DNA from: Parapedobacter luteus | Lineage (GTDB): Bacteria; Bacteroidota; Bacteroidia; Sphingobacteriales; Sphingobacteriaceae | Direction of reading: 5' to 3' | Length of the DNA: 64,000 nt | Assembly (NCBI RefSeq): GCF_900168055.1 | Contig: NZ_FUYS01000002.1 | Location: forward strand, 62,888 to 126,887 | Shown: positions 1 through 64,000 of the stretch, piece by piece | Layout: the number at the start of each line of letters is the position of its first letter | How positions within the stretch are numbered: position 1 is the stretch's first letter | Notes under the pieces: generated by a model | Databases searched by the model: none | The model's input: only the letters and a program-made list of their open reading frames with translations | Told to the model about the DNA's origin: nothing | Translations under genes and position numbers: made by a program

Positions 1-440
1 GAAAGGTCAATCAGGGAGTCGGCGCCCTCCAGGCTGAGCATGAAGCCGACCGGCTTGGTATCGTTGGCTACCCCCTCATCCTCCCATAGGACAATGTGGC
101 GCTCCAACGTAGTTAAATCTGTGATTTGCTGCATTTCGCCGGTATCGATCATGGCCCGGTACCAGGCCAGCTGACCCTGTGTCTGCGCCCAGGCTTGTTC
201 CGGTGAATACCAGCCTGGCAATATGCGGTGATTTTCTGTAACCCGGGCGATTTGCGTGGCCACAACCAAGCCGATTCGCCCCTTCCTCAGTTCAGGTAGC
301 GATACCACGTTGTTCCCGCGATCAGGTTTGTCTTGCATGCCCGACTCGCGGGCGCGAATGCTATCAATATCGGCCGTTAGGTCACGGTTCCACTCCATGG
401 CGTTCATCGCCAGATCGAGGTGTGCGTCGATGATAAGCAT
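1..440 (-). CDS. Membrane dipeptidase, peptidase M19 family (partial, C-terminus off window)
   Basis: I read this frame directly on the minus strand; it is open from an ATG at 440 to the window edge, giving 146 residues. It starts MLIIDAHLDLAMN, which carries the HxD zinc-ligand pair (H7, D9) of M19 renal-dipeptidase-like enzymes, and near the visible end has a LEGAD stretch that fits the bridging glutamate of the binuclear zinc site. The family hydrolyses dipeptides, often with a D-residue at the C-terminal side. It follows ridA by 13 bp on the same strand, so the two are probably one operon. The C-terminal half, with the remaining zinc histidines, lies outside the window, so activity cannot be judged. 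Confidence 0.85.
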   Translation of the reverse strand, partial: MLIIDAHLDLAMNAMEWNRDLTADIDSIRARESGMQDKPDRGNNVVSLPELRKGRIGLVVATQIARVTENHRILPGWYSPEQAWAQTQGQLAWYRAMIDTGEMQQITDLTTLERHIVLWEDEGVANDTKPVGFMLSLEGADSLIDL

Positions 441-453
441 GGCGATTGCGCGG

Positions 454-837
454 CTATTTCTTGGCGATGCAGTCGATTTCTACTTTGATTCCGTTGTCCA
501 ATACGGATTGAACAGTGGTTCGCGCAGGCCTGATGCCGGTGAAGTATTCGGCATATACCTTGTTGAACCGTTGGAAATCGGCAATGTCGCTCAAATGGAC
601 CGTGCATTTCACGACATCTTCCATGGTCATTCCCGCCTGTTCCAGGATAGCCTTGATGTTTTGCAGGGTGAGGTGCGTCTCTTCTTCAATGGTGCCTAAA
701 ACAAACGTTGACTTCTTGAAATCAATAGCGGCTTGGCCGCTTACAAATAACAGGCCATCGATAAGCACGCCATCGGAATAGGCGCCAGTAGTAAAGCCTT
801 GTGCTCGGTGGGGGTGGACGATTTTTGTTTTTTCCAT
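454..837 (-). CDS. ridA: RidA family enamine/imine deaminase
   Basis: This 127-residue protein has the usual RidA length and its hallmarks: the GLLFVSGQ strand, the C-terminal RPARTTV segment with the substrate-binding arginine (about R105) and the closing VEIDCIA strand. RidA proteins are cytosolic trimers that hydrolyse reactive 2-aminoacrylate-type imines formed by PLP enzymes. It is the first gene of a probable two-gene minus-strand operon with the M19 dipeptidase. Upstream of it are a TACCTTTC near-consensus -7 element (901-894) and two CG-centred palindromes. Whether this copy is the housekeeping RidA or a pathway-specific paralogue cannot be told. Confidence 0.93.
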   Translation of the reverse strand: MEKTKIVHPHRAQGFTTGAYSDGVLIDGLLFVSGQAAIDFKKSTFVLGTIEEETHLTLQNIKAILEQAGMTMEDVVKCTVHLSDIADFQRFNKVYAEYFTGIRPARTTVQSVLDNGIKVEIDCIAKK

Positions 838-893
838 GTCAGTCTGTCGTTGTCGTTTTATTTAATGCGTGCTTTGTTAACTATTTACCCTGC

Positions 894-1013
894 GAAAGGT
901 AGCAAAAACGAATCGATTTTTGAAAGCGGCGTAGGCAAAAGGTGATGTTTCCTGGTTTCAAGTGCCGGTAAAATCTAGTACACCGATTGAAAAGCGCAAA
1001 AAATCGATTTTTT
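894..1013 (-). promoter_or_regulatory. ridA upstream region with two CG-centred palindromes (candidate repressor operators)
   Basis: On the minus strand TACCTTTC at 901-894 resembles the Bacteroidota -7 box TAnnTTTG. Just upstream is the palindrome AATCGATT (911-918), which would sit between the -33 and -7 boxes. A longer perfect palindrome, AAAAAATCGATTTTTT, lies at 998-1013. LacI-family operators are typically CG-centred palindromes of this size and a LacI-type gene is adjacent, so these are candidate operators. The A/T-rich arms could also arise by chance. Confidence 0.4.
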
Positions 1014-1086
1014 TTGGCATAACACATATGATGCATGGGAGTTTTACGTTAAAGAATAGTTTGACAGCACGCTTTCTTTACCTTTG

Positions 1087-2103
1087 CTATTGCATAGTGA
1101 ACACCTGCAATTCGCAGGGCACTTTAATGAGTTGGGGGGCGTATCCTGTTTTTGGGTGGCGGATTAAGTCCAACAACAATAAACCTGATTTTTGCCCGAT
1201 TTCATAGGGTTGTTCTTTGAGGGAAGCAAGTGGAGGCCGCTCCAGGTACTGGATCATTGGATTTGCGCCATAGCCTATGAGCTCGATGGCATCCGCTTTT
1301 TGTGGAAATTCCCTGCGCAGGCAGTTCAGCGCATCGAGCATCACCTGGTCTTTAAATGCCAGGATGGCGGTCGGTGGATTATCGAGCTGCATCAGACGCC
1401 GGATGGCCTGGAAATTGTGCTCGTGGGTAAAGTCACTTTCCTGGACCAATGACTTGTCAAACGGAATATGGTGCTGTATGAGGCCGTCGCGGTATCCCAG
1501 GAAACGGTCGCGACTGGTGGTCCAGAATGACGAGGCGTTGATGAACCCGATTCGCTGATGGCCCCGGGAAACCAAATAGGCGATGGCATCGATGGCTCCT
1601 TTGTATACATCACTGCATACGCAATGGTATTCTTCATTGATGGGCTTGCGGATGAAATAAACAATAGGTATGCCTGAATAGACAAACTCATTGATGTGTG
1701 TGGTGTCTGCCGTTTCGCGGGATATGGCAATGACTAATCCGTCTACGCGGTTTGCTTGCATGGTGTTCAAGAGTTCTTTCTCGCGCTGGAGGCTTTCATG
1801 GCTTTGGCTGATGAGCACGTTGTAGCCGTTGTCATAGGCAAACTTTTCGAAACCTTCCACGGCGGCAACATAAAAATGGTCCAGCATGTTGGGGATGACA
1901 ATGCCAAGCGTAAATGACTTTTGTTGCTTGAACCGGATCGCAGTTTGATTGGGAACAAAATGAAGTTGTTCGGCAAGTTTTTTGACGCGTTCTTTCGTGA
2001 CCACGCCGATGTTGGGGTGATCGCGTAATGCTTTGGAAACCGTGGAAGGCGAGATATTTAATGTTGCAGCAATATCCTTGATGGTAGCCCGTTTGTGATC
2101 CAT
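1087..2103 (-). CDS. LacI family transcriptional regulator
   Basis: From the ATG at 2103 the protein has 338 residues, the normal LacI/GalR length. Its N-terminus (ATIKDIAATLNISPSTVSKAL, about residues 5-25) is a classic LacI helix-turn-helix, followed by the hinge and a periplasmic-binding-protein-like effector domain beginning TLGIVIPNM. An in-frame start nine codons upstream exists but would put non-family residues before the HTH. It is divergent from the TIM-barrel isomerase and oxidoreductase genes, which makes them its most likely targets; the ridA operon downstream could be another. The effector is probably a sugar or derivative (family knowledge); its identity cannot be read from sequence. 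Confidence 0.93.
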   Translation of the reverse strand: MDHKRATIKDIAATLNISPSTVSKALRDHPNIGVVTKERVKKLAEQLHFVPNQTAIRFKQQKSFTLGIVIPNMLDHFYVAAVEGFEKFAYDNGYNVLISQSHESLQREKELLNTMQANRVDGLVIAISRETADTTHINEFVYSGIPIVYFIRKPINEEYHCVCSDVYKGAIDAIAYLVSRGHQRIGFINASSFWTTSRDRFLGYRDGLIQHHIPFDKSLVQESDFTHEHNFQAIRRLMQLDNPPTAILAFKDQVMLDALNCLRREFPQKADAIELIGYGANPMIQYLERPPLASLKEQPYEIGQKSGLLLLDLIRHPKTGYAPQLIKVPCELQVFTMQ

Positions 2104-2148
2104 TGGGCTAATATAGGGAAAAAGCCGCATGTAGTATACCGCTCAAGC

Positions 2149-2195
2149 AAACGTAAATTATGGTACACCCAGTGAGGGGCATTTATAAACGATAA
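2149..2195. promoter_or_regulatory. Divergent intergenic region with two AAACG(T/A)TA elements
   Basis: The 122 bp between the LacI gene and the isomerase gene contain AAACGTAA (2149-2156) and TATAAACGATAAC (2183-2195). Both are CG-centred and A/T-flanked as in LacI-family half-operators, but neither is a good palindrome. I list them only as candidate binding sites for the adjacent regulator. Confidence 0.25.
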
Positions 2196-2225
2196 CCAAT
2201 TACATTTAACAGATAATTCATATTG

Positions 2226-3077
2226 ATGGAAACAAGAAAAACGTTCATTCAGAAAGGGCTGCTTGGAGTTTCAGCAGCAATGATGGGGTTCTCCGAAGCT
2301 TGGGCGCGTCCGGGTAATTCGCTTGATAGCATGCGCGGCGACGATCGGTTTGCGCTTGGCATTGCAGGTTACAGCTTTGTGCATTTCGGTTTAGACGAGT
2401 CGTTGGCCATGATGAAACGCATGGATGTACGTTACTTATGCATTAAGGATTTTCATTTGCCGCTGACCAGTACCGACGCCGAAATAAAAGCGTTTCATGA
2501 AAAGCTGGCGGCATCGGGGGTGACCGGCTATGCGGTAGGCCCAATCTACATGACGAAGTCTAAGACCGAAATTGATAATGCGTTTGAATACGCAAAGCGG
2601 GTAGGCGTCAAACTCATCGTGGGCATACCCAACAAAGAAGATCTGGCATACATCGCTGACAAGGCCAAAGCATACGATATTCGTTATGCGATCCATAACC
2701 ATGGGCCGGAAGACAAACTATATCCCAATGCAACCAGTATTTTCGATTTGGTGAAAAATCTGGATGAACGAATGGGCCTTTGCTTCGATATGGGCCACAA
2801 TATGCGGGACGGGCAAGACCCTATCGGGGATCTCAAACGGTATCACCGTCGGATCTTTGATATCCATCTCAAAAATGTTACCGCTGCGACCAAAGACGGG
2901 AAGACCTGCGAACTGGGAAGAGGAGTCATTAATATCCCCGAATTTGTCAAGATGCTACGCAAAGTGGGATATGATGGAAAATGCAGCTTAGAGTTTGAAA
3001 AAGACATGAAAGACCCCTTGGCCGGATTGGCGGAAAGTGCGGGATACTTCAGAGGTGTATTGGATGCCTCTGCATAA
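2226..3077 (+). CDS. Secreted sugar phosphate isomerase/epimerase-like TIM barrel protein
   Basis: The 283-residue protein starts at the ATG at 2226; a TTG one codon earlier is less likely. The N-terminus METRKTFIQKGLLGVSAAMMG is Tat-like or Sec-like. The rest is a xylose-isomerase-like (AP endonuclease 2 superfamily) TIM barrel, with metal-site type segments HNHGPE, CFDMGH, DIHLKN and LEFE. Such exported barrels commonly accompany Gfo/Idh oxidoreductases in Bacteroidota sugar loci and act as epimerases, isomerases or, in 3-keto-glycoside pathways, lyases. Here one follows 55 bp downstream on the same strand. The exact reaction cannot be assigned. Confidence 0.85.
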   Translation: METRKTFIQKGLLGVSAAMMGFSEAWARPGNSLDSMRGDDRFALGIAGYSFVHFGLDESLAMMKRMDVRYLCIKDFHLPLTSTDAEIKAFHEKLAASGVTGYAVGPIYMTKSKTEIDNAFEYAKRVGVKLIVGIPNKEDLAYIADKAKAYDIRYAIHNHGPEDKLYPNATSIFDLVKNLDERMGLCFDMGHNMRDGQDPIGDLKRYHRRIFDIHLKNVTAATKDGKTCELGRGVINIPEFVKMLRKVGYDGKCSLEFEKDMKDPLAGLAESAGYFRGVLDASA

Positions 3078-3132
3078 AAAATGTTGTTTATTTTTGTTTC
3101 AATAACGTTATATCCATTAAAATCAATTATAA

Positions 3133-4548
3133 ATGAATAATTCAAGAAGGCGATTTCTCAAGCAGGCCATGTTGGCGTCCGCTGCCGCTGCCGTGGCCCC
3201 TAATTTATTGATGGCGAGGCCCAGATTTGCTGCCGCCAATGAACGGGTTAACCTGGCTTGTATCGGTATTGGCAATCGGGGTGGCGAAATCATCCGCGAT
3301 CTCTACGCAACCGGACTCGCTAACATTGTAGCACTGTGTGATGTCGATATGGGTGCGCCGCATACGCAAAATGTGCTGAAGCAGTTTCCTAATGTGCCGC
3401 GGTTCCAGGACTTCAGGCAACTATTTGACAAAATGGGGAATGAAATTGATGCGGTTTCCATCGGTGTGCCGGATCATTCTCATTTCCCCATCACCATGCA
3501 TGCCATGGCCCTTGGTAAACACGTATATGTGGAAAAACCGATGGCGCGCACATTTAACGAGGTAGAACTGATGATGAAGGCCGCCGAAAAGTACAATAAG
3601 GTTGTCACGCAAATGGGCAACCAAGGGCATTCGGAAGCGAATTATTTTCAGTTCAAAGCTTGGGTAGATGCGGGTATTATCAAAGATGTCACGGCCATTA
3701 CGGCACACATGAACTCTCCGCGGCGTTGGCATGGATGGGATCCCAATATCAAGTCATTCCCACCGGCAGAGCCCATTCCTGATACATTGGATTGGGATTT
3801 GTGGCATTCCGCCATAGCCGACCAGCACGATTACAACAAAGATTTCATAAATGGCCAATGGCGTTGTTGGTACGACTTCGGCATGGGGGCATTGGGCGAT
3901 TGGGGTGCACACATTATCGATACGGCTCATCAGTTTCTGGATTTGGGATTGCCTTACGAAGTCGAGTGCACGAAGGCTACGGGCCATAACGACTTTTTCT
4001 TCCCGATGTCGTCGACGATTGTATTCAAGTTTCCGAAGCGCAAACGGATGCCTGCACTTGACATCACATGGTACGATGGCCTTGACAACCTGCCACCTAT
4101 CCCGGAAGGCTACGGCGTCTCGGGGCTGGACCCCAATATCCCCCCGCCAAGCACCGGCGAACTCGAACCGGTAAAACTAAATCCGGGCAAAATCATTTAT
4201 GGTAAGGAATTGACCTTTAAAGGTGGGTCACATGGCAGTACACTTTCCATTATCCCGGAAGAGAAAGCGAAAGAAATGGCGTCACAACTGCCTGAGGTGC
4301 CGCAAAGCCCTTCCAATCACTTCGCTAATTTCTTAAAAGCCTGCAAAGGCGAGGAAGAGACGCGCTCGCCGTTTTCGGTGGCGGGACCCCTGAGCCAGGT
4401 CTTCTCGCTTGGTGTATTGGCGCAGAAACTGAATACCAAATTGGAGTTTGACCGGAAGAAAAAGGTCATTACCAATAACGAACTGGCCAATCAACTCTTG
4501 GTAGGGCCTCCGCCACGTAAGGGCTGGGAGCAGTATTACCAAGTGTAA
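3133..4548 (+). CDS. Tat-exported Gfo/Idh/MocA family oxidoreductase
   Basis: This 471-residue protein opens with a twin-arginine signal (NNSRRRFLKQAMLASAAAAV). An N-terminal Rossmann fold follows (IGIGNRGGE), with the intact EKP motif (VEKPMARTF) whose lysine serves catalysis and NAD(P) binding, then the C-terminal alpha/beta domain with WHGWDP and GDWGAHIIDTAH. Tat export suggests it folds with tightly bound cofactor and works in the periplasm, as glucose-fructose oxidoreductase does. It is probably co-transcribed with the preceding TIM-barrel gene under the divergent LacI-type regulator. A strong hairpin follows it. Substrate unknown; a sugar or 3-keto-sugar is the family expectation. Confidence 0.92.
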   Translation: MNNSRRRFLKQAMLASAAAAVAPNLLMARPRFAAANERVNLACIGIGNRGGEIIRDLYATGLANIVALCDVDMGAPHTQNVLKQFPNVPRFQDFRQLFDKMGNEIDAVSIGVPDHSHFPITMHAMALGKHVYVEKPMARTFNEVELMMKAAEKYNKVVTQMGNQGHSEANYFQFKAWVDAGIIKDVTAITAHMNSPRRWHGWDPNIKSFPPAEPIPDTLDWDLWHSAIADQHDYNKDFINGQWRCWYDFGMGALGDWGAHIIDTAHQFLDLGLPYEVECTKATGHNDFFFPMSSTIVFKFPKRKRMPALDITWYDGLDNLPPIPEGYGVSGLDPNIPPPSTGELEPVKLNPGKIIYGKELTFKGGSHGSTLSIIPEEKAKEMASQLPEVPQSPSNHFANFLKACKGEEETRSPFSVAGPLSQVFSLGVLAQKLNTKLEFDRKKKVITNNELANQLLVGPPPRKGWEQYYQV

Positions 4549-4561
4549 CCAGCCGTATCAG

Positions 4562-4608
4562 CACGGATAATGCCTGCATTTGCGTGAAAGGTATTATCCG
4601 TGTTTTTT
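4562..4608 (+). terminator. Intrinsic terminator after the Tat-Gfo/Idh gene
   Basis: CACGGATAAT (4562-4571) pairs perfectly with ATTATCCGTG (4593-4602) and is followed by six T residues. It ends the isomerase-oxidoreductase operon. Confidence 0.85.
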
Positions 4609-4609
4609 G

Positions 4610-4636
4610 TTTGATGGCATTTTTTTGCTATCTTCA
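4610..4636 (+). promoter_or_regulatory. Candidate Bacteroidota promoter for the outer-membrane barrel pair
   Basis: TTTG at 4610-4613 and TATCTTCA at 4629-4636 are separated by 15 bp, close to the -33 TTTG / -7 TAnnTTTG pattern. The ATG at 4642 lies right after it, so the leader would be nearly absent. Confidence 0.4.
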
Positions 4637-4641
4637 CCTCC

Positions 4642-5436
4642 ATGATTGGAAGGTGTCTCATACTCCTCCTAATCTCCTATGAAAGCCTCGCCCAAACCTA
4701 CGTCGGCCCAAACTACCAAGCCATGGGTTTTACGGGCACCGCCCTCCAGGGGATTTACAGTTTGACGGCTAATCCGGCCGGTCTGGTGGGAGTGGAACGC
4801 CTCACAGCCAGCGTGAGCTACCAGCATCATTTTTTTACGGCGGACATCACCACGCAAGCGGCGTTATTGGCTATACCTACCCGTTTGGGCGCGTTCGGCC
4901 TCGCTGCGAATCGTTATGGACTAAAGGAGGCATATGACGCTACGAAGGTGAGCTTTTCTTTTGCCAAACAGTTTGGGACGCAATTTTCCATTGGGTTATC
5001 CACCAATTACCACCAGCTCTTTATACCCAATTACCTCAGTACATTTTCCCTGTCGGTAGACGTAGGCGGACAATACCATTGCGGCCAGGGGACAATCATT
5101 GGGCTGCATTTCAGTAACCCCAATAACGCCCGGTATGGGCAGGATGTCTATGGCACTATCCCCGCTTTCATACGGCTGGGTGCCAGCCACCCATTGGCCG
5201 GGGTACTGGTTTCTGTGGATGCTGTATACCCCCTGGAAGGTACGCTGGGAGGGAGTTTCGGTGTCGAATACCACATCGGTGACATTGTATGCTTACGTGG
5301 CGGATTATCAACCAATCCGTTGCAACAGCATGCAGGCTTTGGCGTGGATTGGCAGCAGTTTACGCTTGATGCGGCAGCCACGTTCCACCCTCGTTTAGGT
5401 ACATCACCCCAGATAGGCTTGAGTTATGTGTTTTAG
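4642..5436 (+). CDS. Outer membrane beta-barrel protein, PorV/PorQ-like
   Basis: The 264-residue protein has a short signal peptide ending at SLAQ. It continues with YVGPNYQAMGFTGTALQGIYSLTANPAG, the start typical of PorV/PorQ/UPF0164-type barrels whose first strand enters an Asn-Pro-Ala turn. Alternating hydrophobic strands run to a terminal ...QIGLSYVF ending in Phe, as outer-membrane barrels do. Its last 11 bp overlap the next gene, so the two are likely translated together. PorV-type proteins act in type IX secretion or as small outer-membrane shuttles; this one is short and I cannot assign a function. Confidence 0.7.
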   Translation: MIGRCLILLLISYESLAQTYVGPNYQAMGFTGTALQGIYSLTANPAGLVGVERLTASVSYQHHFFTADITTQAALLAIPTRLGAFGLAANRYGLKEAYDATKVSFSFAKQFGTQFSIGLSTNYHQLFIPNYLSTFSLSVDVGGQYHCGQGTIIGLHFSNPNNARYGQDVYGTIPAFIRLGASHPLAGVLVSVDAVYPLEGTLGGSFGVEYHIGDIVCLRGGLSTNPLQQHAGFGVDWQQFTLDAAATFHPRLGTSPQIGLSYVF

Positions 5437-7474
5437 CCGGTATATCCTGTTTGTGTTTGCATTATTGGCCGCTCGCGGCCTCAATGCCCAGTCCGGAACG
5501 GATTTGCTTATCGAACGGCTGACAGAACTTATCGCTGAGGAATTGGCCGAAGATTTTGATTTTTCGGAACTGGCTGAGCGGCTTGAATTTTACGAACGGC
5601 ATCCCATTGACCTCAACCATACCGATGGCAGGGAATTACGGGAGCTTCAATTCGTCCCGCAATTATTTATCGATAATGTGTTGGAACACCGTGAACGTTC
5701 AGGAAAATTTATCGCCACATTGGAGCTACAGGCCATTGAGGGACTGGATATTGACGTGCTTCGGATGCTGTTGCCCTATGTCACGGTAGATGTTTCCCGC
5801 TCCCTATCCGGGGTAAACGCGCGTCGGCTATTGAATGAAGGAACCCATGATTTGATGGTCAGGTATGGGCGTACGGTGCAGCAACGGCAGGGATATCGGA
5901 TTACGGATACCACCCGGTCGCGCTACCTCGGCAGCCCCAATCAACTATTCGCGCGCTACCGGTATCATTTTGGACCTGATTTGCAGCTTGCGCTCAATAT
6001 GAAGAAAGACGCGGGTGAAGGGTTTTTCAGCGGGGCGCAACGGTACGGTTTTGATTTTTACTCCGGTAGCATTTATGTGCGCAATCAAGGCCGGCTGAAA
6101 GATGCCGTCATAGGGGATTATGCATTGCAATTTGGGCAGGGGTTAGCGATGTGGAATGGCTTAGGGTTTGGCAAGGGCGCTATGGTACAAGGTATGATCA
6201 AACAGGCCACCGGTTTGCGCCCCTATACTTCGTCCAATGAGGTGCTTTTTTTGCGGGGCGGTGCCGCCACAGTTGCGTTTGGGCGCTTATTGATTACGCC
6301 TTTTTTCTCCCAGCGCAGTCTGGACGGCTCCAGGACTTACACCGCGGACGGTGAACCCGCGGTAAGTGCTATCGGTCAAACCGGGCTTCATCGCACCCCT
6401 ACGGAAGTGGCCAACCGCGGCGCGGTATCGCAACGGGTGTATGGTATGAATATGCAGTATGAATACCGGCGCTTTCGGCTGGGGGCGATGGCCTATCGCA
6501 CCCATGTTGACAAGCCGATTCAACCGCAGGACGTGCTGCGCAACCAATATGCGTTTCGTGGGCGAAGCCTTTCGAACACCAGCGTCTATTATAATTACTC
6601 GTGGCGGGGGGTATATCTGTTTGGCGAGGCAGCCCATAGCTTGGGGAGCGGCTTCGCATTCGTTAATGGGCTCATCGCCTCGCTGCATCCCCATTTGTCA
6701 TTGGCGTTGCATTATCGCAATTACCAACGCGATTACCATTCGTTCTTTAATCAAGGTGTTGCTGAAGGAAGCAGCGCAACCAATGAACAGGGGTTTTATT
6801 CAGGGTTGGTGTATCATCCGAGCCGGGCGGTTGAATGGGTGTTGTACGCCGACTTTTTTCGTTTTCCCTGGTTGCGGTATCGGGTAGACGCGCCGTCCCA
6901 GGGGGTCGATGTACTCTCCCAGCTCACCTACACATGGTATAAAAAAGCGAACATAGCAGTTCGCTACCGTTATCGGCAACGAGCGGAAAACGCTTCGTTG
7001 GAGCTGCCCCACAATGCTATTGTAGACGTGCTGCGGCAGCAAGTGCGCATAGGTGGTCAATATAAACTAAACGATTCCTGGACGACGCGTGCCCGCGTGG
7101 AGCTGGCGCATTACGCGAAGGAAGGAGAAGCTTCGGAGTTGGGCTGGATGGTTTACCACGATCTCATTTTTAAGCCGATGAGTGGCAGGTTGAGCGGCAA
7201 CGCACGCATTGCCCTGTTTGGCACTCCCGGTTATAATTCGCGCATTTATGCGTTTGAAAATGACGTCTTGTATGCCTATTCGTTTCCACTTTACCACAAC
7301 AACGGCTTGCGGACCTATGTCAACCTCCGATATCGCTTCGGACGGAAAACCGACGTATGGCTGCGGTATGCCACATTCATCTATCGCGGCATTGAAGAAA
7401 TAGGCAGCGGACTGGACCTGATCGAAGGCAACCAGCGTTCGGACGTGCGTATACAGGTGCGGTGGCAATTTTAA
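5426..7474 (+). CDS. Helix-hairpin-helix protein with C-terminal outer-membrane beta-barrel
   Basis: The 682-residue protein has a signal peptide (ends near GLNAQ). Residues about 50-120 resemble the ComEA-type tandem helix-hairpin-helix (HPIDLNHTDGRELREL, then LQAIEGLDIDVLRML). About 550 residues of aromatic-rich beta strands follow, ending in VRIQVRWQF with a terminal Phe, typical of an outer-membrane barrel. The ATG overlaps the preceding barrel gene by 11 bp. HhH domains bind DNA non-specifically in ComEA and pack as protein-interaction units in type II secretion. Which role applies here is unknown. The architecture recurs in Bacteroidota to my knowledge but is uncharacterised. Confidence 0.75.
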   Translation: MCFSRYILFVFALLAARGLNAQSGTDLLIERLTELIAEELAEDFDFSELAERLEFYERHPIDLNHTDGRELRELQFVPQLFIDNVLEHRERSGKFIATLELQAIEGLDIDVLRMLLPYVTVDVSRSLSGVNARRLLNEGTHDLMVRYGRTVQQRQGYRITDTTRSRYLGSPNQLFARYRYHFGPDLQLALNMKKDAGEGFFSGAQRYGFDFYSGSIYVRNQGRLKDAVIGDYALQFGQGLAMWNGLGFGKGAMVQGMIKQATGLRPYTSSNEVLFLRGGAATVAFGRLLITPFFSQRSLDGSRTYTADGEPAVSAIGQTGLHRTPTEVANRGAVSQRVYGMNMQYEYRRFRLGAMAYRTHVDKPIQPQDVLRNQYAFRGRSLSNTSVYYNYSWRGVYLFGEAAHSLGSGFAFVNGLIASLHPHLSLALHYRNYQRDYHSFFNQGVAEGSSATNEQGFYSGLVYHPSRAVEWVLYADFFRFPWLRYRVDAPSQGVDVLSQLTYTWYKKANIAVRYRYRQRAENASLELPHNAIVDVLRQQVRIGGQYKLNDSWTTRARVELAHYAKEGEASELGWMVYHDLIFKPMSGRLSGNARIALFGTPGYNSRIYAFENDVLYAYSFPLYHNNGLRTYVNLRYRFGRKTDVWLRYATFIYRGIEEIGSGLDLIEGNQRSDVRIQVRWQF

Positions 7475-7478
7475 TTCA

Positions 7479-7509
7479 TTTGGAAATATGGTTATTTTAG
7501 TTAAGTTTG
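7479..7509 (+). promoter_or_regulatory. Canonical Bacteroidota promoter before the ECF sigma factor
   Basis: TTTG (7479-7482) and TAAGTTTG (7502-7509) are separated by 19 bp, matching the primary-sigma -33/-7 consensus of Bacteroidota. It would transcribe the sigma factor gene with a leader of about 55 nt. Confidence 0.7.
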
Positions 7510-7571
7510 CAATAAGCATTCAATAAGCTTTGTTGTATTGGATATACTGATACACTAACCAATTTCCCAAA

Positions 7572-8165
7572 ATGGCAATAAGGTATCTTCCGGAACCCCA
7601 TCTTTGTAATCGTCTGTCAGCCGGAGATGAACAGGCCTTTCGCGAAGTGTTTGATCGCTTTCACCGCAAAGTTTTTCAATTTGCTTTTAATTTCTTGAAA
7701 GACAATGCGCAAAGCGAGGAGATTGTACAAGACACCTTTCTCAGTTTGTGGCTTCATCGGACAACCTTAAATCCTGACCAGCCAATAGCTCCTTTTTTGT
7801 TTACCATTGCACGGCGCACATTGGTAGACGCCTGGCGGAAAGCTGCCGCCTCTGAACGGTTCAGGGACCAGGTGCGGTTGTTTATGGATTTTTCGAATAA
7901 TGATACCGAGGAAGCAGTGTTTAAAAATGAATTGGAACAGATTGCTCAAGATGCATTAAGTAAATTAAGTGATCAACAACAAGAAGTGTTTACCCTCAGC
8001 CGCTACGAAGGATTATCTTACGAAGAAATTGCTGAGCGGATGCATATTTCAAAAAATACAGTTAAATACCACCTTGTCAATGCATTGAAGATATTGCGGG
8101 CGCATTTTGGTGAGCATGATGTGCTCTATTGTTATTTTATTCTCTTCCTTTGGAACGGCAATTAG
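7572..8165 (+). CDS. ECF RNA polymerase sigma factor
   Basis: The 197-residue protein has sigma-70 region 2 (FNFLKDNAQSEEIVQDTFL, about residues 38-60) and region 4 with a recognition helix (LSYEEIAERMHISKNTVKYHL, about residues 150-172). In SusCD systems such sigma factors are held by a membrane FecR anti-sigma and released when the TonB receptor binds substrate. Normally fecR follows directly. Here the intact fecR lies 3 kb downstream, and only a fecR-like N-terminal stub is found at 8291. The likely targets are the SusC/SusD genes. Confidence 0.95.
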   Translation: MAIRYLPEPHLCNRLSAGDEQAFREVFDRFHRKVFQFAFNFLKDNAQSEEIVQDTFLSLWLHRTTLNPDQPIAPFLFTIARRTLVDAWRKAAASERFRDQVRLFMDFSNNDTEEAVFKNELEQIAQDALSKLSDQQQEVFTLSRYEGLSYEEIAERMHISKNTVKYHLVNALKILRAHFGEHDVLYCYFILFLWNGN

Positions 8166-8290
8166 TTGCCCAACCTGATTTTTTCTAAAAAAACACTTTA
8201 CCGACTACCCACTTTCTTTTTTCATACGTATTACTAAACAAAGCCGCCATGGGAAACGTTCCTTAACGGTTATAAACCTTGAAAAGTAAT

Positions 8291-8365
8291 ATGGAAAGAA
8301 GTAGGCTGCGGCAGTTACTGGTTCGTTGTGAGCTCATAATAAACCACTTACTAAATTATGATTAA
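8291..8365 (+). pseudogene. fecR N-terminal relic (24-codon stub)
   Basis: An ATG 125 bp after the sigma factor opens a frame reading MERSRLRQLLVRCELI and stopping after 24 codons. Ten of its first 11 residues match the intact FecR at 11158 (MERYRLRQLLV); the DNA of these 11 codons matches at about 24 of 33 positions, with differences mainly at third positions. After residue 11 the similarity ends. The stub lies where fecR normally follows an ECF sigma gene. Its last eight bases overlap the MFS start codon. I interpret it as the truncated end of an original or paralogous fecR left when the MFS-oxidoreductase pair was inserted. A short regulatory peptide is the alternative. Confidence 0.6.
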
Positions 8366-9932
8366 AAAAACTAAAAGTTCAATTGGTGTTTTCGAACGCA
8401 AGCCGGATATGCGATTGTTTTACGCGTGTGTCATTTCCTTAGTCGCCACATCGTTTGGCTTTGTGTTGCGAGCCTTCGTACTCAACGATTGGGGGAAGGA
8501 GTTCCAATTAACTCAAACTCAACTTGGAGAGATTTCTGGAGTCGGTCTATGGCCTTTCGCAATCAGTATTGTGCTGTTCAGCCTGATTGTCGATAGGTTG
8601 GGTTATAAAACGTCCATGGTCTTCGCTTTTTTATTCCATGTGGCTTCCGCAGTGGTCACCATCTTCGCGACAGGCTATTGGATGTTATATATTGGTACGT
8701 TTATGATGGCGATCGGAAATGGTATCGTAGAGGCTGTTGTAAATCCGGTGGTGGCCACGATGTTTCCACAGCAAAAGACGAAATGGCTTGCGATATTGCA
8801 TGCCGGGTGGCCGGGCGGATTAGTATTGGGCGGATTGATGGCATTAGCTTGGGGCCCCGAAACTGCTTGGGGATTTAAAATTTCACTTATATTAATTCCC
8901 ACGCTGTTGTATGGTGGTATGATGGTTAGCCGCAAATTTGCAGCCAATGAACGGGTTCAAGCCGGTGTATCTTATTTAGAAATGTTGAGGGAACTAGGAG
9001 GAATCGGCGCGTTGTTAATCACGGCGTTGATAGTCTTTCAATTGGGACAGGTATTTGGCTGGAGTCCTTGGGTGAGTCCGGCGGTAACGGTGCTGATTTC
9101 CGTAGGTTTTGGGGTGTATGTAAAAAGCTGGGGGCGGTCGCTGTTCATCGTGCTCCTGTTGGTGATGGTGCCGTTAGCGATTACGGAGTTGGGTACGGAC
9201 AGCTGGATAAGCAGTTTGATGGAGCCGGAAATGGAAAGGCTGGGGCTTCAGGGAGGCTGGGTGCTGGTCTATACTTCTGCCATTATGTTGGTCATGAGAC
9301 TTTTTGCTGGGTCCCTTATCCACCGAATGTCACCTTTGGGCATGCTAGCGTTGAGCTCATGTGTTGCAGCGATTGGCATGTATTATTTGTCTCATTCTAT
9401 CGGGGTATCCATCTTGATAGCAGCGACGATCTATGCATTTGGAAAATCCTATCTGTGGCCGCTGATGTTGGGGGTTGTTTCTGAACAATTCCCAAAAGGA
9501 GGGGCTCTTACGTTGAACGTTATCGCGGGATTGGGGATGATTAGTGCAGGCGTGCTAGGAGCTGGTGTATTGGGCTTTTTGCAGGATAAGCGTGCCGATG
9601 GAAACATCGTCCTGCACGACGCCGAGCATCATACATCGCTGCATAGTACTTATCTGACAGAAAAGAAGACCAGTTTGTTCGGCGAGTACCAGGCATTGGA
9701 TTTTGAAAAACTTGAAAAGGCCCCACAAGAGGACAAGGATGCCATCGTGGCCATGCAGGAGAGCGCAAAGAAACTGGCGCTAAGGGATATCGTAGTCTTT
9801 CCCGTTGTCATGCTGGCTGCCTACTTGTTACTGATATTGTATTTCAAGCAAAGGGGCGGGTACAAAATAAAAATGTTGGATGCTTCCATTCAGACGAAAA
9901 ATGGAAGCCGTAAAATCGAACAAGACCAATAA
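8358..9932 (+). CDS. MFS transporter
   Basis: This 524-residue membrane protein has about twelve hydrophobic segments in two halves. After the second segment it has the MFS loop signature (DRLGYKTSM), and in the second half a related segment (HRMSPLG). A soluble stretch of about 60 charged residues (roughly 415-475, QDKRADGN... to ...ESAKKLA) lies before the final helix, which is longer than usual. It sits 14 bp before a Gfo/Idh oxidoreductase gene, so together they probably import and oxidise or convert a sugar or polyol. Its start codon lies inside the fecR relic. Substrate unknown. Confidence 0.9.
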   Translation: MIKKTKSSIGVFERKPDMRLFYACVISLVATSFGFVLRAFVLNDWGKEFQLTQTQLGEISGVGLWPFAISIVLFSLIVDRLGYKTSMVFAFLFHVASAVVTIFATGYWMLYIGTFMMAIGNGIVEAVVNPVVATMFPQQKTKWLAILHAGWPGGLVLGGLMALAWGPETAWGFKISLILIPTLLYGGMMVSRKFAANERVQAGVSYLEMLRELGGIGALLITALIVFQLGQVFGWSPWVSPAVTVLISVGFGVYVKSWGRSLFIVLLLVMVPLAITELGTDSWISSLMEPEMERLGLQGGWVLVYTSAIMLVMRLFAGSLIHRMSPLGMLALSSCVAAIGMYYLSHSIGVSILIAATIYAFGKSYLWPLMLGVVSEQFPKGGALTLNVIAGLGMISAGVLGAGVLGFLQDKRADGNIVLHDAEHHTSLHSTYLTEKKTSLFGEYQALDFEKLEKAPQEDKDAIVAMQESAKKLALRDIVVFPVVMLAAYLLLILYFKQRGGYKIKMLDASIQTKNGSRKIEQDQ

Positions 9933-9946
9933 TTACCGTATACAAT

Positions 9947-11080
9947 ATGAACAATAAACAAATCAATGTGGCCATTGTCGGTTTGGGTTTTGGGGCGGAG
10001 TTCATTCCGATCTACCAGCAGCATCCAGCGGCAAACATTTATGCCATCTGTCAGCGGAACGAAATAAAATTGAACGAAATAGGCGATGCATTCGGAATCG
10101 AAAAGCAGTATCGGGACTATGGTGAACTCTTAAAAGACGATCAGGTAGATGCGGTGCACATCAACACGCCGATACCCAACCACGCCGAGCAATCGTTGAA
10201 GGCGTTGCGGGCAGGTAAGCACGTAGCCTGTACCGTACCGATGGCCACGACAGTGGAGGAATGCCGGCAATTAGTTGAGGCAGTGGAAGAAACGGGTCTG
10301 ACCTATATGATGATGGAGACCGTGGTGTATGCGCGTGAGTTCCTTTTTATGAAAGAATTGTATGAGCGCGGGGAGCTGGGAAAGCTTCAGTTCTTGAAAG
10401 CCAGCCACCAACAGGATATGGACGGCTGGCCGGACTACTGGCCGGGATTGCCGCCCATGCATTATGCGACACATTGTGTGGGGCCAGTACTGGGACTGGC
10501 ACGGAGCGAAGCGGAGTATGTGTCTTGCTTCGGCTCGGGGAGCATCCGGGAAGAACTCCAGCGCCACTATAACTCGCCGTTCGCGGTGGAAACCGCTCAT
10601 ATCAAGTTCCGGGATTCGGATTTAAGTGCCCACGTGTATCGGTCCCTGTTTGACACCGCGCGTCAATATAGAGAAAGCGTTGAAGTGTATGGTTCTAAGA
10701 AATCGGTCGAATGGCCGTTGATGGAGGGTGGGCTCTTGGTGGTACATACCGCCAAGAAACCCGAGCCCGAAATCCCGGGGGAAGTGCGCTGCCCCGACTA
10801 TGCACACCTGTTGCCAGAACCGATCCGGCATTTTACGTTGGGTGGGGTGTATGATGAATCGGACAACCAGCATCTTTCCTTTACCCAAGGTTCCGGACAC
10901 GGTGGGTCTCATCCGCATTTGGTACATGAATTTGTCAGTGCGGTCGCAGCGGGCCGCCAACCGTTTCCGAATGTGCGGCAGTCAGCCAATATCACCTGTG
11001 TGGGCATTCTGGCACACGAATCTGCACTGAACGGTGGGGAAGTCATTCGTTTGCCCGACTTTACCTTAGAAAAGCGATGA
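9947..11080 (+). CDS. Gfo/Idh/MocA family protein with variant TVP motif
   Basis: The 377-residue protein has no signal peptide, so it is cytosolic, in contrast to the exported Gfo/Idh proteins of the region. It has the Rossmann start VAIVGLGFGAEF. At residues 95-98, where the family has CEKP, it reads CTVP (GKHVACTVPMATTVEEC), so the conserved Glu-Lys pair is replaced. The second domain keeps a paired-histidine segment (MHYATHCVG). Loss of the EKP lysine argues for an altered reaction such as a non-redox step, or for a different proton relay. It is coupled to the MFS transporter 14 bp upstream. Confidence 0.88.
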   Translation: MNNKQINVAIVGLGFGAEFIPIYQQHPAANIYAICQRNEIKLNEIGDAFGIEKQYRDYGELLKDDQVDAVHINTPIPNHAEQSLKALRAGKHVACTVPMATTVEECRQLVEAVEETGLTYMMMETVVYAREFLFMKELYERGELGKLQFLKASHQQDMDGWPDYWPGLPPMHYATHCVGPVLGLARSEAEYVSCFGSGSIREELQRHYNSPFAVETAHIKFRDSDLSAHVYRSLFDTARQYRESVEVYGSKKSVEWPLMEGGLLVVHTAKKPEPEIPGEVRCPDYAHLLPEPIRHFTLGGVYDESDNQHLSFTQGSGHGGSHPHLVHEFVSAVAAGRQPFPNVRQSANITCVGILAHESALNGGEVIRLPDFTLEKR

Positions 11081-11157
11081 CAAGCACACGGTCTGATGAC
11101 TCCCGGGTTGTCCGTGCTAGCGAATGGGTTGGATACAGCTGTTGATTAACTTGCAAA

Positions 11158-12357
11158 ATGGAACGATATAGACTGCGACAACTGTTGGTTGATTACGCCA
11201 ACGGAACGATTACTGCGACCGACATGGAGACACTGTTGGATCATGTGGCTAGGTATCGAAAAGGCGATGATTTGGATGACCTGTTGCAGGAGTTATTAGA
11301 AAGTACCCCCGCCGACATGGATGTCCCGACAGATTCGGAAATTTTATATCAACGGATTGTGCAGCATCCGCGGTTTGGCCACCGCCGTCGCCGGTGGCGT
11401 AATTACTGGTGGTATAGTGCTGCGGCCGTTTTGGTGATCGCCGGCGGTTGGTTTTTTGCGGATATCGGCGGGAGTGGCGATAAGAACTCAACCCCACTTA
11501 TTGCGGAAATCACGCGAACGGTCACTTCGGCACCGACGGAAAGACCGATATTGCAATTGTCAGATGGAAAGATCATCGATTTGGGCCAAGCGGTCAACGG
11601 CGTACTTGCCGTGGAGGATGGTACTCTGGTCAAATTTGACGGTCTTACGCTCAGTTACGAGGGAAAACCGGCGAATGAGGATGGGCAACTGCGTAAACAC
11701 CGCATCATCACTCCGAAGGGGCACCAATACCATGTCTTGTTGCAGGATGGTTCGGAGATATGGGTAAATGCAGCGACTGAATTGGTATATCCGGTACGTT
11801 TTGACAGACATAAACGGGAAGTAAGCGTCATCGGGGAGGCCTATTTCGAAGTGGAAAAAGCAATGGATTGGCCGTTCGTTGTAAAGACAGGTATGCAGGA
11901 AATCGAGGTTTTGGGTACTCATTTTAACGTCAGTGCCTATGAAGATGACGAACGATCAAGCACGACGTTGTTGGAAGGGCAGGTGCGTGTATCGGCTGTC
12001 GAAAATCAAGACGCATCGGCACCTACGAATCGCCGATCCACGGTACTTAAGCCGGGTCAGCAGGCTGTTACAAAAAAAGGAGGAAGCGGTATCTCGGTTA
12101 GCCCGGTCGATACCGAAGAAGTTGTCGCTTGGAGAGACAACCTGTTTGTCTTCAACAACGAGGAGATAAGCGAAGTGATGAAGGCAGTGAGCAGATGGTA
12201 TGACGTTGAAGTGGAATACCTCGATGGCATGGCGGGTAAACGTATCGGGGGTAGCATTCCTCGTTTTGACCAAGTTGAGCAAATGATGGACGCGCTTCAG
12301 GCGACAGGCCTGTTGCATTACAAAATGAAAGGAGGTGTGATCGTGGTCATGAAATAG
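11158..12357 (+). CDS. FecR family anti-sigma factor / sigma regulator
   Basis: The 399-residue protein shows the usual layout. It has a cytosolic sigma-binding N-terminus (residues 1-80), one membrane helix (about 84-102, WWYSAAAVLVIAGGWFF), a periplasmic FecR domain (about 170-275, with HQYHVLLQDGSEIWVNAATEL and AYFEVEK) and a C-terminal DUF4974 (about 325-399). It should hold the ECF sigma factor at 7572 and release it on a signal from the STN domain of the SusC receptor that follows 133 bp later. Its separation from the sigma gene by an MFS/oxidoreductase pair is unusual and matches the fecR stub at 8291. Confidence 0.95.
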   Translation: MERYRLRQLLVDYANGTITATDMETLLDHVARYRKGDDLDDLLQELLESTPADMDVPTDSEILYQRIVQHPRFGHRRRRWRNYWWYSAAAVLVIAGGWFFADIGGSGDKNSTPLIAEITRTVTSAPTERPILQLSDGKIIDLGQAVNGVLAVEDGTLVKFDGLTLSYEGKPANEDGQLRKHRIITPKGHQYHVLLQDGSEIWVNAATELVYPVRFDRHKREVSVIGEAYFEVEKAMDWPFVVKTGMQEIEVLGTHFNVSAYEDDERSSTTLLEGQVRVSAVENQDASAPTNRRSTVLKPGQQAVTKKGGSGISVSPVDTEEVVAWRDNLFVFNNEEISEVMKAVSRWYDVEVEYLDGMAGKRIGGSIPRFDQVEQMMDALQATGLLHYKMKGGVIVVMK

Positions 12358-12382
12358 CCCGGTGTCGCGCCCGAAAAGAAAA

Positions 12383-12410
12383 AGCCGGAAGCGAGGCAAC
12401 GCTTCCGGCT
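12383..12410. terminator. Strong hairpin between fecR and susC
   Basis: AGCCGGAAGCG (12383-12393) and CGCTTCCGGCT (12400-12410) form a perfect 11-bp stem with a 6-nt loop. There is no T-run on the plus strand, so it may act as an attenuator or mRNA-stabilising hairpin rather than a full terminator; on the minus strand a T-rich stretch follows it. Confidence 0.6.
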
Positions 12411-12490
12411 AAAGATTTCCTCACCCTTGGGGCTGAGTCGGGCCTATCAAAAAGTAAACGTGATTAACCAACAGTCTTAATAAACCCTTT

Positions 12491-15400
12491 ATGATGCAAA
12501 TGTATGAAAAGCTTGCCACAATTTGTGGCGATAGGCTAACCAATTTACTTAATTCGTCGATCGTTATGCGTTTGTCTTTGATGTGGCTGGTTGTCAGTAT
12601 GCACATGAGTGTCTTCGCAATTGGGCAGCATGTGACACTGAACCAACGAAATGCCTCTTTGGCGACGGTGTTGAAAGAAATCAAACGACAAACGGGATAC
12701 CATTTCCTGTATGACGCCGAAGCGGTGCTGGAAGCACCTCCCATTTCCTTAACACTGAAAAATGTGCCGGTAGAAGAAGCCCTTAAACAGTGTTTGGAAG
12801 GATTGTCATTGAAGTTCGTGATTAATCAAAAGAACATCATCATATCCAAGCAATCCTCGCCCGTCGCCAAGCCGGAGATAACCACACAGCGCACGGTTAC
12901 CGGGCGTGTCACGGATACAAACGGGACTCCCCTCGAAGGGGTGACCGTGTCCGTAATGGGAACGGCAATCGCCACGACAACAGACAACGAGGGCACCTAT
13001 CGATTGGTACTGCCGTCGGAAGTTGGGACCATAGTGTTCACAATTGTCGGCTATGCCCGATATGAGGCCGATTCGTCTTCGGGTGATGTAATAAATGTGT
13101 CGTTGAGGGAGGAGATCAGTGACTTGGAAGAGGTTGTTGTGGTGGGGTATGGAACCCAGAATAAAAGTACACTAACCGGTGCGGTTTCGGCCGTCAGTGA
13201 AGAACAGCTTGGGCTTGCTCCCGCCGGCGACGCCGCATCCAGGTTGCAAGGAAGGGTGTCCGGCGTTACCGTTACCAATAACAATTCGCCGGGTGGCAGT
13301 GCAACAGTTCGGGTGCGCGGAATCGGATCCATCAATAACAACAACCCGTTATATGTTGTAGACGGCGTGCCGATAAGTGGCGGACTGAATGCCATAAATC
13401 CAAACGATATCGAAACGATGACCGTATTGAAAGATGCTTCGTCATCGGCTATATACGGGTCGAGGGCTGCAAATGGCGTCATTGTGATCACGACGAAAAG
13501 TGGCAAGGGAGGCAAGCTAAAGTTGGACTTCAGCGGAAGATATGGGCTGCAGAATCCGATGAATAAGCTCGATTTGCTGAATTCGCAGGAATTGGGTGAG
13601 AAGAAGTGGCAGGAAAAGATCAACGACGGACTGACACCGGAGAGTGCGGGTTGGGGAGACTTGCAGTACGGTTACGGGCCCGACCCCGTGATACCTGACT
13701 ACACGTTTCCCCAAGCCGGAAAGATCGGAGAGGTGGATGAGAATTTGTATAGCTATCCGTCTCCCTACTACGGAATAACAAAAGCCAATAAAGCGGGGAC
13801 GGACTGGCTTGATGAGATATTTAATACGGCAAGCATTCAAGAGTATAACTTCTCTGTGCGGGGAGGCGGTGAAAATAGTAGTTATTTTATTTCCAGTGGT
13901 TTGTTAGACCAACGGGGTATCGTTCGGGAAACCGGATTCAGGCGTTATAGTGTTCGATCCAATTCAAGTTTTAAGATTACTAATTGGTTGGAAATCGGTC
14001 AGAATCTGGGTGTATCTTATTCTGATCAAAATGGACTGAGAGACGGCGATGTAACGGCGGCAATTACTAGCGCAATGAATGCCCACCCTATTTTGCCGGT
14101 TTATGACATCAAGGGCAATTTTGCGGGAACCAAATCCCCGGGAACCGGGAACGGGCATAATCCGGTTGCCCAGTTGATAAGGGGGAAAAACAACTATTCG
14201 CGAGAAACTCGTATTTTGGGAAATGTCTATGCACAAGCGAATTTTACGAAGGACTTATCTTTTAGGTCAACTTTCGGGACCGATCTCAACAACAACAAAG
14301 CCAAGGTCTATACGTTGAGAAACCCGGAATTTACGCAGACCAACCTGAATAACGGCATCCTGGAAACGCATCTCAGCGGGTTTCAGTTTAATTGGTCTAA
14401 CACATTGACTTTTAGTAAAATTTTGGGTGATAATCATCATTTTGATTTATTGATCGGTACGGAAGCCATCAAGCACACCACTGAATTGTTCAACGCTGGA
14501 AGATCTTCATACGCATTTGAAGATGAGGATTTCATGATCCTGGATGCAGGTGAAGAGAATTTTATCAACGCCGGAAATTTCGATAGTTGGTCCCTTTTTT
14601 CCTACTTCAGCAGGCTAAATTACAACTATAATGGTAAATACCTACTGGAGGCCGTGGTACGCCGGGACGGGTCATCCAGATTTACCAAGGCAAACCGATG
14701 GGGTACCTTCCCGGCGCTGTCGGCGGGCTGGCGCGCGCTTGAGGACCTTGGGGAAGTGAGTTTTATAGACGATCTGAAACTGCGCGTGGGTTGGGGGCAG
14801 AATGGCAACGACAACGTCGGCAACTACAATGCCTATAGTACGTTCCGCTCGCACGGATTTGAATCGTACTACAACATTTCGGGTTCCAGCAGGAACCGGT
14901 CGGAAGCCGGAATCGCTCCCTTTAGGCTTGGAAATCTTCAAGGGAGATGGGAAACAAATACGACCACAAATGCCGGAGTTGACTTGATGATGTTCAACCG
15001 GAAGTTGGAAGTCAATTTCGATGTGTTTACCCGAAGGACCACCGATATGCTCTATCCCGATACCCGCCCTGCTACATGGGGTGCACTGGAGTTGGCCTCC
15101 ATCAATGTCGGCGAAATGAAGAATTCAGGTTTTGACCTGATGGTTGCTTACCGGCATGATATCGGAGAAACCTGGCACTTCAATGCGAGCGCAAACCTAT
15201 CGCATTATAAAAACAAAGCGATCAACCTGAACGGCAACCCGAATGAAATCCGGTATGGAAGTCAGTTGCAAAACGACTATTACACCATCACGCAGGCAGG
15301 CATACCGATCTCATCTCATTATGGTTACGTGGTCGAAGGTTTTTTCAACACGCAGGAAGAGATAGACGCACACCCGAAATTCAATCCGAACCTTGACGGG

Positions 15401-16009
15401 ATCGACACGTACAGCAAACTTGGTGTGTTTAAGTATAAAGATGTGAACAACGACGGTGTGGTCAACCAAGACGACCGAACCATCATCGGAAGCCCCCACC
15501 CGGATTTTACGTATGGCATAAACCTGTACGCGCAATACAAAGGGTTGGTGGATCTGACGATCTTCTTTCAGGGAAGCCAAGGAAACGACATCGCAAATTT
15601 TGCCAAGCGCACAATCCTGTTTAATCGGAATGACGGCAACTACCTGAAGTCTCGCTTGTATGAGTCCTGGACGCCAGAGCGGTATGCAAATGGAGAAAGA
15701 ATTACCCTTCCGATCACTACCAATAACGATGCAATCTTGCAGCGGCCCTCAACGTTCTTCGTCGAGGACGGTTCCTATTTTAGGCTTAAGGATGTGCAGC
15801 TTGGTTTTAATGTTCCAGATGGGGCACTATCAAAACTGAGAGCTTCCTCACTGCGTATTTTCTTGCAAGCGACAAACTTGTTTACCGTCACGGAATATTC
15901 TGGTTTGGATCCCGAACTAAGTTCCGGTAATGATTCAAACCTTGGTGTCGATTCAACCGTTTATCCGACACCCCGTATGTTCACTTTTGGAATTAACATG
16001 AACTTTTAA
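12491..16009 (+). CDS. susC: SusC/RagA family TonB-dependent receptor with N-terminal STN domain
   Basis: This 1172-residue outer-membrane protein has a signal segment and then an STN (secretin/TonB N-terminal) domain at about residues 45-118 (LNQRNASLATVLKEIKRQTG). A carboxypeptidase-regulatory-like domain follows (about 137-207), then the SusC box EEVVVVGYGTQNKSTLTGAV, a plug domain with YVVDGVPI, and a 22-strand-type barrel ending in FGINMNF. The STN domain marks it as a signalling receptor that talks to FecR. It imports an oligosaccharide or other large ligand together with SusD, which starts 11 bp downstream. Substrate is not evident, but the adjacent PQQ dehydrogenase and DUF1080 genes suggest a sugar, polyol or glycoside. 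Confidence 0.97.
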   Translation: MMQMYEKLATICGDRLTNLLNSSIVMRLSLMWLVVSMHMSVFAIGQHVTLNQRNASLATVLKEIKRQTGYHFLYDAEAVLEAPPISLTLKNVPVEEALKQCLEGLSLKFVINQKNIIISKQSSPVAKPEITTQRTVTGRVTDTNGTPLEGVTVSVMGTAIATTTDNEGTYRLVLPSEVGTIVFTIVGYARYEADSSSGDVINVSLREEISDLEEVVVVGYGTQNKSTLTGAVSAVSEEQLGLAPAGDAASRLQGRVSGVTVTNNNSPGGSATVRVRGIGSINNNNPLYVVDGVPISGGLNAINPNDIETMTVLKDASSSAIYGSRAANGVIVITTKSGKGGKLKLDFSGRYGLQNPMNKLDLLNSQELGEKKWQEKINDGLTPESAGWGDLQYGYGPDPVIPDYTFPQAGKIGEVDENLYSYPSPYYGITKANKAGTDWLDEIFNTASIQEYNFSVRGGGENSSYFISSGLLDQRGIVRETGFRRYSVRSNSSFKITNWLEIGQNLGVSYSDQNGLRDGDVTAAITSAMNAHPILPVYDIKGNFAGTKSPGTGNGHNPVAQLIRGKNNYSRETRILGNVYAQANFTKDLSFRSTFGTDLNNNKAKVYTLRNPEFTQTNLNNGILETHLSGFQFNWSNTLTFSKILGDNHHFDLLIGTEAIKHTTELFNAGRSSYAFEDEDFMILDAGEENFINAGNFDSWSLFSYFSRLNYNYNGKYLLEAVVRRDGSSRFTKANRWGTFPALSAGWRALEDLGEVSFIDDLKLRVGWGQNGNDNVGNYNAYSTFRSHGFESYYNISGSSRNRSEAGIAPFRLGNLQGRWETNTTTNAGVDLMMFNRKLEVNFDVFTRRTTDMLYPDTRPATWGALELASINVGEMKNSGFDLMVAYRHDIGETWHFNASANLSHYKNKAINLNGNPNEIRYGSQLQNDYYTITQAGIPISSHYGYVVEGFFNTQEEIDAHPKFNPNLDGIDTYSKLGVFKYKDVNNDGVVNQDDRTIIGSPHPDFTYGINLYAQYKGLVDLTIFFQGSQGNDIANFAKRTILFNRNDGNYLKSRLYESWTPERYANGERITLPITTNNDAILQRPSTFFVEDGSYFRLKDVQLGFNVPDGALSKLRASSLRIFLQATNLFTVTEYSGLDPELSSGNDSNLGVDSTVYPTPRMFTFGINMNF

Positions 16010-16020
16010 CGAAAGAAAAA

Positions 16021-17724
16021 ATGAAAAAGTGGTTTAGATATAGCTATGCGCTGTGTATATCGATATTTTTTTCTTGTTCCGATAGTTTTTTTGAGATCAA
16101 ACCCAAGGGGCAAGCCAGTATCGATGACTTATCATCAAAGACAGGTGTGGAAGCCCTGTTGCTGGGGGCCTATGCGGCCGTCGATGGAGTGAACGGCAAA
16201 CTTGGCGATGGCTGGGCTTCTGCAGAATCCAATTGGGTCTGGGGGGAGGTAGCGTCTGACAATGCTTATAAAGGAAGTGTGTCGGGCGATCAGAACCCCA
16301 TCAATGCGATCGAAGGCTTTTTTGTTGAGGCCACAAACGTTTATGTAACCGATCATTGGACGACTCTTTTCGACGGCGTGCAGCGTGCGAATGTCATCCT
16401 TCAGGTGCTTCCCCGGGTGCAAGACATCGCGGAGACGGAAAGGCGCCAAATTGAAGCGCAAGCCCGGTTCCTGCGGGCGCATTTCTACGTTGAACTGGTG
16501 CGCGTACACGGGAACGTGCCATACATCGATGAAAATACGGAAAATCCGGGGGAAGTCCCCAATGATCGTCCGATATGGAATGAAATAGAAGCCGATTTGC
16601 AGTTTGCCAGCGACCACCTGCCCCACCGTTGGACGGACAAGGGACGGGCAACCAAGTGGGCGGCCATTACCTATAAGGCGTACATCCATATGTTGCAAAA
16701 CGAACACGCGGAAGCAAGGCCGCTGCTGTTGGATGTGTATGAGAACGGTGGCTTCAGTTTAATGCCCAGTTACGAGCAAAATTACCGAACGGCATACGTA
16801 AATAATGAAGAGTCCATTTTTGAGGTGCAGTATGCCGTGAATGACGGATTCCAGCTTGGACAGTACACCGGCAGCCCGAATGCAGGGCCGGGAAATAGCA
16901 TTATCGGCATGACGTTTATGGGGGGAAGCGGCTTTCTCCAACCTTCTCATAACCTCGTCAGCGCGTTTCGAGTGGGAGACAATGGCCTGCCGCTATTGGA
17001 TGACACCTATACTCCAGACGATATACTGCCGTACTCGACTACCGGGGCAAGCGTGCTTTACACGGAGCCGGTAGACCCAAGGCTGGATCATACGGTGGGC
17101 AGACCCGGGGTGCCTTTTCTGGACTGGGGAGTACAGTTGGGACATGCCTGGATCCGCGACCCGACAAATGGCGGGCCATACATCACCAAGAAACAGATGT
17201 TTCTGTTGGCTGAGCGGGGGTCAAATTCCGGTGCAACCGGTCGAACGTTTTCGAATGCAAACAACTACCGGAAATTCAAGTTGAGCCACGTCATCCTTTG
17301 GCTGGCTGAGTGCGAGGCCGAGATCGGGTCGTTGGCCCGCGCAACAGAATTGACCAACCTGCTGAGGAACCGGGCAAAGCAATCCAACGTCGTCTCGTTT
17401 GACGATGGGACCCCTGCGGCCAATTACAAAGTCGAGCCTTATCCGGTTGCTTTTCCGACGAAAGAATATGCAAGGAAAGCAATCAGGCACGAACACCGCA
17501 TGGAGTTGGCAATGGAGGGCTACCGTTTCTATGACTTGGTTCGTTGGGGAGTCGCAGGCCCGGTGTTGAACAATTTTATGCAGGTAGAATCGACCCGCAT
17601 GAGTTATTATCAGGGAAGGCACTTCACGGTCGGACAAAATGAAATCTGGCCGGTCCCGCAACGAGAGATTGATCTGTCGGTGAAAGATGGCGTGCCGGTG
17701 CTTGTCCAGAATCCAGGTTATTGA
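16021..17724 (+). CDS. susD: SusD/RagB family nutrient-binding outer membrane lipoprotein
   Basis: The 567-residue protein has a lipoprotein signal with lipobox ending at ISIFFSC. It continues with the SusD pattern: DDLSSKTGVEALLLGAYA, TPR-like helices (QAQARFLRAHFYVELVRVHGNVPYI is IEAQARFLRAHFYVEL in the sequence) and the C-terminal RHEHRMELAMEGYRFYDLVRWG motif, ending EIWPVPQREIDLS. It forms the lid of the SusC transporter on the cell surface. It is 11 bp after susC and certainly in the same operon. Confidence 0.97.
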   Translation: MKKWFRYSYALCISIFFSCSDSFFEIKPKGQASIDDLSSKTGVEALLLGAYAAVDGVNGKLGDGWASAESNWVWGEVASDNAYKGSVSGDQNPINAIEGFFVEATNVYVTDHWTTLFDGVQRANVILQVLPRVQDIAETERRQIEAQARFLRAHFYVELVRVHGNVPYIDENTENPGEVPNDRPIWNEIEADLQFASDHLPHRWTDKGRATKWAAITYKAYIHMLQNEHAEARPLLLDVYENGGFSLMPSYEQNYRTAYVNNEESIFEVQYAVNDGFQLGQYTGSPNAGPGNSIIGMTFMGGSGFLQPSHNLVSAFRVGDNGLPLLDDTYTPDDILPYSTTGASVLYTEPVDPRLDHTVGRPGVPFLDWGVQLGHAWIRDPTNGGPYITKKQMFLLAERGSNSGATGRTFSNANNYRKFKLSHVILWLAECEAEIGSLARATELTNLLRNRAKQSNVVSFDDGTPAANYKVEPYPVAFPTKEYARKAIRHEHRMELAMEGYRFYDLVRWGVAGPVLNNFMQVESTRMSYYQGRHFTVGQNEIWPVPQREIDLSVKDGVPVLVQNPGY

Positions 17725-17802
17725 TGATGTAACAAGGCATTTCTGCACCGGAGTCTACAGGTGTGGAAATGCTGTTCTTTGAATACACAAACACGTATAT
17801 AA

Positions 17803-20034
17803 ATGTTGTTTTTTCGTAATAGATGGCTGCCGGCAGCGGTGGCGGTTGTCATGCTTTGGGCATGTGACACAGGACAGGACGGATACCGGACATGGCAGGT
17901 GTACGGAGGAAATGAAGAAAATATAAAATATGTTGCCTTGCGCCAAATCGACACCAGTAATGTCGCACGCTTGGAAGTTGCTTGGGAGTATGCCTCCGGT
18001 GAGGCTTCCGAAACCAATACGACCGACATGAAAACCAATCCGATTATCGTGGATGGCGTGTTGTACGGACTAAATCCCCAACTTAAGCTGTTCGCCTTGG
18101 ATGCAGCAACGGGGGAGGAATTATGGACATTCGATCCCGGTGAAATACCGGTTCAGGGCGCCAATATCGGAAGGGGGCCATTTGCGGCTTCCACCAAAAT
18201 ATCGCGCGGATTGGCATTCTATGACGGAGGAAAAGATGATAGAAGAATACTCTATTCACCGGGTGGCGGACACACCTTGCATTGCGTGGATGCCAATACC
18301 GGAAAGCTCATCCCCTCTTTCGGAACAAATGGCATGATCGACCTTCATGATGATCTTGATGTTGAGAATGCGCATGACTTGCACATATCCAATACCAGTC
18401 CGGGAATCATTTTCGAAGACCTGATCATCGTGGGCTCCAGGTTGTCCGAAGCGGCGCAATCCCTGCCGGGGCATATCCGGGCGTATGACGTACATACAGG
18501 GGAGCGGAGGTGGATATTTCACACGATCCCGCATCCCGGGGAGAAAGGGTACGAAACCTGGGATAACCCGAAGGCGTATAAGTATGCGGGCGGCGCGAAC
18601 GTCTGGGGCGGGTTCAGCCTGGATAAGGAACGGGGGATTGTCTTTGCGGGGACGGGTTCTGCGACGCCCGATTTTTACGGCGCTTACCGTGGGGGAGACA
18701 ATCTTTTTGCGAACTGTGTACTGGCATTGGATGCCCGCACCGGGAAGCTGGTTTGGCATTATCAGACCGTACATCACGATCTGTGGGATTGGGATCATGC
18801 TTCGCATCCGATTTTAGCGCATGTAAAGAAAGATGGAAATGAGATCGACGTCGTCGTACAGGTCACGAAACAGGGCTTTATTTTCGTGTTAGACAGGGAT
18901 ACAGGCGAACCGATTTACCCTGTTGACGAAGTGCCGGTTCCTCAATCGGACCTTGTGAATGAGAAATCGTCTCCGACCCAGCCTGTACCTACCTTTTACA
19001 AACCGTTTGTACGGCAGGTGCTGACCGAAGCCGATCTGTTCAAAGCAGGGTTGCCCGATACGTCCTATCAACAGATCTTGCAACGGTTCCGTTCGCTCAA
19101 GACCGATAACATGTTCAATCCGCCATCCCTGCAGGGCACACTCCAGAACCCGGGGTGGAATGGCGGGGCAGAGTGGGGCGGGCCGGCGTACGATCCTGAG
19201 ACGGGGGTGATGTACCTGAATGCAAACGAGTCGCCTTGGATCATGCAGATGGTCAAGGTGGAAGATGAACCCAACCCGCAAGGCTTTGACTTTGGTTCCG
19301 TCTATCAAACAAACAAGGAAGTGGGGATGCTGTTGTATCGGCAACAGTGCAGCAGCTGCCATGGGGCGGATTTGGGTGGGGGGGAAACCAATCCCTCCCT
19401 GGCGACCTACCCCTCGCTGAAAAATCTTCCTTTCGATGAAGAATCGTTTAAAAGTTTGATTGCGACAGGCCGGAACACGATGCCTGCATTTAGCCACCTG
19501 AGCAACGAGCAGCGCACGGCCATTGCCTCCTATGTCCTGAACTTGGAGGACAGGCAGAAAGAGCGTTATGTGCGGTCACAAGCGGAAAAGGTGCCGGAAT
19601 ACCTGACCAGTCCCTATCGCGTCACGGGAATGAAATTCCTTACACCTGAGGGATATCCGGCAGTAGCTCCTCCTTGGGGACACCTGTCTGCGATCAACCT
19701 GAGCACGGGCGAGACCGAGTGGAAAGTTCCTTTAGGCGATTACCCCGAACTAAAGGCTAAGGGTATAGCAGCCGGCAGCGAAAACTTCGGCGGGCCTGTC
19801 GTTACCGCCGGCGGGCTGGTGTTCATCGCCGCAACTAGGGATGAGAAAATCCGTGCGTTCAACAAGCAGACCGGAGCATTGCTTTGGGAAGCGGATTTGC
19901 CGGCGGCGGGCATTGCGACGCCAGCCGTGTATGCCATCAACAACAAACAGTACGTGGTGATCGCTTGCGGAGGAGGAGGTAAACAGCGGACAAAGTCAGG
20001 AGATAAGTACGTTGCATTTGCCCTTCCGGATTAA
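17803..20034 (+). CDS. PQQ-dependent dehydrogenase (quinoprotein) with cytochrome c domain
   Basis: The 743-residue protein begins with a lipoprotein signal whose lipobox ends VVMLWAC, then DTGQDGY. It has an eight-bladed quinoprotein propeller with repeated tryptophan docking segments (GEELWTFDPG, GKLVWHYQTVHHDLWDWD). A cytochrome c domain is inserted near the C-terminus: CSSCH at about residues 515-519 and a probable axial Met in RNTMPAF at about 560. The layout resembles quinoprotein glucose/alcohol dehydrogenases. It should oxidise a sugar or polyol at the periplasmic face and pass electrons through its haem. No pqq synthesis genes lie in the window, so PQQ must come from elsewhere in the genome or the medium. 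It lies 78 bp after susD. Confidence 0.9.
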   Translation: MLFFRNRWLPAAVAVVMLWACDTGQDGYRTWQVYGGNEENIKYVALRQIDTSNVARLEVAWEYASGEASETNTTDMKTNPIIVDGVLYGLNPQLKLFALDAATGEELWTFDPGEIPVQGANIGRGPFAASTKISRGLAFYDGGKDDRRILYSPGGGHTLHCVDANTGKLIPSFGTNGMIDLHDDLDVENAHDLHISNTSPGIIFEDLIIVGSRLSEAAQSLPGHIRAYDVHTGERRWIFHTIPHPGEKGYETWDNPKAYKYAGGANVWGGFSLDKERGIVFAGTGSATPDFYGAYRGGDNLFANCVLALDARTGKLVWHYQTVHHDLWDWDHASHPILAHVKKDGNEIDVVVQVTKQGFIFVLDRDTGEPIYPVDEVPVPQSDLVNEKSSPTQPVPTFYKPFVRQVLTEADLFKAGLPDTSYQQILQRFRSLKTDNMFNPPSLQGTLQNPGWNGGAEWGGPAYDPETGVMYLNANESPWIMQMVKVEDEPNPQGFDFGSVYQTNKEVGMLLYRQQCSSCHGADLGGGETNPSLATYPSLKNLPFDEESFKSLIATGRNTMPAFSHLSNEQRTAIASYVLNLEDRQKERYVRSQAEKVPEYLTSPYRVTGMKFLTPEGYPAVAPPWGHLSAINLSTGETEWKVPLGDYPELKAKGIAAGSENFGGPVVTAGGLVFIAATRDEKIRAFNKQTGALLWEADLPAAGIATPAVYAINNKQYVVIACGGGGKQRTKSGDKYVAFALPD

Positions 20035-20065
20035 TCAGATGTATAACACAAATTATTGCAAGATC

Positions 20066-21418
20066 ATGAAAGCTAAAATTATCGGTAAATTATGGCATGT
20101 CAGCACAATTGTTGGCGTGCTGCTTTTGGCCTCGTTATCAAACGGTGTCGCGCAGTCCCCGGATGATGACTCTTGGGAGATACTCTTCAACGGTAAGGAC
20201 TTGTCTGGCTGGAGACAACTGAATGGCAAGCACCGTTGGGAGGTACGCGACGGCATGATCGTCGGCACGACGGTAGCAGACCAGCCCAACGGCTTTTTAT
20301 GCACCGAAGATGAGTATAGCGACTTCGTGCTGGAATTGGAAGTCTCTATCGATACGCTCATGAACAATTCAGGAGTCCAGTTCCGGAACCGGAGTTATCC
20401 GGCTTATCAAAACGGCCGCGTGCATGGCTATCAGATGGAAGTCGATCCCAAACCGCAGCAGTGGAGCGGCGCGATTTACGAGGAGGGAGGTGACAGACAT
20501 TGGTTATACAGCGGGTTCTTGTTGACGCAGGCGGCGAAAGATGCATTCAAGCTGGACAATGTCGATGGTTACCAGTGGAATAAATATCGGATTGAATGTG
20601 TCGGGGCGAGGATCAGGACTTGGATCAACGGCGTGCCTGCGGCACACTTGATCGATGACCGTTTCCCGAGGGGATTTATCGGCCTTCAACTGCACGCCAA
20701 CCAAGCGAACGATCCGGAAGGAGACTACCAGGTCAGGTTTCGGAATATCCGGATAAAGCGAGCTGACTTTACCCCGGCTCCATTGGATGATATTTACGTG
20801 GTAAACTACCTCCCCAACCAGCTTTCTGCGCAAGAGGAAAAAAACGGCGTCGTCTTGTTGTGGGATGGGCATTCCGCGGGTAAATGGCGGAAAGCGTCGG
20901 GCGAGACGTTGGACCAACGACAGGAAGGGAAACATGCGGCCGGGTGTTTGGCAGGCCAACAAGATACCTGTGTGTTTCGTTTCGATACGCCAATCACGAT
21001 GGACCTCCCTTACACGGCGTTTGAGTTGACCTTTGACTTTAAATACGATGAACACGGCGAGGGAGGGCTGATCTACTTGGCTGATTCCCAGTCGGTGGTT
21101 GAGGATGGGAGCAATGCGCTGCAATATCATATCAGGCACGATGGCGATGGAGCTTCGCTGGATACGACCCGTTCACTAGGCGCGTTGTACGGCCTGCTGC
21201 CGTCTACGAAGCACTGGTGGTTTACCAAAAAGCCCAACCACTGGAATCAAGCCGTCGTTCGAGTCTTTCCCGACAGAAGGGTGGAACACTGGCTGAATGG
21301 ATATTTAGTTTTGGAATATGATCTGGACAGCTTGAGCGATCAATTAACCGACGGTACAACCATTGCCTTGCGAAGCGGCGTAGCCTATCGCAGCCTTAAG
21401 GTGAGAAAATTAAATTAA
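20066..21418 (+). CDS. Secreted DUF1080 (3-keto-disaccharide hydrolase-like) protein, two tandem domains
   Basis: From the ATG at 20066, chosen because it gives a clean signal peptide (MKAKIIGKLWHVSTIVGVLL, cleaved near VAQ), the protein has 450 residues. Residues about 30-220 form one DUF1080 jelly-roll (LFNGKDLSGWRQ ... DGMIVG ... GVQFRNR). Residues about 245-450 form a second, degenerate copy (LLWDGHSAGKW ... GGLIYLAD). DUF1080 proteins hydrolyse 3-keto-disaccharides or act in related 3-keto-glycoside steps (family knowledge). It starts 31 bp after the PQQ dehydrogenase, so oxidation followed by cleavage in the periplasm is a reasonable guess. Confidence 0.85.
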   Translation: MKAKIIGKLWHVSTIVGVLLLASLSNGVAQSPDDDSWEILFNGKDLSGWRQLNGKHRWEVRDGMIVGTTVADQPNGFLCTEDEYSDFVLELEVSIDTLMNNSGVQFRNRSYPAYQNGRVHGYQMEVDPKPQQWSGAIYEEGGDRHWLYSGFLLTQAAKDAFKLDNVDGYQWNKYRIECVGARIRTWINGVPAAHLIDDRFPRGFIGLQLHANQANDPEGDYQVRFRNIRIKRADFTPAPLDDIYVVNYLPNQLSAQEEKNGVVLLWDGHSAGKWRKASGETLDQRQEGKHAAGCLAGQQDTCVFRFDTPITMDLPYTAFELTFDFKYDEHGEGGLIYLADSQSVVEDGSNALQYHIRHDGDGASLDTTRSLGALYGLLPSTKHWWFTKKPNHWNQAVVRVFPDRRVEHWLNGYLVLEYDLDSLSDQLTDGTTIALRSGVAYRSLKVRKLN

Positions 21419-21566
21419 TACATACCGTCAAAGCATCAGCAATAGTTATGGCAATAAGGAAGTTTCGGGCATAGGGTTAGACGCGTTAGCAGCAGCATCT
21501 TTCCAGGCCCGGACTTCTTATCGCAAATCGTGGCGTGTTTTAGCTTTACACGTAGTTGCAACATAA

Positions 21567-21776
21567 AATCGTACTTTTGAAGCTGGATTCAGGCTTCGGT
21601 TACACCGGAAGGACATGGATATTGTTTTACAAACGGGAAAGGAGCTGGCTACGCCGTTATATGGAGCTTCCCAAGTAGCAGCTTATATGGATGCAGCAAT
21701 TGCTGCGGGCGGAGGTGATTTAGACCACAGTGCGCTTGCGCTGTTGACGGAGCGGCTCGCTGGAATAACAGATTGA
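21567..21776 (+). pseudogene. C-terminal relic of 2-hydroxy-3-oxopropionate (tartronate semialdehyde) reductase
   Basis: Translated in frame from 21567, the 69 codons read NRTFEAGFRLRLHRKDMDIVL and on to GGGDLDHSALALLTERLAG before a TGA at 21774. This matches the C-terminus of GarR/GlxR-type reductases, where the same places have RNFKPGFRIDLHIKDL and ADHSALACYYEKLA. An in-frame TAA at 21564 stands directly before the similarity, and the other roughly 220 residues, including the NAD-binding Rossmann domain, are missing. The stub overlaps or abuts the glycerate kinase gene, the usual partner of this reductase. It is a decayed gene, not a functional protein, although an internal ATG (21614) could yield 53 residues. 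Confidence 0.8.
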
Positions 21777-21781
21777 TAGAA

Positions 21782-22921
21782 ATGCATATTCTGATCGCAC
21801 CAAATGCGTTTAAACATGCCCTCGACGCTCCTAAAGCCGCGGCATGCATTCGGAGCGGCCTGTTGGCGAGCAGGCTCTCCTGTACATGTGAGTGTTTTCC
21901 GATTGGTGATGGGGGGAATGGGACTTGCCGGTTGATTATCGATAAACTACATGGTGAGGTGGTCAAAACCCGGGTTGCTGATCCATTGGGCCGACCAGTC
22001 GAAGCAAGCTATGGCCTGATACATGACAGGCAAACGGCAGTAATAGAAATGGCGGATTCTTCGGGATTACATCTGCTCAAGCCGGAAGAGTTGGCGCCGC
22101 TCCGGGCAAGTTCCTATGGCACGGGCCAACTCATGACTGCCGCGTTGGCGAAAGGGGTAAAAAAAATCATCCTTGGCATGGGCGGGTCTGCGACGGTTGA
22201 TGGAGGCAGCGGCATCCTGTCTGCCCTTGGCGTCCGGTTTTTGGACCGGCAGGGAAAAGAAATCACGGCGCTCCCGTCGGGCTTGGCGCATCTACATGCC
22301 ATAGACGCCTCGGGATTGGACAAACGGCTGGCTTCGTGTACGATTGATATTCTTTGCGATGTCGCAAATCCATTGCTTGGGCGAGATGGCGCTGCGCATG
22401 TTTTCGGGCCGCAGAAAGGTGCTTCACCCGCCGACGTAGCACAATTGGAGGAGATTTTAGCGCATTATGCGCAGGTGGTACTGGACCAATCCGGGCGCGA
22501 TATCACCTCCATTACCTCCGGGGGGGTAGCGGGTGGTGCAAGTGCGGGGTTGTTTGGTTTATTGGATGCTCGTCTGGTGAATGGTATCGATTATTTTCTT
22601 CAACTCACAGATTTCTTAAAGTCTTTGGAGGAGAGTGATTTAGTGATTACGGGCGAAGGGAGCCTTGATGGGCAAACATTATACGGAAAAGGTCCGTACG
22701 GGGTTGCATTGCAGGCAAAGGAAATGAAAAAGCCGGTTATCGGCCTTGCCGGAAAGGTTCCTATGGATCGGCTGACGGGGCTAGAGGATTATTTTGACTT
22801 GATATTGGCCATCGGAAACGGACCGATGCCATTGGAAAATGCATTGCAGGCGACCGCCGAAAACCTTGAACGGGTAGCCTTGCAAATCGGGAATCTCCTG
22901 TCAGCGCTCAACGCTAAATGA
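21782..22921 (+). CDS. Glycerate kinase (GarK/GlxK family)
   Basis: The 379-residue protein begins MHILIAPNAFKHALDAPKAA, the classical start of this family. It has the glycine-rich segments GDGGNGT, KKIILGMGGSATVDGGSG and VITGEGSLDGQTLYGKGP. It phosphorylates D-glycerate (to 2-phosphoglycerate in this class), feeding glycolysis. I chose the ATG at 21782 over a TTG at 21773. Directly 5' is the relic of its normal partner, tartronate semialdehyde reductase. It may be the tail of the SusCD/PQQ locus, but a 360-bp gap separates it from the DUF1080 gene. Confidence 0.95.
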   Translation: MHILIAPNAFKHALDAPKAAACIRSGLLASRLSCTCECFPIGDGGNGTCRLIIDKLHGEVVKTRVADPLGRPVEASYGLIHDRQTAVIEMADSSGLHLLKPEELAPLRASSYGTGQLMTAALAKGVKKIILGMGGSATVDGGSGILSALGVRFLDRQGKEITALPSGLAHLHAIDASGLDKRLASCTIDILCDVANPLLGRDGAAHVFGPQKGASPADVAQLEEILAHYAQVVLDQSGRDITSITSGGVAGGASAGLFGLLDARLVNGIDYFLQLTDFLKSLEESDLVITGEGSLDGQTLYGKGPYGVALQAKEMKKPVIGLAGKVPMDRLTGLEDYFDLILAIGNGPMPLENALQATAENLERVALQIGNLLSALNAK

Positions 22922-22972
22922 CAGTATACCGGGATAATTTTTAAATTAGCGCCGACGGAAACAGCCGACGCC

Positions 22973-25093
22973 ATGAAACAACTAAGCCGGATATATCGGG
23001 GCCATATCCCTTTTGTGCGTTTTTTGCTGGCATTGCTGGCAGGCATCGCAGTCGGATACGCGATTACACCACAACAACCGCTGTATATCGCCGCATGGAT
23101 GATGTTAGTGATCCTGGCGGCAAGTTTCGTCTGCTTCATGTGCTTTACCAAGCTGCGGCAATACGGTCATTATGCCACAATGGGCTGTTTGGCGTTGTCG
23201 GCCTTGGCGGTGATTGGTTTTATTCAATCTTGGCATTCCGACCCTGAAATCGATCGGTCGCATTTTAGTCGTTATGAATCGAAGGCGCTGGTCGGCTATA
23301 TAGCGGATGAGCCGCTCATGCGGGGTGAGCATTTGCGCTTTCCGCTTGCAGTTACCCGAGTATATGGCGAGGATGGGCTGGTGGATGTTTCCGGAAAACT
23401 GATGCTGACGATACGTATACAGGATACCTTATCCGTACCGATGCTTCGATATGGTGATGAACTGGTCATCCCCGCGGTGTACCGCGAAGTGCCACCGCCT
23501 TACAATCCCGGCGAATTGAATTATCAGCGATATTTGGCAAATAAGGACATATGGCATCAGGCTTACTTGCAAGCGGATGAGACAAAAAAAATCGGGACAG
23601 ACAAGGGGAATCCCCTCGTGGCTCAAGCGCTCGCTGTACGGCAGCGCATGGTCGGCAAGTTTTCCCGGCATATCGCCCATGAAGATGCGTTGTCTGTAGC
23701 GTCTACGTTGATTTTGGGATACCGCGCGGATTTGAGCGAAACGTTGCTCCAGGCATTTTCCAACACGGGCACTATCCATGTCCTGAGCGTATCGGGCATG
23801 CATGTGGTCATTGTGTTCTGGCTGTTTTCTAAGCTGTTTTGGTGGATGAATCGCAACAAAGGCCTTCGAATCGCTAAGTTTATGCTGTTGTTGACGGCAA
23901 TATGGGGATATGCATTGCTTACCGGGTTTTCGCCGTCTGTATTACGGGCCGCCATGATGACAAGTTTTGTCATGGCTGCCATGGCCTTGGGGCAGCGAAA
24001 CCGTGTGTATAACAGCATCGCCGCTTCGGCGTTTTTTCTATTGCTATACCATCCTAAGTTTATTGCGGACGTTGGCTTCCAACTTTCGTATCTGGCGGTG
24101 CTGGGTATTGTTTTCCTGTACCCCGTTCTGCAAGCGGCGTTCCCCGTGGCCAATCGTTTTGCAAGGCCGGTGCTGAGTTATACGTGGCTATCGATCGCTG
24201 CCCAAACAGGTGCCGGGCCCCTGGCTACCTATTACTTTCATCAGTTTCCGCTTTATTTTCTGCCTGCAAATCTGCTCGTTGTATTGCCGGCAAGCGGGAT
24301 TATGTATTTAGGGTTCGCTCTCCTGTTGTTGCCGGCGGGGCCGTTGGCCGCATGGACCGGCGCAGTGTTGGAAACGCTAATCTTAATGGTCAATCGTTTG
24401 CTCAGCGATATCGAGTCGTTGCCGATGGCCAGTATACGTGGGATCTGGATGACGTGGTGGCAAAGCCTCTTGATTTATTTCTCCCTGCTTACCGCAGTCC
24501 TTGCCTTCGTGATGCGGAGTAAGCGCCTGGTCTATGGGATGTTGGCTTGCTGTCTGCTTCTGGCGTTTTCCGCATTTTCGGCGATCATCCAAGGGTCGCA
24601 TGGGAGGGAAGTGACCATTTTCAACGTCGGGCGGGATATGGTCATCGGCTTGGTCAGCAAGGGAGAAGCGTGGATATACAGCGATCGACCGGCGATGGAT
24701 GATCGGACGATCCGTTATTCGGCGCTGCCAAAACTGGAAGCACATGTGCCTATGCCGGCCATCGGCTTTGTACCGCAGGACAGTAGCTATCGTGGTCAAC
24801 AACTATACATAAAGGAATCGATTATTCAATTTGGCAATTTAAGGCTCATGGTATACGATGGTAGCGAACGGTATACGGGCCATGTACACGTTGATATACT
24901 GCTTCTGCGAAACAATCCGCGAATCGCATGGGAAAAACTAACGGAAATTGTCAGCTGTAAGCGATTGCTGTTGGACGGATCCAATAGCGACTCGACCATT
25001 AGGCGCCTGAAGGGAGCCGCCGAAAAAGTAGGTATCCCCGTGTACGTATTGAAAAATAATTTTGCGTATAGCCAACGCGATGGCGAGGGATGA
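22973..25093 (+). CDS. comEC: ComEC/Rec2 family DNA-uptake channel protein
   Basis: The 706-residue protein has two N-terminal membrane helices, then the ComEC N-terminal DUF4131 region with PPPYNPGELNYQRYL. The competence domain follows, with its signature HVLSVSGMHVVIV (about residues 264-276) and a long run of membrane helices including GFSPSVLRAAMM and DVGFQLSYLAVLGI. The C-terminal 180 residues are soluble but lack the HxHxDH motif of the metallo-beta-lactamase domain found in many ComEC proteins, as is common in Bacteroidota. It imports single-stranded DNA in natural transformation. It stands alone, 51 bp after glycerate kinase and convergent with the next gene. Confidence 0.92.
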   Translation: MKQLSRIYRGHIPFVRFLLALLAGIAVGYAITPQQPLYIAAWMMLVILAASFVCFMCFTKLRQYGHYATMGCLALSALAVIGFIQSWHSDPEIDRSHFSRYESKALVGYIADEPLMRGEHLRFPLAVTRVYGEDGLVDVSGKLMLTIRIQDTLSVPMLRYGDELVIPAVYREVPPPYNPGELNYQRYLANKDIWHQAYLQADETKKIGTDKGNPLVAQALAVRQRMVGKFSRHIAHEDALSVASTLILGYRADLSETLLQAFSNTGTIHVLSVSGMHVVIVFWLFSKLFWWMNRNKGLRIAKFMLLLTAIWGYALLTGFSPSVLRAAMMTSFVMAAMALGQRNRVYNSIAASAFFLLLYHPKFIADVGFQLSYLAVLGIVFLYPVLQAAFPVANRFARPVLSYTWLSIAAQTGAGPLATYYFHQFPLYFLPANLLVVLPASGIMYLGFALLLLPAGPLAAWTGAVLETLILMVNRLLSDIESLPMASIRGIWMTWWQSLLIYFSLLTAVLAFVMRSKRLVYGMLACCLLLAFSAFSAIIQGSHGREVTIFNVGRDMVIGLVSKGEAWIYSDRPAMDDRTIRYSALPKLEAHVPMPAIGFVPQDSSYRGQQLYIKESIIQFGNLRLMVYDGSERYTGHVHVDILLLRNNPRIAWEKLTEIVSCKRLLLDGSNSDSTIRRLKGAAEKVGIPVYVLKNNFAYSQRDGEG

Positions 25094-25106
25094 CAACCAG
25101 GCTTCG

Positions 25107-26342
25107 TTATTTTTTGCGTGGCAATGTGTAGCCAATGGTCCATTCCACGAAGTCGGCCACACCTTTGTGTGCCTTGATGGAGACACCCATGTAGGAATTG
25201 CCAAGTACCTTATAACGTACGCCGATCCGTAAAAAAAACGGGTCCGTTTCGCCGTTAAATCGATTGCGGTGCACGTACCAACCAACATTGCCGTTGAGAT
25301 AGAGCCTGCTGGTAAGCAGATGGTCAATACTAACGGCCGGACCACCCGAAAACAATGCACCGAACGTGGAAGCATCGGCTCCTGCTTTTTCAAGGTCTCG
25401 TCCGGAATCCGAGTAAAAGATATTGGCACCCAGGCCCAACCGCCATTTATAATGCAATGGGTGGGTCCAGAATAATCCCAACGTCGATTTGAAGTATCGC
25501 CGGCTGCCCTGGTCGAGTTGTTTGATGCCGACGGCGTAATAAAAGTCAAATCCGTCTGATGTTTCAAGCGCGAGCACGGAATCTTTGCTGAAATCAAACT
25601 GTGTCTGCGCTGGCAGGTAAGTCAGCGCTACCGTAAGCGGGACTAAGTTTATTCCGGAGTTTGGTTTTTTTATGGAACCGTTTGAAAAATGATGGAAGGC
25701 AAATCCCGCCCCGATTTGAAAACGGCTGCTTAATTTGTAGTTAGCCTGGACGCCGAGATCGATAAATACATTCCTATGTGTGCCCAGGAGTTCGTTGAAT
25801 GGATTGTTATCTTCATCATAAGGTTCGAAATTACTGGCCAAGCCCAAGGATATCCGGTAGTTGAAATCCCACCGGCTGAACCGGCCGGGTTTTATGGGGA
25901 TCGCAACAAAGCCATACAGTGCATTCGGCGTGCCGATTTCGGACTTCCGGAACGTGCTGGAATATAATCCGATACCGTACACCGGATAGTTATACAATTG
26001 ATGATATGCGTCCGAGCCCCGCTCGGTTTGCCAGCCGATTTTAAGATTGACCCCGTTGTAATAGATGTCGCCGAGTTCTTCTCGGATGCGATCATTTTTA
26101 TACAACATCCCGCCGTTTTCCACTTCCAATTGGATTAGGATATTCGATAGTCGGGTCTCGGTGGCCCCTACGGAAGACGATCCGTCGGTTTGGCCGTACC
26201 TGGGGACAGTCTGTGATAGCACAAACTTCGGCGCTAGCCAAAGGACACAAGCGAAGGCTATTGCCAGCATGCTTGGCAACCGGGAGAAAGGACAATGACG
26301 ATGGATTCGATATAGGGCCGATGAGTGTGATGGCATATACAA
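25107..26342 (-). CDS. PagL-like acyloxyacyl hydrolase (lipid A 3-O-deacylase family)
   Basis: The 411-residue protein has a signal segment ending near VLSQ and a beta-barrel-like body. It contains the PagL-type active-site pattern FHHFSNGSIKKPNSGIN (His and Ser two apart, followed by the Asn-Gly segment). PagL enzymes sit in the outer membrane and remove the 3-O-acyl chain of lipid A. The protein is longer than PagL of Pseudomonas (about 170 residues), as Bacteroidota versions are. Start codons at 26342 or two codons later are both possible. It is divergent from recQ and convergent with comEC. Confidence 0.8.
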   Translation of the reverse strand: MYMPSHSSALYRIHRHCPFSRLPSMLAIAFACVLWLAPKFVLSQTVPRYGQTDGSSSVGATETRLSNILIQLEVENGGMLYKNDRIREELGDIYYNGVNLKIGWQTERGSDAYHQLYNYPVYGIGLYSSTFRKSEIGTPNALYGFVAIPIKPGRFSRWDFNYRISLGLASNFEPYDEDNNPFNELLGTHRNVFIDLGVQANYKLSSRFQIGAGFAFHHFSNGSIKKPNSGINLVPLTVALTYLPAQTQFDFSKDSVLALETSDGFDFYYAVGIKQLDQGSRRYFKSTLGLFWTHPLHYKWRLGLGANIFYSDSGRDLEKAGADASTFGALFSGGPAVSIDHLLTSRLYLNGNVGWYVHRNRFNGETDPFFLRIGVRYKVLGNSYMGVSIKAHKGVADFVEWTIGYTLPRKK

Positions 26343-26505
26343 GGGATGTAGAATACGCTTTTATCTCGGCGAAGGTATCACTTTTGCTTAAAAATTCGCT
26401 TTAAAAATACACTTTCTTAACGCTGAGTGCTGGATTTGACTGCCGGAGTACGCGTGATCGCCAGGTGTTGTGTCCGCCATGTATGTGTAGCTGGGGATAT
26501 TTTTG

Positions 26506-26513
26506 TATGTTTG
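26506..26513 (+). promoter_or_regulatory. Candidate -7 box for recQ
   Basis: TATGTTTG at 26506-26513 fits TAnnTTTG, 21 bp upstream of the recQ ATG at 26535. I see no good -33 TTTG at the expected distance. Confidence 0.35.
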
Positions 26514-26534
26514 GGAGGTTGAAGCCCATTGGCC

Positions 26535-28421
26535 ATGAACAGTGTAGAAATCCTGCGCAGATACTGGAAACATGAATCTTTTCGGCCGTTACAGGAAGAG
26601 ATTATCCGTTCTGTACTGGATGGCCGTGACACCTTGGCGTTAATGCCTACCGGTGGCGGCAAATCGATTTGTTTCCAGGTGCCTGCAATGGTCAAACCGG
26701 GCATATGTATTGTCGTTACGCCACTTATCGCATTGATGAAAGATCAGGTGGAAAACCTGAAAGCCAAGGGGATTGAAGCCATAGCGATCTTTTCCGGCAT
26801 GACGAAACGGGAGGTGGACATCGCGCTTGATAATTGTATCTATGGCCGTATCAAATTTCTTTACCTGTCTCCCGAGCGGCTTGCGAGCGAACTGGTGCAG
26901 GAGCGAATCCGGTACATGAACGTCGTTCTTTTTGCGGTAGATGAGGCGCATTGCATCTCGCAGTGGGGCTACGACTTCAGACCGGCTTACCTCAACATCG
27001 CCATGCTGCGGTCATTGCATCCGGGTGTACCCTTTCTTGCGCTGACGGCCACCGCTACCGCCAGGGTCGTGGATGACATCCAGGAGAAACTGGGGTTTAC
27101 TGCCCGCAATGTGCTGAAGAAAAGTTTTTTGCGGGACAACCTTGCCTACATGGTCGTGGAGGCGGAAGACAAAATCGGACGGATGTTGCGGGTGATCCGT
27201 AAGCTCGGGGGGAGTGGTATCGTGTACGTACGCAACCGGCGGGAGACGCAAGAAGTGACGCGTATTTTGCTGCATGAGGGCGTGTCTGCCGACTTTTACC
27301 ATGCCGGCCTGGAAACGCAAGAACGTGCGCGCAAGCAGGAAGCATGGAAAAATAACACCACGCGGGTCATCGTCGCTACCAACGCCTTCGGTATGGGCAT
27401 TGACAAGCCCGACGTGCGTTTTGTCATCCACCTGGATATACCGGATTCACTGGAGGCTTATTTTCAGGAGGCTGGCCGTGCTGGCCGCGATGGGAAGAAG
27501 GCGTATGCGGTGTTGCTGCATCATGAAAGTGATCGCGACCGCCTCCGTAAGCATTTCGAACTGAGCTTCCCGGCTATTGATTTTATCAAGCAAGTCTACC
27601 AGCAGCTGGGCAATTATTACCAATTAGCCTATGGAGCGGGAGAAGGAATTATGCTGGACTTCGATGTGGCTGATTTTTGCCGCCGGTATAAATTGGATGT
27701 CATCATGACGCTCAATGCCTTGAAATTTCTTGAGCGCGATGGCTGGATTAGCGTAAGCGAAAACGTATACCTGCCCTCCCGGGTTAAATTAGAGACCAGT
27801 CAGCAGGACTTGTACAGATTCCAGGTGGAAAACGCGGCATACGACGGATTCATCAAAACTATCTTGCGGAGTTACGGAGGCGCATTTGATTATTTTGTCC
27901 CCATCCGTGAACATGAGCTGGCACGCAGGATGGGTAAAAGTGTCAAGGCTATCACCGAAATGCTGGAATACCTTCAAAAGGTTGGGATCCTCACTTACCT
28001 CCAGCAAACCGACGGGCCCCAGTTGCAATTTTTGCGGCCCCGGATGGATAATAATCGTTTGTATGTTGATAGCCAGTATCTGCGTGATCGCAAGGCAACG
28101 AAACAGGAACAACTGGACGCCGTTTTTCGCTACCTGGATGTGAAAAACTGCCGCAGTATGCAGTTATTGGCTTATTTTGGTGAGCAAAATTCGGCACCTT
28201 GCGGCAGCTGCGACCGCTGCGTGAACGACAGACGGGAAGTCGACGCGGAACAGCGGCTGATGGCCGAACTCGTTGATGTACTGGCTGATGGCGCCATGAC
28301 CATCGATCAACTTGTGACGAGCATGCAGACGGGCAGCGAGGCTACCCGGTTGGCATTTATTCGTAAACGGTTGGATGAGGGGACGCTGAAAGTCAACGGT
28401 GATAAGTATTATTTGGGTTGA
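26535..28421 (+). CDS. recQ: ATP-dependent DNA helicase RecQ
   Basis: The 628-residue protein carries motif 0 (FRPLQEEII), Walker A (MPTGGGKS), the Walker B DEAH box (VDEAHCISQWG), motif III (LTATAT) and motif VI (QEAGRAGRDG). A zinc-binding RecQ-C domain follows with cysteines in CGSCDRC. The C-terminus is short, without a clear HRDC. I chose the ATG at 26535; the upstream TTG only adds two residues. RecQ unwinds recombination intermediates in the cytosol. Bacteroidota often have two recQ genes; this resembles the shorter form. Confidence 0.97.
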   Translation: MNSVEILRRYWKHESFRPLQEEIIRSVLDGRDTLALMPTGGGKSICFQVPAMVKPGICIVVTPLIALMKDQVENLKAKGIEAIAIFSGMTKREVDIALDNCIYGRIKFLYLSPERLASELVQERIRYMNVVLFAVDEAHCISQWGYDFRPAYLNIAMLRSLHPGVPFLALTATATARVVDDIQEKLGFTARNVLKKSFLRDNLAYMVVEAEDKIGRMLRVIRKLGGSGIVYVRNRRETQEVTRILLHEGVSADFYHAGLETQERARKQEAWKNNTTRVIVATNAFGMGIDKPDVRFVIHLDIPDSLEAYFQEAGRAGRDGKKAYAVLLHHESDRDRLRKHFELSFPAIDFIKQVYQQLGNYYQLAYGAGEGIMLDFDVADFCRRYKLDVIMTLNALKFLERDGWISVSENVYLPSRVKLETSQQDLYRFQVENAAYDGFIKTILRSYGGAFDYFVPIREHELARRMGKSVKAITEMLEYLQKVGILTYLQQTDGPQLQFLRPRMDNNRLYVDSQYLRDRKATKQEQLDAVFRYLDVKNCRSMQLLAYFGEQNSAPCGSCDRCVNDRREVDAEQRLMAELVDVLADGAMTIDQLVTSMQTGSEATRLAFIRKRLDEGTLKVNGDKYYLG

Positions 28422-28477
28422 GTGGGGCGTCGGTTGTTTTTTTGAACAAGGTGTTCGCGAATGCAAAGCATTTTAGT

Positions 28478-28485
28478 TAAGTTTG
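28478..28485 (+). promoter_or_regulatory. Candidate -7 box for icd
   Basis: TAAGTTTG at 28478-28485 lies in the context TTTTAGTTAAGTTTG, which is almost the same as at the sigma factor promoter (7496-7509). It is 55 bp before the icd ATG. The -33 element is not clear. Confidence 0.4.
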
Positions 28486-28522
28486 TTGCCATTCATGAAC
28501 AAATAACCTTTCGCATCAATAA

Positions 28523-30769
<2,247 letters not shown>

Positions 30770-30783
30770 GGCTTGTCTTCGTT

Positions 30784-30809
30784 GCTTGCCTCAAAGTAAG
30801 CAGGCAAGC
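30784..30809 (+). other. Hairpin directly after icd
   Basis: GCTTGCCT (30784-30791) pairs with AGGCAAGC (30802-30809). It lacks a T-run and precedes the true terminator, so it may protect the mRNA 3' end. Confidence 0.4.
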
Positions 30810-30834
30810 GCCGGAAACGGCACCAATCAAAAGA

Positions 30835-30868
30835 AGCCGTCTCAAAAGCAATGAGACGGCTTTTCTTT
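30835..30868 (+). terminator. Intrinsic terminator of icd
   Basis: AGCCGTCTCA (30835-30844) and TGAGACGGCT (30852-30861) form a perfect 10-bp stem with a 7-nt loop, followed by a T-rich tail. Confidence 0.93.
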
Positions 30869-30941
30869 TATGGGGCGCTGCCTACCAGCTGTAAGGCTGA
30901 CAGCGGGCCAGCCCATCGGCGCATGCGGTGAGCGATTAAGC

Positions 30942-30974
30942 AAAAAAATCCCGCTGCACGTTTATGCAGCGGGA
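30942..30974 (-). terminator. Intrinsic terminator of rpsA
   Basis: Read on the minus strand, TCCCGCTGCA (30974-30965) pairs perfectly with TGCAGCGGGA (30958-30949) around a 6-nt loop and is followed by seven T. It lies 35 bp after the rpsA stop. Confidence 0.93.
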
Positions 30975-31008
30975 GTAGTTGTTAGTTAAACTTGCTTACG
31001 CAGTCAAC

Positions 31009-32952
31009 TTACTTTTTGGCTCTTTTAGCGCTTTCTTCGTCTTCCAGTTGCTCTTTCAGTTGTGCCAGAACATCGAGATCGCCCAGTGTGGATTTCTCTA
31101 CCGATTCTTTCACTTTCTTCACAGCAGAAGACGCTGCTTTTGCCTCTTTCTTACGGTTGTTGAACTCTTCCATCCGTGCCTCCGCACGTTGGTCTTCCCA
31201 GATGCGGGAGTGTGAGATCACGACGCGTTTGTTTTCCTTGTTGAACTCGATGATCTTGAAATCAGCGGTTTCGTCCAGTTTCAATACGCTTCCGTCTTCC
31301 TTCACGCTGTGCTTAGCGGGACAGAAGCCTTCAACGCCGTAAGGCAATGCCACGATATTACCTTTTTCGCCCACCTTGATGACGGTTCCTTGGTGGATAG
31401 AATCAAGGGTAAAAATGGTTTCGAAGGTATCCCATGGATTTTCCTCCAATTGTTTGTGGCCAAGGCTCAACTTGCGGTTTTCCTCGTCAAGCTCCAATAC
31501 AACCACTTCCAGTTCTTCACCGACTTTGGTGAATTCATTTGGATGGTTGATCTTCTTCGACCAAGAAAGGTCAGAGATGTGAATCAAGCCGTCGATACCT
31601 TCTTCAAGCTCCACAAACACGCCAAAGTTAGTCATGTTTTTCACGACAGCCTTTTGCTTAGAGCCTATCGGATAGCGGTCAGCGATGTTTTTCCAAGGAT
31701 CAGGCGTCAATTGCTTGATGCCTAAGCTCATCTTGCGCTCGTCGCGATCCAAGGTAAGGATTTGGGCTTCCACTTCGTCACCTACTTTCAGGAATTCCTG
31801 CGGGCTGCGAAGGTTTTGCGACCAAGACATTTCCGATACGTGAATCAGTCCTTCCACACCGGGGGTGATTTCGAGGAATGCGCCGTAATCGGCCACGGTC
31901 ACGATCTTGCCTTTTACCTTAGAACCTATTTCCAAGGCAGGATCTAACGATTCCCAAGGATGTTCGGTCAGTTGCTTCAAGCCAAGCGCAATGCGTTTCT
32001 TTTCGTCATCAAAATCCAATACCACCACATTGATGGTCTGGTCAAGCTGCAAAACTTCTTTGGGGTGCTCGATGCGGCCCCAAGAAATGTCGGTAATGTG
32101 CAGGAGGCCGTCTACGCCACCAAGATCGATGAATACACCAAAGTCGGTGATGTTTTTGACGGTACCTTCCAATACCTGCCCTTTTTCGAGTTTGGAAACG
32201 ATTTCGGTTTTTTGATTTTCCAAATCGTCCTCGATAAGTACTTTATGGGATACAACGACGTTCTTAAATTCATGGTTGATTTTCACTACCTTGAATTCCA
32301 TGGTTTTACCCACGTAGATATCATAGTCGCGTATAGGTTTAATGTCAATCTGTGAGCCAGGCAAGAACGCTTCCACACCTTTGATGTCTACAATCAGACC
32401 ACCTTTGGTGCGGCTTTTCACGAAGCCATCAATGATGGTGTCATTTTCAAGCGCTTCATTAATTTCTTCCCATGATTTCTGGGTTTTGGCGCGTTTGCGC
32501 GAAAGTACCAACTGTCCATTGGCGTCTTCCTGTGATTCGACAAATACGTCTACCACATCACCCACTTTCAAATCAGGGGTGTCACGGAATTCAGAAAGGG
32601 ATACCAAGCCGTCCGACTTGAAACCGATATTGAGCACCACATCTTTGTTATTGATGGATACAACGGTGCCTTGTACGATTTCCCCCTTGTTGACGGAATT
32701 GAAGGTGCCGGCGTAGAGGTTTTCCAACTTCGTGCGTTCTTCGTCGCTGTAGTTGCCAAATCCTTTTTCGTCCTTATCCCAATCAAAATCATCGTCAGGA
32801 GTGTTCCAAGTGGTCGATTTGATTTCGTCAATGAACTTCGAATCGGCTTCCGACTCGATGTCTTCTTTTTCTTTCACCAAGGTGTCCTCAGCGTCTTGAA
32901 GTTCAGCTTTTTTTGCTGCTAGTTCCTTTTCTGCTTCTTGTTTTTTTGCCAT
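31009..32952 (-). CDS. rpsA: 30S ribosomal protein S1
   Basis: The 647-residue protein has an acidic N-terminal extension of about 95 residues (typical of Bacteroidota S1) and six S1 OB-fold repeats (for example [63 protein letters not shown]). Its tail is lysine/glutamate-rich. S1 binds mRNA on the 30S subunit and helps initiation on leaders without Shine-Dalgarno sites, which fits this phylum. Its own leader is odd: a purine-rich AAGGAG site, and a two-codon mini-ORF that overlaps the start codon. Confidence 0.98.
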
Positions 32953-33001
32953 TAATTCATTTTTCTCCTTTTTCCCGATTTTTATCGGGACTGCAAAGGT
33001 A
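32950..33001 (-). promoter_or_regulatory. rpsA leader: -7 box, hairpin, Shine-Dalgarno-like site and M-N-stop mini-ORF
   Basis: On the minus strand TACCTTTG (33001-32994) is a -7 box. CCCGAT and ATCGGG flank an AAAA loop as a short hairpin in the leader. AAGGAG (32970-32965) is followed after 4 nt by ATG-AAT-TAA (32960-32952). The TAA overlaps the rpsA ATG as TAATG. The AAGGAG is spaced well for the mini-ORF but 12 nt from the rpsA ATG. This suggests reinitiation or autoregulation of S1 synthesis; it is inference. Confidence 0.5.
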
Positions 33002-33084
33002 CGAAAACTTTTATTTATAGGGAGTTATTATTTTAATTTTCTGTTTTTTTGGCGGATTTGGACGGCATTTGATTGCGCCGTGCC

Positions 33085-33339
33085 TACCGATTGTTTACTG
33101 CTGGCTTACTCGTTGCCTATGATTTGCTTACCCTTCGTTTACTTCTTCCTTACCCGTTGTTTATTGCTGGCTTACCGTTTCCATACCGTTTCCATACCGT
33201 TTCTATACCGTTTCTATACCGTTTCTATACCGTTTCCATACCGTTTCTATACCGATTCCATACCGATTCTATACCGATTCCATACCGTTTCTTTACCCTT
33301 TTCTTACCCCTGTAGTAACCGAACGGTAGGGAAGGGGTA
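33085..33339. repeat. 11-bp phased repeat tract between rpsA and the ompA-like gene
   Basis: A TA dinucleotide occurs at 33085 and then every 11 bp without a miss up to 33338, 24 times. The core (about 33174-33295) is near-identical copies of CCGTTTCTATA, with C/T and T/A variants. The flanks keep only the phase and a pyrimidine-rich unit ending in TTA. There is no stop codon in the plus-strand frames over most of the core because of the repeat composition, so apparent ORFs there are artefacts. The period is close to one helical turn, so the TA steps would lie on one face of the DNA. Confidence 0.9.
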
Positions 33340-33421
33340 GGCGATGTGCGGTACTGAACTAAGGCGATGACGGCAACACCGTATTTTTGGCATTAAGTTG
33401 GCATAATATCCGTTGAATAAC

Positions 33422-33432
33422 AAAAAAGGAGA
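33422..33432 (+). promoter_or_regulatory. Strong Shine-Dalgarno site before the OmpA lipoprotein gene
   Basis: AAAAAAGGAGA (33422-33432) lies 4 nt before the ATG at 33437 and decides for this start over the TTG at 33413. Such sites are rare in this window. Confidence 0.6.
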
Positions 33433-33436
33433 TGTT

Positions 33437-34360
33437 ATGAGACAGTTGTCAATATACACAGGAATGGCCTTTGCGGCCATGGTATTACTCTTACCTGGGT
33501 GTGTGAGTAATAAAAAATACCGATCGTTGCAAGCGAACTATGAAGAGATGCGCGCAAAAGAACAGGAACTGAACCGGCGGTACCAAGAGGCGCAGCAGCA
33601 GCTTTCTTCCGCGAATACCAGGGTAACAAGTCTGGAAGACCAGATTGCTTCGGAACGGGCCAATGTGAAGTCGCTACAGGAAGCGCTTAACCAGTGTCTT
33701 ACTTCATCCAATCAGGGCAATGTAAATATTGCTAAGCTGGTGGACGAGATCAATGCTTCCAACCGGTACATCCAGCATTTGGTCAATACGAAAAATAAGA
33801 GTGATTCGCTGAATATGGTGCTTACCAATCGGCTGACACGTTCGTTGAGCCGTGAAGAAATGCGGGATGTGGACGTACAGGTCCTGAAAGGGGTGGTCTA
33901 CATTTCGCTTTCTGACAACATGCTGTATAAGTCAGGAAGCTATGAGATTTCCGAAAGGGCCGGCGAAACACTTAGCAAGATAGCCAAGATCATTATGGAC
34001 TACAGCGATTATGAGGTGTTGGTAGAGGGTAATACAGATAACGTGCCGATTTCGCAGCGCAATATCCGCAATAACTGGGATCTGAGTGTGTTGCGTGGTT
34101 CGTCTGTCGTGCAGGCTTTGCAAAACGACTATGGTGTGGATCCTAAGCGCCTTACCGCAGCGGGACGGGGTGAGTACAATCCGATTGCAAGCAATGACAC
34201 GGAAAGCGGAAGGACCCGCAACCGCCGCACACAGATCATTATCACGCCAAAGCTCGATCAATTCATGGAGCTCATCGACAAAGCACCCGAGAACGGCGCA
34301 GCTACCGGCAGCGAATCCACACCGTCGGATACGACAGCCGTATCACCTATACGCCAATAG
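33437..34360 (+). CDS. OmpA/MotB family peptidoglycan-binding lipoprotein
   Basis: The 307-residue protein has a lipobox ending MVLLLPGC, a coiled coil (about residues 30-100, rich in Gln/Glu heptads) and a C-terminal OmpA domain (about 150-270). The OmpA domain carries VLVEGNTDNVPI, the NWDLSVLRGSSVVQAL segment and RRTQIIITPK. It anchors the outer membrane to peptidoglycan. A Ser/Thr-rich tail of about 30 residues follows. It is monocistronic, with a strong terminator behind it and the 11-bp repeat tract upstream. Confidence 0.93.
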   Translation: MRQLSIYTGMAFAAMVLLLPGCVSNKKYRSLQANYEEMRAKEQELNRRYQEAQQQLSSANTRVTSLEDQIASERANVKSLQEALNQCLTSSNQGNVNIAKLVDEINASNRYIQHLVNTKNKSDSLNMVLTNRLTRSLSREEMRDVDVQVLKGVVYISLSDNMLYKSGSYEISERAGETLSKIAKIIMDYSDYEVLVEGNTDNVPISQRNIRNNWDLSVLRGSSVVQALQNDYGVDPKRLTAAGRGEYNPIASNDTESGRTRNRRTQIIITPKLDQFMELIDKAPENGAATGSESTPSDTTAVSPIRQ

Positions 34361-34400
34361 GCTACATTCGTCATTCGATCGTTGGAAAACCAACGAATGC

Positions 34401-34435
34401 AAACACAGCTCACTGATCGGGGCTGTGTTTTTTTT
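34401..34435 (+). terminator. Intrinsic terminator of the OmpA lipoprotein gene
   Basis: AAACACAGC (34401-34409) pairs with GCTGTGTTT (34422-34430), followed by a run of T to 34435. The rest of the 280 bp up to the next gene shows nothing I can name. Confidence 0.92.
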
Positions 34436-34641
34436 GCTGCAGCTGTTGCCTGTAACATTTATATCACATGAATTGCTGAATCGTGACGGTTTGCGCTTTT
34501 TGCCTAAATTGCGCGAAAAAATCAAACCCAATGACTGAATGAATCTAATTAGCTCGTGTTCCTGAATAAAGTCATGCCGTGGCTTCTATGTGGGCGGTAG
34601 CTAAGTGGGCTTCATCACCATTAAAAAAACGATTTATGTAG

Positions 34642-36312
34642 ATGAAAAAAATCTTACTATCATTATGTGTGGCATTGGTGTGTGGAGGAAGCCTTCATGC
34701 ACAGTCCGATTACAGCAACAGGCAGCAGCTTGCGCAACGGGTGGCTGCTCTTGCAAAAAGTCACCCCAAGTATGTCAAAACCCAGTCACTGGCCAAAACT
34801 GCAGGTGGCTCGGATATCTGGCTGATTACCATCGGCACCGGGCAGACGGACCAGAAGCCGGCTGTTGCCGTAGTGGGTGGGGTGGAAGGCAAACACCTCC
34901 TCGGCGTTGAGCTTGCCATCGGGTTTGCTGAAAAACTATTGGCCGACGTCCAGTCAGACCGCATCCAAGGGCTTCTTGGCGACCAGACGTTCTATGTATT
35001 CCCCAATATGAGCCCCGATGCGACAGAGCAATATTTTGCTGCACTGCAATACGAGCGCAGCGGAAACGCGAGCAAGGCTGATTATGATAGGGATGGCCAG
35101 GTGGGAGAGGATGGCTACGACGATCTGGATGGAGATGGCAAAATCACGTTTATCCGTGTGGAAGATGCTACAGGTACGCATATCATCAACCCGGACGAGC
35201 CGCGGTCGCTGATCCCGGCAGATTTGTCGAAAGGACAAACCGGACAATACCTGCTTTTTACGGAAGGGATCGACAACGATAAAGATGGTGCGTTCAATGA
35301 GGATGGCGAAGAGGGAATCCATTTCAACAAAAACGCTACCTATAGGTACAAGAATTTTGTGCCTGGCGCTGGCGAACATGCCGTATCAGAAGTGGAAAAC
35401 CGGGCCTTATTTGACTTTCTGTACGATGCATTCAATGTTTATGCCGTGGTCTCATTCGGCCCCTACAACAACCTTTCCGTGCCTGAGCAAGCTGGGCGGG
35501 GAGGTGAGGAGCAGCCGCAATTGGGACGGCGTCCGGGCGGTCGGAAAATTACCAGCTGGTCGGCACAGGACGTTAAAGCAAATGCATTCGTGTCTGAACA
35601 ATATAACAAAATAACGGGAACGGCCGGTGCTCCCAAGACAGCCGCCGGAGAGGGCAATTTTGCCGAATGGGCATATTATCACTATGGGCGGTTTAGCTTC
35701 AGTACCCCGGGATGGTGGGTGTCTGCCCCCAAGCCGGACTCAACGGGCCGCAATCGGAGTGCAAATAACAGTGCCGCGGATCCGGTAGCCACGTACCTGA
35801 AATGGGCCGCTGCGGAAGGGATAACCAATACGTTTTCGGAATGGAAGGCTATCGAACATCCCGATTTCCCCGGTAAGCGCGTAGAAGTTGGCGGAATCCA
35901 TCCGTTTGTGTTGACCAACCCACCCTATGCGTTGGTCAGCGATATCGTCGACCGCCACACGGACTTTGTCGTGGCTCTTGCCAATATGGCTCCGAAACTG
36001 GAAGTGGTGGATTTAAAAACCGAAAAGCTGGACAACGGACTCACGCGCGTGTCGCTGAAAGTGTTCAATGCTGGATTGTTGCCCAACCTAACCCAGGTGG
36101 GCGAGCGGAGCTATTTTCTTAAGCGTATCGCCGTAAATGTACAGACCACCGGCAGCCAGCAGGTGGTGAGCGGCCGTAAAACGCAAACCCTTGACGCGAT
36201 TGGCGGCCGCGAAGCGGTCGAGTTGAGCTGGTTGGTACGAGGCAGCGGTAAACTGAACATCACAGCAGGGAGCGTTTCTACCGGGACGCAGACAGTGGAG
36301 GTAACCCTTTAA
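34642..36312 (+). CDS. M14 carboxypeptidase-like protein with lost active site (probable pseudoenzyme)
   Basis: The 556-residue secreted protein (signal peptide ends near SLHAQ) is a paralogue of the next gene, with the same asparagine/aspartate-rich inserts (DYDRDGQVGEDGYDDLDGDG; IDNDKDGAFNEDGEEG). The M14 zinc motif HxxE is changed to E82-G-K-H85. The third zinc ligand is Gly (SFGPYN instead of SFHNTG), the Asn-Arg substrate pair is Asn-Lys, and the catalytic Glu of SNELW is replaced (STPGWW). Every key residue is thus altered while the fold and length are kept, so it probably binds peptides or assists its neighbour rather than hydrolysing. It is 12 bp upstream of the intact paralogue. Confidence 0.85.
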   Translation: MKKILLSLCVALVCGGSLHAQSDYSNRQQLAQRVAALAKSHPKYVKTQSLAKTAGGSDIWLITIGTGQTDQKPAVAVVGGVEGKHLLGVELAIGFAEKLLADVQSDRIQGLLGDQTFYVFPNMSPDATEQYFAALQYERSGNASKADYDRDGQVGEDGYDDLDGDGKITFIRVEDATGTHIINPDEPRSLIPADLSKGQTGQYLLFTEGIDNDKDGAFNEDGEEGIHFNKNATYRYKNFVPGAGEHAVSEVENRALFDFLYDAFNVYAVVSFGPYNNLSVPEQAGRGGEEQPQLGRRPGGRKITSWSAQDVKANAFVSEQYNKITGTAGAPKTAAGEGNFAEWAYYHYGRFSFSTPGWWVSAPKPDSTGRNRSANNSAADPVATYLKWAAAEGITNTFSEWKAIEHPDFPGKRVEVGGIHPFVLTNPPYALVSDIVDRHTDFVVALANMAPKLEVVDLKTEKLDNGLTRVSLKVFNAGLLPNLTQVGERSYFLKRIAVNVQTTGSQQVVSGRKTQTLDAIGGREAVELSWLVRGSGKLNITAGSVSTGTQTVEVTL

Positions 36313-36324
36313 ATTTTTACAACG

Positions 36325-38076
36325 ATGACAAGAAACAAAAGATATATACTTGCTCTTTCCATCGCGATGATCATGGCTTTTACAGCGATGGCCCAGCAAT
36401 CGGAGCATTTCCTGGCGGCGGCCGGATCGCCGGCGAATCCCAAAGTGCCTATTAGTTGGAACCGGTATCACGACAATACGTTGCTGGAAGAAATCTACCG
36501 CAAAATGGCGGCCGAGCATCCCAACCTCGTGTCGTTGTCATCTATCGGAAAATCAGTGCAGGGGCGTGACCTTTGGATGCTGACCATTACCGATAAAGGA
36601 CAAGGCGAAGCTGATCGCAAGCCTGCTACATATATCGATGGCGGTATCCATGCTAATGAAATACAAGGCGTCGAATTTGCCTTGTACATCGCTTGGTATA
36701 TTACGGAGATGCACGCGGCCGGCAACCCGTTTTTTAAGCAATTGCTGGCAGAAAAAACGTTTTATATTGCACCCAGTATCAGTCCTGATTCGCGTGATCA
36801 TTTCATCCATAACCCCAACACGCAAAACTCCTCGCGCTCTGGGCAAAAGCCGGTAGACAACGACCGCGATGGCTTGGTCGATGAGGATGATTTCGATGAT
36901 CTCAACGGCGACGGACATATCACGCAGATGCGCAGGAAAAGTCCGTATGGCGAGTACATCCCGGACCCGAAGGATCCGCGCAGGCTTATCCGCGCCGAGG
37001 AAGGACAACGGGGCGAATACGAGCTGCTGGGCTACGAAGGTATAGACAATGACGGTGATGGCCTGGTCAACGAGGATGGTGCCGGCGGATACGACCCCAA
37101 CCGGGATTGGGGATGGAACTGGCAGCCCAACTACATCCAGGGTGGGGCTTACAAATACCCGTTTTCGCTTCCCGAAAACCGTGCGGTAGCCGATTTTTTC
37201 CTGAGTCACCCCAATATTGCGGCAGCGCAGAGCTTTCACAACACGGGAGGGCTTCTGTTGCGTGGGCCGGGGGCACAGGAAGATGAACCTAACTTCACCC
37301 GTGATGATATCGCGGTGTATGATGCGCTTGGCAAAAAAGGGGAGGAGCTTATCCCCGGATACCGCTATATCGTCACGTATAAAGATTTGTATTCGGTATA
37401 TGGCGGCGAATTTGATTGGATGCACGGCGCACGGGGTGTCTTCGCGATGAGTAATGAGTTATGGAATGCGAATTTTTACTTCAACAGGCAGCAGCAGGGC
37501 GGCGGATTCGGGGCCGCTCAAGCCGATCAATATGCGTTTGATCAATACCTCATGTTCGGCGATGGATTTGTCGAATGGACACCGTATAACCACCCACAGT
37601 ACGGTGAGATTGAAATCGGCGGTTTCAAGAAAAATTACGGACGCCTGCACCCCGGGTTTCTGCTCGAAAGCGATGCCCACCGGAATGCGTCGTTCGTCAT
37701 TTACCATGCGTACCATACACCCAAATTGGAGGTGGCTGACGTTGAAGTGGTCGACATAGGTGGCGGGCTCAAGCAGGTGACGGCGATCATCAGGAACGAT
37801 CGCCTCATCCCGACGCATTCAGCGCACGACATCGCAAATAAAATAGAAGTGCCGGATGTGGTGTCATTGCGTGGGGGGCAAGTGGTGGCCGGGATGGTGG
37901 TGGAAAACCGCGACCTCGGCATAACCAAAGAACAACGTAACGATCCGGCAAACATCCGGGTAACCAATATCCCAAGTAATGGCATAGCGACGGTACGGTG
38001 GCTGGTGAAAGGCGGAAGTAAATTTACGGTGACCGTGGATAGCAAAAAGGGCGGTACGGCCTCCAAATCACTTTAA
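36325..38076 (+). CDS. M14 family zinc carboxypeptidase
   Basis: The 583-residue secreted protein (signal peptide ends at AMAQ) keeps the M14 zinc site H109xxE112 (GGIHANEIQGVE) and H305 (AQSFHNTGG). It also keeps the Asn259-Arg260 pair (DPNRDW) and catalytic Glu378 (AMSNELW). Two acidic inserts (DNDRDGLVDEDDFDDLNGDG and IDNDGDGLVNEDGAGG) look like calcium-binding loops. The C-terminal 120 residues form a beta domain. It cleaves C-terminal residues from peptides in the periplasm or outside. It forms a two-gene operon with the degenerate paralogue. Confidence 0.92.
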   Translation: MTRNKRYILALSIAMIMAFTAMAQQSEHFLAAAGSPANPKVPISWNRYHDNTLLEEIYRKMAAEHPNLVSLSSIGKSVQGRDLWMLTITDKGQGEADRKPATYIDGGIHANEIQGVEFALYIAWYITEMHAAGNPFFKQLLAEKTFYIAPSISPDSRDHFIHNPNTQNSSRSGQKPVDNDRDGLVDEDDFDDLNGDGHITQMRRKSPYGEYIPDPKDPRRLIRAEEGQRGEYELLGYEGIDNDGDGLVNEDGAGGYDPNRDWGWNWQPNYIQGGAYKYPFSLPENRAVADFFLSHPNIAAAQSFHNTGGLLLRGPGAQEDEPNFTRDDIAVYDALGKKGEELIPGYRYIVTYKDLYSVYGGEFDWMHGARGVFAMSNELWNANFYFNRQQQGGGFGAAQADQYAFDQYLMFGDGFVEWTPYNHPQYGEIEIGGFKKNYGRLHPGFLLESDAHRNASFVIYHAYHTPKLEVADVEVVDIGGGLKQVTAIIRNDRLIPTHSAHDIANKIEVPDVVSLRGGQVVAGMVVENRDLGITKEQRNDPANIRVTNIPSNGIATVRWLVKGGSKFTVTVDSKKGGTASKSL

Positions 38077-38080
38077 TACC

Positions 38081-38122
38081 TACATCAAGCTGGCGGGAAT
38101 GCCATCCTGTCAGCTTGATGTA
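38081..38122. terminator. Shared hairpin between convergent M14 and histidine kinase genes
   Basis: TACATCAAGCTG (38081-38092) and CAGCTTGATGTA (38111-38122) form a perfect 12-bp stem. It lies exactly between the two stop codons, without a T-run on either side. Confidence 0.65.
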
Positions 38123-38124
38123 CA

Positions 38125-40254
38125 TTAAGCAAGCGTTTTTAAGATCGTTTTCACGATTTCACCTTCTGTAAATGGTTTTTCTATGAAACCGTCGAACGAT
38201 GCTTCAGCAGGACTTTCTTCGGCATATTTCAAGGTGGACCTGTCGGCCGAGATGGCCAGTACGCGGATAGACCTGTAGCGGTCGTCGTTTCGGATTTTTT
38301 CCAGTAATTCGACCCCACTTATACCGGGCATATTAATGTCGGTAATGATCACATCGATAGGCTGTTCTTGCAGTAATGCTAATGCATCTTCTCCGTTATT
38401 GACGGTGTGAATGCTCCCGATCCCCTTGAAAAACTGTTTCATCAGCAGAATATTGATGGGATTGTCATCCACAACCAACAAACGCAGGTCGGCAGGCAAA
38501 TCAGACAGCTTGGTTTTTGGCTGTTCAAGTTTTTCGGTTTTGCTTTGAAAAAATGGAATGTCCGCGAAAAAGATAGACCCTTGCTCATGCTTGCTTTTCA
38601 ACCCGATTGTACCGCCCAGTTCTTCGACCATGATTTTGGTGATGTAGAGTCCCAGACCAATGCCGCCTGAGTTCGGGCTGGCTGTGAAGTATTTGCGAAA
38701 AACATGGCGCCGATCCTGCTCCTTGATGCCAATGCCGGTGTCTTCCACTTCGATGTGCAGCCAAGAATTACTGCCGGCTGGATTGGATACCGATGCACGG
38801 AAAATAATCTCACCTTTCTGCGTATACTTGATAGCGTTGCTTAAAAAATTCGAAGCGATTTGCCGGATTCTGAATTCGTTGCTTAGTATATTCAGTTGTT
38901 CGTTAATATTGATTTCGGTGCCTAAGCGCAGGTTTTTGAGTTCGGCTTGGTGTCGGTGAAGGGAGACGACTTCCTGAAACGACCTGTTCGGATCGAAGTA
39001 TTCCAATGCGATGTCGCCTTTGTTGGACGCCTCCAGTTTGCTTAAACTCAGAATATCGGTGATGTTATTGCTGACGATGTTGATGCTGTAATATGCGGAG
39101 TCGATGAGTTTTGCGTCGATATTGCCGGACGCTGTTCTGTTTTTAAACAGGTCAATGATGCCCAGGAGCGAGTTGAGCGGCGTACGGATCTCATGGCTGA
39201 TATTAGCCAATACACTGGTTTTCTCCTCGGCGAGCTTAGCAGCGTAGTCTTTTTCTTCCCGGAGCCTGCGTTCGTATGACGTTGCATAAACTTGATAATA
39301 ACCCAATGCGATGATCATCACAAACATCAGGATCAACGCAAAAATCAATTGCTTACCAAAACGTTCGACATTTTCTTTGTAAAGCGCGAAATCATGCTCT
39401 TCTGCCTGGCGCAGCACATAAATATTGAGCTCTTTAATCGCCTCCACGTTTTCTTTAAGTCCGTTTAATAGATTAAGATTGGTGGTGACCAGCTGCCGTT
39501 CTTTCTTTTGAAGCTGCACGAACGTATTTCGCAGCTCGTTGAAATTATGGTTATACAACTGGGTGATGTCTTGCTGCGCGGCTGATAGGTTTTGCTTGAG
39601 TAGGGTCACGCGCTCGATGTCGAGTTGGTGCTGCTCGTTGGCTATTACAATCGTATCGTCCTTCGTGTTGAAAATCCGCTGGAGCAACCCGGGCCGTTTC
39701 CGTACGATGGTGTCGACTTTTTGTTTGTTTGTGGAGTCGATCAGCACCTGATTGACAATGGACTCCATTTTTCGTGGACTAACCCGCTTTTGGCGAACCG
39801 AGGTGTTCAGCAAATAGAGGGAATCACTGGTATGCAACACCAAATGGTCCAGCCGCTTTTTGAGCGTAGCGAATTCCATTGCGATTTGTTGTTGTGCCGT
39901 TATTTTCAAAGCAGGATTGTTCGCCGAGGTGTCGCCGACGGGAAGGGACGCCAGCGAATCGATGAAGCTCTTGAGCAGGTTGATTTTTTCAAGGTATGCA
40001 TGGTAGCTGCTGTCAGCAAAGTCCAGCGTATAAAGGCGAAAGGTGTTTTCGACTTCACTATACGTCGAAAACAGGTAGTTGAGGTTTTCCAAGCCCATTT
40101 GGCGAATCTCATATGCGTTGGTCAACCGCTTTTCAAGTGTCCGGTATTGCCGATACTGATAAATAAAGACGGCTCCGATAAACAGAAAAAGGGTAATAAA
40201 ACAACACAACAATACGATTCTTACCGCAGGCGTTTTTTTTGTGTTTTCTTTCAT
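38125..40254 (-). CDS. Hybrid sensor histidine kinase/response regulator
   Basis: From the ATG at 40254 the protein has 709 residues. Two membrane helices (about 12-35 and 305-327) flank a helical periplasmic sensor of about 270 residues without recognisable ligand motif. The HisKA domain follows with the H-box ANISHEIRTPLNSLL, then the ATPase domain with N-box (SNFLSNAIKYTQ), DTGIGI and GIGLGLY. A receiver domain follows with phospho-acceptor Asp in VIITDINMPG and K in FIEKPF. No output regulator is encoded nearby, so its partner is unknown. An upstream TTG would overlap less conserved sequence. Confidence 0.95.
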   Translation of the reverse strand: MKENTKKTPAVRIVLLCCFITLFLFIGAVFIYQYRQYRTLEKRLTNAYEIRQMGLENLNYLFSTYSEVENTFRLYTLDFADSSYHAYLEKINLLKSFIDSLASLPVGDTSANNPALKITAQQQIAMEFATLKKRLDHLVLHTSDSLYLLNTSVRQKRVSPRKMESIVNQVLIDSTNKQKVDTIVRKRPGLLQRIFNTKDDTIVIANEQHQLDIERVTLLKQNLSAAQQDITQLYNHNFNELRNTFVQLQKKERQLVTTNLNLLNGLKENVEAIKELNIYVLRQAEEHDFALYKENVERFGKQLIFALILMFVMIIALGYYQVYATSYERRLREEKDYAAKLAEEKTSVLANISHEIRTPLNSLLGIIDLFKNRTASGNIDAKLIDSAYYSINIVSNNITDILSLSKLEASNKGDIALEYFDPNRSFQEVVSLHRHQAELKNLRLGTEININEQLNILSNEFRIRQIASNFLSNAIKYTQKGEIIFRASVSNPAGSNSWLHIEVEDTGIGIKEQDRRHVFRKYFTASPNSGGIGLGLYITKIMVEELGGTIGLKSKHEQGSIFFADIPFFQSKTEKLEQPKTKLSDLPADLRLLVVDDNPINILLMKQFFKGIGSIHTVNNGEDALALLQEQPIDVIITDINMPGISGVELLEKIRNDDRYRSIRVLAISADRSTLKYAEESPAEASFDGFIEKPFTEGEIVKTILKTLA

Positions 40255-40355
40255 GGTCAATTGGCAGAGGTGCAACAGGCACGGCCATATGGCAGCTTAT
40301 CCGATAAAAGTGTGCCAGAGTTCATTCAGCGGAAAAAAAATTAATCGGTTCGTTC

Positions 40356-41351
40356 TTATTTTGTCGTGCGTACAGCGTCCGTAACGGCGTCGTTGGATTT
40401 GAATGTGTTGAATCTACGGGGACGTACAATCTTGATGCTTTGCTTCGAAAGGGCTATGCTGGCGTTTAATTCAAAGCCTACCAGTAAAATCAGCGAGTTG
40501 AGATAAAGCCAGATCATGATGACAATCAAGGTGCCGATGGAGCCGTAAAGTTTGTTGTATGCGTTAAAGTTGTTGATGTAAAATGCAAATCCCGAAAATG
40601 TCAATATGGCAAGAATGGTCGCCAGCATGGCACCGGGGCTAAAAAGTTTCCACTTCCTTGACGATGCCGGGCCGAACTTATACAGCACACTTACCGTAAA
40701 AAAATAGATGCCAAAGAGAATCAGCCACCGGGATGCCGTAATGACGAAGCCCCAGAACGCCGCGTTGAATTCGAGGTTTTTCCGCAAATAACCGATGACA
40801 TAACCGGCGGCGGTAAAGACGGTCATCCCTACTGTGAGCGCGATGATGATCATCAAGGTCAGGCCTATAGCGACTAACCGGTGATGGCCCCAGCTCCGGC
40901 TTTCGATAAGTAACGATGATTTGTTGAATGCCAGCATCAGTGAACTGACGCCATTCGTTGCAAAGAAGGTTGCTAAGATAAAACCAACGGAGAGCAAGCC
41001 GCTGTTTTGGTTCTTCACGATGTCTTCCAACGTAGATTCCACCGTAAGAAAGGCGTTTTCGGGCATGACCACCTCCATGAAGTCAAGCAATTGCTGCTGA
41101 AAATTGTTTATGGGAATATAAGGAATCAACGTAAATAAAAAAATAATGCCCGGGAAAATAGCCAGCATGAAGTTGTAAGCCAAGGAGGAAGCTTTATTGA
41201 GAATGGATTCACGCGCTATTTCCTGAAAAAAAAACGTAGCGACCGTATATAGGGGCAGCGATCCAAATCCGGGAAGCACAACCACTTTGGTCCATTCTAC
41301 AAAATGGCTGTAGGGTTTGAATTTCAGTAGTATACGGTGTGCCCAGCTCAT
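40356..41351 (-). CDS. YihY/virulence factor BrkB family membrane protein
   Basis: The 331-residue protein has six or so membrane helices. The family pattern is present: SILNKASSLAYNFMLAIFPGIIFLFTLIPYIP, then NGVSSLMLAFNKS and a C-terminal YGSIGTLIVIMIWLYLNSLILLVGFELNA. The function of the family is unproven (once misnamed ribonuclease BN). It follows the thioesterase gene by 2 bp on the same strand and belongs to the PASTA-mltG-thioesterase-yihY cluster. Confidence 0.92.
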   Translation of the reverse strand: MSWAHRILLKFKPYSHFVEWTKVVVLPGFGSLPLYTVATFFFQEIARESILNKASSLAYNFMLAIFPGIIFLFTLIPYIPINNFQQQLLDFMEVVMPENAFLTVESTLEDIVKNQNSGLLSVGFILATFFATNGVSSLMLAFNKSSLLIESRSWGHHRLVAIGLTLMIIIALTVGMTVFTAAGYVIGYLRKNLEFNAAFWGFVITASRWLILFGIYFFTVSVLYKFGPASSRKWKLFSPGAMLATILAILTFSGFAFYINNFNAYNKLYGSIGTLIVIMIWLYLNSLILLVGFELNASIALSKQSIKIVRPRRFNTFKSNDAVTDAVRTTK

Positions 41352-41353
41352 CG

Positions 41354-41761
41354 TTATGGGAAGTAGCGTTGCAAGTGGTCCAGAAATTCAGGGGGTGCCA
41401 TGCATGGCTTGTTGCGCTTGATGTTGACGAATACCAAGGTGGTTGTCCCTGTATTAAGTAACTCGCCTTCTGAATTAAACAGCTCATAGTCAAACCGGAT
41501 TTTGATTGCCGGCTTTTCTTTTAAAGAAACCCGTACCGTAAGTTCTTCATCATATCTGGCCGGTTTTATAAAACGGGAGTGCAGCTCCAATACCGGAAGC
41601 ATGATGCCGCTGTCTTCCAGTGCTTTGTATGAGAATCCCAGGCTGCGGAAAAGTTCCACGCGCCCTACCTCGTAGAATGTGGCGTAATTGCCGTAATAGA
41701 CGTATCCCATCTGGTCGGTTTCCGCATAGCGAACTCTTACTTTCGTTTCAAACGTGTACAT
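41354..41761 (-). CDS. Acyl-CoA thioesterase, YbgC/4-hydroxybenzoyl-CoA type hotdog fold
   Basis: The 135-residue protein shows the hotdog signature VRYAETDQMGYVYYGNYATFYEVGRVEL, with the catalytic Asp (about D16). It hydrolyses acyl-CoA esters in the cytosol. Its ATG overlaps the mltG stop as TGATG, so translation is probably coupled. Confidence 0.93.
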   Translation of the reverse strand: MYTFETKVRVRYAETDQMGYVYYGNYATFYEVGRVELFRSLGFSYKALEDSGIMLPVLELHSRFIKPARYDEELTVRVSLKEKPAIKIRFDYELFNSEGELLNTGTTTLVFVNIKRNKPCMAPPEFLDHLQRYFP

Positions 41762-42807
41762 CAGCGCATGATATTTCGTTCGTTCAATGCTTGTTGGAAT
41801 TTGCGCGCGTTCCTGCTATGTTCAGCCTGTGACACGGCAAAATTGTGGTACCCCGAGAAATCCTCTTTGGCAACCATATACAGGTAGTCGTGCTGTTGGT
41901 AGTTCAGCACAGCATCAATCGCCGCGATACTGGGCATCATAATGGGTCCGGGAGGCAGGCCACGGTACAAGTACGTGTTGTACGGCGAGTCTGTGCGGAG
42001 ATGCCTGTATAACACTCTGCGGATGGTAAAATCTTGATTGGCAAAGATAACCGTGGGGTCGGCCTGTAGCAACATACCTTTTCGCAGGCGGTTGAGGTAA
42101 AGTCCAGCAATGGTAGGCATTTCATCGGTATGCAAAGCTTCACCTTTGACGATGGACGCCAGTACGCTGACTTCTTGGGGCGTGAGGTTGAGTTTTTCCG
42201 CTTTTGCCCTACGCGCAGGGTTCCAGAATTTCTGGTATTCTTCATGCATGCGTTCCACAAAACGCGTTGCGGAGGTATTCCAGTACAGCTCGTATGTATT
42301 AGGGATGAACATGCTAAAGAAGTTTTCGCGGTTGAACCCGTATCGCGTAGCGAGGCTATCGTTGTTTAACAGGTCAATAAAGGCGATGGAATCCGGTTCA
42401 AGATGGTTGGCCAGTACGGCGGCGAAGTTTTCCTTGAGCCGGATGTTTTCAAATCGGAGCTTGACGGGTTCTTGGAAGCCTCCGCCTAATTTATTGATTA
42501 GCGTGCGGTTGTTCATGCCCGGCTCCAGTTTGTACTTCCCCGGTTTGATACGGTCAGGGTATTCCATCTTGTTGGCGGCCCAGCGGAATGAAGCGGTATC
42601 GTCGACGATATGCAGTTCTCCGATGCTGGTCATGACATCCTCAAAATCCCAATGCGTATAAACATACAAGTATTCGGTTTCGGCAGTGACATTCGGGGCA
42701 AAAAAACCTTTGTAAAATCGATAAGCGAAGATGATTCCGATGATTGCCGCCACGCTGGCAATCACGAGCAGTAGCCTAAAAAGCCCTTTCTTTTTTGTTT
42801 TTTCCAT
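41761..42807 (-). CDS. mltG: Endolytic transglycosylase MltG
   Basis: The 348-residue protein has an N-terminal membrane anchor (about residues 10-30) and a LysM-like region. The YceG/MltG domain has FIPNTYELYWNTS, VSVLASIVKGEALHTDEMPTIAGLYLNRL (family position of the catalytic Glu in ASIVxxE) and LQADPTVIFA, ending with YRGLPPGPIMMPS. It cuts nascent glycan strands at the inner membrane and so sets their length. Downstream of the PASTA gene and coupled to the thioesterase. Confidence 0.95.
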   Translation of the reverse strand: MEKTKKKGLFRLLLVIASVAAIIGIIFAYRFYKGFFAPNVTAETEYLYVYTHWDFEDVMTSIGELHIVDDTASFRWAANKMEYPDRIKPGKYKLEPGMNNRTLINKLGGGFQEPVKLRFENIRLKENFAAVLANHLEPDSIAFIDLLNNDSLATRYGFNRENFFSMFIPNTYELYWNTSATRFVERMHEEYQKFWNPARRAKAEKLNLTPQEVSVLASIVKGEALHTDEMPTIAGLYLNRLRKGMLLQADPTVIFANQDFTIRRVLYRHLRTDSPYNTYLYRGLPPGPIMMPSIAAIDAVLNYQQHDYLYMVAKEDFSGYHNFAVSQAEHSRNARKFQQALNERNIMR

Positions 42808-42828
42808 ATGTATTGTTCCTCAACGTAC

Positions 42829-42852
42829 CATCACCGACCACCTATCACTGAT
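42829..42852. repeat. Short degenerate 7-bp repeat before mltG
   Basis: CATCACC GACCACC TATCACT GATT runs in a 7-bp phase with the pattern nAYCACY. It is similar in style to the longer 7-bp tract at 44861. Confidence 0.4.
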
Positions 42853-43603
42853 TCGCCAATGCGATGTTTACTGGTGTCCCAATGCTTACCATCGGATCAT
42901 CCGGTGCTGGCGTTTGGGTGATGACCACAGCAGTGAGGCTATCGGTCACCATGCCCATATAGTTGACCGTGCCTAACGTCAGCGATGCGCCTTGCAGTGC
43001 AAACTGTACTTCGGCCAACGTGAGGCCGGTGAGGTCCGGTACTTGCACCTCATTGGCACCCCGTCCGTCGCCCAAGACCAAATCGATGGTCGATCCCTTC
43101 GGCACGGGGCGCCCGGCATTGAGCCGTTCGCCACCGAACTTGACATCGAGCACGACGTCACGCGCGATATCGGGAATATACGTCGTATCTCCCAGTTTCA
43201 GTCCATAGCTATTCAATACGGCCCGCGCTTCCACAAACGTTTTTTCTACGAGGTCCGGAAAAGCCACTTCCGGCGCCGTACGCGTAATGATGGTTAGGTA
43301 AAGGGTCCGGTTTTTCTTTACCTTCGTATTGGGATCTGGATCCTGTTCAATCACCAAGCCGGGTTTTGCATCTACTTGATACACCGAGTCCAGATCGTAT
43401 TCAAACCCTTGCGACTGCAATTTTTTTACGGCATCATCTATCAGTAACCCTTTGAGTTCGGGGACCGCCACGGACTCGCTGTGGCGCGTGTATTGGCGAA
43501 GGCTGAAAACGATGATTAGAAAAAAGACGGTCAGCCCGATAAGTGCACCTATAAGGTTTTTTCTAAATGTGTCTGTTCTTAGGTACTGAAAAAATTTTAC
43601 CAT
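42845..43603 (-). CDS. PASTA domain-containing membrane protein
   Basis: From the ATG at 43603 the protein has 252 residues; earlier in-frame starts would add a non-family stretch. One membrane helix (about residues 18-38) is followed by three PASTA repeats (VAVPELKGLLIDDAVKKLQ; VAFPDLVEKTFVEARAVL; VQVPDLTGLTLAEVQFAL). PASTA repeats bind peptidoglycan precursors or muropeptides. No kinase domain is attached, unlike Firmicutes PASTA proteins. First gene of the cell-wall cluster, divergent from ddl. Confidence 0.93.
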   Translation of the reverse strand: MVKFFQYLRTDTFRKNLIGALIGLTVFFLIIVFSLRQYTRHSESVAVPELKGLLIDDAVKKLQSQGFEYDLDSVYQVDAKPGLVIEQDPDPNTKVKKNRTLYLTIITRTAPEVAFPDLVEKTFVEARAVLNSYGLKLGDTTYIPDIARDVVLDVKFGGERLNAGRPVPKGSTIDLVLGDGRGANEVQVPDLTGLTLAEVQFALQGASLTLGTVNYMGMVTDSLTAVVITQTPAPDDPMVSIGTPVNIALANQ

Positions 43604-43706
43604 GTTGTCATCTGTCGTATCGGTGTTGAATGCCCTGTTTATTAGGTGGCTCCGCAATATTAGCGCCACACTTTGCATCCTGTCAATCAAAATCGGATAT
43701 GCCGGA

Positions 43707-43738
43707 CAAACTTAGCCAAACTTGCTTTCATATGCAAG
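43707..43738 (-). promoter_or_regulatory. Promoter of the PASTA-mltG cluster
   Basis: On the minus strand CTTG (43738-43735) and TAAGTTTG (43714-43707) are separated by 20 bp, matching the Bacteroidota -33/-7 pattern. The leader would be about 100 nt. Confidence 0.55.
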
Positions 43739-43843
43739 AGAGGTGGCGCGGCGATGCGGGCCTACGGTGAAATCGTGAACGGCCTCATCCGAAACTTATC
43801 ATGCACCGCGAAGCATCCGGTAAAAAAAGTGCCCGATTTTAAC

Positions 43844-43851
43844 TAAGTTTG
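43844..43851 (+). promoter_or_regulatory. -7 box of ddl close to the start codon
   Basis: TAAGTTTG at 43844-43851 ends 6 nt before the ddl ATG (43858). Transcription would then begin at or near the start codon, giving a leaderless or nearly leaderless mRNA. Confidence 0.45.
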
Positions 43852-43857
43852 CTGCAT

Positions 43858-44865
43858 ATGAAACTGAAAATTGCATTGGTTACTGGGGGATATACAGCGG
43901 AGGCTGAGATTTCGCTGAAGAGCTCGGAATTTGTTTACCAGCAACTTGATAAGTCCAAATACGATGTATATTTGATCACCATCACGGCCACCAGCTGGTT
44001 TTTCGTGGCTGATAATGGCGTGAAACACGCGATTAACCGGGAAGATTTTACATTACCGATGGACGGAAATGTCGTCCGTTTTGACCTGGCCTTTATCATG
44101 GTGCACGGCTCCCCGGGGGAGGATGGCCGGCTGCAAGGCTATTTTGATATGATAGGTCTGCCTTACACCTCGTGCGATGCGCTTACTTCGGCGCTGACGA
44201 TGAACAAGGCGTATACCAAAGCGGTATTGGCGGGCATACCAGACTTGTATCTGGCTAAGTCGGTACAGCTATTCGAGTCACAGCGGGGAGAGGCAGCAGA
44301 TATCGTCTTTCGGGAGTTGGCATTGCCCTGTTTCGTAAAGCCGAATGGCGGCGGAAGCAGCATTGGGATGACCAAAGTGAAAGCCGAAACCGAACTGGCC
44401 GAAGCGATTGAAAAGGCATTCAATGCAGCCAATACTGGCAGGCAAGTGATTGTGGAAGCGTTTGTGGAAGGGAGGGAATTTTCGGTAGGCATTTACCGGC
44501 GTGCGGACGGGTTGTTTGTGTTACCGGCGACGGAGGTCATCACGGAGCGCGAGTTTTTTGATTTCGAGGCCAAATATGTGGCAGGTTTGACGCAGGAAAT
44601 TACCCCGGCAGCCCTTTCTGCCGAACAGCGGGACCGTATCGAGCGGCTGGTGAAGGCTATTTATATCCGGCTGAACTGCCGGGGCATGGTCCGCGTCGAT
44701 TTTTTCCTCGAAAAAGACACTGAGCGTTTCTTTTTCATTGAGATCAATACCGTGCCGGGGCAGACGGCTCAAAGCTTCATCCCCCAGCAGGTTCGTGCGG
44801 CAGGAATGACCGAAACCGAATTTTATGGCGAATTGATTGAGCAGGCATTGACTGCAGTTCGGTGA
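43858..44865 (+). CDS. ddl: D-alanine--D-alanine ligase
   Basis: The 335-residue protein has the Ddl pattern: IALVTGGYTAEAEISLKS, FIMVHGSPGEDGRLQGYFDMIGLPYTS, the ATP-grasp segment CFVKPNGGGSSIGMTKV and the C-terminal RVDFFL...FFIEINTVPGQT (metal-binding Glu and Asn). It makes D-Ala-D-Ala for peptidoglycan in the cytosol. It is divergent from the PASTA-mltG cluster, so cell-wall genes lie on both sides. The Bacteroidota subtype is known to be single-domain linked like this. Confidence 0.96.
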   Translation: MKLKIALVTGGYTAEAEISLKSSEFVYQQLDKSKYDVYLITITATSWFFVADNGVKHAINREDFTLPMDGNVVRFDLAFIMVHGSPGEDGRLQGYFDMIGLPYTSCDALTSALTMNKAYTKAVLAGIPDLYLAKSVQLFESQRGEAADIVFRELALPCFVKPNGGGSSIGMTKVKAETELAEAIEKAFNAANTGRQVIVEAFVEGREFSVGIYRRADGLFVLPATEVITEREFFDFEAKYVAGLTQEITPAALSAEQRDRIERLVKAIYIRLNCRGMVRVDFFLEKDTERFFFIEINTVPGQTAQSFIPQQVRAAGMTETEFYGELIEQALTAVR

Positions 44866-44916
44866 TCGGCGGACAGCGATCAGCGGCCACCGGCCACCGT
44901 TCACTGACCGCCGTCC
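44861..44916. repeat. Degenerate 7-bp tandem repeat at the ddl stop codon
   Basis: Eight successive 7-mers (GGTGATC GGCGGAC, AGCGATC AGCGGCC, ACCGGCC ACCGTTC, ACTGACC GCCGTCC) share G at position 4 and C at position 7. The first unit includes the ddl TGA. It fills the 35-bp gap to the macroglobulin gene. Confidence 0.55.
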
Positions 44917-47900
44917 ACAACTTCTACCCAGTTTCCGGGGACGATGGCCTGAATCCGGTCGTCATACATCGCCTCGGCGCTTACTGCTGGCAGGAAATAA
45001 CGGCCTGCATAGGAGGCGTTAAGTAATACGCGGTACGTCAGCGTTTCGCCCTGCCTGATGTTGAAATGTGTAAGCACACGATCGTCACGGATGTCCTTGA
45101 ACGCAGCGGGGGAGGAGCGCAACGCCGACTCCGTGTCGTTTAGCCGGGTGTTGATGATTTCCCAGCCCGACGGAAAAATCTGCGCGAGTGCCATATGTTC
45201 ATATGTGCCCATGTTTCCGATATTTTTAAGGGTCACTTCGGCGATAAAATCCGTGCCCTGCATGAGTCTTGCCGGATGGATGACTTCCCCCTTGTTGTCG
45301 GTATAACGCACGTCCATCGCCAGCAAACCTTCATGATTGGCCACGGGCGGGTTTTCGCCTGCAGGCACTTGGCCTTCGCGTACAACGCGGATATACAATT
45401 TGCGGTTGCTGTCATTTTGGATGCGCAATTGATTAATAGGCGTCTTCATGTCCAACGTGATGCGGTGCAGGTAGGTGGCCATCTTGACGGTATTGGACTT
45501 GCCATTAAGTGTATAGGAAAAAGGGGTGCCTTGTTGGGGGGCGCCGCTAAATTTGCCGATGGCAAGCAAGGCATAAGCCGTGGTTTGCGTGCTATACCAG
45601 TTGTCGTCTCCCAGCTTAGCGGCTACTGCGGTCAGTACGCGTTCAGCTTCCTCACGCCGCCCCACCAATGCCAGCGTTTCGAGTATCATCGCACGATCGC
45701 GCAGCGCCGATCCGAAGGTACGTCCGGCTTGGCCATAAGGTTTGCCATCGGTCGGCTTGTTCTTGACCAATTGATTGGCGATGATGCCCTGGCCCGCCAG
45801 TTGGTAAGCGGCCGCAAGGCGCCATGCTGCCTCGTCAGACAGGTATTGAAATTCTTTCAGCCGGTTCATCGCACCAATTTCTGGCGCTTTGGCTAAGGCC
45901 AGCAAATACAGCCTGTAAGCCTGTACAAGATCGCCCCCGCGCCAATTGTATTGATTGGGCGTCCAGTTTTGTGCCATGTTTCGCTGGTAGCGCAACCACC
46001 CGTCTAAAAAGCCGGCGGGCAGGGCAAACCCTTTGGCCTGCGCTTCAAGCAGGAAATGGCCTGCGTAATTGGTGCTCCATTCATCGGCGTCATTGGCGCC
46101 CGGCCAGTATCCCAGTCCGCCATTGGGCAACTGATAATTGCGGAGCCGATTGATTCCCGCCTTGACGTTTCGGTCAATAGCAGTCTTGTCCGTTCCGCTG
46201 AGTTCGACAAGCCGATCGAGCACCAACTGGGGGAAAACGCTTGAGGTGACCTGCTCCACACATCCATAGGGATAGCGGATGAGGTAGTTGAGCCGTTTGC
46301 TGAGGTTGATGGGAGGCAGGGAAGATACCTCCACCATCGCGCTATTGCGGTTGCCCGGCCCGAGCGGCGTAATATCCCGTTGCCACGAAGCACCGCCGTT
46401 GACTTCGGCTTTATCCACCGAGGTAACAAAGGGGTTGGGATTGCGGATATCGATTTCCACTTCGTATACGGCCGTTTCATTACCGCTGCTCGCCACGGCC
46501 CGGAGCTTGCCCACTCCGGTATGATTTCCCGCGGTGACCGTTGCATATGCCATTTGTTCGCCCTGCTCGGCAAATGCGAGCGTTTGCCTTCCTTGCTGTA
46601 CGGACAATCCGCCGGATGCGGTCACTTCAAGGTTTACCTGTTTGACGTGGTTTTCCATGGCAAAGACCGTAAGGGGGAGCCTGAAGGATTCCCCGGGGCC
46701 AATAACTCTCGGCAGGGTAGCCAACAGCATCAGGGGCTTTTTGACGGCTACTGCCTTTTCGGCAAATCCGTATGCCCCGTCCTGTCCGGCGACCACCATG
46801 GCGCGTACCGACCCGACATATGGGGGCAATGTAAAGGTGTGGGTGTTTTTGCCGCCCTTACGCAGCGTGAACGGCCCCAGGAACTTGACCACAGGCTGAA
46901 AGCGGTTCGCTTTAGCGGGATTTACGTTGCGGTCGATTTCACCGTCGCCACCGATACTGAGGATACGCTCCAGGTCGCCGCCCCACGCCCCGAGCACTTG
47001 ATCAAAAAGATCCCATGATTTGACGCCCAATGCTTCGCGCGCGTAGAAGCTGGCGTGTGGGTCGGGCGTCTTAAAGCGGGTCAGGTCAAGCAGTCCCTCA
47101 TCGACCAGGGCTACCGTATAGGTCATGGCCTTGCCCGAAGCTTCGGAAACCGTGATGCTGGATTTTGTCTCAGGACGTAGCGTTTTGGCCAACGTTATGG
47201 CGGGCTTGAGGACGGTTTGCGGATTTTCAACGTTCAGCGGGATAACGCCGTACATGCGGATGGGAAGGTCGTTGGCCGTTTGCGCGTGCGGTTGCAGCAG
47301 GGTGACATTTGCAAATACGTTAGGGGCCATCGCCGCCGTTGCTTTAAACTTATAAACGGTCTGCCCCTGCTCGGTGGTTATCCACTCACGTTGGAGTACG
47401 CGGCTGCCGCTCTCAACAGAGATGAGGCCTCGTCCGCCCGCCGAGGACGGGATGGTCAGCGTAATCTCATCGCCCGCACGATAGGTTTGCTTGTCGGCAG
47501 TAAACGACAGCATGGCTGCTTCAGTAGGATTATTTTGCTGTTCGCGCTGTGCCCAGCCGGGCCAGTCGATATACAAGGTCTTTCCGGCAGCATGGCCACT
47601 GGAAAGATCAACCACCCGAATGAGGTAACGGCCCCAATCGGGATAATTTATGCGGATATTCCACTTGCCGCTGCCATTGTTGAGTGTGATGGTCTCTTTT
47701 TTGAGTAGTTGGTTATACCGGTCTTGCGTGAAGTTGCCGAAATATTCTCCCTCCTGGTTCCACCACCATCGCCAGCGGATTTTGTAAAGTTCGAGCTGAA
47801 CGCGGCGGCTGCCGGCGATTTTTTTGCCATTGGCATCTACATCCACGATTTCCACTTCATGGTCCTGGTCGGTCAGCAACATGCCCGACAGGCGGTCGCC

Positions 47901-50486
47901 TTGCGGCGTGCGCAAACCCACGTAACTGTCATATGGGCTATATGGCATGTTGACGTTATCAATACTAAAATGGCCACCCGGCTCAAAAACCCGGGTGGTG
48001 AAGCTGGCGCGCAGCATACCGGGGGCTTCATTGGTAGCGGTTATATCCGCAGGGAAGGAGGCTTTCCCCTGCCCATCCAACGTGCCGTCAAAAAGCACCT
48101 CACTTTCCGTGGTGAAGCTACGTGTGGGGTCGTCAAACGTGTATTGCGGGTAGCCCGCAAAAGACGTAGCCACGGGTGATACAACGGCCTCGACACGCGC
48201 ATTCAGGTGTTGCACATCGGCTCCGAAGAGCCACTGGGCAGCAAGTCGTACGGGAATGTTGCTGCCTTTACGCAGTACCTTGTGATCGCCGAAGTCAAGC
48301 GCGATGCGGAGGCGGTTAGGGATGACGGTTTCTATTTTCAGTGTTTTCTGGAATACGGCGCCGCCGACACTGACCTTGGCCAGCCAATTGCCGGTAGGTG
48401 CGGTGGATGCGGTCTGCGTCTTGAAGGTATAAAAGCCATTTGTGTGCCTCGATTCCACCAAACGGCTGGCCAGCTGGCCCTTGGGGTTGTACAATTCCAA
48501 CGTGACAGGATGGCCGGCCGGTAGGTTGGCTGATTGGTTTTCCATGATGAAACTGATGAAAAGCGAATCACCAGGCCGCCAGACACCGCGTTCGCCATAG
48601 ATAAATCCCTTGATTCCTTTTTGCACCACGTCGCCGCCCACGTCAAATCGCCCGAGCGGAAGCGCCGAACCATCGTCGAGTTTGAGATAACCCCGTTCGT
48701 CATTCTTCGCGGCGATGAGCATGAAGGGCTTCCGGATAGCCGCTATTTCAACGAAACCATCACGGTTTGTCGTGCCGGTTTGGATGACCTGCTGTTGATA
48801 ATCCAGTAATTTGATTTCCACGCCTTCCAGCGGTTGGGCGGAGAGAATGCTGGTTGCAATGACGGTCATGCTGTTGTCGTTGCCGCGCTTGGCAAGGAGC
48901 CCAATGTTTGAAGCGAGCATATCCCGGCTTGCCCACCGTTCGGTGGTATAGTATGAAGGATGACAGGGGTTGTCGCGTTCGTTCCAATCGTAATCGTAAG
49001 GGTAGTAATTGTTGTACCGTGACCAGAATTCGTCGTCTTCATCGATATGGTCTGCGTAATAATATTGGCGCCCCTCTTCTTCGCCGGCCTCGCCGACGCT
49101 GGCCTCGCCGCATGGGTATACGGAGTAGCTGTGGCGAAAACCAATCAGGATACGGTAAATAGCGCCGGGCTCGGCTTTCAGCAATTGGTCGATGTCTAAT
49201 GAAAATCGATTTTTGCGCCGCAGATTGAGTCCGTTGTCCGTGTCCAGCGGGATGGTTTTCTGCACGACCGGTTTAGCCACGCGGCGGAGTTCGAATTTGC
49301 TGTCGTAGGTGTTCTGAAAATACTGGGGCACATTGTTTTCGTAGATTTTCACGATGGTTACGTCTACGGCGCGGAGGTTAACCGCCTCGAAGGGCATCGT
49401 AAGCTTGCCTGAACCGGGCAGAATAGTGCCTTTTCCCGGGATACTTACGGACGGTAACCTGTTTTCAAAGTTGAGGTTGGCCGCATAGGCCGTTGTGATT
49501 TTTTGCCCGTTGATGTTCGCTACACCTTCGTTTATTGTCGCCGAATAATTGCCTTCAAGCCTGTTGGGTGCATAGACCTTCACTTCGCTACCATCAATGG
49601 TGTAGCGCGTGTCGCTGACACCGCTGACGCCAATCAGGCCATGGAGTTGCTGGGCTACCAACAGCGGATCTGAAAACTGTATCAACACATGCTGATCGGG
49701 TTCATGTATTGCGCGGATGTCAAGCACCTTAAATGCGCCGACTTCCGGTACCTCAACATCCTGCTTATCCTTTTTTCTGGCATGGATGGGCGTACCATCC
49801 CACTGCAATGTCAGCTTGGTCGCTTGCTCGCCACGTAAGACGGAGTCAATGGTAAATGCCGAAACACGGGCGGCGCCGTCATGTGCCCATTTGATGCGCA
49901 GGGGGTCCCCTTCATGGGTGGCGGTCAATATCTTTTCGATGGCTTCCGGCTGTTCATTGTCCGAAAAACGGATGCGTCCCGTAAATTTCATCCGGTCCAT
50001 TGCACTGGAGGTCTGTGTCTTCAGCCCATCCATTTCGATGCTATAGGCGGGGGCGATGACCTTAAAGTCGAATACGAAGGCCTGCAGTTCTTCGGCGACT
50101 TCCGCTACTTGGCCAAGCTCAAATTTTGCGCGGTATGCCGCTCCGGGGGTTAAGGGTTCGTCGGGTCTAAATTCTACGGTACGGGCATCAACCCAGTAGG
50201 TTTTGCCTTTTAGGGCAGGGGTGAAGGTAAACAGCCGGCGATTTTCTTCCTGATTGGTCTGCTGGAAGGTACTGACCTGTGCGGCGAGGCGTACCCGTAT
50301 CGTGCTTTTCCGGGAGATCACACCGGTTGAGTACCCTTCAATGTATTTAGCAAAGGCGATGTTGCTGGCGTTCACGGCCACCGGTTGGTAATTTTTCCAA
50401 ATAAAAAAGGTGGCTACTGCAATGATGATCCCTGTCGTTGCGATGATAACTGTTCTACGCGCCGGGATCCGATAGGCGTTGTCCAT
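44901..50486 (-). CDS. Bacterial alpha-2-macroglobulin family protein (YfaS/MG-type)
   Basis: At 1861 residues this is the largest gene. It has an N-terminal membrane anchor (about residues 13-33, no lipobox), several MG beta domains, the bait-region-type centre and an A2M domain (about 1160-1260, GPFTLRKGGKNTHTFTLPPYVGSVRAMVVAGQ). The thioester motif CVEQ is present at 1409-1412 (YPYGCVEQVTSSVFPQL), then the alpha/alpha toroid (NYQLPNGGLGYWPG). An intact CxEQ suggests it can trap proteases covalently in the periplasm. The common partner pbpC (PBP1c) is not adjacent; an AraC-type regulator gene lies just upstream on the same strand. Confidence 0.95.
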   Translation of the reverse strand: MDNAYRIPARRTVIIATTGIIIAVATFFIWKNYQPVAVNASNIAFAKYIEGYSTGVISRKSTIRVRLAAQVSTFQQTNQEENRRLFTFTPALKGKTYWVDARTVEFRPDEPLTPGAAYRAKFELGQVAEVAEELQAFVFDFKVIAPAYSIEMDGLKTQTSSAMDRMKFTGRIRFSDNEQPEAIEKILTATHEGDPLRIKWAHDGAARVSAFTIDSVLRGEQATKLTLQWDGTPIHARKKDKQDVEVPEVGAFKVLDIRAIHEPDQHVLIQFSDPLLVAQQLHGLIGVSGVSDTRYTIDGSEVKVYAPNRLEGNYSATINEGVANINGQKITTAYAANLNFENRLPSVSIPGKGTILPGSGKLTMPFEAVNLRAVDVTIVKIYENNVPQYFQNTYDSKFELRRVAKPVVQKTIPLDTDNGLNLRRKNRFSLDIDQLLKAEPGAIYRILIGFRHSYSVYPCGEASVGEAGEEEGRQYYYADHIDEDDEFWSRYNNYYPYDYDWNERDNPCHPSYYTTERWASRDMLASNIGLLAKRGNDNSMTVIATSILSAQPLEGVEIKLLDYQQQVIQTGTTNRDGFVEIAAIRKPFMLIAAKNDERGYLKLDDGSALPLGRFDVGGDVVQKGIKGFIYGERGVWRPGDSLFISFIMENQSANLPAGHPVTLELYNPKGQLASRLVESRHTNGFYTFKTQTASTAPTGNWLAKVSVGGAVFQKTLKIETVIPNRLRIALDFGDHKVLRKGSNIPVRLAAQWLFGADVQHLNARVEAVVSPVATSFAGYPQYTFDDPTRSFTTESEVLFDGTLDGQGKASFPADITATNEAPGMLRASFTTRVFEPGGHFSIDNVNMPYSPYDSYVGLRTPQGDRLSGMLLTDQDHEVEIVDVDANGKKIAGSRRVQLELYKIRWRWWWNQEGEYFGNFTQDRYNQLLKKETITLNNGSGKWNIRINYPDWGRYLIRVVDLSSGHAAGKTLYIDWPGWAQREQQNNPTEAAMLSFTADKQTYRAGDEITLTIPSSAGGRGLISVESGSRVLQREWITTEQGQTVYKFKATAAMAPNVFANVTLLQPHAQTANDLPIRMYGVIPLNVENPQTVLKPAITLAKTLRPETKSSITVSEASGKAMTYTVALVDEGLLDLTRFKTPDPHASFYAREALGVKSWDLFDQVLGAWGGDLERILSIGGDGEIDRNVNPAKANRFQPVVKFLGPFTLRKGGKNTHTFTLPPYVGSVRAMVVAGQDGAYGFAEKAVAVKKPLMLLATLPRVIGPGESFRLPLTVFAMENHVKQVNLEVTASGGLSVQQGRQTLAFAEQGEQMAYATVTAGNHTGVGKLRAVASSGNETAVYEVEIDIRNPNPFVTSVDKAEVNGGASWQRDITPLGPGNRNSAMVEVSSLPPINLSKRLNYLIRYPYGCVEQVTSSVFPQLVLDRLVELSGTDKTAIDRNVKAGINRLRNYQLPNGGLGYWPGANDADEWSTNYAGHFLLEAQAKGFALPAGFLDGWLRYQRNMAQNWTPNQYNWRGGDLVQAYRLYLLALAKAPEIGAMNRLKEFQYLSDEAAWRLAAAYQLAGQGIIANQLVKNKPTDGKPYGQAGRTFGSALRDRAMILETLALVGRREEAERVLTAVAAKLGDDNWYSTQTTAYALLAIGKFSGAPQQGTPFSYTLNGKSNTVKMATYLHRITLDMKTPINQLRIQNDSNRKLYIRVVREGQVPAGENPPVANHEGLLAMDVRYTDNKGEVIHPARLMQGTDFIAEVTLKNIGNMGTYEHMALAQIFPSGWEIINTRLNDTESALRSSPAAFKDIRDDRVLTHFNIRQGETLTYRVLLNASYAGRYFLPAVSAEAMYDDRIQAIVPGNWVEVVDGGQ

Positions 50487-50523
50487 GGGTGATAGGGTTT
50501 ATGGAAGCGAAGGTACGGATTTT

Positions 50524-51447
50524 TTATACTTTGAGCTTGCTGGGCAAGTAGCCGAAGTGCTTCTTGAATGCCTTCGTAAAGTTGTAGGGGTCGCCGTATC
50601 CCAGGGTGTAGGCCACCTCATTCACATGGTGCGACGTGTCAAGTAGTAATTTGCGCGCATATTCCATCCGGAGTCTGGTGAAATATTCGAACACGGTGGT
50701 GCCAAAAAGTTCCTTGAAGCCCTTTTTTAGCTTGAAATCATTGAGCCCTGTTTCCTGGCATATCCGCCGCATGTTTAACGGTTCCAGCATGTTTTTCTCG
50801 ATAAATGCTTTGGCCGCATGCAATCGAGCCCGATCAGGCGACGATAAGTCCTGAGTAGTCATGCCGTAAGCGGTTTCCGCCTGTAAGGCCTGGGCTAAAA
50901 AGAGTTCAGCGATTTTCGACTCGTAGAACAATTTTTTCATTTCGCCCGTATACGCACAATGCTGAAGTTCGTGGATTAGTATCTTCTGCAAGGGCGTAAT
51001 GGGTAAAGGAAAAGGGGCAATATCGGCCTCTTCGCTGCGGCTTACTTTCTCCCAAAACCGTTGGAGGCAATCCAGCTCACTAACCATCAGCCGTTTGAAG
51101 TGGCGCTCCGTCATGCTCACGCCAAAGGTATCGATACGCTCGCCTTTCACGGAATACATGCCTTCGAAGTATGGCGAAAAGCTAAGGATATGGTGATTGT
51201 GTCGCAGTTCGTAGATTTTTGGGCAGTGTTTTTCCTTGGCCTGGCAGATTCCGACCATCGAAAAGTACATCGTCAATATCGGCTCTGTCTGGCAGTCCGT
51301 CACCCACGCGTGCTGGTAACGCTGGCTGCTGGCAGAGAACACGCCCAATCCGTCATGCGAGAGATGAATGGTGGCGGACATATCATCCGGATTTTCGAGA
51401 CCGATACCCTGGATATTCGTCAGTGGAAAGTGTTGGTAAAAATCCAT
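50524..51447 (-). CDS. AraC family transcriptional regulator
   Basis: The 307-residue protein has a C-terminal AraC DNA-binding domain with two HTHs (MRRICQETGLNDFKLKKGFKELFG and VNEVAYTLGYGDPYNFTKAFKKHFGYLPSKL). The N-terminal ligand or dimer domain of about 200 residues resembles PchR-like regulators. It lies 37 bp before the macroglobulin gene on the same strand. The nested inverted repeats upstream of it (51510-51649) may be its targets or an unrelated element. Effector unknown. Confidence 0.93.
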   Translation of the reverse strand: MDFYQHFPLTNIQGIGLENPDDMSATIHLSHDGLGVFSASSQRYQHAWVTDCQTEPILTMYFSMVGICQAKEKHCPKIYELRHNHHILSFSPYFEGMYSVKGERIDTFGVSMTERHFKRLMVSELDCLQRFWEKVSRSEEADIAPFPLPITPLQKILIHELQHCAYTGEMKKLFYESKIAELFLAQALQAETAYGMTTQDLSSPDRARLHAAKAFIEKNMLEPLNMRRICQETGLNDFKLKKGFKELFGTTVFEYFTRLRMEYARKLLLDTSHHVNEVAYTLGYGDPYNFTKAFKKHFGYLPSKLKV

Positions 51448-51509
51448 GTTTCACGGAAATTGATGCCAAGAATGTTTGATTCCAAAAATAAATTTTTAGC
51501 GCGAAATAG

Positions 51510-51649
51510 CCTAAAGTTGTGCGACAAATTTCCGTTTATCCCCAGCTGTTTGATTCTGGCTGGAACGCTCACTTCGCTGCGATCCTATGTCCGAAATCAA
51601 ACAGCCGGAGACGTCGTGGCTGCCGCAAAACCTGAAATTTGTCTTAGGT
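51510..51649. repeat. Nested inverted-repeat structure in the 361-bp intergenic region
   Basis: Three pairs of arms nest about one centre: CCTAA (51510-51514) with TTAGG (51645-51649), GACAAATTTC (51523-51532) with GAAATTTGTC (51635-51644), and GCTGTTTGATT (51545-51555) with AATCAAACAGC (51596-51606). All arms are perfect. The central loop is 40 nt. No ORF of note lies inside. It could be a structured RNA, a MITE-like relic or paired operator sites. The rest of the gap between the AraC gene and the small gene at 51809 shows no other feature. Confidence 0.6.
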
Positions 51650-51808
51650 TCACGGCTTATATTGCCTGAAACAGGAGGTTAAATATTAGATAATCAATTT
51701 GTTGTAATTTTTGGCGGGTTTTTAATCCGTTTTGCACGGGATGTTTTTGATCGTTGTCGTTCATTTTTGCACGGTCGAATTCAATACGTTAATGGTCTAC
51801 CGAAAGGG

Positions 51809-52057
51809 ATGAAAAGTGTTTATATGCAGCCTTCATTGGATGGCAAATTACTGATTACCGTGTACCGGACTAATGTGGTTGAAGAATGGCAGGCAAAACC
51901 CATACTGGAAATGCTGGCTTTACGATTTCCGGGCAGCTGTTTTAGTTTTGATCTATGGGACAGCGATCGGGTGCTGAGGATGGAATCCACAACAAATATC
52001 GATGCTGAGGTCGTATCGCTGTTTCGCGATCATGGGTTTGAATGTGAGCTTTTATAA
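51809..52057 (+). CDS. Small heavy-metal-associated-like (ferredoxin-fold) protein lacking CxxC
   Basis: The 82-residue protein starts at the ATG at 51809 after a purine-rich CGAAAGGG. The sequence KLLITVYRTNVVEEWQAKPILEML ... CFSFDLWDSDRVLRMES ... VVSLFRDHGFECELL fits a beta-alpha-beta-beta-alpha-beta fold like copper chaperones, with the metal CxxC replaced. Such small proteins are widespread in Bacteroidota without known role. It is isolated between two minus-strand genes. Confidence 0.72.
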   Translation: MKSVYMQPSLDGKLLITVYRTNVVEEWQAKPILEMLALRFPGSCFSFDLWDSDRVLRMESTTNIDAEVVSLFRDHGFECELL

Positions 52058-52072
52058 CGGCGGGCTTGCGTC

Positions 52073-53194
52073 CTATTCTACCCCATCCCACCAGCGGTTG
52101 AATACCTGCGTGCTATCGCTCAAGTAGACCGGCTGGCCGATCTGGGGTGTCAACAGTGGCATATCCGTGTTTTTACTGCTTTCGGATACAAGAATTAAGG
52201 GTTCGTCCCACGCATGCATGGCCAGTGGAAACTTGGAATTATGTACGGGCAGCAGGCGTTTTGCTCCCAGATCTTTGGCCGCGAGTACCACTTGATGGGG
52301 CAGCATGTGGATGTATATCCAGTAAGCATTGTACTGCCCATTTTCAAGGATGGCCAAATCAAACGGCCCGTATTGGTTGCCGATTGCTTGAAAATGACTG
52401 CCATAGCCGCTGTCTCCGCCAATAAAAATGCGCCGGGACGGGGTGTTGAGCACGAACGATGCCCAGAGTGTGCCATTGCGCTTGAGGCCGCGGCCGGAGA
52501 AATGGCGTGCGGGGGTTGCTCGTAGCGTGAAGCCTTCGGCCAGCGGTGCCAACTCATGCCAATCTAGTTCGGTGATCTTGGTTGGCGGATATCCCCAATG
52601 TTCAAGATGCGCGCCGACGCCCAAGGGGCAAATCACCTGTTTTACCGTAGGCTCAAGTTTTTTGACCGTGTTGTAGTCGAGGTGATCCCAATGATCATGC
52701 GTAATGATAAGATAGTCGATGGCTGGCATGTCCGATGCATGATATCCGGTAGTGCCGGGGAAGCTCTTCGTTGTAAACGAGACGGGCGAAGCGTTGCCAT
52801 TGAACACCGGATCAACGAGGAACCGTTTGCCATCGGCTTGCAGAAAATACGATGAGTGGCCGAACCACACCAATACGTCCGTCTGGATATCGAGCGTACG
52901 GAGGTCGGTCTGCACGCTAGGAATGTGATCGGTAGGAACTTGCCTCGGTGTTTTATTAAAAAGGAAACTCCACAGGACAGTAAGCATATTCACACCTTCT
53001 GCCAGATCCGGCGTATCTTCAATATTTTGGAAACTTCCGTTTTTATAGTTGGGTGAGTTTTTCACGCGTTCGAGGCGTTCGCCGGCAGGTGCTTTCCCAA
53101 ACGGCGGTTGTTGAATGAATACGGCAATAGCAATGGCAAATACGGCCAAAATGATGATGAGAGCTAGCAACATGCGCTTAATGATTTTCTTCAT
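52073..53194 (-). CDS. MBL-fold metallohydrolase, NAPE-PLD/UlaG-like, membrane-anchored
   Basis: From the ATG at 53194 the protein has 373 residues with an N-terminal membrane helix (about 5-27). The metallo-beta-lactamase site is complete: THDHWDHLD (HxHxDH), a further His in PARHFSGR, the GGDSGYG Asp, and the late His in LPVHNSKF. The arrangement matches N-acylphosphatidylethanolamine phospholipase D-like and lactonase-like enzymes, so a phosphodiester or lipid substrate is possible. It probably faces the periplasm. Confidence 0.88.
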   Translation of the reverse strand: MKKIIKRMLLALIIILAVFAIAIAVFIQQPPFGKAPAGERLERVKNSPNYKNGSFQNIEDTPDLAEGVNMLTVLWSFLFNKTPRQVPTDHIPSVQTDLRTLDIQTDVLVWFGHSSYFLQADGKRFLVDPVFNGNASPVSFTTKSFPGTTGYHASDMPAIDYLIITHDHWDHLDYNTVKKLEPTVKQVICPLGVGAHLEHWGYPPTKITELDWHELAPLAEGFTLRATPARHFSGRGLKRNGTLWASFVLNTPSRRIFIGGDSGYGSHFQAIGNQYGPFDLAILENGQYNAYWIYIHMLPHQVVLAAKDLGAKRLLPVHNSKFPLAMHAWDEPLILVSESSKNTDMPLLTPQIGQPVYLSDSTQVFNRWWDGVE

Positions 53195-53268
53195 GCGGGG
53201 TGTCGGTAAGGGACAACGCAGCAAAGTAACCATGTAGCATGCAATAATGCAATCCCCGGCATGGATTT

Positions 53269-54105
53269 TTACAATGGCTTGATACGGTTCAAAAACGTAT
53301 TCATTGCCGAATTGAAGCGTTCGGCATCCTCGAGGTTAGGTAAGTGCCCGCATTCGGGGATTTCCACGTATTCGGCGTCCGGTATATTGGACACCAGAAG
53401 TTGTGCCTGCTCCTGGGTAGTTATCCGGTCTTCCGCACCGCGGATGACGAGCGTTGGGACGGATATATCCTTAAGGCTATCGGTAGTGTCGGTACGGGAA
53501 GCCAGCGCCAGCAGGGTCGCGCAAATGCTGGTCTCCGTATTGCGGCGTATGCTGCTTTTGATGAGATCGATTGCTTCGCGGTTTTCAGCGAGGCTCCTGG
53601 TTGAAAATACATTGTTGACAAAACCGATGGAAAAGGCACGTTTACCATTTTTCAATACGGATTGGATGCTGTCAAACCGCTTGAGCTTAGCGGTATTGTC
53701 ATCTGCCAAGGAGTGGGTATCGCTCAATATCAGGCCTGAAAAAATTTCCGGTTGGATTTGGTAGGCCCTCAGGGCGATGTATCCGCCCATGGATACGCCG
53801 CAAAGCACGGTTTGGGTAATACCCAGTTTCCGGAGGAAAACCAATAAGTCTTTCGCAAAAACATCCACACTGAAGAATCCGTGGCCCATGGTGCTGTTGC
53901 CGTGGCCGCGTACGTCTACGGCGATGCCGCCCGTATTGGCGGGCAATGCCTCCAACTGGGGTATCCACATGTTTTTGTTGAACGGAAATCCATGGACAAA
54001 TACGACGTTTTTTTGTGATGGTGTTACATCGCTCGACAGGTAGCTGATACTAATATCTCCAATGCGGATTCGTTTTCTTTTGATTAGGCTTTTATTGTAT
54101 TCCAT
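53269..54105 (-). CDS. Alpha/beta hydrolase
   Basis: From the ATG at 54105 the protein has 278 residues. It shows the oxyanion segment VFVHGFPFNKNMW, the nucleophile elbow GVSMGG (Ser about 105), the Asp strand (TLVIRGAEDRIT) and the catalytic His in PECGHLPNLE. It resembles 3-oxoadipate enol-lactonase-like cytosolic esterases, substrate unknown. It lies 74 bp upstream of the MBL-fold gene on the same strand. Confidence 0.93.
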   Translation of the reverse strand: MEYNKSLIKRKRIRIGDISISYLSSDVTPSQKNVVFVHGFPFNKNMWIPQLEALPANTGGIAVDVRGHGNSTMGHGFFSVDVFAKDLLVFLRKLGITQTVLCGVSMGGYIALRAYQIQPEIFSGLILSDTHSLADDNTAKLKRFDSIQSVLKNGKRAFSIGFVNNVFSTRSLAENREAIDLIKSSIRRNTETSICATLLALASRTDTTDSLKDISVPTLVIRGAEDRITTQEQAQLLVSNIPDAEYVEIPECGHLPNLEDAERFNSAMNTFLNRIKPL

Positions 54106-54237
54106 ATATGCAGTAACAAACCGATACGGTGATAAGTTTTGATTTTTAAAAGTAATGAAATCAATGCAATAATGCAATCAGGCACGTATATTTTGTGATT
54201 TTTCCAAAAAATATTTCGGTTATATCGATCAGATTTC

Positions 54238-54245
54238 TATCTTTG
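54238..54245 (+). promoter_or_regulatory. -7 box of the tRNA-Arg gene
   Basis: TATCTTTG (54238-54245) matches TAnnTTTG and lies 17 bp before the mature tRNA 5' end. A weak TTTCGG at about 54213 could be the -33 element. Confidence 0.55.
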
Positions 54246-54262
54246 CAAACCGATTCGGGAAT

Positions 54263-54336
54263 GCGCTTGTAGCTTAATTGGATAGAGCACCTGACTACGG
54301 ATCAGGAGGTTAGGGGTTCGACTCCCTTCAAGCGCA
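54263..54336 (+). tRNA. tRNA-Arg (anticodon ACG)
   Basis: The 74-nt sequence folds as a cloverleaf. The acceptor stem GCGCTTG/CAAGCGC is perfect. The D-arm contains AGCTTAATTGGATAGAGC. The anticodon stem CCTGA/TCAGG encloses loop CTACGGA with anticodon ACG, and the T-arm contains GGTTCGACTCC. The discriminator is A and CCA is not encoded. ACG is deaminated to ICG to read CGU, CGC and CGA (general knowledge). Confidence 0.97.
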
Positions 54337-54349
54337 CATGTTTCACTTA

Positions 54350-54388
54350 TATAGCCTAATCAATATGCCGGTTAGGCTATATTTTTTT
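54350..54388 (+). terminator. Intrinsic terminator between tRNA-Arg and adk
   Basis: TATAGCCTAA (54350-54359) pairs perfectly with TTAGGCTATA (54372-54381), followed by seven T. It lies only 14 bp before the adk start, so adk needs read-through or a promoter in the hairpin region. Confidence 0.93.
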
Positions 54389-54402
54389 ATGGATAGACTT
54401 AT

Positions 54403-54978
54403 ATGCTAAACCTTGTTTTGTTTGGCCCTCCCGGGGCAGGGAAGGGTACCCAATCGCAGAAGCTTATTGATCATTATCAATTGGTGCATATTTCAACTGG
54501 CGATCTGTTCAGGGCGCATATCAGCAACCAGACCGAATTGGGGCAGCGCGTAAGTAAGCTGATTGCAGACGGCGAATTGGTTCCGGATTCCATTACGATC
54601 GCCATGTTGGAGGAAGAAATCGATAAAAATCCTCAGGCAAAAGGTTTCATTTTTGACGGCTTTCCACGTACCGTTGCACAAGCCGAAGCATTGGATCGCT
54701 TTCTTGAATCAAAGGGAACGACCATCGGTGGAGTCATTGCGCTTGATGTAACCGAAGCGGAATTGACGGCACGCATTGCCAAGCGCAAAGCCATCAGCAA
54801 CCGCGCGGACGATGATAGTGAAAAATTGAAAAAACGCATTGAGGAGTATTTCAATAAGACTATCCACGTGCTGCCTTACTATGAGCAGCAGGGAAAGTTG
54901 ACCAAAGTCAATGGTATCGGCGATATTGATGCTATTTTCAGGGAAATCAAAGGGATTGTTGACGGATTGCCGGTTTAG
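54403..54978 (+). CDS. adk: Adenylate kinase
   Basis: The 191-residue protein is of the short type. It has the P-loop LFGPPGAGKGTQS, the AMP-binding HISTGDLFR, and GFPRTVAQAEAL. The lid is short (residues about 125-138) without the zinc cysteines. It equilibrates ATP, AMP and ADP in the cytosol. obgE follows after 3 bp. Confidence 0.98.
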   Translation: MLNLVLFGPPGAGKGTQSQKLIDHYQLVHISTGDLFRAHISNQTELGQRVSKLIADGELVPDSITIAMLEEEIDKNPQAKGFIFDGFPRTVAQAEALDRFLESKGTTIGGVIALDVTEAELTARIAKRKAISNRADDDSEKLKKRIEEYFNKTIHVLPYYEQQGKLTKVNGIGDIDAIFREIKGIVDGLPV

Positions 54979-54981
54979 CCA

Positions 54982-55980
54982 GTGCCACAGGGATCGAACT
55001 TCGTTGATTATGTGAAGGTGTGCTGCCGGTCTGGCCGCGGCGGTGCAGGATCTGCGCATTTGCACCGCGATAAATTCACGGCCAAAGGCGGTCCAGACGG
55101 TGGCGACGGCGGCCGGGGCGGGCATATTATCCTGAAAGGAAACGCGCAGCTTTGGACCTTGCTTCACCTAAAATACCGCAAGCATGTCATTGCTGAGGAT
55201 GGTCAACCTGGCGGCAGCGCGCTGAAGCATGGAGCCAACGGTAAGGATGAGGTGCTGGAAGTGCCGCTGGGGACGGTAGCCCGCAATGCGGATACCGATG
55301 AGATCCTGTTTGATATCACCGAAGATGGGGAGACCAAGGTGCTGACTGCCGGCGGACGCGGCGGACTGGGCAACTGGCATTTCAAAAGCGCTACACAGCA
55401 AACACCGCGATTTGCTCAACCGGGAGAACCGGGTAAGGAAGAGTGGATCATCCTCGAACTCAAAGTGCTGGCGGATGTGGGGCTGGTCGGTTTTCCCAAC
55501 GCCGGCAAATCCACCTTGCTTTCCGTGGTGTCAGCCGCGAAGCCCGAGATTGCCGACTACCCTTTTACGACGCTGGTGCCCAACCTGGGTATTGTCTCCT
55601 ATCGCGACAATAAATCGTTCGTGATGGCCGATATCCCCGGCATTATTGAAGGCGCTTCCGAAGGGAAGGGACTGGGCCACCGTTTCCTGCGCCATATTGA
55701 GCGCAACTCCGTATTGTTATTTATGGTTCCGGCGGATACCCAGCGCACGATAGCTGAAGAATACCGGATACTGCTGAATGAACTGATTGCCTTTAACCCC
55801 GAGTTGAAGGACAAACCCCGCATCCTCGCTGTCACCAAATCGGATTTGCTGGATGATGAGCTGCAGACCGAAATGCGGCAGGAAATCCCGGCAGGTATTC
55901 CCGCTGTGTTTATTTCTGCGGTTTCGGGAAAAAATATCCTTCAACTCAAAGATCTGATTTGGCAAGCGATCACCGGCTGA
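54982..55980 (+). CDS. obgE: GTPase Obg/CgtA
   Basis: The 332-residue protein starts with GTG at 54982, shown by the family N-terminus [20 protein letters not shown], 3 bp after the adk stop. The glycine-rich Obg domain (about 1-158) is followed by the G domain with [19 protein letters not shown] and TKSDL, then VSGKNI. It has no C-terminal OCT domain. It takes part in 50S subunit assembly and stringent response. Its last 11 bp overlap the 3' end of the convergent mechanosensitive channel gene. Confidence 0.98.
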
Positions 55981-57040
55981 TATCGTCGGATTCGTTTGGT
56001 ACAGCCGGATTCCGTACGATGAGGCTTTGCGTGGGGTAAGCAAATTCGATGTTTTCGTTCTGGAAAGCTTCGTAGATATATAGATTTATTCCCTGGTTAA
56101 TGTCCATATACTTGTTGAAATTATCGCTCAGGACAAAATATACCACCTCAAAAATTAGGCTGAAATCGCCATAAGACGCGAAATGCGCCCGATCGAAGAG
56201 CGTTTCCGGCTGGCTGGCAATGGCATCGCGTATGATTTGTGGTATTTTTGTCAACTTATCCTTCGGTGTATCGTAGGTAACCCCGATGGAAAAAACGATG
56301 CGCCGCCTTTGCAGGCGCTTGAAATTATGCAGGCGCGAATTCGTTAAGTCGGTATTGGAGAAGACCAGCTGTTCGCCCGTAAGCGCCCTGATCCGGGTGG
56401 TTTTGATGCCGATGGATTCCACCGTCCCGCTTTTGTCTTCCACGACCACGAAATCGCCCACTTCAAATGGACGGTCAAAAAAGAGTACAAAGTAGTTGAA
56501 TAAGTCGGCAATAATATTCTGGGTCGCCAGGGCGATGGCGATGCCGCCGATTCCCAGGCCGGTCAGCAGCGTTGCTACGTTATATCCCAGGTTGCTGATA
56601 AAGAAAAGGATGGCTATGATCCAGATCAAGCCGGATAGGATGAGCGTGATGCCCCGTATTTGCTGAAAGCTCGCATCTCCCTGTCCCCTTCGTTGGAGAT
56701 GGTTTCTGAGAAAATAATGGATGGCGAAGATGATGAGCCGCGTGATTAGGAAAGTCCAGAGGAACATGCCCGCGATCTCCAGTGCCCGATTAAGCCAAGC
56801 GGGCAGGATGAGGCTTTTCAGGGCAAAATAAAAAACGCCAAAATAAAGGAGAGGCAAGAGGGTGGAGCTGATGCCCTGCAACAGGAAATCGTCAAAAGTA
56901 GATGCTGTTTTGTCGACAACCCGCCTGAGCCAAGTCAATATCGCGCGTTTGAATAGCCGGATGATCAATATGCCCGCGAGTATGACGGCCAGTACGATAA
57001 GGTATGCCTGCGGTGTATTTCCAAAAATGACGGTTTCCAT
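55970..57040 (-). CDS. Small-conductance mechanosensitive channel family protein (MscS)
   Basis: The 356-residue protein has four or five membrane helices. The pore helix and MscS core are present ([43 protein letters not shown]), then a beta domain ([25 protein letters not shown]) and a C-terminal alpha/beta domain. It releases solutes under hypo-osmotic stress at the inner membrane. Its stop lies inside the 3' end of obgE on the other strand. Confidence 0.95.
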
Positions 57041-57142
57041 AGCCAGCTAACAATCCGTTGGCGTAAATTGTTGTATGGAAACTCGATTTATGAAGTCGGC
57101 TGCCGCTTAAGTGCAAGCGCCGGGCGTCAGGCTAATGCCAAC

Positions 57143-57958
57143 CTAATACTGCTCGTTTTCATTCGGGAACGCCGAAGATTTTACATCGCGGATATAGTGG
57201 CCCACGGCTTCGCCGATTGCTTCATAAAGGTTGAGGTATTGCCGCAGGAATTTTGGTTTGAAGCCCTTATTGAGGCCTAACATATCATGAACCACCAACA
57301 CCTGTCCATCGCAACCAGCCCCGGCACCGATACCGATGGTTGGGATGGCGAGGCTGGCAGTTACTTCCGTAGCCAGCTGTGCGGGAATTTTTTCGAGCAC
57401 AATACCGAAACATCCAGCGTCCTGCAGGTATTTGGCGTCAGTTTTTAGTTTGTTGGCTTCTGCTTCCTCCTTGGCGCGTACGGTGTATGTGCCGAATTTG
57501 TATATCGATTGAGGCGTAAGGCCGAGGTGGCCCATGACAGGTATGCCTGCATTCACAATGCGCTTGACGGTGTCCTGGATTTCAATGCCCCCTTCGACCT
57601 TCAGCGCATGGGCTCCGGTTTCCTTCATCACCCGCACGGCGGCCTTCAGCGCATCACTGCTGTCGCCTTGATAGGTGCCGAAAGGTAAATCGACGACGAC
57701 CAGCGCATGTTTGGCTGCGCGCACCACCGCGGCGGCATGAAACATCATTTCTTCCAGGGTGATAGGGACAGTGGTTTCATAGCCCGCCATGACATTGGCT
57801 GCGGAGTCGCCCACCAGAATGATATCGATGCCGGCGTCATCCAATATCCGGGCCATGGAATAATCATAGCCTGTAAGCATGGCGATCTTCTCGCCATTGG
57901 CCTTCATTTGACGGATGGTATGCGTGGTGACGCGCTTGATTTCTTTGTTTACTGACAT
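57143..57958 (-). CDS. panB: 3-methyl-2-oxobutanoate hydroxymethyltransferase
   Basis: The 271-residue protein starts at the ATG at 57958. It has the PanB pattern: KIAMLTGYDYSMARILDDAGIDIILVGDS, the metal-binding VVDLPFG, LKVEGG, MGHLGLTPQS and IGIGAGAGCDGQVLVVHDMLG. It forms ketopantoate for pantothenate and CoA. A -7 box TACATTTG (57971-57964) ends only five bases before the ATG, so its mRNA may be leaderless. Confidence 0.98.
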   Translation of the reverse strand: MSVNKEIKRVTTHTIRQMKANGEKIAMLTGYDYSMARILDDAGIDIILVGDSAANVMAGYETTVPITLEEMMFHAAAVVRAAKHALVVVDLPFGTYQGDSSDALKAAVRVMKETGAHALKVEGGIEIQDTVKRIVNAGIPVMGHLGLTPQSIYKFGTYTVRAKEEAEANKLKTDAKYLQDAGCFGIVLEKIPAQLATEVTASLAIPTIGIGAGAGCDGQVLVVHDMLGLNKGFKPKFLRQYLNLYEAIGEAVGHYIRDVKSSAFPNENEQY

Positions 57959-57963
57959 GAAGC

Positions 57964-57971
57964 AAATGTAG
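57964..57971 (-). promoter_or_regulatory. -7 box of panB next to its start codon
   Basis: TACATTTG on the minus strand matches TAnnTTTG and leaves 5 nt to the ATG. Transcription would start at about the A of ATG. Confidence 0.5.
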
Positions 57972-58102
57972 GAAATTTTAAACAGATGATAGCGGGTCAA
58001 GCTTCCGGATAATCAGGGCGGCTATTCGCGTACGCATGACGGATGTAGCTTCCAATTATTTTTTAAAGTGACGGTTATCACGGGTTGCCCAACAATTTCA
58101 AG

Positions 58103-58110
58103 TATCTTTG
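58103..58110 (+). promoter_or_regulatory. -7 box of the universal stress protein gene
   Basis: TATCTTTG (58103-58110) fits the -7 consensus, with TTG at 58085-58087 as a weak -33. The gene starts 37 bp downstream. Confidence 0.5.
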
Positions 58111-58147
58111 TTAACACAAAGCTCACCATTTAGTTGTAATTAGTATT

Positions 58148-58972
58148 ATGAAAACGATATTAGTCCCCACCGATTTTTCGGAGAACGCGTATGTCGCGGC
58201 TGAATATGCGTGCGCATTGGCCAAAGCTTCTAAACAGCAAGTCCAATTGCTGCACGTGTACATCGCCCTATATTCGGGGTATGGCGAGGAAGGGCATAGT
58301 GTAAAACAAATCCGTTGGGCGGAGACGGAATCAGCCGAGGCCATGAAGAACTTGGTGAAAAACCTAAGCAGGCAGTTTCCGGAAGTAAGCATCGAGGGCG
58401 AATGTGTCAAGGGATTCATGATTGAGGTGGTAACGGAAAAGCTCAAAAATGGCGCGCATTCGTTGGTTGTGATGGGTACTAAAGGCGTAACCAACATTAC
58501 GGAAAGTATTTTGGGAAGTACCACCTATGAAGTGATTAAAAAATCGCCCGTTCCGGTGCTGGTCGTGCCGATCGATACACCAGATTTTGCGTTCCAGCGC
58601 GTGGGCTTTTTTACGGCTTACGATGATCATGAGCTGGACGCACTGCTTGCTTTTCAGCAGGCTATTAACCTGAGGCCGCATCTTTCTATGCTGCATTTTT
58701 ACAAGGCAGGGGAGGAAGCGCCGGATAAGGATTTGGAGCGGTGGCGGCGAAAGGTCGAGGAGGCTTACCCCGACTGGGGTATCTCTTGCAAGGCCATGCC
58801 TGTAGATAAGGTGGATATCAATGCGGTCGTGCAGGAAGCGATGGCCGATGGTTTGGATTTGCTCGTATTTGTGAGGCCGCAAAAGTCGTTTTTCCAAAAA
58901 ATTTTCACGCCCAGCCTGACCAAGGCGGTAGCCAACTATCCGGCAATCCCGTCGTTGTTTATTCGGGTTTAG
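58148..58972 (+). CDS. Universal stress protein, two UspA domains
   Basis: The 274-residue protein has a first UspA domain (ILVPTDFSENAYVAAEYACALA, then the ATP-binding MGTKGVTNITESILGSTTYEVI) and a degenerate second domain (about 150-274) ending VANYPAIPSLFI. Tandem UspA proteins are cytosolic nucleotide binders induced by growth arrest. It is alone, with 266 bp of non-coding sequence after it in which I recognise nothing certain. Confidence 0.93.
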   Translation: MKTILVPTDFSENAYVAAEYACALAKASKQQVQLLHVYIALYSGYGEEGHSVKQIRWAETESAEAMKNLVKNLSRQFPEVSIEGECVKGFMIEVVTEKLKNGAHSLVVMGTKGVTNITESILGSTTYEVIKKSPVPVLVVPIDTPDFAFQRVGFFTAYDDHELDALLAFQQAINLRPHLSMLHFYKAGEEAPDKDLERWRRKVEEAYPDWGISCKAMPVDKVDINAVVQEAMADGLDLLVFVRPQKSFFQKIFTPSLTKAVANYPAIPSLFIRV

Positions 58973-59238
58973 CCGTAGTCCGACAGTTCGTTGGGCGCTT
59001 ATCTGGTGCTTTGACACGGATAGCGCCTACATAGTAAAGTTGGTGCGGAAACGAGATAAATGTAGAACCCATATGTTTGTCATTTTATTGTCACAAGTAA
59101 TAAGCAGGGCAATTTTGTTTATTTACGTAACCACTTGTAAAGAATTTTTAGTTTACCTTTTATATCTAGGTGCCGCCCGGCTTAGATGCAGCAATGTGTT
59201 TTTTGATATACTTGATAAACTAACGTAATAGCAGAATC

Positions 59239-59655
59239 ATGGAAAGGCTTGTTTGTTTAATCCGAAGATTCAGCATGTTTGTTATGCCGCTTCTTATTTT
59301 AACATCTGTGGGTCCATCCAGAACACTAGGACTCTTCCCAACCGATCGAAGTAGCACAGTAAAAAATTTTCAGCAAGATTGGAAACAAGAAGTGAAGGCG
59401 ATGAAAGCCCCTGAACTGAAGACTTATCTTTCACCGGAAACTGTCGATTCGGTAATAAATACGTTGCCGAAGGAAAGTGAAAGCATCAAGTTTTTTATCC
59501 TTGATCCATCAGGCATTGGAAAAGCGACTTCTACCCCCGTTGAAGACTATCAGCAGCTGAAAATGTCAGGAAAACAAATGACATTAACCAAATATAGGAA
59601 CCATGGTAGCAGCCGTGCGTACAAATATCTATATGTCCTAACCAAAAACGAATAG
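59239..59655 (+). CDS. Hypothetical exported protein
   Basis: The 138-residue protein has an N-terminal hydrophobic segment (about residues 10-30, FSMFVMPLLILTSVG) that may be a signal or anchor. A soluble part without recognised motifs follows (SPETVDSVINTLPKESESIKFFILDP). Its TAG overlaps the GTG of the next gene, so the two are probably co-translated. I do not recognise a family. Confidence 0.6.
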   Translation: MERLVCLIRRFSMFVMPLLILTSVGPSRTLGLFPTDRSSTVKNFQQDWKQEVKAMKAPELKTYLSPETVDSVINTLPKESESIKFFILDPSGIGKATSTPVEDYQQLKMSGKQMTLTKYRNHGSSRAYKYLYVLTKNE

Positions 59656-60239
59656 TGAAAAGATTATTTCCTGCATTGTGTTTATGCGTTGCATTCTCCG
59701 TTTTCAATTCTTGTCAGCAAACCGAACGGCCGGATTTGGGCGATAGAATTTCATTATCTACTAATTTTACCGCTTCTTCATCCGAATTTGTAATTGCGGA
59801 TGACGAAAGCGCGCTTATTTTGAAAATTCGGGATATTATAAAGAACCAACTTGGATGGAGTGGCGCATTTACGGTAGATAGTGTAAAGGACTATGACCCG
59901 GGTGATGGAATTGCTGCCTTGATCTTTCTCACCGCGTCTGAAACCGGTGAAGGTAGGATTGTGGCCTATGCCAGAAGTACGTCCTTTTTTATTCCTCGGT
60001 CACAATTGGATAGTTTCAGAAACTCTTCGTTTGCTGCATTTATCGCTAATGACGACCTCGGGGATAATGAGTACCAATTGATGAACCTGCCCCCTGAGGA
60101 CGAAATGTCGTGGACGTGTTTTGGAACATTTTGTTGCGTCCCTACGGTAACCGTGGTGGGGACGTACCCCGACCATGAAATCCGTTATGGTTGCGGGTCT
60201 GATGCATATTGCCAAATGGGGCCTCCGGGTAGTCCGTAA
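59655..60239 (+). CDS. Hypothetical lipoprotein with cysteine-rich C-terminus
   Basis: The 194-residue protein starts with GTG within TAGTG of the previous gene. It has a lipobox ending SVFNSC (Cys20), an acidic middle region and a C-terminal 40 residues with five cysteines (155, 160, 161, 180, 186) and a Gly/Pro-rich end. The region between 141 and the end looks different from the rest and may form disulfides or bind metal. I do not recognise a family. Confidence 0.6.
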   Translation: MKRLFPALCLCVAFSVFNSCQQTERPDLGDRISLSTNFTASSSEFVIADDESALILKIRDIIKNQLGWSGAFTVDSVKDYDPGDGIAALIFLTASETGEGRIVAYARSTSFFIPRSQLDSFRNSSFAAFIANDDLGDNEYQLMNLPPEDEMSWTCFGTFCCVPTVTVVGTYPDHEIRYGCGSDAYCQMGPPGSP

Positions 60240-60435
60240 CGGCAATCATTTCCATCTGTTCATACAGTCTGGTATTTCAGGAATAATATGCGTTTCTTCC
60301 ACCGCAAATCTTTGGTACTTTTTGAATGGCATCCAACGCCAGGTGGATAAAGTTAGTAAAGCGATGCGATACAGCTTTCTCATGAATAGGCAATACTCCA
60401 ATCCTCTACGGAAATCTCCGTACTGATTTTTATGT

Positions 60436-60443
60436 TATTTTTG
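60436..60443 (+). promoter_or_regulatory. -7 box before the third Gfo/Idh gene
   Basis: TATTTTTG (60436-60443) fits TAnnTTTG, 44 bp before the ATG. The 248 bp between the lipoprotein gene and this one show no other feature. Confidence 0.35.
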
Positions 60444-60487
60444 TTGATCTTTAAGGAAAATAAAGCAAGCAAACGATAAATAAATAG

Positions 60488-61573
60488 ATGAACACACAAG
60501 AAAAACCGATACGGGTGCTGGTAGTTGGATGCGGCAACATGGGGGCTTCCCATGCCAGCGCTTATCATGAAATCGACGGATTTGAGATATGCGGTCTGGT
60601 ATCTACCGGCGAGAGCAAAGTAAAACTGAACAGCCTCCTGGGTGGTGGGTATTCGCTATACGATGATTTTGGAGCGGCGCTGGCTGCCACCCACCCGGAT
60701 GCCGTGTGCATCTCCACCTATCCCGATACGCATGAGCGGTATGCCATCCAATCACTGGAAGCAGGTTGCCACGTGTTTATCGAGAAGCCGCTTGCTGACA
60801 GCGTAGAAGGGGCGGAGCGTGTGGCAGCCGTTGCCGCAAAAACCGGAAAGAAGCTGGTTATCGGATACATCCTGCGGTACCATCCTTCCTGGCAGCGGTT
60901 TATTGAACTCAGCGGGGAGCTCGGCAAGCCACTGGTCATGCGGATGAACCTGAACCAGCAGAGCCATGGGGTGATGTGGGATGTGCACCGCAACCTGATG
61001 AAAAGCCTGAGCCCGATTGTTGACTGCGGCGTGCATTACATTGACGTGATGTGCCAGATGACGGGCAGCAAACCGGTTCAGGTGAATGCCATCGGCGCCC
61101 GACTTACGGACGATATCCCCCCGGACAACTACAACTACGGCCAATTGCAGATACGTTTCGAAGACGGTTCGGTAGGATGGTATGAGGCAGGCTGGGGGCC
61201 GATGATGAGCGAAACAGCATTTTTCGTGAAAGATGTGATCGGCCCCAAAGGCTCCGTATCCATCGTGGCCAGGGAAGCGGGGACAAGCGGCAAATCGGAT
61301 TCCGTGGCGGCACATACTAAGACAGAATCACTGCGTTTCCACCATGCCGATATCGATGGCGCGAACAACTTCACCCAGCCGGATAGCTGGATAGACCTCA
61401 AGGATGAGCCGGACCATCAGGAATTGTGCAATCGCGAACAGCGCTTTTTTTTGAAGGCCATCCGGGAGGATCTGGACTTGACAGCGGAAACCGAATATGC
61501 CATCAGCAGCCTTCGGGTGGCGTTTGCCTGCGACGAGTCGGTAAAGACCGGCGAGGTCGTCCGGCTGGCGTAG
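60488..61573 (+). CDS. Gfo/Idh/MocA family oxidoreductase
   Basis: The 361-residue cytosolic protein has VLVVGCGNMGASHA (Rossmann), the intact EKP motif (VFIEKPLAD), and DCGVHYIDVMCQMTG with the catalytic-type Asp/His. It resembles inositol or sugar dehydrogenases. It lies 65 bp before prpB, so it may share its transcript, although its link to propionate metabolism is unclear. Confidence 0.92.
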   Translation: MNTQEKPIRVLVVGCGNMGASHASAYHEIDGFEICGLVSTGESKVKLNSLLGGGYSLYDDFGAALAATHPDAVCISTYPDTHERYAIQSLEAGCHVFIEKPLADSVEGAERVAAVAAKTGKKLVIGYILRYHPSWQRFIELSGELGKPLVMRMNLNQQSHGVMWDVHRNLMKSLSPIVDCGVHYIDVMCQMTGSKPVQVNAIGARLTDDIPPDNYNYGQLQIRFEDGSVGWYEAGWGPMMSETAFFVKDVIGPKGSVSIVAREAGTSGKSDSVAAHTKTESLRFHHADIDGANNFTQPDSWIDLKDEPDHQELCNREQRFFLKAIREDLDLTAETEYAISSLRVAFACDESVKTGEVVRLA

Positions 61574-61638
61574 TTTACCATCGCGTTTGCCTACGTGGCG
61601 GATATCCCGTATATTTACGCAATTCACAAGAATAAAAC

Positions 61639-62526
61639 ATGATAGACGGGAATCCATCATCTGCGGGCGCACGCTGGCGTGCGGCTTTAAAAGCCGAACA
61701 GCCCCTGCAAATCGTAGGGGCCATTAATGCCAACCATGCCTTGTTGGCCACGCAAGCCGGTTTCAAGGCGATCTACCTTTCCGGTGGGGGAGTGGCTGCG
61801 GGTTCTTTGGGGGTGCCCGATTTGGGTATTTCATCATTGCAGGACGTGCTCATTGATGTCGAACGCATGACCAACGTATGCGACACTCCCTTATTGGTGG
61901 ACGTTGATACCGGATTCGGCCCTTCGGCATTCAACGTGGCCCGTACGGTGAAGAGCTTAATCAAAGCCGGTGCAGCAGCTCTGCACATGGAGGATCAGGT
62001 AGGTGCGAAGCGTTGCGGGCATCGCCCCAATAAAGAACTGGTGAGTGCCGGGGAAATGGTAGACCGGCTGAAAGCGGCAGTAGATGCCCGCACGGACAGC
62101 CATTTTGCCATCGGTGCACGTACCGATGCCCTGGCCAGCGAAGGGTTGGAAGCTACGTTGGTCAGGGCTGTGGCCTATGCCGAAGCGGGGGCTGATTTTA
62201 TTTTTGCCGAAGCAGTATCCGAGCTCACCCAATATCGCGCTTTTGCAGAGACGACGGGTCTTCCGGTGCTGGCCAATATCACCGAGTTCGGCATGACCCC
62301 GCTGTGGACGGTCGCTGAACTGGCTCAAGCAGGGGTTTCCATCGTGTTATATCCACTATCCGCATTCCGTGCGGCCAATAAGGCAGCGCTGAATGTCTTT
62401 ACCCATATCCGGCAGGACGGTACCCAGCGGCATGTGCTGGATACCATGCAAACCCGTGCTGAATTATATGACAGCATCGGTTATTACGATTTCGAAAGCA
62501 AATTGGACGCGCTGTATGGGAAGTAG
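61639..62526 (+). CDS. prpB: 2-methylisocitrate lyase
   Basis: The 295-residue protein has the isocitrate-lyase superfamily pattern [18 protein letters not shown], the catalytic loop AKRCGH (family KKCGH/KRCGH) and ARTDALA. It cleaves 2-methylisocitrate to pyruvate and succinate, the last step of the methylcitrate cycle. prpC follows after 25 bp. Confidence 0.97.
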
Positions 62527-62551
62527 CGGGACAGCATACAACAACTAAATT

Positions 62552-63709
62552 ATGAGCGACAATAATCAGCAATCAACGTTTAAGCCCAAAAAATCGGTTG
62601 CCCTTTCGGGGGTTTCGGCCGGTAATACCGCGCTATGTACGGTAGGCCGGAGTGGCAATGATTTGCATTACCGGGGTTACGATATCCTTGATTTGGCGGA
62701 GGGCGCTTCCTTTGAGGAAGTGGCTCATCTGCTTATCCATGAGAAATTGCCAAACAAGGCGCAACTGCAGGCATACCGTGCGAAATTGAAGGCGCTTCGT
62801 GGATTACCCCAGATTGCGAAAAATGTGTTGGAACAGATCGGTGCGGCAGCGCATCCGATGGATGTCCTCCGTACCTACACATCGGTACTGGGAACCATTT
62901 ATCCGGAAAGGGATGATCATAACCCTGTCGGCGCACGTGACATTGCAGACAAACTCCTGGCTTCGTATGCATCGGCTTTGCTATACTGGTATCACTATGC
63001 GCAACACGGACGGCGTATTGAGGTAGAGACTGACGACGAAACGATTGGCGCCCATTTTCTTCATTTGCTGCATGGCAAGGAGCCGTCGGCCGCATGGAAC
63101 AAGGCTATGGCGATTTCGCTGAACTTGTACGCGGAGCATGAATTCAACGCTTCCACCTTTACCGGGCGTGTGATCGCCGGCACGGGGTCGGATATCTACT
63201 CCTGCGTTGCGGGGGCCATCGGAGCTTTGCGGGGGGCGAAGCATGGCGGGGCCAACGAGGTGGCCTATGAAATCCAAAGTCGGTATGCCAGTGCAGACGA
63301 GGCAGCTCAGGATATTAAACAGCGGCTGGAACGTAAGGAGGTCATCATTGGCTTCGGCCACCCGGTATACACCATTTCCGACCCTCGGAACGTGGTTATT
63401 AAAAAGATTGCCCGGCAATTATCCGAGGAATCGGGTGATATGGCGCTGTTTACCGTTGCAGAGCGGTTGGAGACATTGCTTTGGGAGGAAAAAAGGATGT
63501 TTCCGAACCTGGACTGGTTTTCGGCGGTTTCTTATCACCTGATGGGAATACCCACGGCCTTTTTTACGCCCTTGTTTGTGATTGCGCGGGTGACGGGATG
63601 GAGCGCCCATATCATTGAACAGCGGCAGGACGGGAAAATTATCCGACCGAGTGCTAATTACACCGGACCGGACCCCAGGGCGTTTGTTCCGCTTACCGAT
63701 AGGATATAA
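62552..63709 (+). CDS. prpC: 2-methylcitrate synthase
   Basis: The 385-residue protein is a short-type citrate synthase family member ([63 protein letters not shown]). Its place between prpB and prpD identifies it as the methylcitrate enzyme, which joins propionyl-CoA and oxaloacetate. Citrate synthase activity may overlap. Confidence 0.96.
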
Positions 63710-63726
63710 GCTGTAAGCAAAGCAAG

Positions 63727-63766
63727 AGGCGGTAAGCTTTGGGCTTAGGCTTATAGCTTGCCGCCT
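63727..63766 (+). terminator. Hairpin between prpC and prpD
   Basis: AGGCGGTAAGCT (63727-63738) pairs with AGCTTGCCGCCT (63755-63766) with one G-U pair. No T-run follows, so it is more likely an attenuator or mRNA-processing hairpin than a full terminator. Confidence 0.5.
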
Positions 63767-63804
63767 AACAAGCTAATGCATAAACATAAATCAACATAAA
63801 AAAC

Positions 63805-64000
63805 ATGTCATCACCGATTTCAAACGTACGTCCCGAAACGGATAACGTCATTGCCGATATTGTAGATTATACATTGACTTATCAAATCTCCAGTGATTTG
63901 GCCTTTAAAACAGCGCATTATTGCCTGTTGGATACCCTTGGATGCGGATTCGAAGCGTTGACTTATCCCGCTTGCACGAAATTGCTCGGCCCCGTCGTGA
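63805..64000 (+). CDS. prpD: 2-methylcitrate dehydratase (partial, N-terminus only)
   Basis: An open frame starts at the ATG at 63805 and runs off the window, 65 codons. It reads ...[22 protein letters not shown], then [20 protein letters not shown], the PrpD/MmgE N-terminal pattern (CLLDTLGCG). The enzyme dehydrates 2-methylcitrate. It completes the prpBCD set. Confidence 0.93.

Follow-up and report, generated by a model that had tools for sequence, protein, structure and literature searches.

The ferric citrate system of E. coli, FecI-FecR-FecA, comprises an ECF sigma factor, a FecR protein with FecR and FecR_C domains, and a TonB-linked receptor with an STN domain, and all these parts have their like in the locus described here. 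In E. coli, fecI and fecR stand in tandem, fecI and fecA each have a promoter before them, and fecIR does not regulate itself (PMC9249621). The sigma-fecR-susC-susD loci of Bacteroidota are the same as the present locus in order and domains. Operons can also be rewired by recombination; in such promoter capture, the old upstream region of a gene is lost and a new promoter is gained, along with a truncated first gene.

The locus lies in a stretch of 64,000 nucleotides from Parapedobacter luteus (the window), and the main comparison was made with its sister genome in the same genus, G003. The genes for the sigma factor, the micro-ORF, the MFS transporter, the Gfo/Idh protein, FecR, SusC, SusD and the PQQ-type dehydrogenase are all on the + strand. 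Between the sigma gene and the intact fecR there are 2,992 bp, which hold a relic of fecR and the MFS and Gfo genes. The features are as follows.

7572..8165, + strand, ECF sigma factor gene (197 aa; NCBIfam TIGR02985, 150.2 bits against a cut-off of 126.4; 91% identity with G003)
8203..8234, + strand, putative promoter recognised by this sigma factor, GACTACCC-N16-CGTATTAC (sole exact match in the window; 29 of 32 columns equal to G003)
8235..8290, + strand, former fecR 5' leader (49 of 58 columns equal to the G003 fecR leader, with 2 gaps)
8291..8319, + strand, relic, the first 29 nt (ten codons) of a former G003-type fecR (27 of 29 equal to G003 fecR)
8291..8365, + strand, micro-ORF of 24 codons, from the relic across the joint (overlaps the MFS start by 8 nt)
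8320..8357, + strand, joint (similarity to G003 ends at 8319; the later part may derive from an MFS leader)
8358..9932, + strand, MFS transporter (PF07690; 84.6% identity with G002, 81.5% with G007)
9947..11080, + strand, Gfo/Idh/MocA family protein (PF01408; 86-87% identity with G002 and G007; 88.6% with the genome's own second copy, at C16)
11158..12357, + strand, intact FecR (PF04773, PF16344; 60% identity with G003 FecR; by identity not orthologous to the gene of the stub)
12383..12410, + strand, hairpin in the fecR-susC spacer (11-pair stem; similar 9-pair hairpins at the same place in G003 and G001)
12491..16009, + strand, SusC-type receptor with STN signalling domain (TIGR04056, PF07660)
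16021..17724, + strand, SusD (PF07980)
17803..20034, + strand, PQQ-type dehydrogenase with cytochrome c domain (PF01011, PF13442)

The window thus has every part of a FecI-FecR-receptor system: the ECF sigma factor, a FecR-type anti-sigma protein with both of its domains above cut-off, and a receptor whose STN domain scores 45.6 bits (Pfam cut-off 28.4). The fecR does not directly follow the sigma gene, a placement that is usual and is not required for the system to function. Between 4600 and 21000, no known RNA element was matched in Rfam at gathering scores.

The micro-ORF and the DNA before it

The product of the ORF at 8291-8365 is MERSRLRQLLVRCELIINHLLNYD. The original prediction held that this micro-ORF matches the first 11 residues of FecR at 10 positions, and both the ORF and the alignment were confirmed, MERSRLRQLLV in the stub standing against MERYRLRQLLV in the intact FecR at 11158. 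The window has 6,677 ATG, GTG and TTG positions in its six frames, and agreement with the FecR 11-mer exceeds 5 residues at just two of them, the stub (10) and fecR itself (11).

The likeness is not confined to the protein. Aligned with the DNA of G003 that runs from the promoter region through the leader into the start of its intact fecR, window positions 8187-8319 agree at 117 of 135 columns, the shares of motif, leader and first codons being those listed above. In G003 the matched DNA leads straight up to this intact fecR, whose start is MERSRLRQLLTDYS, and covers the first 29 nt of the gene. When 8190-8330 was searched against nine genomes of the genus, G003 was matched with an E value of 1.4e-37 and 88% identity, ending at base 8319, and the next match was one of 30 bases in G001 (E 0.07). 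The homology of the stub with the former fecR therefore covers 29 nt or ten codons. Both codon differences from G003 are synonymous, as read by eye, while residue eleven of the stub (V) is that of the intact FecR and differs from that of the G003 gene (T). No Pfam match was found at 8279-8362, and no complete FecR domain is left there.

That a short ORF should resemble FecR by chance has a virtually nil probability. The DNA match runs over 133 bases and continues beyond the reading frame, which refutes it; against it, too, are the count of starts given above and the other 36 FecR genes of the genome, where agreement with the stub 11-mer peaks at 6 of 11 within the first 60 residues. The status of the micro-ORF as a fecR relic is confirmed, and this part of the original prediction stood. 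Its further suggestion, that the stub might come from the intact FecR 3 kb away, is ruled out on DNA: over the 29 nt, the stub agrees with G003 fecR at 27 positions and with the intact fecR of its own genome at 20, the latter agreeing with G003 fecR at 18. At the level of sequence, the stub is thus established as the 5' remnant of a G003-type fecR that formerly came after the sigma gene and is otherwise gone from the locus, because of the match to G003 over 135 columns, the better agreement with G003 than with its own intact fecR, and the absence from the window of a second CTACCC-N15-17-CGTA before the intact fecR.

When 3 mismatches are allowed, the motif at 8203 is matched once more in the window, on the opposite strand at 2575-2606, against a chance expectation of 0.21. 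In the form GACTACCC-N16-CGTANTA it occurs exactly once each in G000, G003, G004 and G005, always at the sigma locus, and in none of the five other genomes (nine searched). With one mismatch allowed, six more matches appear, one of them a second copy at the G005 locus. This form is not enriched, with 10 matches at up to one mismatch in nine genomes against 21 for the reversed control, and neither is CTACCC-N16-CGTA in the own genome (6 against 19). Since the reversed controls give more matches, the promoter is argued from the position and conservation of the motif and not from enrichment. In six further loci of the sigma clade, the strict motif is present in G110, looser variants are seen by eye in four, and none is seen in G033; in G004 and G005 the motif stands both after sigma and before fecR. 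From this we infer a putative promoter that is nearly private to the sigma locus. A hairpin in the leader after the -10 gave z-scores from -3.7 to +1.2 over nine leaders, whose promoter regions were picked after the motif had been seen by eye.

Beyond the relic, a weak likeness to the MFS leaders of G002 and G007 begins at about 8336 (by eye), and the MFS start lies 38 nt behind the last relic base. The 24-codon ORF is a product of this joint, whether accidental or selected. Its stop overlaps the ATG of the MFS gene at 8358 by 8 nt, as had been pointed out before. The fusion is present in one of the nine genus genomes searched. In the relic, 2 of 29 bases are changed against G003, while the synonymous sites of sigma differ at 56%, which points either to a recent fusion or to constraint on the relic.

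The genes after the sigma factor and their origin

Through the sigma gene, six syntenic genes of the window and G003 are 91.6, 86.3, 94.5, 82.6, 77.6 and 90.9% identical. Beyond it, the identity is 60% for FecR, 37% for SusC and 24% for SusD. The sigma and FecR identities for the window and G003 (91 and 60%) may be set against those for G004 and G005 (82 and 71%); the corresponding branch sums are 0.11 for sigma and 0.81 for FecR in the former pair, and 0.22 and 0.45 in the latter. Past SusD, none of the window ORFs of 110 codons or more had a counterpart (E up to 1e-10) in the 50 kb of G003 that were compared. The FecRs closest to that of the window are those of the same sigma clade, with G003 at 60%; like the other FecR and sigma figures, this holds among the matches listed, a limited number of candidates per genome having been scored. 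In the tree the window FecR is weakly sister to that of G003 (76/82), and the fecR-susC spacer has a hairpin like the ones in G003 and G001. Among 36 relatives and the own genome, no donor block for fecR-susCD-PQQ was found, the best SusD reaching 47% and the best PQQ enzyme 53%.

By identity, the present fecR would be a different gene from that of the stub, and not a plain orthologue of that in G003. A related sigma locus is the most likely source of the fecR-susCD block, which would have arrived through replacement or through a deletion joining neighbouring modules. It is also possible that one lineage diverged fast, since the window FecR is still closest to those of the sigma clade and weakly sister to that of G003, and the spacer hairpin is shared with G003 and G001. 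The original prediction had the MFS and Gfo genes entering between the sigma factor and its own anti-sigma; this was not supported, as the divergence of the present fecR, susC and susD from those of G003 is too great for plain orthologues. A fecR that was truncated and then followed by another block implies more than such an insertion.

The usual order, fecR after the sigma gene, was borne out in the own genome, where 33 of the 37 FecR loci have a sigma gene ending at most 301 bp upstream. The other four are the window and three loci without sigma in about 2 kb upstream, one of which has a sigma gene at 2.6 kb with two genes between, and two of which have none in about 16 kb. At a second, unrelated sigma locus of this genome, a Gfo/Idh gene and a TIM-barrel gene lie between sigma and fecR. 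Across the sigma clade, 13 loci were read, the best of 39 sigma matches listed; the gaps are approximate, the first start codon of each ORF having been taken in this and the FecR survey. In eight of them (G001, G026, G005b, G110, G134, G066, G208 and G366), fecR lies within 70-143 bp of sigma, and G001, G026 and G110 supply the predicted order of sigma, fecR and susC without the two genes. Four hold DNA in the interval: 3.0 kb in the window, 8.0 kb in G003, 2.4 kb in G005 and 0.4 kb in G004. No such fecR was found at the G033 locus. Before the promoter, the G003 interval carries three AraC-type genes, a flavin oxidoreductase, an ABM-domain gene, an alcohol-dehydrogenase-like gene and two short-chain-dehydrogenase genes; that of G005 carries a single gene with a weak, below-cut-off likeness to glycoside hydrolase family 42, and that of G004 three pieces of the G005 interval gene, at 49, 50 and 73% identity. 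This hints at a recurrent slot for genes between sigma and fecR, in a small sample in which G004 and G005 share one event.

The MFS and Gfo genes were predicted to be foreign to the sigma-fecR interval, and indeed another home operon was found. In G002 and G007 it consists of MFS, a xylose-isomerase-like TIM barrel (PF01261), Gfo and a large ThuA-DUF7133-HEAT protein, and the window genes are orthologues of its MFS and Gfo at 82-87% identity. In G018, the large gene stands before MFS. A divergent AraC-type gene precedes the operon in G002, in the own genome at C16 and in G003 at C7; none was found beside the G007 operon in the 20 kb read. The own C16 locus retains the isomerase, a second Gfo and the large ThuA gene without the MFS. 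The C7 operon of G003 is likewise without MFS, the best MFS in that genome reaching 52%, and no other gene of the own genome exceeds 53% identity with the window MFS. Where MFS is missing, the gap at the own C16 is unlike that in G003 in both length and sequence (by eye), and the two losses may therefore be independent.

A conserved element upstream of MFS, CAGTCAGNATTTGTTAATTAANAGGTGTG, is found exactly once each in G000 (C16), G002 and G007. It is absent from G003 and from the window within 3 mismatches, and the window MFS has therefore exchanged its upstream region, the old one being lost. The isomerase and the ThuA protein are missing from the window as well. The MFS and Gfo genes are intact, with dN of 0.07-0.12 against G002, G007 and the other Gfo copies, synonymous sites being saturated. 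A recent duplication of the own C16 operon as the source of MFS-Gfo is not supported: the Gfo DNA tree groups the own C16 copy with that of G003 C7 (86/87, not starred), and the window Gfo stands outside the two, in a placement that is not settled, with synonymous sites saturated.

Probable promoter capture and its rivals

Taken together, we consider promoter capture by recombination to be likely, such that MFS-Gfo-fecR-susCD-PQQ is transcribed from the putative promoter of the sigma locus. The former G003-type fecR would have been truncated, with MFS-Gfo and a different fecR-susC-susD now following it. SusC would sense the substrate, upon which FecR would let the sigma factor act, and RNA polymerase would start just after 8234. 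The message would then run through the stub, MFS, Gfo, fecR, susC, susD and the PQQ enzyme. With one message through all of these, the inner-membrane transporter and the Gfo protein would be induced together with the outer-membrane SusCD pair. The relic would act as untranslated 5' sequence and might double as a short leader ORF, with its stop over the MFS start.

A rival reading is a single deletion in tandem sigma-clade modules, which would have fused the first fecR at its codon 10 with the MFS leader of the following module. One event would be enough, and the FecR, the spacer hairpin and the start of SusC do resemble the sigma-clade type of locus; however, none of the 13 clade loci read carries two clade fecR genes, and no tandem was seen in the genomes read, so that we hold this as possible but doubtful. 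An insertion of MFS-Gfo into the start of a single fecR, with its first codons duplicated and the intact FecR as the diverged original, would account for the window FecR being closest to that of G003 among the matches listed, its weak sister position, and the spacer hairpin that both genomes have. It is nevertheless improbable, as G003 fecR agrees with the stub at 27 of 29 positions but with the window's intact fecR at 18, no such promoter or leader stands before the intact fecR, sigma and FecR are discordant, and SusC and SusD fall to 37 and 24%. A misjoining of two pieces at 8320 could be suspected from the joint being seen in one assembly only, but it is very improbable: the joint lies inside a 755-kb contig, motif, leader and relic are continuous with the syntenic sigma gene, and the MFS orthologue has no other place in the own genome above 53%.

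The role of the stub itself may be weighed apart. Translation of MFS coupled through the stub, as a candidate leader, is possible, and chance alone would fairly often bring a stop this close to a start, in about one case in five on a rough estimate. Selection for such an ORF, coupling MFS translation to ribosomes that load at the old fecR start, would agree with the 8-nt overlap and with the two changes in the relic, both synonymous by eye, against 56% at the synonymous sites of sigma. However, a recent fusion gives an equally low divergence and the ORF is found in one genome only, and we entertain it tentatively. A broader proposal makes the sigma-anti-sigma interval a cargo slot of the genus, in which metabolic genes are repeatedly placed behind the private sigma promoter; here it would have taken up a transporter lost by its home operon and kept the stub as a working coupling leader. 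This we regard as rather unlikely.

Comparison with known systems

Under promoter capture, the locus would be an unusually well resolved operon rewiring in Bacteroidota, in which the upstream regions before and after the change can be identified and the genome still carries the home operon that lacks its transporter. A sugar-transporter-like gene stands behind what is left of a lost regulator gene, its promoter region and first ten codons, and is probably under a different switch. The locus also offers a testable candidate promoter sequence for one sigma-FecR pair, and suggests sigma-fecR intervals as places where nutrient genes change regulators. In the titles and abstract openings of the literature searched, no report was found of a fecR stub or of genes between sigma and fecR.

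Compared with FecI-FecR-FecA of E. coli (PMC9249621), the window differs in a sigma-type motif that follows sigma and precedes the fecR relic, and in the transporter genes that separate sigma from fecR. To the sigma-fecR-susC-susD loci of Bacteroidota, it adds 2,992 bp with relic, MFS and Gfo before fecR. It carries the orthologous MFS and Gfo of the G002 and G007 home operon, without the isomerase, the ThuA protein and the upstream element. As against promoter capture in general, both upstream regions are recognisable here, and the stripped home operon lies in the same genome. The locus is an instructive rewiring of a known kind, and not a categorically new system.

Hairpin in the fecR-susC spacer

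The spacer separating fecR from susC in the window contains an inverted repeat.

Window 12383-12410: hairpin whose stem has 11 pairs

A stem of 11 pairs was reached by none of 300 mononucleotide shuffles of this spacer. Counterparts of 9 pairs are present at the equivalent position in the sister genome G003 and in another relative, G001, and a compensating G-C to A-T change was noted by eye. Among the 12 spacers compared, several carry weak or dissimilar stems.

Sigma-fecR intervals and neighbouring genes

In G003, the stretch from the sigma gene to the fecR promoter (locus L114) spans 8 kb and is filled with AraC-type genes and genes for oxidoreductases, lying in both orientations. The P. luteus genome itself holds another parted sigma-fecR pair, on contig C24 (L268 13898-18193), with 2.6 kb in between, where the following genes are located.

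L268 14650-15825: Gfo/Idh gene
L268 15867-16922: xylose-isomerase-like TIM-barrel gene

The home operon on contig C16 of the same genome (L261 8789-9137) has lost its MFS gene and retains the conserved upstream element; a tiny ORF here has the appearance of the leftover MFS start codon region. Further along the window lies a kinase gene.

Window 21773-22921: glycerate kinase gene (PF02595)

A 67% identical relative of this gene lies downstream of the sigma gene's orthologue in G001, about 10.9 kb away.

Motif at the EKP position in the Gfo/Idh group

An EKP motif is expected in Gfo/Idh proteins. Sequence comparison places CTVP at this position in the group of the window gene (9947-11080), including the Gfo proteins of C16, G003, G002, G007 and G018, and CTIP in the paralogue on C14. 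The group may lack the catalytic lysine.
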